Below, one piece after another: positions 1 to 39,668 of a stretch of 39,668 nucleotides of DNA. How positions within the stretch are numbered: position 1 is the stretch's first letter; every line of letters starts with the position of its first letter. Below the pieces are notes generated by a model. The model saw only the letters and a list, made by a program, of their open reading frames with translations. It had not been told where the DNA came from and made no database searches. Origin of the DNA: Ectothiorhodospiraceae bacterium (lineage in GTDB: Bacteria > Pseudomonadota > Gammaproteobacteria > Nitrococcales > Aquisalimonadaceae); NCBI GenBank assembly GCA_007117515.1, contig SKGQ01000155.1:1-39668 (forward strand). The letters are read 5' to 3'. The position numbers and the translations under genes were made by a program.

Positions 1-6
1 CAGTGC

Positions 7-60
7 AAGCTTTTTCTTGGCCTGACGTGCCTTCGGCCCAACAGGGCCAAGAAAAACCTT
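7..60. repeat. Long inverted repeat (hairpin 1)
   Basis: AAGCTTTTTCTTGGCC (7-22) pairs with GGCCAAGAAAAACCTT (45-60); 12 bp perfect plus a 3-bp extension after one mismatch. Confidence 0.75.
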
Positions 61-175
61 CCACTGTCCCTACCAGGCTTCGGGTGAAGTTGCTTCGTCG
101 GAACTGGGGCCGCGGGGCCGACATTCTCGGCAGGACTAACGCCATGCCGGCTGGCACAGAGTGCCGGGGGAGGAG

Positions 176-230
176 AAGGTTTTTCTCCGGCCCTTTCGGA
201 GCGAAGCGACGCGAGGACGGAAAAAAGCTT
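176..230. repeat. Long inverted repeat (hairpin 2), related to hairpin 1 in opposite orientation
   Basis: AAGGTTTTTCTCCG (176-189) pairs with CGGAAAAAAGCTT (218-230), with one mismatch and one bulge; shares the AAGCTTTTT...GAAAAACCTT termini of hairpin 1. Confidence 0.65.
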
Positions 231-327
231 GTCCTCACGCGGCACGGGGCCAGGTGCGGAGAATCCGGTACGTTGCAGCAGGCACGGGCTTGGCTCGGAG
301 TTGATAGCTTCGGTTTGGCTACGGACA

Positions 328-1227
328 TCACTTCCGATCAGGCGAAAGATCCAGCAGATAGCGGCGGCCGGCCAGGGCGTCGTCGAGGCGGTCGGCGAGG
401 ATGTCGACTACGCGCGGATCTTCGCCGGCAAGCCTGGTCATGCTTGTCGACAGGCCGGGGTGGCGTTGTCTGGCTGCCGCGCAGATATCGTGGACATCGC
501 CTTCGTCCCCGGCATGGCGTCCCGGTGACAGGAACAGCATGGACAGGATTACCCGTCCGGCGTTGAAGCCGGGCTGGTCGAGCAGATCCTCCAGCAGTGG
601 CTCGTTGAACCGATAACTGTCCCCTTCACGCCTCTCCATGGAGGCGGGCATCAGCCGCGCCACATCGTTGCCGAGCAGCGCACCCAACTGTCCGGCGAGC
701 ACATTGCGCACTGCGGTGACTTCGGGAATCGGGCTGCCGTGATCAACCAGCGCGACCGATGCAGTCGCGTCGTCCTCCAGGCACTCTCTCACGCCGTCGC
801 ACAGGATCCGTGCGAGACGCAGGTCGACTGCGCCACCGAGGTCCACCAATGGCGCCGCAACCCGGATCGCCAGGTCAGGCCACTCCTGCTGAATCTGGCC
901 GAGTCGACGGGGCAGATAATCCGTCAGTGCCTTGCTCGGGCCGAAGAAGAACGGCACCACCACCACCTCGCTTGCGCCGGCGCGGGCGTCCCGGGTGACG
1001 CAGGGTGCCAGCGTCGGCGCCGGGATTCCCTCGAGATCGTCGGCCGGAATCTTGTAGGAATGCAGCAGCGAGGCCGGCGTCACGGTTAGTCCCATGCGCT
1101 TGCCGAGCAGCAGCGCCGTCCGGCGCAGGTTGAACGTGGCTGCCGGACGAAGCGATCCGTTGTCCACCAGGTAGATGGTGCGCATATCGATACTGCCGTA
1201 GTCGCTTTTCTGGAGTCCGATTCTCAA
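328..1227 (-). CDS. CbiX/sirohydrochlorin chelatase-like protein (two-domain); start may be at 1185 (MRTIYLVDNGS)
   Basis: Motifs YLVDNGSLRPAATFNLRR, VVVPFFFGPSKALTDYLP and LVDHGSPIPEV are typical of CbiX-type chelatases. Confidence 0.75.
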   Translation of the reverse strand: MRIGLQKSDYGSIDMRTIYLVDNGSLRPAATFNLRRTALLLGKRMGLTVTPASLLHSYKIPADDLEGIPAPTLAPCVTRDARAGASEVVVVPFFFGPSKALTDYLPRRLGQIQQEWPDLAIRVAAPLVDLGGAVDLRLARILCDGVRECLEDDATASVALVDHGSPIPEVTAVRNVLAGQLGALLGNDVARLMPASMERREGDSYRFNEPLLEDLLDQPGFNAGRVILSMLFLSPGRHAGDEGDVHDICAAARQRHPGLSTSMTRLAGEDPRVVDILADRLDDALAGRRYLLDLSPDRK

Positions 1228-1353
1228 GGATTCTGAGGGGCACGGAAAGCAGCGCTTGCCAACCCTGGTTCGCTGCCATCCGGCAACGATGCTTTAATCG
1301 GGTGAACGCTGTCTTTTCCTGTCACGGCAGTATCGGCTCGCGGCCCCGTCAGC

Positions 1354-2847
1354 ATGGAGAACCGCCGTATGTGTGTTGCCTGTTGGAATCCGGATGCGGC
1401 GCAGCAGGCCGGCATCGACCCCTGTCTTTGTGGCGCCCCGCAGACCCGCGCTATCTGCGCCCGGATCGAAGCTGACCTCACACGCCGACAGTTTATCGGG
1501 GGCATGGCCGCGGTGCTTGGCATGTTTGCCGGTTTTGGGCTGGCGCCGCGTCATGTCTCAGCCGAAAGCCCGGGCGGGCCCCTGTTGTTGACCAATCTCC
1601 GTTTCTTCGACGGCGTGACGCTGGAGATGCAGCAAGGGCGGGATATCCTGATTGAAGGGGGACGAATCCGGGCGCTGCCGCCATCGGGGAGCGGTCCCGC
1701 CACGGCGAGAAAGCTGGACTGCGGTGGTCGGTCGGTGATTCCCGGGCTGATCGATGCCCATTGGCATTCGACCCTTGTTGCGGTCAACCAGATGGCTGCG
1801 CTGACCGGGGACGTCGGTTTCATGCATCTGATGGCCGGTCGTGAGGCCGGCGCCACGCTGATGCGTGGTTTCACCACGGTGCGCGATGTCGGTGGGCCGG
1901 CTTTCGGTCTCAAGTTGGCCATAGACCGCGGTGCGGTGCTCGGACCCCGCATCTTTCCATCCGGCGCAATGATCTCCCAGACCTCCGGGCATGGAGACTT
2001 CCGCCTGCTGCATGAATTGCCGCGCACGCCCGGGACGCCTCCTTCCCATGCCGAGCAGCAGGGTGTGACGCTGATCGCTGACGGTGCCGACGCGGTGCTT
2101 CGAGCGACCCGCGAACAACTCATGAAGGGCGCAAGTCAGATCAAGCTGATGGCCGGCGGCGGTGTGTCCTCGCTCTACGATCCGCTCGATTCCATGCAGT
2201 TCACTGAAGGCGAGATGCGTGCTGCGGTCGCGGCGGCGGCGGATTGGGGCACCTATGTCTGCGCTCATGTCTACACATCGGATGGCATTCGTCGGGCTGT
2301 CGCTGCCGGCGTTCGATCCATTGAGCATGGCCAGCTTGCGGATGAGGACACGGTTCGATTGATGGCTGATGAGGGCGTCTGGTGGTCGATTCAGCCGTTT
2401 CTGGCCGACGAGGATGCCAATCCCAAGACCGATCCGCGGCAACGCGCCAAGCAGCAGGAAGTTGCCGAGGGCACGGTGCGGGCCTTCGAGCTGGCACAAC
2501 GCCACGGTGTGCCACTGGCCTTCGGTACCGACATTCTGTTCAACCCGGAGGGTGCCGCCAGCCAGGGAAGGCAATTGAGCAAGTTCACCCGCTTCATGTC
2601 ACCCCTGGAAGCCTTGCGTACGGCAACCGGGGCGGCAGGAGAGTTGCTTGCCATGTCCGGCCCGCGCGCACCCTACGATGGTCGGCTAGGTACCCTGGAG
2701 GAGGGAGCCCTCGCGGATCTTCTCGTGGTTGACGGTGATCCCGAGGCCGGCCTCGACTGGCTGGATGATCCGGCGACTCAGCTCAAGCTGATCATGAAAG
2801 ATGGGCGTATTCACAAGAACGGACTGGATACAAACGCTTCAGCCTGA
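1354..2847 (+). CDS. Amidohydrolase family protein with Tat signal and Cys-rich N-terminal extension
   Basis: LTRRQFIGGMAAVLGMFAG twin-arginine motif; VIPGLIDAHWHS metal-binding motif, GFTTVRDVGG, SIEHGQLAD, AFGTDILF, G.LEEGALADLLVVDGDP. Confidence 0.88.
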   Translation: MENRRMCVACWNPDAAQQAGIDPCLCGAPQTRAICARIEADLTRRQFIGGMAAVLGMFAGFGLAPRHVSAESPGGPLLLTNLRFFDGVTLEMQQGRDILIEGGRIRALPPSGSGPATARKLDCGGRSVIPGLIDAHWHSTLVAVNQMAALTGDVGFMHLMAGREAGATLMRGFTTVRDVGGPAFGLKLAIDRGAVLGPRIFPSGAMISQTSGHGDFRLLHELPRTPGTPPSHAEQQGVTLIADGADAVLRATREQLMKGASQIKLMAGGGVSSLYDPLDSMQFTEGEMRAAVAAAADWGTYVCAHVYTSDGIRRAVAAGVRSIEHGQLADEDTVRLMADEGVWWSIQPFLADEDANPKTDPRQRAKQQEVAEGTVRAFELAQRHGVPLAFGTDILFNPEGAASQGRQLSKFTRFMSPLEALRTATGAAGELLAMSGPRAPYDGRLGTLEEGALADLLVVDGDPEAGLDWLDDPATQLKLIMKDGRIHKNGLDTNASA

Positions 2848-2915
2848 AAATCATGCGCTCGGCTCCTGGCCGATAAATAGCCTGCCAAATCCTGGTGCCC
2901 TCCGCTCTGTATCGG

Positions 2916-2959
2916 CCTTGTCTAATATTTGACAAGGAAATGGCCGCTGATGGTATAAG
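2916..2959 (+). promoter_or_regulatory. Putative promoter with overlapping 22-bp palindromic operator-like site
   Basis: CCTTGTCTAATATTTGACAAGG (2916-2937) pairs in 10 of 11 arm positions; TTGACA (2929-2934) and TATAAG (2954-2959) with a 19-nt spacer. Confidence 0.5.
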
Positions 2960-2980
2960 AGAGCTTCAGACATGCAGGAT

Positions 2981-3022
2981 GCCCCAGGATGGTGCGTTGC
3001 AATAAAGTTTCCGCACCGGGGC
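2981..3022 (+). promoter_or_regulatory. Leader hairpin upstream of MoxR-family gene
   Basis: GCCCC (2981-2985) and GGTGCG (2991-2996) pair with the contiguous CGCACCGGGGC (3012-3022), leaving AGGAT bulged. Confidence 0.4.
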
Positions 3023-3058
3023 CCTGTCATCTTTCATGCATTGGCAGGGTTGGCGACT

Positions 3059-4084
3059 ATGGATGACCGGACCTTCTCCGAACTGGACCGCTGGCGCGAA
3101 GCGGCGCTCGCTCTGGAGGCGGATGTCCGCGGCACCGTGGTCGGCCAGGCTCGTCCAATTCGCCTCTTGCTCATCGCCCTGTTTGCCCGCGGGCACGTGC
3201 TGCTCGAAGGCGATGTGGGTGTGGGCAAGACCACTTTGCTGCGGGCTTTGTCGAAAGGAATCGGTGGCGGTTATCAACGTCTCGAAGGCACCATCGACCT
3301 GTTGCCCCACGATCTGATCTATCACACCTATCTGGATGAAAACGGCCAACCGCGGGTCGATCCGGGTCCGTTGCTCCGGCATGGCGAGGATCTGGCGGTG
3401 TTCTTCTTCAACGAGGTGAACCGGGCCCGTCCCCAGGTGCACTCGCTGCTGCTGCGGGTCATGGAAGAGCGGACGCTGACGGCGTTCAATCGTGAACACC
3501 GGTTTCCGCACCTGCAGGTCTTTGCCGACCGCAACCGGGTGGAAAAAGAAGAGACCTTCGAGCTGCCGTCCGCGGCCCGGGATCGTTTTCTGATGGAGAT
3601 CAGCATCCGGCCGCCGGAATCTGCCGAGGATCGCCGCGCACTCATGTTCGACAGCCGCTTCCATGATGTGGATCGTCTGATCGAGCAGGTTCCGACCGGG
3701 CGGCTGCCCTATGATCAGCTGGCCGCGCTCGCGCCACGGATTCAGGATGCCGTATCGGTCAGTGACACGCTGCAGGACTATGGCTTGCGCCTGTGGCAGG
3801 CGACGCGAGAGCCAGCGGCGGCAGGTGTCGCCCTGGAAAATGTCGATATGGACCGGCTGATGGTTGCCGGTGCCAGTCCTCGTGGCGTCAGCCTGCTGAT
3901 CCGGGCGGCTCGTGTTGCCGCCTGGCTGGCAGGCCGTGACTATGTGTTGCCGGACGATGTGCGCGAGATTTTCCCGGAAGTCATGACCCATCGTCTGTTC
4001 TTCACGCCCGCCTATGAGCGTCGTCGTGATGTTCTTGGGCCGCAGCTCAGCGAGGCGATCCTGCAGAGGGTGCCATCGCCGTGA
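3059..4084 (+). CDS. mxaR: MoxR-family AAA ATPase, MxaR-like (ORF opens at 2972; start at 3059 preferred)
   Basis: Walker A GDVGVGKTT; AVFFFNEVNRARPQVHSLLLRVMEERTLT; FADRNRVEKEETFELPSAARDRFLMEI; first gene of an mxaRSACKL-like order. Confidence 0.82.
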   Translation: MDDRTFSELDRWREAALALEADVRGTVVGQARPIRLLLIALFARGHVLLEGDVGVGKTTLLRALSKGIGGGYQRLEGTIDLLPHDLIYHTYLDENGQPRVDPGPLLRHGEDLAVFFFNEVNRARPQVHSLLLRVMEERTLTAFNREHRFPHLQVFADRNRVEKEETFELPSAARDRFLMEISIRPPESAEDRRALMFDSRFHDVDRLIEQVPTGRLPYDQLAALAPRIQDAVSVSDTLQDYGLRLWQATREPAAAGVALENVDMDRLMVAGASPRGVSLLIRAARVAAWLAGRDYVLPDDVREIFPEVMTHRLFFTPAYERRRDVLGPQLSEAILQRVPSP

Positions 4085-4950
4085 GCGATGCGGGCTGGAC
4101 GGCCGCTGCATCCCGGGAATTCGATTACCGACCGGGATTTCGGCCCCGTGGCCTGATGCCGGGTGCACACAAGGGTCTGGCCGCGGGTGCGGGGCACGAA
4201 CTGCGCGATCGGGTCAGCCTGCTGGAGCATCCGGACCCGCGGCGTCTCGCCCTGCGATCCAGCGTGCAGGATCCCTTCAACCAACTGCACGTGCATGTGT
4301 TCAACCAGCACAGTCGCATTCCGGTGCATGTGATCCTTGACCTGACCGCATCCATGGGCTGCGAGGGGCTGGAGCGGAAGTGGCAGCTGACCCTGGATTT
4401 CGTCGAGGCCCTGGCCTTCTCGGTCTGGCGGTCCGGCGATCAATTCGGCGTGATCAGCGATGTTCCCGCCCATTCCGACCTGCAGCTCCACGCCACCCGC
4501 AGTGAGTCACTGGTCAGTGCCTGCATCGCCGCCTTACGTGATCATTCCCCGGTGGCGATCACTGAACCGGACTGGTTGTCACTGGCGGAAGGGGTGCCGG
4601 CAGCGCCCGGCATGGTCTTTCTGGTTTCCGACTTTCATGGCGCGGATGCGTCGCTGGAGGCAGGGCTCGCCTCGCTGACCACGCTGCACGACGTGGTGCC
4701 GGTGGTGGTCTGGGATCCCGCCGAGGATCTGCCTCAGCGGCGGGGTGGATTCCTGCTCACCCGGGATGCCGAGAGCGGCGTCGAGCGCCACATCTGGCTG
4801 CGACCCGGCTTGAGGAAGCGCCTCAAGGCCGCCGCCGATGAACGCCGTGCCGCCCTGGCCGTGCTGTTCCGCAGCTTCGGTCTGGAACCCTTGTTTCTCG
4901 GTCAACAGGTCGATCCCGATCGCCTCAATGCCTACTTCGCGGAACGCTGA
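4081..4950 (+). CDS. mxaS: DUF58-domain protein, MxaS-like
   Basis: Overlaps the MoxR stop by 4 nt; DUF58-like FDYRPGFRPRGLMPGAHKG and VILDLTASMG MIDAS-like motif. Confidence 0.8.
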   Translation: MSDAGWTAAASREFDYRPGFRPRGLMPGAHKGLAAGAGHELRDRVSLLEHPDPRRLALRSSVQDPFNQLHVHVFNQHSRIPVHVILDLTASMGCEGLERKWQLTLDFVEALAFSVWRSGDQFGVISDVPAHSDLQLHATRSESLVSACIAALRDHSPVAITEPDWLSLAEGVPAAPGMVFLVSDFHGADASLEAGLASLTTLHDVVPVVVWDPAEDLPQRRGGFLLTRDAESGVERHIWLRPGLRKRLKAAADERRAALAVLFRSFGLEPLFLGQQVDPDRLNAYFAER

Positions 4951-4953
4951 ATC

Positions 4954-5916
4954 ATGTTGCTGCAACGCCTGATTGTCCTGGCCTGCCTGTCAGTGGCGTC
5001 GACCACAACGGCCGCTGTCGCCGCCACTGACCAGGTCGTGTCGCTGGGCTGGACCGAGCAACCGCGGGTGGACGGCGCAGGCGTCACGCTGGAGGCGGAT
5101 CGCGCCTACGGCCTGGTGGTCGGAGATCGTTTCGAGCATCGCATTCATCTGCGGCCCGAGGCCGGCGTTCAGCTGGAGCCCGGCAGCGTACCGGCGGTGC
5201 AGAATTTCCCGTACGGCCTGGAGCGCCAGCGCGTTCAGGTGCTGACCCACTCCGGTGGCGAGGAACCGCATTACGAGATCCGGATTGGCTATCAGATCTT
5301 CGATGCGCCGGAACAGCCCAGGGTCCACACGGTGCCGGAGTTCGAATTGCGGCTGACGGATGGCAACGGCGGCGAGTCAGTCGGCGTGCCGATTCCGGAG
5401 TGGCCCTTCGTCGTCACGCCGCTGATCGGCGGTGCCATTGACCGGACGCCGGGCGAGGGACGGATGTTGCCGGCGATCGCGCCGGAGCCGATGGATACCG
5501 TGACCCCCAGGCGCGGTCTGGTCCTGACTGCGAGTGGCGGCGTGGCGCTCGCATTCCTGGTCTGGGGGCTGCCCATCCTGCGCCATGGTCGCCAACGCAG
5601 TGCCTTTGTGGGCGCGCTGAGCGATCTTCGGCGGCTGCGTCGTGAACAGCCTTCGGATGCCACGGCGAGGGCCGTCCGCCTGGTGCATGGCGCCTTGAAC
5701 CGCTGCGCTGGCGAGACCGTGTTCCTGGGTGGCCTGCCGACCCTGCTGGATCGGCATCCCTGGCTCCGTCCGGCGCAGGCGGAACTGGAGGAATTCTTCG
5801 AGCTGTCCGCCGAGGCTTTCTACAGCGACGGCGCAGGGCCCGCGGATGAGCAGCGTACATTGCAGGAACTGGAGAAGCTGCTGCGACGGTGCCGGCAGCT
5901 GGAGCGGCGACGGTGA
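4954..5916 (+). CDS. mxaA: MxaA-like periplasmic/membrane protein
   Basis: Signal peptide, periplasmic beta-rich region and a central TM segment (GLVLTASGGVALAFLVWGLPIL); position between mxaS- and mxaC-like genes. Confidence 0.65.
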   Translation: MLLQRLIVLACLSVASTTTAAVAATDQVVSLGWTEQPRVDGAGVTLEADRAYGLVVGDRFEHRIHLRPEAGVQLEPGSVPAVQNFPYGLERQRVQVLTHSGGEEPHYEIRIGYQIFDAPEQPRVHTVPEFELRLTDGNGGESVGVPIPEWPFVVTPLIGGAIDRTPGEGRMLPAIAPEPMDTVTPRRGLVLTASGGVALAFLVWGLPILRHGRQRSAFVGALSDLRRLRREQPSDATARAVRLVHGALNRCAGETVFLGGLPTLLDRHPWLRPAQAELEEFFELSAEAFYSDGAGPADEQRTLQELEKLLRRCRQLERRR

Positions 5917-6878
5917 CACAGCTCGGCCTGGATCAGTGGTGGCCGTTAGCGCTGCTGCCGCTCCTGCTGTTGCCGTTCCTGCGCTCCGGGCAGGATCGCG
6001 TGCTCTACCCCTGGCTTGGCCTGCTGCCGGTGGATCGACTTTCGCGCCTCTCCGACTGGCTGATTCGCGGGCTGGCGGCCCTGGCCATGGCCGCCCTGAT
6101 CATTGCCCTGACCGGTTTGCATCTGCCGGAGGAGATTGAAGAACGCACCACGGAGGGCGTTCAGGTCATCCTGGTCCTGGATCGCAGCCGAAGCATGAAT
6201 GACAACTTCGAGTCCGACTCTTCCGTGAGTCGCAGTGACAAGGCTCGGGAACTGATGCAGGAACTGGTCGAGCGGCGGCCTGATTTTCTTTATGGAGTGA
6301 TCGGCTTCTCCACCGGTCCGTTGCGCGCGCTGAAACCGACCAGCAGCGGCGAAGCGGTGATGGCCGCCGTCCGTCCGGCGACCAGCTCGGCGCTGGCGCT
6401 GACCGAGGTGGCCGGACCCCTGGTCCAGGCGCTGGACAGTTTTCACGGCCGGCCCGGTGAGTCGGAGCGCGTGATCCTGCTGGTTTCCGATGGCGAGCTC
6501 GGGGTAGATGGCCAGCATGCGGTGCGCCTCCGACTGTGGACCCGGGATGCCGGCGTCCGGCTGCACTGGCTGCGGTTCCCCTCGCCGTCGGATGATGTGG
6601 TTGGTCGTCCCAGCGGCTGGGAGAGCCTGCGTGATGCAGGCATCCCGTTTCCTGACGTGCTGGCGGCGCTCGAGGTGCCGACGGTGGAGATTTCCGCCAA
6701 TGCCGATGACGCGATGGACGCGCTCGTGGCGAGTCTGGATGCACTGGAGAGCGGGCCCGTGAGTTACCAGCATGTGGTGGCGCGTCGTGATCTCGATCGA
6801 CCGCTCTACGGCTTCGCCGCATTCTTCCTGTTGGCCCTGGCCGGGCTGCGCAGCATGGAGCTTGAACGATGGGCGTAA
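5889..6878 (+). CDS. mxaC: VWA-domain membrane protein, MxaC-like
   Basis: VILVLDRSRSMNDNF MIDAS motif, flanking TM helices (N-terminal WPLALLPLLLLPFL; C-terminal YGFAAFFLLALAGL). Confidence 0.75.
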   Translation: MPAAGAATVTQLGLDQWWPLALLPLLLLPFLRSGQDRVLYPWLGLLPVDRLSRLSDWLIRGLAALAMAALIIALTGLHLPEEIEERTTEGVQVILVLDRSRSMNDNFESDSSVSRSDKARELMQELVERRPDFLYGVIGFSTGPLRALKPTSSGEAVMAAVRPATSSALALTEVAGPLVQALDSFHGRPGESERVILLVSDGELGVDGQHAVRLRLWTRDAGVRLHWLRFPSPSDDVVGRPSGWESLRDAGIPFPDVLAALEVPTVEISANADDAMDALVASLDALESGPVSYQHVVARRDLDRPLYGFAAFFLLALAGLRSMELERWA

Positions 6879-7429
6879 GGTTTCGGGCAATGCAGATGGT
6901 GCTGGCCCTGGTGGTGCTGGCGCTGGCCGTCGGCGCCATTCACTACGCCCGGGCCCTGCATCAGGCCAGCACCTATAATGCGGCGCTGGTGGCCAACGAG
7001 CCCGACGCCATCGCCTGGGACGCGCGGCCGGAGTTGCTGCAGGTCAAGGCTTACGGTCTGTTGCAGGCCGGTCGCATCGACGAGGCGATCACCGCGTATC
7101 GGCGGCTCGAGGAAGTGGCGCCGGATGGACAACAGGCGGAAGTGCTCTACAACCTTGGCGCCACCCACTTTGCCCTCGCTCGTGAACTCTACGACCAGCC
7201 GCGGACCAATGTGGCGCCGGTCATCCAGCAGTCGCGGATCGCCTTCATGCGCGCCCTGCGCAGCGACAGCACGTTGTATTCGGCGAAGTACAACCTGGAG
7301 TACATCGGCCTGCCCCGGGTGGATGCGCCGGGCGAGACGGAGGGTGCAACCGATGATGTCACCGATCCGGAGCAGGGCGGCACCCACCGCTGGCAGCTGA
7401 TGCAGGACTACCCGGAGGGCATGCCATGA
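6869..7429 (+). CDS. mxaK: MxaK-like TPR-type membrane-anchored protein
   Basis: N-terminal TM (MVLALVVLALAVGAIHYA), TPR-like AYGLLQAGRIDEAITAYRRLEEVAPDGQQAEVLYNLGATHFALA; lies between two VWA genes. Confidence 0.65.
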   Translation: MGVRFRAMQMVLALVVLALAVGAIHYARALHQASTYNAALVANEPDAIAWDARPELLQVKAYGLLQAGRIDEAITAYRRLEEVAPDGQQAEVLYNLGATHFALARELYDQPRTNVAPVIQQSRIAFMRALRSDSTLYSAKYNLEYIGLPRVDAPGETEGATDDVTDPEQGGTHRWQLMQDYPEGMP

Positions 7430-8289
7430 TCCGCGGTCGCCTGCGGCTGTTCGGTCTGCTCGCCGCCTGCGTCCTGGCCCTGCTGGCGTTCCTGGGGCCG
7501 ACCGCCTCCGGGGAGCGCGCGGTGCATCAGTATCTGTTCGTGGTCGATGTGACCCGCAGCATGACCGTGACCGACTACCTGGTGAACGGCGAGCCCGTGA
7601 GCCGGCTGGAACTGACCCGTGAGGCCCTGAGGCAGGTCCTGCGGGCCCTGCCCTGCGATTCGCGGGTCGGCATCGGTCTGTTTTCCGGTTGGCAGACGGG
7701 CATCCTGCTGGAGCCGGTGGAGGTGTGTGCCCATCGCCAGGAACTGGGCCAGCTGGTCGAGGATCTGGACTGGCGCCTGGGCTGGGTGCCGCAGAGCAAT
7801 GTCCAGCGCGCCCTGCGGCACGGCATGCTGCAGATCGGCCGCATGGAGCAGCAACCCAGTCTGGTGTTCATGACCGACGGTGACGAGGCGCCATCCCCGC
7901 TGCGATCTGGCTGGAGTGGCTCCGCGCCGCCGGAGCTCGCGAGCGAGGTGATCCTGGTCGGCACGGGCGCGGAAGAGCCGTCCAACGTGCCGCGCCTGGA
8001 CCAGCGGGATGAGGTGGTCGGCTTCCTGTCACTGCCCTCCGGTGCGCCGGCGGTGTCCGGCCTTGATCAGAGTCATCTGCAGGAGCTGGCCGAACCGTCA
8101 GGGTTTCGCTACCACCTGCTGCGCGATGTGGAAGGTCTGGTCCGGGAACTCACCGCGCCAGAGCGCGCGGCCATGCTGCCCGGGCGATACAGCCTCTCGC
8201 CATGGCTGGCGTCAGCAGCCCTCATGCTGATTCTGGTGTTGCATCTGCCTGGTCTTTCGAGATTTTCGCGGTCGCCATCGGGCAAATAA
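7426..8289 (+). CDS. mxaL: VWA-domain membrane protein, MxaL-like
   Basis: YLFVVDVTRSMTVTDY MIDAS motif, TM segments at both ends; overlaps the mxaK-like stop by 4 nt. Confidence 0.72.
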   Translation: MIRGRLRLFGLLAACVLALLAFLGPTASGERAVHQYLFVVDVTRSMTVTDYLVNGEPVSRLELTREALRQVLRALPCDSRVGIGLFSGWQTGILLEPVEVCAHRQELGQLVEDLDWRLGWVPQSNVQRALRHGMLQIGRMEQQPSLVFMTDGDEAPSPLRSGWSGSAPPELASEVILVGTGAEEPSNVPRLDQRDEVVGFLSLPSGAPAVSGLDQSHLQELAEPSGFRYHLLRDVEGLVRELTAPERAAMLPGRYSLSPWLASAALMLILVLHLPGLSRFSRSPSGK

Positions 8290-8301
8290 TCTCTGCCCAT
8301 T

Positions 8302-8345
8302 CCATGGCCACGAGGGGTCCGGCCCGCGTGGCTGGTTTTTCTTTG
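8302..8345 (+). terminator. Rho-independent terminator after mxaL-like gene
   Basis: CCATGGCCACG...CGTGGCTGG stem followed by TTTTTCTTTGTCTT. Confidence 0.65.
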
Positions 8346-8361
8346 TCTTGAGGAATTGCAA

Positions 8362-9030
8362 ATGTGGGGTAGGTGCGCAGGCCTCGCCCTGGCCGCTGTT
8401 GTGGTGTCGTCCGGTGTTCACGCTTCTGGTCAGTACGTGGTGCAGGACGCGGATATCGCCGATCCGCGTTCCTGCGACATGGAGCTCTGGCACAGCGATT
8501 TCGAGGATGCCAACTTCCTCAATCTCGCCTGCCGCGGCACGGCACCGTTGCAGTTGCTTGGTGAAGTGGAGATGCCGCGGGGCAGTGAGCGGGAGGCCTA
8601 CCGGCTTGAGGGCAAGGCGCTGGGTCGTGAACTCGCGACCGATGGCTACGGGCTCGGACTTTTCGTCGCCGCCGGTTACGACAGCGACAGCCGGAAATGG
8701 GAAGAGGGCGAAGTGTTCGGCATGTTGACGCTGGAGCCCGTGGCCGATCGTCTGCTGGTGCACCTCAATCCGGGCCTTGTCTACAGCCGTGAGGACAACC
8801 GCTGGAGTCCGTTCTGGGGGATCGGCAGCGAGTTGGCACTGTTCGGTCCGGTGGAACTGGCGGCTGAAGTGTTCGGTGTCGACAATGACGCACCGACGCT
8901 CCACGGCGCCGTTCGGTTTTTACTGTTCGACGAACAGGTGGAACTGGACATCGGCTACTTCGAGGAAACGGAGTCCGGTGGCAGTGGTGGTTTTGCGGCC
9001 GGGGTCGGCTTCCAGGCGTTCCGGTTCTGA
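8362..9030 (+). CDS. Predicted outer-membrane beta-barrel protein, uncharacterised
   Basis: GAGGAA RBS-like sequence before ATG 8362; signal peptide; alternating beta pattern; C-terminal aromatic (FQAFRF). Confidence 0.6.
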   Translation: MWGRCAGLALAAVVVSSGVHASGQYVVQDADIADPRSCDMELWHSDFEDANFLNLACRGTAPLQLLGEVEMPRGSEREAYRLEGKALGRELATDGYGLGLFVAAGYDSDSRKWEEGEVFGMLTLEPVADRLLVHLNPGLVYSREDNRWSPFWGIGSELALFGPVELAAEVFGVDNDAPTLHGAVRFLLFDEQVELDIGYFEETESGGSGGFAAGVGFQAFRF

Positions 9031-9080
9031 TGGCGGTTCCGGATCTGGGAACGCATGTCTCAGGCCGATACGTGAAAACC

Positions 9081-9112
9081 ACCGGGCGCGCTGGATGGAC
9101 GCCTGGTCTTTA
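9081..9112. terminator. Possible bidirectional terminator between convergent genes
   Basis: ACCGGGCG ... CGCCTGGT imperfect stem (7/8) with A-rich and T-rich flanks. Confidence 0.35.
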
Positions 9113-9310
9113 TTTGCGGAACAACCAGAACAGCACCGATAGCAGCAGGCTGATCAGGATGCTGGTCATGATCGGGAAGTAGAACGTGCCGCCCTCCCGG
9201 CGAATGATGATGTCGCCGGGAAGCCGCCCGAGCCCTAGCCGTGAAATCCACGGCCATAGCAGACCGATGATCAGGACGGCCAGGCCCACAATGATCAGCG
9301 TCCGCTGCAT
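9110..9310 (-). CDS. DUF2905 family small membrane protein
   Basis: MQRTLIIVGLAVLIIGLLWPWISRLGLGRLPGDIIIRREGGTFYFPIMTSILISLLLSV is typical of DUF2905. Confidence 0.88.
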   Translation of the reverse strand: MQRTLIIVGLAVLIIGLLWPWISRLGLGRLPGDIIIRREGGTFYFPIMTSILISLLLSVLFWLFRK

Positions 9311-9313
9311 GGC

Positions 9314-9973
9314 TTAGCGTTTCAGGGTCTTGACGCCATCGGCTTCGGCTAGAAGCAGCACATCGGCGCCGCGCATCGCGAACAGGCCATTGGTGACCAC
9401 GCCGGGCAGGTTGTTCAGCTGTTGTTCCAGCTTCATCGGCTCGCTGATGGTCAGGTCGTGGACGTCGAGAATGACGTTGCCATTGTCCGTGGTAAAACCC
9501 TCGCGCAACACCGGGCGTCCGCCCAGTTTGACGATCTGCCGCGCGACATAGCTGCGGGCCATGGGGATCACCTCCACCGGCAGCGGGAAGCTACCGAGTG
9601 TCCCCACCATCTTGCTTTTGTCCACCATGCAGACGAAGGTCTTGCTGGCGGCGGCAATGATCTTCTCGCGGGTCAGCGCGCCACCGCCGCCCTTGATCAG
9701 TTCCAGGTGGCGGTTGGTTTCATCGGCGCCATCCACGTACACCGGCAGATCGCCGGATTCGTTCAGCGACATGACCCGGATGCCAGCCGCCTGCATCTTT
9801 TCCGTGGAGACCTCGGAGCTCGAGACGGCGCCTGCAATCTGGTCGCGAATCCCGGCCAGTTCCTCGATGAAGAAATTTACCGTGGAGCCGGTGCCGACAC
9901 CGACCACCTCGCCCCGGGGGATATATTCCAGTGCGGCCCTTGCCGCAGCGCGTTTCAGGTCATCCTGGTTCAT
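9314..9973 (-). CDS. rpiA: Ribose-5-phosphate isomerase A
   Basis: [56 protein letters not shown]. Confidence 0.97.
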
Positions 9974-10094
9974 TGTTATCTCCTCCATTTGATTGCCCTC
10001 GATGATACGTTGTTGGGCGAATCGATGGCAGCGTGCGTCCAGCCTGGTGTTTCCTTACACTGAGCGCCCCACACAGCGCAAAGAACAAGAGTCC

Positions 10095-11609
10095 ATGAGC
10101 CGAAGCTATCTGGAGCGTATTCTCACGGCCCGCGTCTATGATGTCGCGATTTACTCGCCGCTGGATCACGCACCGAACCTGTCGACGCGACTGAACAATC
10201 GTGTGCTGCTGAAACGCGAAGACCTGCAGCCGGTGTTCTCGTTCAAGCTGCGCGGCGCCTACAACAAGATCTCGAGCCTGTCCGAAGAGGCGCGAGCCCG
10301 CGGGGTGATCTGCGCCTCGGCGGGTAATCACGCCCAGGGCGTGGCGCTGGCGGCACGGCAGATGGGTATCAAGGCGGTGATCGTCATGCCGCGGACCACG
10401 CCGCAGATCAAGGTGCAGGCGGTAAAGCGCCTTGGCGGTCGGGTCGTGCTGCACGGTGACGGTTACGACGAGGCGGCGGCGCACGCTCACAAGCTGATGG
10501 AAGAGCGTGGCATGAGCTGGGTACCTCCCTATGACGATCCGGATGTGATCGCTGGTCAGGGTACTGTTGCCATGGAGATCCTGCAGCAGCACCCGGATCC
10601 CATCCATGCCATCTTCGTTGCCGTGGGCGGCGGTGGCCTGATGGCGGGTGTGGCCTCGTACGTCAAACACCTGCGGCCGGACATTCGCGTGATCGGCGTC
10701 GAGCCGGAGGATGCGCCGACGTTGTATGAGTCGCTGCGGCAGAACAAGCGCGTCCAGCTTGAGCAGGTCGGTCTGTTTGCCGACGGCGTGGCCGTGCGCC
10801 AGCTGGGCAAGGAGCCCTGGCGCATCTGCCGTCAGCATGTGGACGAGGTGGTGCTGGTCAACACCGATGAAATCTGTGCCGGTATCCGCGACATCTTTGA
10901 TGACACGCGTTCCATTGTCGAGCCGGCGGGAGCACTGGGTGTTGCCGGTATCAAGAAGTACGCGCAGCGCGAGGGGATTACCGGTCAGACCCTGATCTCC
11001 ATCAACTGCGGCGCCAACATGAACTTCAGCCGGCTAGGGCATGTTGCCGAACGGTCAGAGGTCGGCGAGCATCGCGAGGCGGTTCTGGCAGTAACGATTC
11101 CGGAGCGACCCGGCAGTTTCCGTCGGTTCTGCCAGGCCATCGGTCAGCGCGGCATCACCGAGTTCAATTACCGGTTTGCCGATCCCAGTCAGGCTCATGT
11201 GTTTGTCGGCGTGCAACTGAACGATGGCCTGGAGGAGCGGGACACCCTGGTCGCCAGTCTGATCGAGCAGGGTTATCCGGTGCTGGATCTCACCACCAAT
11301 GATCTGGCCAAGACCCATGTCCGGCACATGGTCGGTGGTCACGGTCATATGGTGGAGAATGAACTTCTGTACCGGTTCGAGTTTCCCGAGCGTCCTGGTG
11401 CGCTACTCAAGTTCCTGACCCGGTTGGGCAAGCGCTTCAATATCAGCCTGTTTCACTACCGCAATCATGGCGCCGCCTACGGCCGCGTGCTGGTGGGCGT
11501 CCAGGTGCCGCCAGTCCAGCGCGACATGTTCCTCGCGTTTCTGGACAAGCTGGATTATCGCTATCATGAAGAGACCGCGAATCCGGTTTACGAATTGTTT
11601 CTGAGCTGA
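10095..11609 (+). CDS. ilvA: Threonine ammonia-lyase, biosynthetic
   Basis: LLKREDLQPVFSFKLRGAYNK PLP site, SAGNHAQGVALAA, VGGGGLMAG, two C-terminal ACT-like regulatory domains. Confidence 0.97.
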   Translation: MSRSYLERILTARVYDVAIYSPLDHAPNLSTRLNNRVLLKREDLQPVFSFKLRGAYNKISSLSEEARARGVICASAGNHAQGVALAARQMGIKAVIVMPRTTPQIKVQAVKRLGGRVVLHGDGYDEAAAHAHKLMEERGMSWVPPYDDPDVIAGQGTVAMEILQQHPDPIHAIFVAVGGGGLMAGVASYVKHLRPDIRVIGVEPEDAPTLYESLRQNKRVQLEQVGLFADGVAVRQLGKEPWRICRQHVDEVVLVNTDEICAGIRDIFDDTRSIVEPAGALGVAGIKKYAQREGITGQTLISINCGANMNFSRLGHVAERSEVGEHREAVLAVTIPERPGSFRRFCQAIGQRGITEFNYRFADPSQAHVFVGVQLNDGLEERDTLVASLIEQGYPVLDLTTNDLAKTHVRHMVGGHGHMVENELLYRFEFPERPGALLKFLTRLGKRFNISLFHYRNHGAAYGRVLVGVQVPPVQRDMFLAFLDKLDYRYHEETANPVYELFLS

Positions 11610-11667
11610 GTGCCAGGCGCTGCGGGGAAGCGCTGCAGGAGGTGGCGGAAGGGCAGGAGCCCGGCAA

Positions 11668-12237
11668 TCAGAACGAGAACTGGAGGTTCATCGTGCCGAT
11701 ATCGAGTTCGCTTTCGTCCAGCTCGTAGCGCTCGTATTCGAAATGCATGTCCAACTGTTCGGCGAGACCAAAGCGTAGACCGATGCCATAGTACAATTCA
11801 CGACTTTCGCGCCGTCCCGAAACGCTGCTCCGGCTACCGCCATCTTCGTCCCAGAACATCTGACCGATTCGCGCGTAGGGGGAGATGCCGCTGGTGAACG
11901 GCATGGAGAGCAAGCCGGAGAAGCTCCAGCCGGCCAGGTCCTCGCCTCCCTGCGGCCGCACCCCACGAGCCCCCAGATCCTGGTAACCAAGCTCCAGCGA
12001 GACGAACGGATTGACGCGCAGGCCGCCACTGATCCGCCAGTGATCGTCATCCCGCAATTGCTCGCTACGGTAATCATCGAACCCGCTGCTGTAGCGATGG
12101 GGTCCAGATAGCGAATCGCCGCCGAAGGATTCAAACTCCGGGGTCAGATACTGTTGCGCCTTGGCACTGCCGAAGGCGCCAGCGCCGAGCAGAGCAGCGA
12201 AAATGATTCCACAATTTGTTGTTTTTCTGTCCATCAT
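11668..12237 (-). CDS. Outer-membrane beta-barrel (porin/OmpA-like) protein
   Basis: Signal peptide (MMDRKTTNCGIIFAALLGAGAFGSAKAQ), alternating beta-strands, C-terminal LQFSF. Confidence 0.7.
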   Translation of the reverse strand: MMDRKTTNCGIIFAALLGAGAFGSAKAQQYLTPEFESFGGDSLSGPHRYSSGFDDYRSEQLRDDDHWRISGGLRVNPFVSLELGYQDLGARGVRPQGGEDLAGWSFSGLLSMPFTSGISPYARIGQMFWDEDGGSRSSVSGRRESRELYYGIGLRFGLAEQLDMHFEYERYELDESELDIGTMNLQFSF

Positions 12238-12431
12238 TGGATCGCCTGCGAGCCAGCCAGTGGACCGGCAGCCACGCATTGGCCGTGTCCTTCGTTTTCC
12301 GGGGCGGCCAGCGCCGCCCGGCGGCTACATTCATTAGCAGAAACTATATACCCGATTTGCAGAAAAAACACAGAAATTTTTGCGCTGTTGCAGCAATGAG
12401 ACATGGTTCACGGAGCGCAGTGGCACGACCT

Positions 12432-12959
12432 CTAGCGCGAGAAAATCACGCCGATCCCGACGTTGACCCGGGGTCCGCCGCGGGGGCGCTCGGCCCGTGC
12501 AGCCTCTTCCGGCCATAAATGCAGATCCTCTGCGATGACAACCGGATAGGTGTAATCGGCATCACCAACCTGACCGGACCGGTTTGCGCCAAGTCGGCCA
12601 CGCACTGTTACCAGTCTGCCGGTGGCCCAGTCACCGGGTTCCAGGAAGCCGTCTTTCTCGATCAGAAACCTCCCCTGAGACTGACGCCGGTGAGACGGCA
12701 ACTGCCGGTTATCCAGCGGGTAGGCGAGCAATTCGATCTCGGTGCCGGAATCCCTTGGTGTGGTCTGGATGATTCGACCGCCCCAGACCACGGGTTCATC
12801 GCGGAAGCGGTCCTGCCCCGCGGCCACGGCTTCCGCGGTCAGATCCGTTCGCACCGATGCCAGGTCATAAGCCGGTCCGGAGGCACAGCCGCCAAGCAGT
12901 ATGGGCAGGCAGAGCATGATCAGGATGCATGGTAGAAACTGGCGCCGTTTCATCGCCAT
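12432..12959 (-). CDS. Slp-family outer-membrane lipoprotein
   Basis: Lipobox LLGGC; VVWGGRIIQTTPRDSGTEIELLAYPLD and GRFLIEKDGFLEPGDWATGRLVTVRGRL are Slp/YeaY-like. Confidence 0.85.
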   Translation of the reverse strand: MAMKRRQFLPCILIMLCLPILLGGCASGPAYDLASVRTDLTAEAVAAGQDRFRDEPVVWGGRIIQTTPRDSGTEIELLAYPLDNRQLPSHRRQSQGRFLIEKDGFLEPGDWATGRLVTVRGRLGANRSGQVGDADYTYPVVIAEDLHLWPEEAARAERPRGGPRVNVGIGVIFSR

Positions 12960-13543
12960 CGATGCCTCGGGTAACTCGGGAAAAAGGGGTCGTAATGCGA
13001 GCGTAGAAACGGATCCCGATAATACCAGGGGTCGTAGTAATACGGTGGCGGCAGAGGCCGCAGCTCAGGCCAGAGATAGTACCTGCGGACCTTGACCCGC
13101 GGGTAGGGGTAGTCATGCTCGCCGACCTTGCGCGACTCGATACCGTCGAGCTCGCCAACGACGGTGAGTTGACGGTCCTGTTCGTAGACCGCCGGGTCGA
13201 GGAATCCGTCGAACACGGCCAGAAATCTCCCACGACTGGCCGAACCGCCTGCCGGGCGCCCGTCTCTACCCAACTCCCGGCCCACGACTTCAATCAGCGT
13301 GTCATCGCTTCGATTCTCCACCGCCGCGATCTGGCCGCCGAAGCGCACGGTGGCTCCACGGACTGCGTCCGGTTCATGGCGGGCCTGGTCTAGAGTGGGT
13401 GCGTCGTCTGGCAGGTCGACATCAATGGCCTCGGGTGCCGAGGCGCACCCTCCGAGCGTCGCGAGAAGCAGCATGGCGCCAGCTATCAGGCCCCATCGCC
13501 GTCTGGGGGATTTGACGCCGGTCAGGTAAGTCGCGCGGGTCAT
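12950..13543 (-). CDS. Slp-family outer-membrane lipoprotein, second paralog (start at 13543 preferred)
   Basis: Lipobox TLGGC; RFGGQIAAVENRSDDTLIEVVGREL and GRFLAVFDGFLDPAVYEQDRQLTVVGEL parallel the neighbouring Slp gene. Confidence 0.78.
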   Translation of the reverse strand: MTRATYLTGVKSPRRRWGLIAGAMLLLATLGGCASAPEAIDVDLPDDAPTLDQARHEPDAVRGATVRFGGQIAAVENRSDDTLIEVVGRELGRDGRPAGGSASRGRFLAVFDGFLDPAVYEQDRQLTVVGELDGIESRKVGEHDYPYPRVKVRRYYLWPELRPLPPPYYYDPWYYRDPFLRSHYDPFFPSYPRHRWR

Positions 13544-13615
13544 GGCGGCACTCGGGTGGCTGAAAGCATACCTGCTCACAGCCTAGACTCTTTCCGGTGC
13601 CGCCGGTTCCCGATT

Positions 13616-15244
13616 TCAATTCTGGTCGCGAGCCGCCAGTTGGGTCTCCGTGCCATCCTGTAGCTGGGCGAGGGCGCCGGCGGTGTGCTGCCGGAAGGCG
13701 GTCATCTGTGAAGAGGGAATGGGATCGCCGGTGGGCAGATCAATCGCCATGGGATCGTAATGATTGCCTTCCACCAGGAATTCATAATGCAGGTGTGGGC
13801 CGGTGGCCAGGCCGGAGCGGCCGACATAACCGATGACCTCGCCTTGTTCCACCCGACTGCCGTTACGCAAACCGTCTGCGTAGCGCGACATATGGGCGTA
13901 GAGCGTCCGGTAGCGGTTGTTGTGCTGGATGATCACGGTATGACCATAGCCTCCCTTGCGCCCCACGTGCACCACCCGGCCGGCGCCGGATGCCATGATC
14001 GGCGTTCCGGTGGGCGCCGCAAAGTCGGTGCCGAGATGCGGCCGTCGGTGACCCAGCACGGGATGCATGCGGTTGCGATCAAAACCGGAACTGATGCGCG
14101 CGTTCTGGACTGGACGCCGGATAAAGGCCTTGCGCAGATTCTCGCCGTTGGCCCCGTAATAGCCCACCGTGCCGTCTTCCTGCTCGAACCGCAGTGCGGT
14201 ATGTCGCCGTGAGCCATTGATCAACTTGGCTGCCAGGATTCGCCCATCGCTGACCTGCTCGTCATCCAGGAACTCCGCCTCGTAGACCACCGAGAACGCA
14301 TCGCCCCGACGGATGTCGCGGTTGAAGTCCAGCTGCCATTCAAAAATGCTCATGAACTGCATGACCTGCCGCTGACTCAGGCCAGCACGCCGGGCCGAGA
14401 CGAACAGCGAGCGATCAATCGTTCCCGATGCCTCGACTACCCGGGTCTCGAGTACTTCCTCGACAATGCGGGTACTGAAGCCGTCTTCCGGGTGGCGTTC
14501 AACGACGAGTGTGCGGACGTTGTCCATGGCATAGCGCAGACTCTGCAGCCTGCCCTCGTCGTCGACATGGAACAGAAGCTCGTCGCCGGGGTAGATTCGC
14601 TGCAAGGCCCTGACGCGATCATCGGCATTGATAACCCGGTGCGATTCCTGGGCGCTGATGCCGGCCCGGCTGAAAATCGCCGACAGGCTGTCGCCGGAAC
14701 GCACGGTGACTCTCTGGTAGTCCGGCTCGGCATTGGGGGCCAGCTCGACAATTCGCTTGAACACGAGCAGTTCGCCGGTGGCAATGTCATGCAGACGCGG
14801 CATCGGCAGCATGCTGTCGAGCAGGGCGCCAGTTTGCCAGTCGCGCCCACCGAACGTGCCGCCTGGCTGGTTGCTGGAATCGCCCACATTGGCGTCATGG
14901 GCCTCGACGGCGACGTCCTGCTCTGCGCTTCCGGTTTTCTCCGCCCGGTTGTCAGGCAGGGGTTTTTCCGGCTTTCCGGCATCGGCCGGCTGGCCGATGG
15001 CGGCGATTTCCAGCGTTTGCTCGCTGTGTCCGGTTTCTGCTTCGCCGGGTACCAGGCTTGCCGGTTGTGGTGCACGGGCCAGGCCGATCACCAGGCCTAT
15101 CAAAACGACGCCGTAGAACAGGGGAGCCAGCCGTTTTCGGAGGCGGTGTCTTTGGTCAAAGCGCGGGCCATCAAGCTTGAAATCGAGATCGGTCAGTCGC
15201 GTGCCCGGCACACCATACCTCCAGCAATCGGTTCGGCCCGCCAA
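13616..15244 (-). CDS. M23-family murein DD-endopeptidase (MepM/OapA-like)
   Basis: TVRSGDSLSAIFSRAGIS LysM/OapA-like region; HLGTDFAAPTGTPIMASGAGRV, HNNRYRTLYAHMSRY and GLATGPHLHYEF are M23 motifs. Confidence 0.9.
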   Translation of the reverse strand: MAGRTDCWRYGVPGTRLTDLDFKLDGPRFDQRHRLRKRLAPLFYGVVLIGLVIGLARAPQPASLVPGEAETGHSEQTLEIAAIGQPADAGKPEKPLPDNRAEKTGSAEQDVAVEAHDANVGDSSNQPGGTFGGRDWQTGALLDSMLPMPRLHDIATGELLVFKRIVELAPNAEPDYQRVTVRSGDSLSAIFSRAGISAQESHRVINADDRVRALQRIYPGDELLFHVDDEGRLQSLRYAMDNVRTLVVERHPEDGFSTRIVEEVLETRVVEASGTIDRSLFVSARRAGLSQRQVMQFMSIFEWQLDFNRDIRRGDAFSVVYEAEFLDDEQVSDGRILAAKLINGSRRHTALRFEQEDGTVGYYGANGENLRKAFIRRPVQNARISSGFDRNRMHPVLGHRRPHLGTDFAAPTGTPIMASGAGRVVHVGRKGGYGHTVIIQHNNRYRTLYAHMSRYADGLRNGSRVEQGEVIGYVGRSGLATGPHLHYEFLVEGNHYDPMAIDLPTGDPIPSSQMTAFRQHTAGALAQLQDGTETQLAARDQN

Positions 15245-15570
15245 ACAAATACACTCCCCCGAGTGCTGGTCGCGCTCGCGCGCGCCCGAATTGCGTCATC
15301 TGTCAGGCAGTTCTCGTAAAGGCCGGAAGTTACCCCATAAAAATGCTCTGCTCAAGTGCAAGAGTCACACGCAAGATATTGCGAATACAGGAATTTTGAA
15401 AACCAGGCGGGCCTGATGAAAAAGCGACAGCTCCAGGGTGCGCGAACCTGACACCTAAATGAAACGAGCGCGGGAAGTTTTTCCCGGGCGGCGACACATG
15501 CTGTTGCAGATCGTCCACAGCTGTTACGGATGGTGACAATGCGGGCCGGAGCGCTCCCAAGGTGTCTCCA

Positions 15571-16047
15571 TTAAGGAAACACTGATTTATTCTCCAGCGC
15601 CAGAATTGCCTGCCATTCATCCGGTTCCACCGGCATCACGGATAGCCGGTTGCCCTTTTGCACCAGTCGCATCTCCGCGAGTTCGGGGCGTGTCTTGAGC
15701 TCGTCCAGGGTGATCTTGCGTGCGAGCCGCCGTTGCAGCGTCACATCCACCATGAACCAGCGCGGGTTGTCCGGATCGCTCTTCGGATCGTAATGCGGGT
15801 CGTTAGGATCAAACGCCGTGTGATCCGGGTATCCCGCGCGGCTGATCTCGACGATGCCGACAATACCCGGTGGTTTGGTGTTGGAGTGATAGAAGAACGC
15901 CAGATCGCCCACCTGCATCTGGTCTCGCATCATGTTGCGGGCCTGGTAATTGCGAACACCGTCCCAGGGTTCGGTCTGCCGGGGCCGCTCCGCCAGGTGG
16001 TCAATGCCGAAGACGTCCGGTTCCGATTTCATCAGCCAATAATGCAC
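15571..16047 (-). CDS. EVE-domain protein (GTG start at 16047 preferred)
   Basis: HYWLMKSEPDVFGIDHL, WDGVRNYQARNMMRDQMQVGDLAFFYHSN, GIVGIVEISRAGYPD. Confidence 0.9.
   Translation of the reverse strand: MHYWLMKSEPDVFGIDHLAERPRQTEPWDGVRNYQARNMMRDQMQVGDLAFFYHSNTKPPGIVGIVEISRAGYPDHTAFDPNDPHYDPKSDPDNPRWFMVDVTLQRRLARKITLDELKTRPELAEMRLVQKGNRLSVMPVEPDEWQAILALENKSVFP
15575..15592 (+). repeat. IS5-end-like motif copy 1
   Basis: GGAAACACTGATTTATTC immediately after TTAA; overlaps the 3' end of the EVE gene. Confidence 0.6.
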
Positions 16048-16081
16048 ATGCTCCTCCGCAACTATCGTGACTTGGGGAAAC

Positions 16082-16114
16082 GCCCGCCTTCTTGCGTCCT
16101 TTCCCGAGGCGGGC
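16082..16114 (-). terminator. Hairpin between fau and EVE gene, possible terminator/attenuator
   Basis: GCCCGCCT (16082-16089) / AGGCGGGC (16107-16114) perfect 8-bp inverted repeat, followed on the minus strand by GTTTCCCC. Confidence 0.35.
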
Positions 16115-16197
16115 CGGTCTTTACCGCGGTGCACTGGTTCGTCAACCCCGCAGGATAACGTGGCAGTCGGCCAATAAACCAAGCCTGGGCGCGCGGA

Positions 16198-16794
16198 TCA
16201 ACGCAGATGACGGATACCTTGCTCAGTGATCACGCCATGCAGCGGCACGTCCCAGGGGGCCGACGGTAGCCGTGGCACCTCCTGGAAACCGAAGCCGACG
16301 CCGAGCAGGAGCGGCCGGCGCCAGCCCGGCTGCCGTTGCAGGAAGGCGAAAGTGCGGTCGTAGTAGCCGGCGCCCATGCCCAGACGGTTACCGGTGGCAT
16401 CGAAAGCAAGCAACGGAGTCAGAATCAGGTCGAGTTCGCGCGGTGACAGGCGACTTGCGCGCGGCCCCGGTTCGGGGATACCGAAGCGATTGGGGCGTGA
16501 GGAGGTGCTTGCCGTGATGGTCCGGAACCAAAGACCGCGTTCGCCGAACGGTTTCAGCACCGGCAGAACGAGGTGCTTGTCATGCCGCCATCCCTCGGCC
16601 AGCAATGGCCGTAAATCCGGTTCGCCACGATGGGGCAGGAAAAGCGCCAGGCGGCGCGCCTTCCTCCAGGCCAGGGTGTTGGCAATGGTCCGGCACAGTC
16701 TGGCGCTGGCCCGGGAATGCTCGCCAGGCGAGAGTTGCAGGCGTCGCTTCCGCATGGTGCGACGAATCGCGGCGCGATCAGGGGAGCCCGTCAT
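16198..16794 (-). CDS. fau: 5-formyltetrahydrofolate cyclo-ligase
   Basis: RRTMRKRRLQLSP, LALFLPHRGEPDLRPL, DLILTPLLAFDATGNRLGMGAGYYDRTFAFL. Confidence 0.94.
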   Translation of the reverse strand: MTGSPDRAAIRRTMRKRRLQLSPGEHSRASARLCRTIANTLAWRKARRLALFLPHRGEPDLRPLLAEGWRHDKHLVLPVLKPFGERGLWFRTITASTSSRPNRFGIPEPGPRASRLSPRELDLILTPLLAFDATGNRLGMGAGYYDRTFAFLQRQPGWRRPLLLGVGFGFQEVPRLPSAPWDVPLHGVITEQGIRHLR

Positions 16795-16832
16795 GAAGGT
16801 CGAGTCGTCTGGTTCAGGGACACGTTGTCAGG

Positions 16833-17030
16833 GAAAGAGACACCCCCCGCCTGCGCCGTCCCGGCGTCGCCCCTTGAACCCTGTGGTTCAGGTGGGGAGG
16901 ACGGCTGGGGCCTTAGGCTTTCCGCTCGTGGCGGACATGCACACCGACGTCCAGCACGCGGCTCCCCGGGCGAAGAAGTTGAGGCTCAAGAATCGCTATG
17001 CCGGATCTCGCACGCCGCAGGGGATGTCAG
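16833..17030 (-). ncRNA. ssrS: 6S RNA (ends approximate)
   Basis: Conserved zapA-ssrS-fau synteny; the minus strand contains GCGGAAAGCCTAAGGCCCC...CCACCTGAACCACAGGGTTCAAGGGGCG, like E. coli GAAGCCTTAAAAC...CACCTTGAACCAAGGGTTCAAGGG; closing stem ACATCCCC/GGGGGTGT. Confidence 0.88.
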
Positions 17031-17077
17031 CCCCATGGTGCGGCCAGCAGCAGCGCGGTGCAAGCAGGACGAACCGA

Positions 17078-17380
17078 CTAGTCCTTTTTCGGCAGGACGC
17101 TGGCGATACGCTGGCTCATAGTCTGGATCCGATCCTGCACCAACTGGTTGATGTCGGCACCATCTTCCGAGGTCTGCAGCATTTCATGGGTGATGTTCAG
17201 CGCCACCATCACTGCGATGCGATCCGCACCGACGACCTTGCCGCTCTTGCGCACCTCCCGCATCCGCTGATCGAGGTAGGAGGCGGATTTCATCAGGTCG
17301 TTTTTCTCGTCCTCCGGGCAGGCGATAAGAAATTCCTTGTCCAGAATATGCACCTTGACCGGTTCCACCGAGCGTTCCAT
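17078..17380 (-). CDS. zapA: Cell division protein ZapA
   Basis: VKVHILDKEFLIACPEDEKNDLMKSASYLDQRMREVRKSGKVVGADRIAVMVALNITHEML. Confidence 0.93.
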   Translation of the reverse strand: MERSVEPVKVHILDKEFLIACPEDEKNDLMKSASYLDQRMREVRKSGKVVGADRIAVMVALNITHEMLQTSEDGADINQLVQDRIQTMSQRIASVLPKKD

Positions 17381-17607
17381 CAATGTTGCTCCATCGCTTT
17401 CAGTCGGCTGATCATCGCCTCGATACGCGAGCGCGCGAGTTCGTTCTTTTCGAGCAAGCCGGCGCGTTCCGCGTTCAGACTTTCCTGAGACTGGCGCAGT
17501 ACGCGGTTCTCCTCGCGCAGGCGCAGACACAACTCCACCAGCTGGTCGACGCGTTGCTCGAGAAGCTGGAGGTCCTGGCGAATCTTTCCTGCTTCCGCGT
17601 TATCCAT
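17380..17607 (-). CDS. TIGR02449 family small coiled-coil protein (ZapB-like)
   Basis: 75 aa coiled coil LQLLEQRVDQLVELCLRLREENRVLRQSQESL; shares one nt with the zapA start (TGATG). Confidence 0.82.
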   Translation of the reverse strand: MDNAEAGKIRQDLQLLEQRVDQLVELCLRLREENRVLRQSQESLNAERAGLLEKNELARSRIEAMISRLKAMEQH

Positions 17608-17752
17608 GGTGTCGTGCCCTGCTCCCCGTCATCCGAGCTGATCCTCTGTCAGCAGCAAAGCCGCCGGCGCTGCTGGAACCCAATGGTAGGATAGCCTGTC
17701 CCGCAATCACAGACCTGTATTCGGTGCCCGAACGGATGTCACGGAGAAAATT

Positions 17753-18337
17753 ATGGTGGATCAATCCTGCGGCCATGAGCAGCTAGAGGCAGCCCTTGGC
17801 GCTGTCTCGGCACAGATGGGCGCCGCGGAAAGCCAGGGCGTGCTGTGCGGAATGCTCAGCGCCTCGGCGAAGACAGGGGTTGCAGAATGGATCGCACGGG
17901 TGCTCGAGGACGCGGAACCCAAAGGCGATCCGGCACGTCATTGCCTGGAGCAGTTGAGCTTGCTCTGGCAGCAGACCCAGACCGGACTGCAGGACCCGGA
18001 TCTTGGTCTCGAACTGCTGCTGCCGGCGGAGAGTGCATCGCTGTCTGCGCGGGCCCAGGCACTGGCGGCCTGGTGTCAGGGGTTCATGTACGGTCTGGGC
18101 CAGGATCAGCAGGGCCGTGTCGCCGACCTGCCCGGCGAGGCTGCCGAGGCGGTCCAGAGTCTGTCCGAGATTGCCCTGCTGGATGCCGATGCCAGCGGCG
18201 AGGAGGACGAAGCAGCCTTCGCCGAGCTGGAAGAATTCGTCCGTGTTGCCGCGCTGCTCATTCATGAGCAGATGCAGCCGCTGCGGCGTCAGCGACCGGT
18301 GCCGGTCCAGCTGCCGGACGACGACACCATCCATTGA
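17753..18337 (+). CDS. ygfB: UPF0149 family protein YgfB
   Basis: ESQGVLCGMLSA, WCQGFMYGLG, EDEAAFAELEEFVRVAALLIHEQM; upstream of pepP-ubiH. Confidence 0.92.
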   Translation: MVDQSCGHEQLEAALGAVSAQMGAAESQGVLCGMLSASAKTGVAEWIARVLEDAEPKGDPARHCLEQLSLLWQQTQTGLQDPDLGLELLLPAESASLSARAQALAAWCQGFMYGLGQDQQGRVADLPGEAAEAVQSLSEIALLDADASGEEDEAAFAELEEFVRVAALLIHEQMQPLRRQRPVPVQLPDDDTIH

Positions 18338-18384
18338 ACCGTTCCGACCCGTACAATCCGTTTGGCCAATTGAGGAGTTGCTTC

Positions 18385-19689
18385 GTGACCCAGGAGGAAT
18401 ACCGCCGTCGCCGGGATGAGTTGATGGAGATGATGGGCGAGCAGGCGGTTGCCGTCCTCGCCGCCGCGCCCGAGCAGGTTCGTAACCGCGACGTGCATTA
18501 TCCTTACCGCCAGGACAGCGATTTCTATTACCTCACCGGCTTCGCCGAGCCCGATGCGGTGCTGGTGCTGGCACCGGGGCGTGCCCAGGGCGAGTTCATC
18601 CTGTTCAACCGCGAACGGGATCCGGATCGAGAGGTCTGGGATGGCCCACGCGCCGGCCAGGACGGTGCCTGCGACCAGTTCGGAGCCGACGATGCCTTTC
18701 CGATTGACGACATCGACGACATCCTGCCCGGGCTGCTCGAGGGACGGCAGAAAGTCTATGGCAGTCTGGGGCAGCATCCGGAGATGGACCAGATGCTGTT
18801 CGGCTGGGTCAACCAGATTCGCGCCCGCTCCCGGCTGGGGGTGAGGGCACCGGATGAATTCGTCTCCCTGGAGCACCTGCTGCACGAGATGCGCCTGTTC
18901 AAGAGTCCGGCTGAACTGGCACAGATGCGGGAGGCCGCGGCGGTGGCAGCCAAGGCCCACCGGCGAGCCATGCAGCGTTGCCGGCCCGGGCTGTTCGAAT
19001 ACCAGATCGAAGCCGAGTTTCACGCCGTGTTCCGCGACCATGGTGGCGAGCATGCCTATCCGCCGATCGTCGGCGGTGGCCGCAATGGCTGCATCCTGCA
19101 TTACATCGATAACCGCGCCGAACTGCGTAACGGCGACCTGCTGCTGATCGATGCCGGCTGCGAGTTGAGCTGCTATGCGTCGGACATCACCCGGACCTTT
19201 CCCGTCAACGGACGCTTCTCCGGCGAGCAACGCGCAGTCTACGAGATCGTGCTTGCCGCCCAGCAGGCGGCGATCGGGGCAACCCGGGTCGGCAATCACT
19301 GGAATCAGCCGCATGAACAGGCGGTTCGCTTGCTGGTGCAGGGTCTGGTTGACCTGGGGCTGCTCGAGGGTGATGTCGACGGCCTGATCGAGCAGGAGGC
19401 CTACCGCCCGTTCTACATGCACCGAACCGGTCACTGGCTGGGGCTGGATGTTCACGACGTCGGTGACTACAAGGTCGACGGCCATTGGCGGGAGCTGGAG
19501 CCCGGCATGGTGGTGACCGTGGAGCCCGGGCTCTACATCGCGGATAACGTTCCCGACGTTGATCCGCGCTGGCACAACATCGGTGTGCGGATCGAGGACG
19601 ACGTGGTGGTCGGACGCGACGGTCCCGAGGTCCTCAGCCTGGATGTGCCGAAGGCAATCGACGAAATCGAGGCCCTGATGCGTTCGTGA
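18385..19689 (+). CDS. pepP: Xaa-Pro aminopeptidase (GTG start at 18385; TTG at 18334 possible)
   Basis: DSDFYYLTGFAEPDAVLVL, LLLIDAGCELSCYASDITRTFPVNGRF, MHRTGHWLGLDVHDVG, EPGMVVTVEPGLYI; AGGAG seven nt before GTG. Confidence 0.96.
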   Translation: MTQEEYRRRRDELMEMMGEQAVAVLAAAPEQVRNRDVHYPYRQDSDFYYLTGFAEPDAVLVLAPGRAQGEFILFNRERDPDREVWDGPRAGQDGACDQFGADDAFPIDDIDDILPGLLEGRQKVYGSLGQHPEMDQMLFGWVNQIRARSRLGVRAPDEFVSLEHLLHEMRLFKSPAELAQMREAAAVAAKAHRRAMQRCRPGLFEYQIEAEFHAVFRDHGGEHAYPPIVGGGRNGCILHYIDNRAELRNGDLLLIDAGCELSCYASDITRTFPVNGRFSGEQRAVYEIVLAAQQAAIGATRVGNHWNQPHEQAVRLLVQGLVDLGLLEGDVDGLIEQEAYRPFYMHRTGHWLGLDVHDVGDYKVDGHWRELEPGMVVTVEPGLYIADNVPDVDPRWHNIGVRIEDDVVVGRDGPEVLSLDVPKAIDEIEALMRS

Positions 19690-20930
19690 GTGCCATGACG
19701 ATGCATGATGCGGATCTGGTGATTGCCGGCGGTGGCCTGGTCGGCCTGACGCTGGCTTGCGCCCTGCGCACCGCAGGTTTCCGCCTGTTGCTGGTGGATC
19801 CGGCAACTGGTCCGGCGGCAGGCCACGACCCACGCAGTGTCGCCCTGGCGCCGGGCTCCCGCCGGATCTTCGAGGCGCTCGGTGTCTGGCCGCTGGTCAG
19901 CGAGAAGACGGCACCGATCCGCCGTATTCAGGTCTCGGAGCGGGGTGGCTTCGGTCGGCTTCGGCTGGACGCGGGAGAGATGGATCTGACTGCGCTCGGG
20001 CATGTGGTCATGAACCGTGACCTGGAGGCCGCGCTACGACGCCGTCTCGCCGAGGCCTCCGGATCGGTCCGGATCGTGCCCGGGGCGAAGGTCCAGACAC
20101 CCGAGAGCGCATCGGACCACATTCGCATGCAGTTGCTGGAGAACGAGACCTGTCGGTCGGTCTCGGCCCGCCTGCTGCTCGCTGCCGATGGCGCCGCCTC
20201 GCCCCTGCGCCAGGCAGCTGGTCTGAGTATCGAGGATATCGACTATCGGCAGACCGCCCTGGTGGCGACGGTCCGGCCGGGTCGGCCCTATCAGGGAGAG
20301 GCCTTCGAAAGGTTCACGCCTGACGGCCCGCTGGCTCTGCTGCCATTGCCCGACGGCCGGATGTCTCTGGTCTGGACGGTACGGAGTGCCCAGGCCGATG
20401 ACCTGGCGGCAATGGATGACCGTGATTTTCTTCATGCCCTGCAGCAGGCCTTCGGCTATCGGCTCGGGCGACTGCTCGAGGTCGGCGATCGCGGCGCCTG
20501 GCCGTTACGCCTGCGACACGCTCGGCGCCGGCGTCATGGACGCATGCTGTTGGTCGGCAATGCCGTCTGCAGTCTGCATCCGGTCGCCGGGCAGGGTCTG
20601 AACCTGGCGCTGCGGGACGTTGCCGGGCTGGCCGAGGTGCTGCATGCAGCGGCACGGGATGATGTGGATCCTGCCGACGCCCCGGGCCTGGCTGCCTGGT
20701 TGACGTCACAACAGCGCGTCCAACGGCGCGTCACGCTGTTTACTCATGGTCTGGTCGGGCTGTTTTCCAACGACTTCCCCGGTCTCCGCCTGGGCCGCAA
20801 TGCCGGTCTCCTGGCCCTGGCCGGCCTGCCTGGCCTGCGCCGCGGTTTCGCCAGCCTGGGCATGGGCCGACACGGTGGTGCCGGCCGGCTGGCCCGTGGT
20901 CTGCCGCTGGACGTTGATGCCGATGGTTGA
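19686..20930 (+). CDS. ubiH: 2-octaprenyl-6-methoxyphenol hydroxylase (GTG start 19686 or ATG 19695)
   Basis: ADLVIAGGGLVGLTLACAL FAD-binding; LLLAADGAASPLRQ; LVGNAVCSLHPVAGQGLNLALRD. Confidence 0.9.
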   Translation: MSAMTMHDADLVIAGGGLVGLTLACALRTAGFRLLLVDPATGPAAGHDPRSVALAPGSRRIFEALGVWPLVSEKTAPIRRIQVSERGGFGRLRLDAGEMDLTALGHVVMNRDLEAALRRRLAEASGSVRIVPGAKVQTPESASDHIRMQLLENETCRSVSARLLLAADGAASPLRQAAGLSIEDIDYRQTALVATVRPGRPYQGEAFERFTPDGPLALLPLPDGRMSLVWTVRSAQADDLAAMDDRDFLHALQQAFGYRLGRLLEVGDRGAWPLRLRHARRRRHGRMLLVGNAVCSLHPVAGQGLNLALRDVAGLAEVLHAAARDDVDPADAPGLAAWLTSQQRVQRRVTLFTHGLVGLFSNDFPGLRLGRNAGLLALAGLPGLRRGFASLGMGRHGGAGRLARGLPLDVDADG

Positions 20931-22140
20931 TGCCCCGCTCGATGTGGCGATTTCCGGGGCCGGCCCTGTCGGCCTGATGCTGGCGACGGCACTGGCTGCG
21001 CGAGGCGCCCGGGTTGCCGTGTTCGAGGCCGGCGGGCCACCTGACTGGTCGTCGGAGTTGCCGGATATGCGGGTCTCGTCGCTGACCCCGGCGTCGCGCT
21101 GCATGCTGCAGCGACTCGGCGTCTGGGACGCCATCGTCGAGCGACGGGTGTCCCCATTCGAGGCGATTCATGCCTGGGACGCTGCCGGCGCTGCCGTTCG
21201 CTTTCATGCTGCCGACGTGGATGAGCCAGCGCTGGGTTATCTGGTTGAGCACAGTCTGTTGCAGACCGTGCTCGACCGCGCCTTGCGGCAGCATCAGAGC
21301 GGTCGTGTTCAGCGCCACTATCACTGCCGGATCGACGATGTCCTGGTGGACACGGACTGCTGTCGTTTGCGGATGAGCGATGGTGCCACGGTGCGGGCGC
21401 GGTTGCTGGTCGCGGCCGATGGGGCCCGGTCCGCGTTGCGGCAGCGCATGGGGATCGACGTCCGCAGCAGGAGTTACGGACAGCAGGGGCTGGTGGCTGC
21501 CGTTCGCCCATCGGTGTCCCATGGTCGGATTGCCCGCCAGCGTTTCATGCCCGGTGGCCCGCTGGCCCTGCTGCCGCTGCAGGATGACTGGTGCTCGATT
21601 GTCTGGTCATTGCCCGAGGCGGAAGCGCAGCGTCTGCAGACCCTGGACGATGACGCTTTTCTGGCCGCGCTGGATGAGGCCTCGGGAGAGGTGCTCGGGA
21701 GCATGCGCGAGACCGGCCCGCGTCGCCTGTTCCCGCTATACGCGCAACAGGCGGACCGCTATGTCGGGCGGCGTTTTGCCCTGGTGGGAGATGCCGCCCA
21801 CGTGATTCATCCGCTGGCCGGTCAGGGTGTGAACCTGGGCTTGCTCGATGCTGCCGCGCTGGCCGAGGTGGTGGGAGATGCGCTGGAGGAGGGCGTTGAC
21901 CCCGGCAGCCATGCACGGCTTCGCCGCTATGCACGCTGGCGCCGAAGCGACAACCAGCCGGTGCAATGGGCCATGGAGGGCTTTCACTGGCTGTTCAGTA
22001 ATGCCGATCCTGCGCGGCGGCTGGCGCGCAACCTCGGCTTCATGGCCACCGACCGCCTGCCGATGGCAAAGCGTCTGTTCGTCCGGTTCGCGCTGACTTC
22101 GGGGGCCCACCTGCCGCGCCTGGCCCTGGGGAAACGCTGA
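20923..22140 (+). CDS. ubiI: UbiH/UbiF/VisC family FAD-dependent hydroxylase
   Basis: DVAISGAGPVGLMLATALAARGARVAVFE; LLVAADGARSALRQ; LVGDAAHVIHPLAGQGVNLGLLD; overlaps the ubiH 3' end. Confidence 0.88.
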   Translation: MVDAPLDVAISGAGPVGLMLATALAARGARVAVFEAGGPPDWSSELPDMRVSSLTPASRCMLQRLGVWDAIVERRVSPFEAIHAWDAAGAAVRFHAADVDEPALGYLVEHSLLQTVLDRALRQHQSGRVQRHYHCRIDDVLVDTDCCRLRMSDGATVRARLLVAADGARSALRQRMGIDVRSRSYGQQGLVAAVRPSVSHGRIARQRFMPGGPLALLPLQDDWCSIVWSLPEAEAQRLQTLDDDAFLAALDEASGEVLGSMRETGPRRLFPLYAQQADRYVGRRFALVGDAAHVIHPLAGQGVNLGLLDAAALAEVVGDALEEGVDPGSHARLRRYARWRRSDNQPVQWAMEGFHWLFSNADPARRLARNLGFMATDRLPMAKRLFVRFALTSGAHLPRLALGKR

Positions 22141-22147
22141 CTTGTTC
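22130..22147 (+). repeat. IS5-end-like motif copy 2
   Basis: GGAAACGCTGACTTGTTC, 15/18 to copy 1; contains the ubiI stop codon. Confidence 0.5.
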
Positions 22148-22286
22148 CCGCGCCCGAGACCGCTTCTGATCGGCTGACATGGCGTGGTGCCATCAATGCG
22201 GACTCCAAAGCAGACGAGGAAACAGGTGAGCGTCTCCCCGGTAAAGCAATGATCTACCCGCAAGAGCTTTTTTTGCAGACCTTAAT

Positions 22287-22305
22287 AAGAATGATTATCA
22301 TTGCC
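22287..22305 (+). promoter_or_regulatory. Putative Fur box
   Basis: AAGAATGATTATCATTGCC matches 14/19 of the E. coli Fur consensus GATAATGATAATCATTATC; upstream of iron ABC transporter genes. Confidence 0.7.
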
Positions 22306-22340
22306 CCTATTGTCTCTCTCAACATCAGGAATCCGGCATC

Positions 22341-23363
22341 ATGCGCCTTGTCGTCATTGTCGCGTTGGTCATCGGCGCCATACTCGGGGTTTCGTTCTGG
22401 GTCAGTCAGCAGTCAGGCGGCCAGGGTGACGAAATCGTCGTCTATTCGGCGCGTCAGGAACATCTGATCAAGCCATTGTTTGACCGCTTCACCGAGCAGA
22501 CCGGGATTCGCGTCCGTTATGTCACCGATGACGCCGGCCCGTTGCTGCAGCGGCTGCGCGCCGAGGGCGGCAATACCCGGGCGGACATGCTGATCACCGT
22601 GGATGCCGGCAACCTCTGGCAGGCCGCCGAGCAGGACGTGCTGGCCCCGGTCGAGTCGGACACCCTGGAGCGCAATGTTCCCGCCAACCTGCGCGATGCG
22701 GATGGGCGCTGGTTCGGCCTCTCGGTCCGCGCCCGGACCATTGTCTACAGCACCGAACGGGTGGCGCCGGAAGATCTGTCGACCTATGAGGCGCTGGCCG
22801 ATGCGGAGTGGGAGGGGCGACTCTGCCTGCGTACCTCGAAGAAGGTCTACAACCAGTCACTGGTGGCGACCATGATCGCGCGCCATGGCGAGGAACGTAC
22901 CGAGGAGATCGTCGGCGGCTGGGTCGACAATCTGGCAACGCAGCCATTCTCCAATGACACTGCGGTCATGGAGGCCATCGTCGCCGGCCAGTGCGATGTC
23001 GGCATCGTCAACACTTATTACTTCGGCCGGCTGCAGGAACGCGACGGTGACGACACGCCGCTGGCCCTGTTCTGGCCGAACCAGGATGCCGAAGGGGTGC
23101 ATGTCAATGTGTCCGGCGCCGGTATTACCCGGCATGCCTCCAATCCCGACGCGGCGCTGCAGCTTCTGGAGTGGTTGTCGGAGCAGGAAGCGCAGGAAAT
23201 GTTCGGTGCCCTGAACATGGAGTATCCGGTGCGGCCGGACACGGAGTGGACCGAGCGCGTCCGCAGCTGGGGCGATTTCCATGGCGATGACATCGATGTC
23301 TCCGAAGCCGGCCGGCGCCAGGTCGATGCGGTGATGTTGATGGACCGGGTCGGCTACCGTTAG
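22341..23363 (+). CDS. Fe(3+) ABC transporter substrate-binding protein
   Basis: EIVVYSARQEHLIKPLFDRFTEQTGIRVRYVTDDAGPLLQRLRAEGGNTRADMLITVDAGNLW; QCDVGIVNTYYFGRL. Confidence 0.92.
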   Translation: MRLVVIVALVIGAILGVSFWVSQQSGGQGDEIVVYSARQEHLIKPLFDRFTEQTGIRVRYVTDDAGPLLQRLRAEGGNTRADMLITVDAGNLWQAAEQDVLAPVESDTLERNVPANLRDADGRWFGLSVRARTIVYSTERVAPEDLSTYEALADAEWEGRLCLRTSKKVYNQSLVATMIARHGEERTEEIVGGWVDNLATQPFSNDTAVMEAIVAGQCDVGIVNTYYFGRLQERDGDDTPLALFWPNQDAEGVHVNVSGAGITRHASNPDAALQLLEWLSEQEAQEMFGALNMEYPVRPDTEWTERVRSWGDFHGDDIDVSEAGRRQVDAVMLMDRVGYR

Positions 23364-23369
23364 CGACCC

Positions 23370-25082
23370 ATGGCGACACCCGGAGCCGATATCCGCTGGA
23401 TGACCTCGGCCACCGGTGCCACCCGCACGGGTGGCACCGGTGGCTGGCGCTGGTTGGCGGTGGCGATCGCGGCGGTCATCCTGGCCCCGATCCTGATCAC
23501 GTTTCTGTCCTGGCTGCAGCCCGATCAGGCAATCTGGGAGCACCTCTCGCAGACTGTCTTGACGCGGCTTATCGGCAACACCATCTTTCTGGTAATCGGG
23601 GTTGCCGGCCTGGTACTCCTGCTGGGGGTGTCGCTGGCCTGGTTGACTGCGGTCTGTGAGTTTCCGGGCCGCCGGGTTTTTGACTGGGCGTTGATGTTGC
23701 CCCTGGCAGTGCCCGCCTACGTGCTCGCCTTTACCTTCATCGGCATTCTCGATTACTCCGGACCGGTACAGGGGAGCCTGCGTGACTGGTTTGGCAGCAG
23801 CGACTGGTTTCCGGCCATTCGCTCGCCTGGCGGCGTGGTTCTGGTGATGGGCCTGGTGCTCTATCCCTATGTCTACATGCTGGCGCGAACTGCTTTCATG
23901 GCCCAGGGGCCGACCCTCATGGAAGCTGCACGCATCTCCGGCATGGGGCCCTGGCAGGCATTTTTCCGTGTGGCCCTGCCCATGGCCCGCCCGGCGATTG
24001 CTGCAGGCACCGCACTGGCCCTGATGGAGGCGCTGGCCGATTTCGGCGCGGTCGCGGTGTTCAATTACGACACCTTCACCACCGCCATCTACAAGGCCTG
24101 GTATGGCTTTTTCAGTATCGAGGTGGCGGCCCAGCTTGCCTCGCTCCTTTTGCTGTTCGTCGCAGTCGCCCTGTTCACCGAGCGCTATACCCGCGGCCGC
24201 GCCCGCTACTTCCAGGTCGGCGGTAGCGGCCATCGCATCGTCCTGCGCGGTGCCCGGGGCTGGCTGGCCACCGGGTTTGCCGCGACGGTGCTGGCGGTGG
24301 CGTTCCTGATTCCCCTGTTCCAGCTCGTCTGGTGGGTGATCGGCCATTCCATCGGTGACCTCGACGCCCGTTACCTGAATCTGCTGTTGCGCACCGTAGG
24401 ACTCGGTCTGATTGCGGCCTTCATCACAGTCAGCGTGGCACTGCTGCTGGCCTATGCGAAACGCATTCAACCGGACTGGCTGACCCGGCGGGCGGTGGCG
24501 GCGAGCACCCTGGGCTATGCCTTGCCCGGCTCGGTGCTGGCGGTCGCCGTGATGCTGGTTTTCACCTGGCTGGATAACGCCATGGTGTCGTTGTTCGGCC
24601 TCGGCGGAGGCGGCTGGCTCGCCGGCAGTCTGGTGGCGCTGCTGCTGGCCTACAGTATTCGTTTCATGGCCGTCGCCTTCAGTTCGGTGGACGCCGCCGT
24701 GGAGCAGATCCGCCCCAGTATTCCGGAAGCCGCGCGTTGCCTGGGCGCCGGTCAGGGTCGCTTGCTGCGTGAGGTCTATCTGCCAATGCTCCGGCCAGGA
24801 CTGTTTGCCGGCGCCCTGCTGGTCTGCGTCGATGTGATGAAGGAGATGCCGGCCACGCTGCTGATGCGGCCTTTCGGTTGGGACACCCTGGCGGTGCGCA
24901 TTTTCGAGCTGACCAGCGAAGGCGAGTGGGAGCGGGCTGCGCTGCCTGCGGTCACTCTGGTCCTGGTCGGGCTGCTGCCCGTGATTTTACTGGTCCGCCG
25001 TTCTGCCCGACAACCGCGTCGCCTGTCACGAGGCGGGTCCCGACCGACGCCGGGTCGGGATCCGCGGCTCGGCAACGCCTGA
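23370..25082 (+). CDS. Iron ABC transporter permease (FbpB-like, fused two-domain)
   Basis: Two permease modules with EAA motifs (EAARISGMGPWQAFFRVALPMARPAI; EAARCLGAGQGRLLREVYLPMLRPGL). Start uncertain (23370, 23400 or later). Confidence 0.93.
   Translation: MATPGADIRWMTSATGATRTGGTGGWRWLAVAIAAVILAPILITFLSWLQPDQAIWEHLSQTVLTRLIGNTIFLVIGVAGLVLLLGVSLAWLTAVCEFPGRRVFDWALMLPLAVPAYVLAFTFIGILDYSGPVQGSLRDWFGSSDWFPAIRSPGGVVLVMGLVLYPYVYMLARTAFMAQGPTLMEAARISGMGPWQAFFRVALPMARPAIAAGTALALMEALADFGAVAVFNYDTFTTAIYKAWYGFFSIEVAAQLASLLLLFVAVALFTERYTRGRARYFQVGGSGHRIVLRGARGWLATGFAATVLAVAFLIPLFQLVWWVIGHSIGDLDARYLNLLLRTVGLGLIAAFITVSVALLLAYAKRIQPDWLTRRAVAASTLGYALPGSVLAVAVMLVFTWLDNAMVSLFGLGGGGWLAGSLVALLLAYSIRFMAVAFSSVDAAVEQIRPSIPEAARCLGAGQGRLLREVYLPMLRPGLFAGALLVCVDVMKEMPATLLMRPFGWDTLAVRIFELTSEGEWERAALPAVTLVLVGLLPVILLVRRSARQPRRLSRGGSRPTPGRDPRLGNA
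23409..23444 (+). repeat. Perfect 17-bp inverted repeat at 5' end of permease ORF
   Basis: GCCACCGGTGCCACCCG (23409-23425), CA, CGGGTGGCACCGGTGGC (23428-23444). Confidence 0.9.
25035..25063 (+). repeat. Hairpin at 3' end of permease ORF
   Basis: GGGTCCCGACC (25035-25045) / GGTCGGGATCC (25053-25063), 11 bp including one G-U, 7-nt loop. Confidence 0.6.
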
Positions 25083-25189
25083 ATCGCCGCGACCGACCAG
25101 CCCTCCCCGCATGAATGCTTCCAGCGCGGACACGAGACGTCGACGGTTTACCTCTCTATCATGATGTCAGACGTACGCGCCCAACGGTG

Positions 25190-26338
25190 ATGGCCATGAG
25201 CAGCCCACAGCAACAGACGCCGCTGAATGCCCGACATCGTGCCGCCGGTGCGCGAATGATCGATTTTTCCGGCTGGGACATGCCGCTGCACTACGGCTCG
25301 CAGTTGCGCGAGCATGCCGCGGTGCGTTCTGCCTGTGGCGTCTTCGATGTCTCGCATATGGGCCTTGTGGACGTGACCGGCGACGACGCCGAGGCCTATC
25401 TGCGCCGTCTGCTGGCCAACGACGTGGCCCGACTGGAAGACGGCCAGGCGCTGTACAGCTGCATGTTGAACGCAGACGGCGGGGTGCTGGATGACCTGAT
25501 CGTCTATCGTTTGCGGCAAGGCCGTTACCGTTGCGTGGTCAATGCGGCGAATCGGGACAGCGACCAGGACTGGATGCGACAGCAGCTTTGCGGTTTCAAC
25601 GCGGATCTGCGGCTGCGCGACGACCTTGGACTGCTGGCCGTGCAGGGACCACAGGCCGAGGGAATCCTGGCGGGTCTGATTGAATCCGACTTGTGTGACG
25701 CAATCCGGAGTCTTGCGCCGTTCCACTGCCTTGAACGTGGCGCCTGGCTGGTAGGTCGAACCGGCTACACGGGTGAGGATGGTTTCGAGGTTGCCGTGCC
25801 GGCGGCGCAGCTTGCGGGTCTCTGGCAGGGGCTGATGGACGCTGGCGTGGCGCCCTGTGGCCTTGGTGCCCGCGACAGTCTGCGGCTGGAAGCCGGTATG
25901 CACCTGTACGGGCAGGACATGGATGCGCAGACATCACCGCTGGTGTCGCGGCTCGGCTGGACCGTGGCCTGGCAGCCGACAGGGCGGGACTTCATCGGTC
26001 GTCAGGCGCTTGCCACCGAACGTGAGGCCGGTCCGGACAGGAATCTCTATGGCCTGGTACTGGGCGAGCGCGGCATGCTGCGCCAGGGCCAACAGGTGAC
26101 ACTGACAGAACGTGACGGTAGCGGCAGTGTCACCAGCGGTGGCTACTCGCCGCAGCTTGGTTGTTCCATCGGCCTGGCGCGCTTGCCGCTGGAGCCCGGT
26201 GAGTGGGTCACGGTGCAGAGCCGTGATCGACAGCTTCCGGCACGGGTTGTGCGACCGCCGTTCGTCCGCCAGGGTCGCGTACTGGTGTCGACCGGCCAGG
26301 GAAACGCAGACGCGGAAACGGATCAGTGTTTCCCTTAG
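25190..26338 (+). CDS. gcvT: Glycine cleavage system T protein (aminomethyltransferase)
   Basis: QQTPLNARHRAAGARMIDFSGWDMPLHYG, GVFDVSHMGLVDVTGDDAEAYLRRLLANDV, GRTGYTGEDGFEVAVP, SLRLEAGMHLYGQDM. Confidence 0.96.
   Translation: MAMSSPQQQTPLNARHRAAGARMIDFSGWDMPLHYGSQLREHAAVRSACGVFDVSHMGLVDVTGDDAEAYLRRLLANDVARLEDGQALYSCMLNADGGVLDDLIVYRLRQGRYRCVVNAANRDSDQDWMRQQLCGFNADLRLRDDLGLLAVQGPQAEGILAGLIESDLCDAIRSLAPFHCLERGAWLVGRTGYTGEDGFEVAVPAAQLAGLWQGLMDAGVAPCGLGARDSLRLEAGMHLYGQDMDAQTSPLVSRLGWTVAWQPTGRDFIGRQALATEREAGPDRNLYGLVLGERGMLRQGQQVTLTERDGSGSVTSGGYSPQLGCSIGLARLPLEPGEWVTVQSRDRQLPARVVRPPFVRQGRVLVSTGQGNADAETDQCFP
26315..26333 (-). repeat. IS5-end-like motif copy 3 (degenerate)
   Basis: Minus-strand GGAAACACTGATCCGTTTC; abuts the gcvT stop codon (26336-26338). 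Confidence 0.4.
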
Positions 26339-26381
26339 TGTCAGGACAGGAATTGATCTTCATTCAAAGGGGACTGCAGGG

Positions 26382-26780
26382 ATGAGTGAACTACCCAACG
26401 AATTGCGTTACGCGGTGAGCCATGAATGGGCCCGCCTGGATGATGATGGTCTGATCACCGTCGGTATTACCGATCATGCCCAGGAGGCGCTGGGTGATCT
26501 CGTGTTCGTCGAGACGCCGTCGCTGGATAGCGATGTGGAGGCCGGTGATGCCTGCGCCGTGGTCGAATCGGTGAAGGCGGCATCGGACATCTTCGCCCCG
26601 GTCAGCGGTGTCGTGGTGGATGCCAATGGCCGGCTCACCGATGAGCCGGAACTGGTGAATACCGATCCCTACGGCGATGGCTGGATCATGCGGATCAAGC
26701 CGGAGGATCCCGATCTGATCGAGGACCTGATGAGCGCCGAGGACTATGAACACATGCTCGCCGAGGAAGAGGACGACTAG
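26382..26780 (+). CDS. gcvH: Glycine cleavage system H protein
   Basis: ELRYAVSHEWARLDDDGLITVGITDHAQEALGDLVFVE; VVESVKAASDIFAPVSG lipoyl-lysine site. Confidence 0.97.
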   Translation: MSELPNELRYAVSHEWARLDDDGLITVGITDHAQEALGDLVFVETPSLDSDVEAGDACAVVESVKAASDIFAPVSGVVVDANGRLTDEPELVNTDPYGDGWIMRIKPEDPDLIEDLMSAEDYEHMLAEEEDD

Positions 26781-26821
26781 GTCCCATGCTCTTCTTCCAG
26801 CGCAACGAGGGTGTCTAGCCC

Positions 26822-28183
26822 ATGCCCTTCATCCCGCACACCGAGGACGACATTCGCGAGATGCTGGCGGCGATAGGCGTGCCGGATCTGGACACGCTGT
26901 TCGACGAGATCCCCGCCGAGTTGCGCGCCGGCAGACTGCCGCCGTTGCCACCGGCGCTGCAGGAAATGGACATCAGCAGGCTGATGCAGGAGCGGGCGGC
27001 ACGGGATCAGACAGGTCCGTGTTTCATCGGCGCCGGTGCCTACCAGCATCATGTGCCGGCAGCGGTCTGGCAGCTGGCCACGCGGGGGGAGTTCTACAGT
27101 GCGTACACCCCGTATCAGGCCGAGGCCAGTCAGGGCACGCTGCAGTTGATCTACGAATACCAGTCAATGATGTGCGGATTGATGGCGATGGAGGTCTCCA
27201 ACGCCTCGCTGTATGACGGCGCTTCCGGTCTGGGTGAAGCCATGCTGATGGCCGTGCGTGCGAACCAGAAGATCCGTTCCGGACGCATCCTGATCGCCGA
27301 CAGTCTGCATCCGGTGTACCGGCAGGTGGCGCAGACCGTGGTCGGCAATCAGGGTGTGACGCTGGAGTCGCTACCGCTGGACGCCGCATCCGGAGTCATC
27401 GATACGGATGCGCTGCCGCCCATCGACGATGTCGTGGCCGTGGTGATTCCGCAACCCAATTTCTTCGGCCGACTGGAGGCCGTGGATCGGTTGACCGACT
27501 GGGCGCATGCCGCCGGCGCGCTGGTGATCGGGGTGGTCAATCCGCTGGCCATGGCGCTGCTCAGGCCGCCGGGGGAGTGGGGCGAGCGGGGTGCCGACAT
27601 CGCCTGCGGCGATGGCCAGCCGCTGGGTGTGCCGCTGTCCTCCGGTGGTCCCTATTACGGTTTTCTGTGCTGTCGGCGGAGCATGGTCCGGCGCATGCCG
27701 GGACGTATCGTCGGCCGCACCGTGGATCTGGATGGTAACCCGGGATACACGCTGACGTTGCAGGCCCGCGAGCAGCACATCCGGCGCTCCCGTGCCACGT
27801 CCAATATCTGCACCAATCAGGGCCTGGTGGTCACCGCCTCGACGATACATATGGCCCTGCTCGGTGCCGAGGGGCTGCGACGTGTTGCCGCCCGCTGCCA
27901 TGAGCAGACCCGCGCCCTGGTGCAGACGCTCTGTGAACTGCCGGGTGTGAGGCCGCTGCATCAGGGTGTCTGCTTTCATGAACGGGCGCTGGATCTGGGA
28001 CAGCCCGCCGGGCCGGTGCTGGAGCGACTGGCCAGTCGTGGGGTGATGGGCGGTTATCCGCTGGGGCAGCATGATCCGGCGCAGGCCAATGCCGTGCTGG
28101 TCTGCGCCACCGAGTGCATCACTGAAGCCGACATCCGCGCCTACCGCGATGCTCTGGCCGATGTCCTGCGGGAGGCGGCATGA
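26822..28183 (+). CDS. gcvPA: Glycine dehydrogenase (decarboxylating) subunit 1
   Basis: [73 protein letters not shown]. Confidence 0.96.
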
Positions 28184-29655
28184 GGCAGGATCGATTGATT
28201 TTCGAGCATGGTCGCCCGGGACGACGGGCCGCCGCCCAGGCGCCGGCCACAGCCGTGCAGACCGGCGAGTTGCCTGCGGACATGCTGCGCCAGCAGCCGC
28301 CGCGTCTGCCGGAGGTGTCGGAACTGCAGGCCGTGCGGCATTACACGCGGCTGTCGCAGAAGAACTTCTCCATTGACACCCAGTTCTATCCGCTGGGCTC
28401 CTGCACCATGAAGTACAACCCGCGGGCGAGTAACTCCCTGGCCATGCTGCCGGGGTTCCTGCAGCGGCATCCCTGGGCCCCGGACGGCCAGAGTCAGGGC
28501 TTCCTTGCCTGCGTGCATGAACTGCAGGGCATGCTGCGCGATGTCACCGGGCTGGCCGCGTTCAGCCTGACGCCGATGGCCGGCGCCCAGGGCGAGTTTG
28601 CCGGTGTGGCGATGATCCGTGCCTACCATCGGGCGCGGGGCGACGGCGAGCGCACCGAGATACTGGTACCGGACGCGGCCCATGGCACCAACCCGGCGAC
28701 CGCCGTGATGTGTGGCTTCAGCGTTCGTGAACTGCCCACGGATGCCGATGGTGATGTGGATATGCAGGCCCTGCGCGAGGCGCTGGGGCCGAAGACCGCC
28801 GGCATCATGCTGACCAATCCATCGACGCTGGGCGTGTTCGAGCGGCGCATTCGCGAGATGGCCGATCTGGTACACGAGGCCGGCGGCCTGCTGTATTACG
28901 ACGGCGCCAATCTGAACGCGATCCTGGGCAAGTCACGGCCTGGGGACATGGGCTTCGATGTCATTCACATCAATCTGCACAAGACCTTCTCCACTCCCCA
29001 CGGTGGCGGGGGTCCTGGTGCCGGCGCCATCGGCGCGGGTGAACGGCTGCAGGGCTTTCTGCCGATTCCCATGGCGGCTCGCGAAGGCAGTCGCTACCGC
29101 TGGCTGACCGAGGACGACCGACCGCAGAGTATCGGTCGCCTGTCGGCCTTCATGGGCAATGCCGGGGTCATCCTGCGGGCCTATGTCTATGCCCGAATGC
29201 TGGGTGCCGAGGGTATGGTCCGGGTTGCGGAATTCGCGACCCTGAACGCCAACTACCTGATGAGCCGTTTGCGTGCCGAGGGCTTTCAGGTCTGGTTCCC
29301 GCAACGCCGCGCCAGTCACGAGTTCATTATCAGTCTGAAGCGCGAGTCCCGGGAGCTGGGTGTCGGTGCGATGGATTTTGCCAAACGCCTGCTGGATTAC
29401 GGCTATCATGCGCCGACCGCGTACTTCCCGCTGCTGGTTCCCGAGTGTCTGCTGATCGAGCCGACCGAGACCGAAACGCGGGAGGAGCTGGACGGCTTCA
29501 TCGACGCCATGGTGGCGATCCGTCAGGAAGCGCGCCGTGATCCCGAACTGGTGCAGGGCGCGCCGCACGGGCTGCCGGTCCGTCGCCTGGACGAAGTCCG
29601 CGCCGCGCGTGACCTTGATCTCTGCTGGGCGCCCGACGCCGCCGGCGCAACCTGA
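28180..29655 (+). CDS. gcvPB: Glycine dehydrogenase (decarboxylating) subunit 2
   Basis: [55 protein letters not shown]-lysine region. Confidence 0.96.
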
Positions 29656-29691
29656 CCGCCACCCCGACCGACAACCCCCGGAGGAATCTGC

Positions 29692-30642
29692 ATGCCCGCA
29701 CTGATCAGCGGATCAATCGCCTATGACACGATCATGGTGTTTCGTGATCGCTTCAGGAACCACGTGTTGCCGGACCAGGTGCATATCCTGAACGTGGCCT
29801 TCCTGGTCGACGACATGCGCAAGGAATTCGGTGGTTGCGCTGGCAACATCGCCTACAACATGCGGCTGCTGGGCGATGAGGGCATCTGCCTGGCTACCGT
29901 GGGGCGTGATTTCCCGGCCTACCGCGAGTGGATGGATCGCTGGAAAATATCCCGGGACCAGGTGCTGGAGCTGGATCATCACTACACGGCGCAGGCCTAC
30001 ATCACCACCGATCTGGATGACAATCAGATCACCGCCTTCCATCCGGGGGCGATGAACGAGGCGCATCAGGTACACGTGCCCGATAACAGTGGCGCGCGAC
30101 TCGGAATCCTGGCGCCGAACGGCCGTGACGGCATGCTGCAGCATGCACGGGAATTCCGCGAGGCCGGGATTCCGTTCATCTTCGATCCGGGGCAGGGCCT
30201 GCCGATGTTCCGGAACGAGGAACTGCAACACTTCATGGAGCAGGCCACCTGGCTGGCGGTAAACGATTACGAGTCGCGATTGCTGCAGGAACGCACCGGC
30301 CTGAGCCTGGAGCAGATGGCGGCGCAGGTGGAGGCCCTGATCGTGACCCGTGGCGGCGAGGGCTCGCGAATCTACACCGACGGACGTTGCCTGGAGATCC
30401 CGGCAGCCAAGGCCACCGCGGTGAATGATCCCACTGGTTGCGGTGATGCCTATCGGGCCGGGCTGATTCATGGTCTGCTCCACGGTCTCGACTGGGAACT
30501 GACCGGGCGCATGGCCTCGCTGATGGGCAGCCTGAAAATCGCCCACCACGGCACCCAGAATCACCACTTCAGTCGCGAGCAGTTCGCCGCTGCCTATCAG
30601 CAGGCCTTTGCCGCGCCGCTGCCGGACGCGGCTTTCGGATGA
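29692..30642 (+). CDS. PfkB-family carbohydrate/adenosine kinase-like protein
   Basis: GGCAGNIAYNMRLLG, FHPGAMNEAH, VNDPTGCGDAYRAGLIHGL (PfkB signature). Confidence 0.87.
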   Translation: MPALISGSIAYDTIMVFRDRFRNHVLPDQVHILNVAFLVDDMRKEFGGCAGNIAYNMRLLGDEGICLATVGRDFPAYREWMDRWKISRDQVLELDHHYTAQAYITTDLDDNQITAFHPGAMNEAHQVHVPDNSGARLGILAPNGRDGMLQHAREFREAGIPFIFDPGQGLPMFRNEELQHFMEQATWLAVNDYESRLLQERTGLSLEQMAAQVEALIVTRGGEGSRIYTDGRCLEIPAAKATAVNDPTGCGDAYRAGLIHGLLHGLDWELTGRMASLMGSLKIAHHGTQNHHFSREQFAAAYQQAFAAPLPDAAFG

Positions 30643-31370
30643 ACGACGTCAGCCCGGTGGGTCTGGACATCCATCTGCAGGGCGAGGCCCTGCGGTTGCT
30701 GCCGCGCCGCGCCCTTTGGTGGCCGGCTCGGCAGACCCTTATCCTGGCCGACGCCCATTTCGGCAAGGCCGGCGTATTCCGCCGCCAGGGCGTGCCGCTG
30801 CCGTCGGGCGGCACGGCGGCGGACCTGGCCGAACTGGATCGGCTGCTACGGCAGACCGGAGCAGCGCGGCTGCTGATCCTGGGTGACTTCCTGCATGCGG
30901 CCCCCACATCGGAAGAGCCCTGGCTGCAGACCTTCAGCGGCTGGCGGGCGACGCATCGACAGTTACGGATCACCGTGGTCGCCGGCAATCACGATCGCGG
31001 ACTGGAAAGACTGCCTGCAGACTGGGCCCTGGACTGGCAACTGCGGCCGCTGGTCGACGGACCGTTCGTCTTTCGCCACGATCCCGAGCCGATGGCCGAC
31101 GGTTATGTGCTGGCCGGTCACCTGCATCCGGTGCTGCGTCTGCGGGGCAGGGTTGACCGCCTGCGGCTGCCGGTGTTCTGGTTTGCAGATCATGTCGGCG
31201 TGCTGCCGAGTTTCGGCAGTTTCACCGGTGGACAGCCGATTCGGCCCGCCGCCGGTGATCGGGTTTACGGCATCGCTGCGGACCAGGTGCTGGATTGCTC
31301 GGCAGCCGCGGGATCTCTGGCGCGGCACGGCACTGCGGCGGACCGCACCGACCAGCGGAGCGTCTCATGA
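30639..31370 (+). CDS. pdeM: Ligase-associated DNA damage response metallophosphoesterase PdeM
   Basis: LILADAHFGKAGVFRRQGVPLPSG, LLILGDFLHA, VVAGNHDRGLERLP, VLAGHLHPVLRLRG. Confidence 0.9.
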   Translation: MNDVSPVGLDIHLQGEALRLLPRRALWWPARQTLILADAHFGKAGVFRRQGVPLPSGGTAADLAELDRLLRQTGAARLLILGDFLHAAPTSEEPWLQTFSGWRATHRQLRITVVAGNHDRGLERLPADWALDWQLRPLVDGPFVFRHDPEPMADGYVLAGHLHPVLRLRGRVDRLRLPVFWFADHVGVLPSFGSFTGGQPIRPAAGDRVYGIAADQVLDCSAAAGSLARHGTAADRTDQRSVS

Positions 31371-31933
31371 GTGATGCGTCCTATCGCCTGACCATCGGTG
31401 GGTTACAGCGGGATTTGCCGCTGTTCCAGGTGGCACCCGGTGTGCGCATCGCGGTACTCAATATCCTGGGTGATCCGGCGCTGACCGAGGCCGCTGCTGC
31501 AGGGCTGGCGGCCCGGCTCCGCGACCTGCCGTTCGACGTCCTGGTCACCGCTGAAGCGAAGAGCATCCCGCTGATTCACGCCCTGGCCCTGCGCTGTGGC
31601 AAGCCCTCGGTGGTGCTGCGCAAACACTGGAAGCCGTACATGGGCGAGGCCTTGCGCGCCACCACCCTGTCCATTACCAGTGGCCGCGAACAAAGCCTGT
31701 ATCTGGATCAGAAGGACCGGTCGACAATCCGCGGTCAACGCGTCGTTCTGCTGGATGACGTGATCAGCACCGGTTCCACGCTGGCCGGGATGCGCGAACT
31801 GGTGCAGCAGGCCGGTGGCGAGGTTGCAGCAGTGGCGGCGATCTGTACCGAAGGGGATATCAGTGAGCATGCAGAGGTGATCGCGCTGGCCCATCTGCCG
31901 GTTTTCAGCGATACGGATGCGCCGGCTTCGTGA
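31367..31933 (+). CDS. Phosphoribosyltransferase family protein (adenine PRTase-like)
   Basis: VLVTAEAKSIPLIHALALRCGKPSVVLRKHWKPYM; PRPP motif VVLLDDVISTGSTLAGM. Confidence 0.87.
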   Translation: MSDASYRLTIGGLQRDLPLFQVAPGVRIAVLNILGDPALTEAAAAGLAARLRDLPFDVLVTAEAKSIPLIHALALRCGKPSVVLRKHWKPYMGEALRATTLSITSGREQSLYLDQKDRSTIRGQRVVLLDDVISTGSTLAGMRELVQQAGGEVAAVAAICTEGDISEHAEVIALAHLPVFSDTDAPAS

Positions 31934-32733
31934 ACGGAGGGTCGCCATCGGCAGGCCATCGTGCGCGCAAGCGTTTCGGCCAGAATTTCCTGCATGACCA
32001 GCGGGTCGTGGCGCGCATTGTTCGCGCCATTGCGCCGCGGGCAGGCGATCGTTTGCTGGAGATCGGTCCGGGCCAGGGCGCGCTGACCCTGCCCCTGCTG
32101 CGCGAGGCGGGTCGCTTGCATGCCATCGAGATGGACCGTGACCTGATCGCCCCGTTACTTGCCCGGGCCGCCCCCGTGGGTGAGCTGGATCTTCACCAGG
32201 GCGACGCTCTGGATGCCGATCTTCGCGCTTTCTCCGACGAGCCAGCCAGTCTGCGGGTGGTGGGCAACCTGCCCTACAACATCTCCACGCCGCTGATTTT
32301 CCACCTGCTCTCCCAGTGCGCCCTGATCCGCGACATGCACTTCATGCTCCAGCGCGAGCTGGTGGACCGGATGGCCGCTGCCCCTGGCAGCCGCGTCTAC
32401 GGTCGACTGTCAGTGATGGTGCAATACCACTGCCAGGTGGACAGGCTTTTTACGGTACCGCCCGCTGCATTCCGTCCGGCACCCAAGGTGGAATCGGCGA
32501 TCGTGCGGCTGACGCCGTTGCGGCCGCCGCCGGTCCAGACGGTGGATCCGGCGGTGTTCGGCCGGGTGGTGGCGACAGCCTTCGGCCAGCGCAGGAAGAT
32601 GCTCCGGCGCAGTCTTTCCGGCTTGCTGGACGAGACCATGATCCAGTCCGCTGGGGTCGATCCGGGTGCAAGGCCGGAACAGCTTGATGTCGCCGCCTTC
32701 GTACGGCTGGCAGATACACTGCGGCCGGCCTGA
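31930..32733 (+). CDS. rsmA: 16S rRNA (adenine1518-N6/adenine1519-N6)-dimethyltransferase
   Basis: KRFGQNFLHD, LLEIGPGQGALTLPLL, VVGNLPYNISTPLIFHLL. Confidence 0.97.
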   Translation: MNGGSPSAGHRARKRFGQNFLHDQRVVARIVRAIAPRAGDRLLEIGPGQGALTLPLLREAGRLHAIEMDRDLIAPLLARAAPVGELDLHQGDALDADLRAFSDEPASLRVVGNLPYNISTPLIFHLLSQCALIRDMHFMLQRELVDRMAAAPGSRVYGRLSVMVQYHCQVDRLFTVPPAAFRPAPKVESAIVRLTPLRPPPVQTVDPAVFGRVVATAFGQRRKMLRRSLSGLLDETMIQSAGVDPGARPEQLDVAAFVRLADTLRPA

Positions 32734-32925
32734 TCCTCCAGGCCGCCGGCTGTGACGGCGAACCGCTTGCCTTCATGTCGCTGGACTGACGCGTTAGACT
32801 CATCGCTCTGAAAAGATGTGCCAAGGCAACGCGGGACGACGCGCGAATCCGGCACGGACGGGGCGTTCTGGCGTCATTCCCGGCATTCCCGCCGGGTCCG
32901 TGGAACGAGAAATGACAGGGCGGTG

Positions 32926-33309
32926 ATGGACGAACTCAAGCAATACAACGTGGAAGTGGATGTGGCGCCAGCGTATCTGGATCATGAATCGGATCCGGAC
33001 AATGGCCGCTATGTGTTCAGCTACACGGTGACCATCCGCAATGTCGGCGAGGTGGCGGTCCAGCTGATCAGCCGCCACTGGGTGATCACTGACGCCAATG
33101 GTGAAGAGCGGGAGGTTCGCGGTGAGGGCGTGGTTGGCGAACAGCCGCATCTGGATCCGGGCCGGGGCTTCCGCTATACCAGCGGCGCGATGATCGAAAC
33201 CCCGGTTGGCAGCATGCACGGCAGTTACGAGATGCTGGCCGACGATGGCGTCAGCTTTGTCGCGGAAATCCAGCCGTTCACGCTGGCCATGCCCAACACC
33301 CTGCACTGA
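32926..33309 (+). CDS. apaG: Co2+/Mg2+ efflux protein ApaG
   Basis: YVFSYTVTIRNVGEVAVQLISRHWVITDANG, VVGEQPHLDPGRGFRYTSG. Confidence 0.96.
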   Translation: MDELKQYNVEVDVAPAYLDHESDPDNGRYVFSYTVTIRNVGEVAVQLISRHWVITDANGEEREVRGEGVVGEQPHLDPGRGFRYTSGAMIETPVGSMHGSYEMLADDGVSFVAEIQPFTLAMPNTLH

Positions 33310-33331
33310 GTGAGGCCGGACGGATACCACG

Positions 33332-34165
33332 GTGGCAACCTACTGTATTGGCGATATCCAGGGCTGTCATGACGAGTTCCTGGCCCTGCTCGAGCGGCTC
33401 GAGTTCGATCCGGATAGCGACCGGCTCTGGTTGACCGGAGATCTGGTCAACCGGGGGCCCCGGTCCCTGGCCGTCATGCGCTACGTGCGAGACCTGGGTG
33501 ACTGCGCCACGGTGATTCTGGGCAATCACGATATTCACATGCTGGCGGCCTGGTCCGGTGCCTCTGATCTGAAGAAGAACGACACGGTTCAGCACGTCCT
33601 GGATGCGCCGGATGCCGACGAGTTGATGCATTGGCTGAGGCGACAACCGCTGCTGCACGAGGACCCCGAACTCGGTTACGTCATGCTGCATGCCGGCCTG
33701 CTGCCGGCATGGACGCTGGAGCAGGCGCGGGATCGGGCGCGTGAGGCCGAGGCGGCACTCGGCGGCGAGGACTTCAGGGAGTTGTTCGACAACATCTACG
33801 GCGACACGCCGGATAACTGGTCGGACGAGCTGACGGGCTGGGACCGACTGCGTTGCATCATCAATGCCTTCACCCGCATGCGCTTCTGCGACGTGCAGGG
33901 CCGCATGCGTATGGATTACAAGGGTCCTCCCGGCGGCCAGCCCGATGGACTGGTGCCCTGGTTCGAGGTTCCCGGACGCAAGCCGATGCCGGCAGGCCAG
34001 ACACTGGTGGTGGGACACTGGTCGACACTGGGCTATCACGAGCAGGAGGGTCTGGTGGCGCTGGACACCGGTTGCCTCTGGGGCGGCTGCCTGACCGCAA
34101 TCCGTCTTGATGGCGAACGCCGTCGAATCAGTCAGCCCTGCCCCGGCGCCAAGCGCCCGGGCTGA
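33332..34165 (+). CDS. apaH: Symmetrical bis(5'-nucleosyl)-tetraphosphatase (GTG start)
   Basis: ATYCIGDIQGCHDEFLALLERL, LWLTGDLVNRGPRSL, VILGNHDIHMLA, WSTLGYHEQEGLVALDTGCLWGGCLTAIRLD. Confidence 0.97.
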   Translation: MATYCIGDIQGCHDEFLALLERLEFDPDSDRLWLTGDLVNRGPRSLAVMRYVRDLGDCATVILGNHDIHMLAAWSGASDLKKNDTVQHVLDAPDADELMHWLRRQPLLHEDPELGYVMLHAGLLPAWTLEQARDRAREAEAALGGEDFRELFDNIYGDTPDNWSDELTGWDRLRCIINAFTRMRFCDVQGRMRMDYKGPPGGQPDGLVPWFEVPGRKPMPAGQTLVVGHWSTLGYHEQEGLVALDTGCLWGGCLTAIRLDGERRRISQPCPGAKRPG

Positions 34166-34176
34166 TCCTGCCCCGG

Positions 34177-34231
34177 TGCCACGCTGATTTGTTCCCGCGC
34201 GCAGGCGTGAGCATAGATCAGTGTTTCCTTA
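34177..34231. repeat. About 50-bp inverted-repeat mini-element with two IS5-end-like motifs
   Basis: TGCCACGCTGATTTGTTC (34177-34194) faces GCATAGATCAGTGTTTCC (34211-34228) followed by TTAA; lies between convergent apaH and ROK genes. Confidence 0.55.
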
Positions 34232-35116
34232 AAGCAGGGCGGCACCGCGCAGGCCGCTGTCGTCGCCATGGCTCGGTGGCACCAACCGCGTCCGTACCGT
34301 GTCCGAAAACACGTATTGTCCCCAGCAGGCCGGAACCAGCCGATACAGCGCCTCGATCTGCCCCAGCCCACCGCCCAGGACGATAACGTCCGGGTCCAGC
34401 ACGTTGATTACCGAAGCCAGGCTGCGTGCCATGCGCTCGGCGTACTGCGCCAGGCTGCGGCCTTCCGCCGCCTCCCCGGCGGCTGCAGCGGTTGCGATGT
34501 CTCTGGCTGTGAGCCATGCGCCGGTGTCGCGCTGATGCGCCGCGCTCAGGCCGGGGCCACTGAGCCAGGTCTCGATGCAGCCCTGGCGGCCGCAGTAACA
34601 GGCCGGGCCGGGACGTTCGTCGTCCCGGGGCCAGGGCAGGGGGTTATGGCCCCATTCGCCACCGATACGGTTGACGCCCTGCTGCAGCTCTCCCCGGACG
34701 ACGATACCGGCGCCGGTGCCCGTGCCGACAATCACGCCGAAGACGCATGCGGCATCGGCCGCCGCGCCATCACGGGCCTCGGACAGGGCGAAACAGTTGG
34801 CGTCATTCGCCAGTTTCAGTGAGCGGCCCAGCGCGGCCTCGAGGTCCTTCTGCAGCGGCTTTCCGTTGAGAACCAGGGAATTGGAATTGCGGATCAGGCC
34901 GGTGGCCGGTGACGGCGAGCCCGGGGTGCCGATGCCGATGCGATCGGCTCTGCCGTGATCCCGTTCGAGGCTGGCCACCAGGCTTCGGATGCAGGCGAGG
35001 ATTCCGGCGTAGTCGTCCTGGGGCGTGGCCTGGCGCAGCCGTTGCAGTTCGACACCCGCTTCTGTCATGGCGATGGCGGCGATCTTGGTGCCACCCAGAT
35101 CAATACCGATTCGCAT
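34229..35116 (-). CDS. ROK-family sugar kinase (fructokinase-like)
   Basis: MRIGIDLGGTKIAAIAM, LIRNSNSLVLNGKPLQKDLEAAL, GTGTGAGIVVRGELQQGVNRIGGEWGHNPLPW, CYCGRQGCIETWLSGPGL. Confidence 0.95.
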   Translation of the reverse strand: MRIGIDLGGTKIAAIAMTEAGVELQRLRQATPQDDYAGILACIRSLVASLERDHGRADRIGIGTPGSPSPATGLIRNSNSLVLNGKPLQKDLEAALGRSLKLANDANCFALSEARDGAAADAACVFGVIVGTGTGAGIVVRGELQQGVNRIGGEWGHNPLPWPRDDERPGPACYCGRQGCIETWLSGPGLSAAHQRDTGAWLTARDIATAAAAGEAAEGRSLAQYAERMARSLASVINVLDPDVIVLGGGLGQIEALYRLVPACWGQYVFSDTVRTRLVPPSHGDDSGLRGAALL

Positions 35117-35117
35117 C

Positions 35118-35957
35118 TCAGATCGGCAGGATCAGCTTGAGGATGATCAACGCGGCAAACAGGCCCACCAGCGAGCGTCGGATGAGCTGCCGGGCGCTTG
35201 CCAGCCGCTCCACCGGGGCAGCGCCCGGTGGCAGGTCGAGGGCCACGCGGCCGCTTTGGTCGAGTAGCTCCTGATTGCTCACGTAGGGTCCGAGCCCGCG
35301 CCAGGTCGCCAGCGTTGCCTGCAAACTGCCCATGAAGCCATAGGCGAACAGCAGCAATCGTGCCGGCAACCATCCCAGCCAGCCGTGCCAGACGCGCAGG
35401 GTCTGACCGCCGTCCTCATTGCGTTCGGCCAGACCACGGGCCAGGTCGGCAAGACGCCAGGCGACCGCGCCAAAGGGGCCGAACACGATAAACCAGAATG
35501 CCAGTGCCAGCAGGTCCGGGGCGCCTTCGGACAGGGCATGCCGTTCGGCTTGCTCGGCTGCGGTTTCGCCGACGCTGTCGTGATCCGGGGGCAGATAATG
35601 GTCGACCAGTTGCCTGGCCTGATCCTCGCGGCCCTGTTCCAGCGCGCGGATAACCTTGCTCAGAAGTTGATCCGCGCGCATCCCTGGCAGGCAGAACAGC
35701 AGCACCAGGACGCCGAACAGCAGGGCCGGAATGCCCGCCAGCCGATAGCCCAGCAGCAGCTGCACCAGCGCGGTGAGCAATACCGGCGGAATCAGTAACA
35801 GCAGCACCGGTAGCGTCCGGTTCCAGTCATCGGCCAGATTCAACCTCGCCTGGAGCCAGTCGGCATAACGCCGGAACGACGCATTCATGCTCCAGTCACG
35901 ACTGGCCGGCAGATAATGGCAGATCATCAGTGCCAGCAGGATCGCAACGACATCCAT
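35118..35957 (-). CDS. ampE: AmpE-like regulatory membrane protein
   Basis: Multi-TM protein downstream of ampD; LARGLAERNEDGGQTLRVWHGWLGWLPARLLLFAYGFMGSL. Confidence 0.82.
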   Translation of the reverse strand: MDVVAILLALMICHYLPASRDWSMNASFRRYADWLQARLNLADDWNRTLPVLLLLIPPVLLTALVQLLLGYRLAGIPALLFGVLVLLFCLPGMRADQLLSKVIRALEQGREDQARQLVDHYLPPDHDSVGETAAEQAERHALSEGAPDLLALAFWFIVFGPFGAVAWRLADLARGLAERNEDGGQTLRVWHGWLGWLPARLLLFAYGFMGSLQATLATWRGLGPYVSNQELLDQSGRVALDLPPGAAPVERLASARQLIRRSLVGLFAALIILKLILPI

Positions 35958-36544
35958 CAGTTCATTGCTCCGTCCTGCCGCAGGCGTGACCAGTCGAAGG
36001 CCGCGCCCGGGTCGGTCTTGCGGCCCGGGGCGACGTCGCTATGGCCAACGATCCGATCCGGGCTGATCGCCGGGTAGGCGGCCCGGATCGCGGGAAGCAG
36101 CCACTTCAGGGTCTGGTACTGCCTGGCGTCGTAGGGCATGTCATCGGTTCCTTCCAGCTCGATGCCGATGGAGTAGTCATTGCAGCGCCCGCGGCCCTGC
36201 CAGCAGGATGCCCCGGCGTGCCAGGCGCGGCGGTGAAACGGCACAAACTGTATCAGGCCGCCGTCTCGGCGCACCAGCAGATGCGCGGAAACCCGCAGTG
36301 TGTGGATTGTGGCGAAATAGGGGTCGGCGGTCGCTTCCAGGCGGTTGAGAAACAGGTCTTCGATCCAGGGCCCACCGAAGTTCCCGGGCGGCAGGCTGAT
36401 GCCATGCAGAATCAGCAGATCGATGTCGGTGGGATCCGGGCGTGCATCCTGATTCGGTGATGGCAGTTGCCGTGCCGCGGCAAGTCGGCCACTGCTGCGG
36501 TCGATCCGCCAGTCTCCAGGGTCCTGTGCTGATACCTTATGCAC
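35957..36544 (-). CDS. ampD: 1,6-anhydro-N-acetylmuramyl-L-alanine amidase AmpD
   Basis: LLILHGISLPPGNFGGPWIEDLFLNRL, VSAHLLVRRDGGLIQFVPFHRRAWHAGAS, IGIELEGTDDMPY, IVGHSDVAPGRKTDPGAAFDW. Confidence 0.96.
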   Translation of the reverse strand: MHKVSAQDPGDWRIDRSSGRLAAARQLPSPNQDARPDPTDIDLLILHGISLPPGNFGGPWIEDLFLNRLEATADPYFATIHTLRVSAHLLVRRDGGLIQFVPFHRRAWHAGASCWQGRGRCNDYSIGIELEGTDDMPYDARQYQTLKWLLPAIRAAYPAISPDRIVGHSDVAPGRKTDPGAAFDWSRLRQDGAMN

Positions 36545-36653
36545 CGCGCTTCAGCCTCCGTTCAGGTTCGCTGTGGATCATGGGTGATGAAATGAGCGGC
36601 GCTCTGCCCGCTTGTATCACCTGACTATTCAACGCGAAACAGGAGTTGCTGTC

Positions 36654-36911
36654 ATGGCGGGAGAACGACGATTCATTCGTGCCCTGGGCGGACGCACGCT
36701 GATTGCCGTTTTCTGTTTGTTGCTGCCGGCAGGAGAGGCACCGGTACCGTTCAAGATCGCCACGGTAAAACTGGCGGCATTGGTACTGACACTCACCGGG
36801 ATCGGTTTTCGGTGCCCAGCCGATCGGCCGCGTCAGCCGCTGGGCGTTTTGCTTTCCAGCCGCTCGAGCATGGCGTTGACCCGGGTCTGCCAGTCCTCAC
36901 TGCTGACCTGA
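36654..36911 (+). CDS. Hypothetical small protein (85 aa, hydrophobic segments), low confidence
   Basis: AGGAG eight nt upstream of ATG; hydrophobic stretches RTLIAVFCLLLPAG and ATVKLAALVLTLTGIGF; 3' end overlaps the convergent helicase. Confidence 0.3.
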   Translation: MAGERRFIRALGGRTLIAVFCLLLPAGEAPVPFKIATVKLAALVLTLTGIGFRCPADRPRQPLGVLLSSRSSMALTRVCQSSLLT

Positions 36912-39289
36912 CTCTGAATTCGGCTGACCCAGAGAGGGAAGGCCAGCGGCGTCAGGCGCTCGGGCTGGGTCAGCCGGAGGGTCTGGTGCTCCAGTGCCTG
37001 CAGGGTCTGGAGCAGTCGCCCGAGCTCGAGCTGGCCCTCGAACAGTTCCCGTTCCGTCTGATGCAGCAGACGGTTGTCGCCGTCGAACTGGCGAAACACA
37101 TCGAAGATCAGGCCACTGGAGGCCTGGATCTGACGGCTTGATTTCCCCTGCCCGGGATAGCCCTGGAACACCAGCCCTGCAATGCGGGCGATCTCCCGGA
37201 AATGCCGGCGTGCCATTTCTGCGGCGTTCAGGCACTGGCGTAGATCGTCCAGAAGTGACCCGACCCGCAGGCTCTGCCGCAGTCCTGTCTCGGTGACCGC
37301 GGGCAGGCGGCGCGAAACCAGTTCGAAGCCGTAGTCGTTGACCGAGAAGGTGAAGGTGGCGGGCCGCTCCTGACTGAGGCGCCAGGCCAGCAATGCAGAA
37401 AGGCCTTCATGCACCAGCCGTCCGGCAAAGGGATACACGAACAGGTGGGTTCCCTCCCGCGAACGTATCTGCTCGATCAGCAGTTCGTTCCGCCGCGGGA
37501 TTGCTGAAAGTCGCGCCTGGGCATCCAGCACCGGTCGCACCGCTCGCATCTCCGGTTCGTCACAGTCACCGCGAGCAGCGTCATCGAGCAGCTCCCGGAC
37601 GCTGTCAGCCAGCTGGCTGGACAGCGGCATGCGACCACCAACCCAGCGCGGCACCGCGTGCCTGCGGCCCCTGGCGGCGCGTACCTGAGCGGTCATGTCA
37701 CGGACCCGGATCAGTTCCAGCAGGCGACCGCTGAACAGGAACTGGTCACCGGGGCGCAGGCGGCTGATGAAGGCCTCCTCGACATAGCCGATGGTGCCGC
37801 CGCGCTGAAACTGCACGCGCATGCTGCTATCCGAAGTGATCGTGCCCACGGCCATGCGATGACGCTGCGCAATGCGCCGGTCCACGACCCGGTAGACGCC
37901 GTCCTCGATCACGACCTTGTGGAATTGCGGATAGGCTTTCAGGCTGCTGCCGCCGGTGGTGATGAAGTCCAGCACCCACTGCCAGTCGGCCTCATCCAGG
38001 TCTCGATAAGCGTGGCTGCTGCGGATCTCCTGCAGTTGTTCATCGGCGGCGAAGCCGGGCCCCAGGGCCAGGGTCACCAGATGCTGCACCAGGACATCCA
38101 GCGAGGCCTGCAGCGGGCGACGCGATTCGATACGGTCGGCCGCAGCGGCCCGGCGGGCGGCGGCGATCTCCACCAGTTCGAAGGCATGGGTCGGGACGCA
38201 GAGCACGGCACTGTCGGCATCCGGCCGGTGGCCGCTGCGTCCGGCCCGCTGCAGCAAGCGTGCGACACCCTTCGGGCTGCCCACCTGGATGACCTGATCA
38301 ACCGGCGAGAAGTCGACCCCGAGGTCGAGACTGGAGGTGGCGACCACGCAGCGAATGCTGCCAGCGCGCAGCCAGTCCTCGACGGTGTCGCGCAGCTTCC
38401 GATCCAGAGAGCCGTGATGCAGTGCGATCTGATCGAACCAGTCCGGCCGGGCTTTCAACAGGGCCTGATGCCACAGTTCGGCCTGTGCCCTCGTATTGGT
38501 AAAGAGCAATGTCGTACCGGCCTGGTCAATGGCTGCCAGCACTTCGTCCACCAGTACCGTGCCCAGGTGACCGGCCCAGGGAAAGCGTTCCATCCGTGTC
38601 GGCAGTACTGCACGGATATGGGTCGCGCGCGGCGTCGGTCCGCGGACAAGGCGACCGCCGTCGCGGCCCAGCAGGACCTCGGCGGCCTGGGCCAGATTGC
38701 CCAGGGTTGCCGACAGACCCCAGATTCGCAGTTCCGGGCGCCGGGCACGCAGGTGGGCGAGACACAGTTCCAGTTGCACCCCGCGCTTGCTGCCCAGCAG
38801 TTCGTGCCATTCGTCAACGATCACACACTGCAGGTGAGCAAAGCGGCGTTCGGCGTCGCGGTAACTGAGCAGTAGCGACAGGCTTTCCGGCGTGGTCACC
38901 AACGTGGTTGGCAGACGGCTGCGCTGGCGTTGCTTGACGTGCGACGGCGTGTCGCCGGTGCGGCGTTCCACGCGCCAGTTGAGCCCGAGCTCATCAACCG
39001 TGGTCTGCAGATTGCCGGTGGTGTCTGCCGCTAGCGCGCGCAGCGGCGTGATCCAGAGCACCGTCATCGGGGTTTCCCTGCCAACGTCCCCCGCGGCGCC
39101 GGCGGCCAGGGCTTCGCGCACCGGGCCGAACCAGGCCGCCAGGGTCTTGCCGGTTCCGGTGGGGGCGTGAATCAGACCGCTCTCGCCGTCGGCATAGGCC
39201 TGCCAGACCTCGCGCTGGAACGGCTGAACCTGCCAGCCGCGCTTGCGGAACCAGACATCGATGGGATCTGCGGAAGGTTTTGCTGGCAT
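36833..39289 (-). CDS. Ligase-associated DNA damage response DEXH-box helicase (Lhr-like)
   Basis: HAPTGTGKTLAAW, VIVDEWHELLGSKRGVQLELCLAHLR, GLSATLGNL, VVATSSLDLGVDFSPVDQVIQVGSPKGVARLLQRAGRSGH. Confidence 0.93.
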   Translation of the reverse strand: MPAKPSADPIDVWFRKRGWQVQPFQREVWQAYADGESGLIHAPTGTGKTLAAWFGPVREALAAGAAGDVGRETPMTVLWITPLRALAADTTGNLQTTVDELGLNWRVERRTGDTPSHVKQRQRSRLPTTLVTTPESLSLLLSYRDAERRFAHLQCVIVDEWHELLGSKRGVQLELCLAHLRARRPELRIWGLSATLGNLAQAAEVLLGRDGGRLVRGPTPRATHIRAVLPTRMERFPWAGHLGTVLVDEVLAAIDQAGTTLLFTNTRAQAELWHQALLKARPDWFDQIALHHGSLDRKLRDTVEDWLRAGSIRCVVATSSLDLGVDFSPVDQVIQVGSPKGVARLLQRAGRSGHRPDADSAVLCVPTHAFELVEIAAARRAAAADRIESRRPLQASLDVLVQHLVTLALGPGFAADEQLQEIRSSHAYRDLDEADWQWVLDFITTGGSSLKAYPQFHKVVIEDGVYRVVDRRIAQRHRMAVGTITSDSSMRVQFQRGGTIGYVEEAFISRLRPGDQFLFSGRLLELIRVRDMTAQVRAARGRRHAVPRWVGGRMPLSSQLADSVRELLDDAARGDCDEPEMRAVRPVLDAQARLSAIPRRNELLIEQIRSREGTHLFVYPFAGRLVHEGLSALLAWRLSQERPATFTFSVNDYGFELVSRRLPAVTETGLRQSLRVGSLLDDLRQCLNAAEMARRHFREIARIAGLVFQGYPGQGKSSRQIQASSGLIFDVFRQFDGDNRLLHQTERELFEGQLELGRLLQTLQALEHQTLRLTQPERLTPLAFPLWVSRIQSQVSSEDWQTRVNAMLERLESKTPSG

Positions 39290-39330
39290 TATTGGCCCAC
39301 GGATCGTTTGCCGGGAAGATGGGAGAGATA

Positions 39331-39668
39331 ATGCGAATCGCATGGCTCGGGCTTGCCTTTGCCCTGATGTTGCCGGCAGCGCCGGCGTTGGCCGAGGCGG
39401 GGGACAAACGCTGGTCGCTGGGTCTTGCCGGTACCACGGCGCAAAGCAGGTTCCGCGCCGGTAATGACCTCGGTGGCGGCAGCAATCGCATGGATGACTC
39501 GGTGCTGCTGCGGGTGACGCGATTGCAGGATGGCTGGCGCTACGGCGGCGATGCGGTGCAGGTCAGTTACGATGAGGCCCGTCTGCGGGTGGTCACCGTA
39601 TACGCCGACTGGGTGCGGTCGGCGGGCAACATATTCTCCTGGTACCTGGGGGCGGCGGGCGGATACGG
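39331..39668 (+). CDS. Predicted outer-membrane/periplasmic beta-barrel protein, truncated by window end
   Basis: My translation from ATG 39331: MRIAWLGLAFALMLPAAPALAEAGDKRWSLGLAGTTAQSRFRAGNDLGGG..., signal peptide then beta pattern; open to the window edge. Confidence 0.6.
   Translation, partial: MRIAWLGLAFALMLPAAPALAEAGDKRWSLGLAGTTAQSRFRAGNDLGGGSNRMDDSVLLRVTRLQDGWRYGGDAVQVSYDEARLRVVTVYADWVRSAGNIFSWYLGAAGGY

Follow-up and report, generated by a model that had tools for sequence, protein, structure and literature searches.

In Methylobacterium, genetics has established that the mxaRSACKL genes are needed for metal insertion into MxaFI. The whole stretch of DNA analysed here, 39,668 nucleotides from an Ectothiorhodospiraceae bacterium (hereafter the window), carries at 2972-8289 on the plus strand six overlapping genes, each related to one member of the mxaR, S, A, C, K, L series and arranged in that order, and the question is which enzyme such an operon would serve when it stands alone. 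The first-pass annotation had described both the six-gene arrangement and the lack of mxaF, J, G, I and D beside it. Coordinates, Pfam domains and blastp bear out the R-S-A-C-K-L order on one strand, and no match to annotated MxaF, J, G, I or D proteins came up by tblastn in the 39.7-kb window. The features are as follows.

2929..2959, plus strand: promoter-like TTGACA-N19-TATAAG, overlapping an inverted repeat TTGTC-N8-GACAA (2918-2935); script on the sequence
3059..4084, plus strand: mxaR, MoxR-family AAA+ ATPase (the open reading frame opens at 2972); blastp, tree, alignment
4081..4950, plus strand: mxaS, soluble DUF58 (VWA-like) protein; Pfam, blastp, hydropathy
4954..5916, plus strand: mxaA, protein with a signal peptide and one TM helix; blastp, AlphaFold model, hydropathy
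5889..6878, plus strand: mxaC, membrane-anchored VWA protein; Pfam, blastp
6869..7429, plus strand: mxaK, signal anchor and TPR-like protein; blastp, weak TPR, hydropathy, position
7426..8289, plus strand: mxaL, membrane-anchored VWA protein; blastp, alignment, hydropathy
8319..8345, plus strand: terminator-like hairpin with a T-rich tail; sequence scan, RNA fold

The borders of the operon needed some correction. Counted from 2972, the homology of MxaR begins at residue 23 against Methylonatrum and at about residue 28-38 against other MxaR proteins, so the start first assigned at 2972 is probably too early and the ATG at 3059 is likely the true one. An own promoter had also been claimed, and a scan upstream of the operon with the standard spacer of 16-18 found none. 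The TTGACA-N19-TATAAG pair is a plausible operon promoter with a non-ideal spacer, scoring 11/12; with spacers of 15-20 permitted, 0.2% of base-shuffled copies score as high. The claimed terminator corresponds to a hairpin (8319-8335; RNA fold z = -1.9) that lies directly 3' of mxaL and runs into TTTTTCTTTG. Such hairpin/T-tail sites occur four times in the region where 2.7 are expected, and it is the place of the hairpin directly behind mxaL, more than the count, that points to a terminator.

The five proteins R, S, C, K and L match the Pfam families AAA_3/AAA_lid_2, DUF58, VWA_2, TPR and VWA_2, respectively; for A, K and L, neither Pfam nor NCBIfam supplied an Mxa model of use. Compared by blastp with annotated mxa clusters, identities were 55-61% for R, 30-38% for S, 25-27% for A, 29-33% for C, about 24-29% for K and 31-34% for L. 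Of the six, MxaK is matched least strongly in sequence (to Methylocystis MxaK, E=2e-4), and its assignment is supported by position. The Walker B motif of MxaR reads FFFNE in the alignment, with Asn, residue 147 when counted along the open reading frame, where Asp is usual. MIDAS-type motifs are found in MxaS (DLTASM; PF01882 at E=2.8e-14), MxaC (DRSRSM; VWA_2 at E=1.5e-11) and MxaL (DVTRSM, together with two invariant cysteines, 77 and 101), and they are conserved in 68-69 of 69 operons. Hydropathy gave no TM segment for MxaS, and the predicted topology puts the VWA/MIDAS domains of MxaC and MxaL on the periplasmic side. For MxaA, hydropathy and an AlphaFold model (pLDDT 84; alignment of the window and other loci, plasmid-record rows left out) predicted a signal peptide, one TM helix and a helical cytoplasmic tail. 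Its periplasmic part is predicted to be a beta-sandwich, for which a fold search returned generic Ig-like sandwiches alone, none at E<=0.001.

Bat operons share with this locus the domain order and membrane-anchored VWA proteins, so that a generic MoxR-DUF58-DUF4381-VWA-VWA/TPR-BatD operon could merely resemble an Mxa one. MxaA has no significant Pfam family, with DUF4381 reaching E=0.01, and C and L give weak hits to the BatA/BatB models of Leptospira. However, direct comparison with three Bat operons placed each of the six proteins closer to its Mxa namesake, K least clearly. MxaR is about 35% identical to Bat-MoxR, far below its identity to the mxa clusters; MxaS matches MxaS at a best E of 2e-42 versus 0.02 for Bat DUF58, MxaC matches MxaC at 1e-17 to 4e-24 versus 0.004 for Bat VWA, and MxaL matches MxaL at 1e-27 to 1e-34 versus 9e-7 for Bat VWA1. 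MxaA matched MxaA at 3e-10 to 3e-12 and no Bat protein. BatD is absent, and the MoxR tree puts the window MxaR in the MxaR clade with Bat-MoxR apart (100/100; the separating branches measure about 5 changes per column). A Bat identity, which the first-pass annotation had named as the finding that would overturn its reading, is thus extremely improbable.

We then looked at which PQQ alcohol dehydrogenases (PQQ-ADHs) the genome offers as clients. Two, and no more, scored above the family cut-off. One is XoxF, with relatives of XoxG and XoxJ beside it and about 2.8 kb from fae; the other is of the PedH/ExaF type, with a PedF cytochrome and SoxYZ-like and SoxH-like partners beside it. Both read WDYDG, carrying the lanthanide Asp of the WD[YF]DG motif, at the site where three MxaF references read WDYAG. 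MxaI was absent at the cut-off across the genome and neither enzyme is of the MxaF type, which makes the unlinked MxaF once suggested as a client unlikely. With MxaI absent and the lanthanide Asp present in each of the two PQQ-ADHs, the likely client would be XoxF and/or the PedH/ExaF-type enzyme, in line with the part of the earlier suggestion that named an unlinked XoxF or other PQQ enzyme. The operon (contig C104) is linked to neither xoxF (C60) nor the PedH-type gene (C82).

The congeneric Methylonatrum kenyense AMT 1 presents the same picture. Its operon stands alone at the equivalent position with all six frames intact (49-90% identity), and its genome encodes both enzyme types and no MxaI, so that the intact mxaFJGI that might have been expected upstream in a close relative is missing there too. 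Two other congeneric genomes (G001 and G003) have PQQ-ADHs and lack the operon; since rpiA, the operon's neighbour, is also missing, an assembly gap is likely.

Orphan mxaRSACKL operons turned out to be common. Among 50 genomes with an orphan copy, 36 lacked MxaI; a PQQ-ADH was encoded in 35 of these 36 and in 49 of all 50, and the best PQQ-ADH had WD[YF]DG in 17/17 MxaI-less orphan genomes whose enzyme was fetched. In a class sample of 274 genomes, PQQ-ADH was present in 13 of 14 genomes with MxaR versus 35 of 260 without it (Fisher p=4e-10), the lone exception with MxaR being 64% complete. In other bacteria the operon is joined to xoxF. In a Hydrocarboniphaga MAG (L063), xoxF-xoxJ-cytochrome c-RSACKL run along one strand with 48 bp from the cytochrome gene to R, a second locus (L099) has RSACKL and then xoxF-G-J, and a third (L103) has xoxF, a MoxY-type kinase/regulator pair, RSACKL and a TonB receptor. 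Orphan RSACKL operons on Caballeronia plasmids have no PQQ enzyme in the flank, and Bat-type relatives on Pantoea and Alloyangia plasmids adjoin arylsulfatase genes.

The window operon is a new, deeply branching example of the already published orphan mxaRSACKL. The classical clusters of Methylobacterium, Methylocystis and Paracoccus share its six genes, order, strand, overlapping frames and domains, whereas the window operon has neither mxaFJGI upstream nor mxaD downstream, its genome lacks MxaI, and it forms a separate deep branch. The XoxF-only Methylotenera mobilis JLW8 and M. versatilis 301 carry orphan mxaRSACKL (PMC4109929) and XoxF5 Sphaerotilus carries partial sets (PMC13300288); they likewise have RSACKL without mxaFI and XoxF as methanol dehydrogenase, but the window operon is gammaproteobacterial, single-copy and on its own RSACKL branch. 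In both the MoxR and the R+S+C+L trees this branch is shared with Methylonatrum alone, with a length of about 0.93 changes per column in the latter. The R tree placed the window MxaR near xoxF-linked copies including that of Hydrocarboniphaga (95/90), whose genome also has a lanthanide-type XoxF, though with RSACKL joined to it rather than on another contig. The R+S+C+L trees did not uphold this affinity and left the attachment of the window branch without resolution, and a sister relationship to the xoxF-linked copies was dropped.

We propose, with a probability of about 0.68, that the locus is a true, divergent, unlinked mxaRSACKL operon, most likely encoding a membrane-spanning PQQ-ADH maturation machine for XoxF and/or the PedH/ExaF-type enzyme. 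The model follows NorQ/NorD, a MoxR/VWA pair known to insert iron into NO reductase (PMC13036017, PMC9976466). Both systems, like other MoxR/VWA metal-insertion pairs, combine a MoxR AAA+ protein with a VWA partner, but NorQD comprises two cytosolic proteins and the window operon six, two of the VWA proteins being predicted periplasmic and MxaR having the Walker B Asn. By this analogy, cytoplasmic MxaR and its soluble partner MxaS would power the machine, and their drive would pass through the membrane proteins A, C and L and the TPR protein K. With the VWA/MIDAS domains of C and L at the periplasmic side, the exported apo-enzyme, here one or both of the unlinked PQQ-ADHs, would be remodelled so that the active-site metal and PQQ could be inserted.

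Several observations count against parts of this proposal. A transposon screen for XoxF1 function in Methylorubrum extorquens did not report the RSACKL genes (PMC7391723), lanthanum represses the entire mxa cluster of that organism, RSACKL included (PMC6414531), and a 2024 review describes XoxF as having no need of the mxaRSACKL genes (PMC11845868). In the class sample 35 of 48 PQQ-ADH genomes lack MxaR, and several relatives in the family have PQQ-ADHs without it. The Methylorubrum data, in which RSACKL belong to the calcium enzyme and lanthanum represses them (PMC6414531), would also suit an operon left behind when its mxaFJGI cluster was lost, and retained either by chance or for some minor calcium role such as loading XoxF or the PedH type when lanthanides are scarce, and orphan copies are indeed frequent in clades that also hold MxaFI relatives. 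However, a decaying remnant would hardly be expected to keep six intact frames so conserved at the equivalent Methylonatrum locus, and the deep branch indicates long separate upkeep rather than recent mxaF loss. We regard such a leftover as unlikely.

As a class, MoxR/VWA operons serve many clients, and this one might serve a new, non-PQQ exported protein. The arylsulfatase neighbours of the Bat-type relatives, the Caballeronia flanks and one MxaR genome (G108, L055 fragment) with no PQQ-ADH seen would fit this idea. Nevertheless, the co-occurrence with PQQ-ADH is nearly complete in both surveys and its exceptions are draft genomes, which makes a non-PQQ client quite unlikely.

Little is understood of how lanthanides enter enzymes of the XoxF and PedH types. 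Beyond the maturation role proposed above, the MxaRSACKL branch may have become, or may always have been, a machine dedicated to lanthanide-PQQ enzymes, which XoxF/PedH types would need for Ln (and PQQ); we hold this tentatively, at somewhat less than even odds. If true, it would run counter to the prevailing view of XoxF as independent of such helpers. The survey shows that orphan RSACKL operons track PQQ enzymes rather than MxaFI alone. A methylotroph genus with one RSACKL operon and lanthanide-type enzymes only, of which at least one strain, Methylonatrum kenyense AMT 1, has been isolated, would offer a clean test of the review's statement (PMC11845868), with no MxaFI in the background to confuse the result as in Methylorubrum.

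The six overlapping genes encode, in order, a MoxR-type AAA+ protein, a DUF58 protein, a third protein with no firm domain match, and VWA, TPR and VWA proteins. When they were compared with clusters from Methylobacterium nodulans, Methylocystis iwaonis and Paracoccus methylovorus, all three of which have mxaF/J/G/I annotated alongside, each protein matched its own namesake and the gene order was preserved, bearing out the R-S-A-C-K-L order read in the first-pass annotation. Identities were 55–61% for R, 30–38% for S, 25–27% for A, 29–33% for C, 24–29% for K and 31–34% for L. The frame of mxaR does open at 2972, as first annotated, but ATG 3059 is the likely start because relatives align only from about residue 23–38.

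Features of the operon and its edges
2929–2959: TTGACA-N19-TATAAG element
2972–8289, + strand: mxaRSACKL operon, six overlapping genes
8319–8345: hairpin with a T-rich tail

The possibility that this is an aerotolerance-type Bat operon was weighed against three such operons (Legionella, Alloyangia and Pantoea). The identity of R dropped to 35%, and S, A, C and K gave E-values of 0.004 to 0.02 or no match; for L a weak match remained, 9e-7 versus 1e-34 for MxaL. A 100/100 branch split the Bat group from the Mxa group in an IQ-TREE phylogeny of 43 MoxR sequences, so that the comparison and the tree both favour Mxa. As first noted, no mxaF, J, G, I or D accompanies the operon; none was found within the 39.7-kb window.

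The nearest named relative, Methylonatrum kenyense AMT 1 of the same genus, carries the operon at the same locus, flanked by cbiX and an outer-membrane-protein/rpiA/ilvA block, with identities to the window of 90, 71, 49, 70, 69 and 60% for R, S, A, C, K and L. An Xaa-Pro dipeptidase-type amidohydrolase gene (1354–2847; NCBIfam match below cut-off) lies between cbiX and the operon in the window and is not at the corresponding place in Methylonatrum. Conversely, an MgtE-like divalent-metal transporter gene, named from reading the sequence, lies directly behind Methylonatrum mxaL (L016, 4696–6171) and is absent there in the window. On the 3' side, the terminator-like hairpin stands between the operon and the gene for a conserved protein (8356–9030; 87% in Methylonatrum, no Pfam match), and a further gene also intervenes in Methylonatrum. 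Two same-genus drafts lacking the operon cannot be counted because rpiA is missing there too.

The first-pass annotation had suggested as possible clients an unlinked MxaF or XoxF, another PQQ enzyme or a new client. The window, contig C104, belongs to a 2.40-Mb assembly of 210 contigs that is 97% complete, and in this genome two PQQ alcohol dehydrogenases (PQQ-ADHs) exceed the family cut-off. Behind the gene of the first, XoxF, come genes for a four-Cys-type cytochrome and a MoxJ-like binding protein, and fae is about 2.8 kb away; the second has for neighbours the PedF cytochrome, a SoxH-like hydrolase and a carrier of SoxYZ type, an arrangement like that of ped/exa clusters. The active-site motif of the two enzymes is WDYDG, whereas three MxaF references have WDYAG; the second Asp is the accepted sign of lanthanide use (XoxF/PedH). 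MxaI is absent from the genome. An unlinked MxaF is thus unlikely, and XoxF and/or the PedH-type enzyme is the likely client. PqqE is partial at a contig edge and complete in M. kenyense. The two fae genes and XoxF point to a methylotroph, in keeping with Methylonatrum, which a title cited in PMC8877833 describes as methylotrophic. Directly behind xoxJ in the window's genome lies a gene for a 229-residue exported-looking protein with no Pfam or NCBIfam match (L007, 11108–11797).

GTDB genomes were scanned with an MxaR alignment, and most of the best 80 loci had RSACKL without mxaFJGI inside the fetched flank. Among 50 genomes chosen from those with such orphan operons, 14 had MxaI elsewhere and 36 did not; PQQ-ADHs were strong in 44, weaker or split in five and absent in one. 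The best enzyme was fetched for 17 of the MxaI-less genomes, and WD[YF]DG was its motif in every one. In an evenly drawn class sample of 274 genomes, MxaR occurred in 14 and PQQ-ADH in 48, with both in 13 of the 14 MxaR genomes (Fisher p = 4e-10, an optimistic figure, species being related). The operon therefore follows PQQ-ADHs, yet most PQQ-ADH genomes lack it. Caballeronia plasmids also carry orphan mxaRSACKL (L011, 9091–14294; L182, 12046–17114), and heavy-metal efflux genes and integrases adjoin it in Lep1P3 (Caballeronia).

Physical linkage to xoxF was observed elsewhere. A Hydrocarboniphaga MAG locus (L063) carries on one strand an S-formylglutathione-hydrolase-like gene, xoxF (WDYDG), xoxJ, a cytochrome c gene, RSACKL after a 48-bp gap and, behind mxaL, a glutathione-dependent-formaldehyde-dehydrogenase-like gene, the outer names coming from reading the sequence; its XoxJ-type binding protein is fused to a long ankyrin-repeat domain (7532–9241). 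At L099, xoxF, G and J come after RSACKL. The order at L103 is xoxF, a histidine kinase of the LapD/MoxY type and its regulator, a Sel1 protein, RSACKL, a 642-residue protein and a TonB receptor. XoxFJG close to an RSACKL copy has been reported in Methylotenera mobilis 13 (PMC4109929). The 642–648 residue protein and TonB-dependent receptor after mxaL occur in two related clusters (L103, 10989–14285; L088, 16058–20300); the former has no Pfam match, and the pair possibly serves metal uptake. The R tree places the window near L063, L088 and L103 (95/90); the R+S+C+L tree puts it on a long branch (0.93) that leaves its origin unsettled, and sistership with xoxF-linked copies is not claimed.

R and S have no membrane segments; C, K and L have N-terminal ones, and L also a C-terminal one. 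The positive-inside rule would put the TPR of K and both VWA domains, those of C and L, in the periplasm, the compartment in which PQQ enzymes fold, and a pair of Cys in L, invariant in the alignment, fits this placement. MxaA combines a signal peptide with a predicted beta-sandwich, a single TM helix and a tail that is helical (predicted structure, pLDDT 84). MIDAS motifs are preserved in S, C and L. The MoxR/VWA partnership is common to this operon and NorQ/NorD, in which ATP-driven remodelling has been shown to admit metal to the target (PMC13036017, PMC9976466). Our best model is that RSACKL would similarly remodel an enzyme of the XoxF and/or PedH type, letting metal in; the client and the metal, Ln or Ca, are inferred.

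In the MxaR clade the Walker B Asp is replaced by Asn (FFFNE; in the window inside 3059–4084, also in loci L159–L170). FFFNE occurred in 69/69 complete operons, a set partly chosen by that pattern, and the Asn in 12/12 profile-found genomes not chosen by it, one with LFFNE. MoxR-DUF58-DUF4381-VWA-VWA-BatD operons adjoin arylsulfatase genes (L181, 4062–12840; L180, 3786–13399), in Pantoea together with an anaerobic sulfatase maturase gene. Arylsulfatases are another class of exported metal enzymes, and these Bat-type operons of the same architecture perhaps do the same job.

Against XoxF as client, RSACKL go with MxaFI in Methylorubrum and drop about 20- to 130-fold under La (log2 −4.3 to −7.0; PMC6414531), a screen there for XoxF1 function does not list them (PMC7391723), and a review considers them unnecessary for XoxF (PMC11845868). 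The Methylorubrum evidence comes from an MxaFI-bearing organism and says nothing about the role of the operon where MxaFI is absent. Orphan RSACKL in XoxF-only bacteria has already been published (PMC4109929; PMC13300288), and the window operon is therefore a new, divergent case of a known type. The genus Methylonatrum combines a single operon with two lanthanide-type enzymes and lacks MxaFI, so that a standing question becomes directly testable there.
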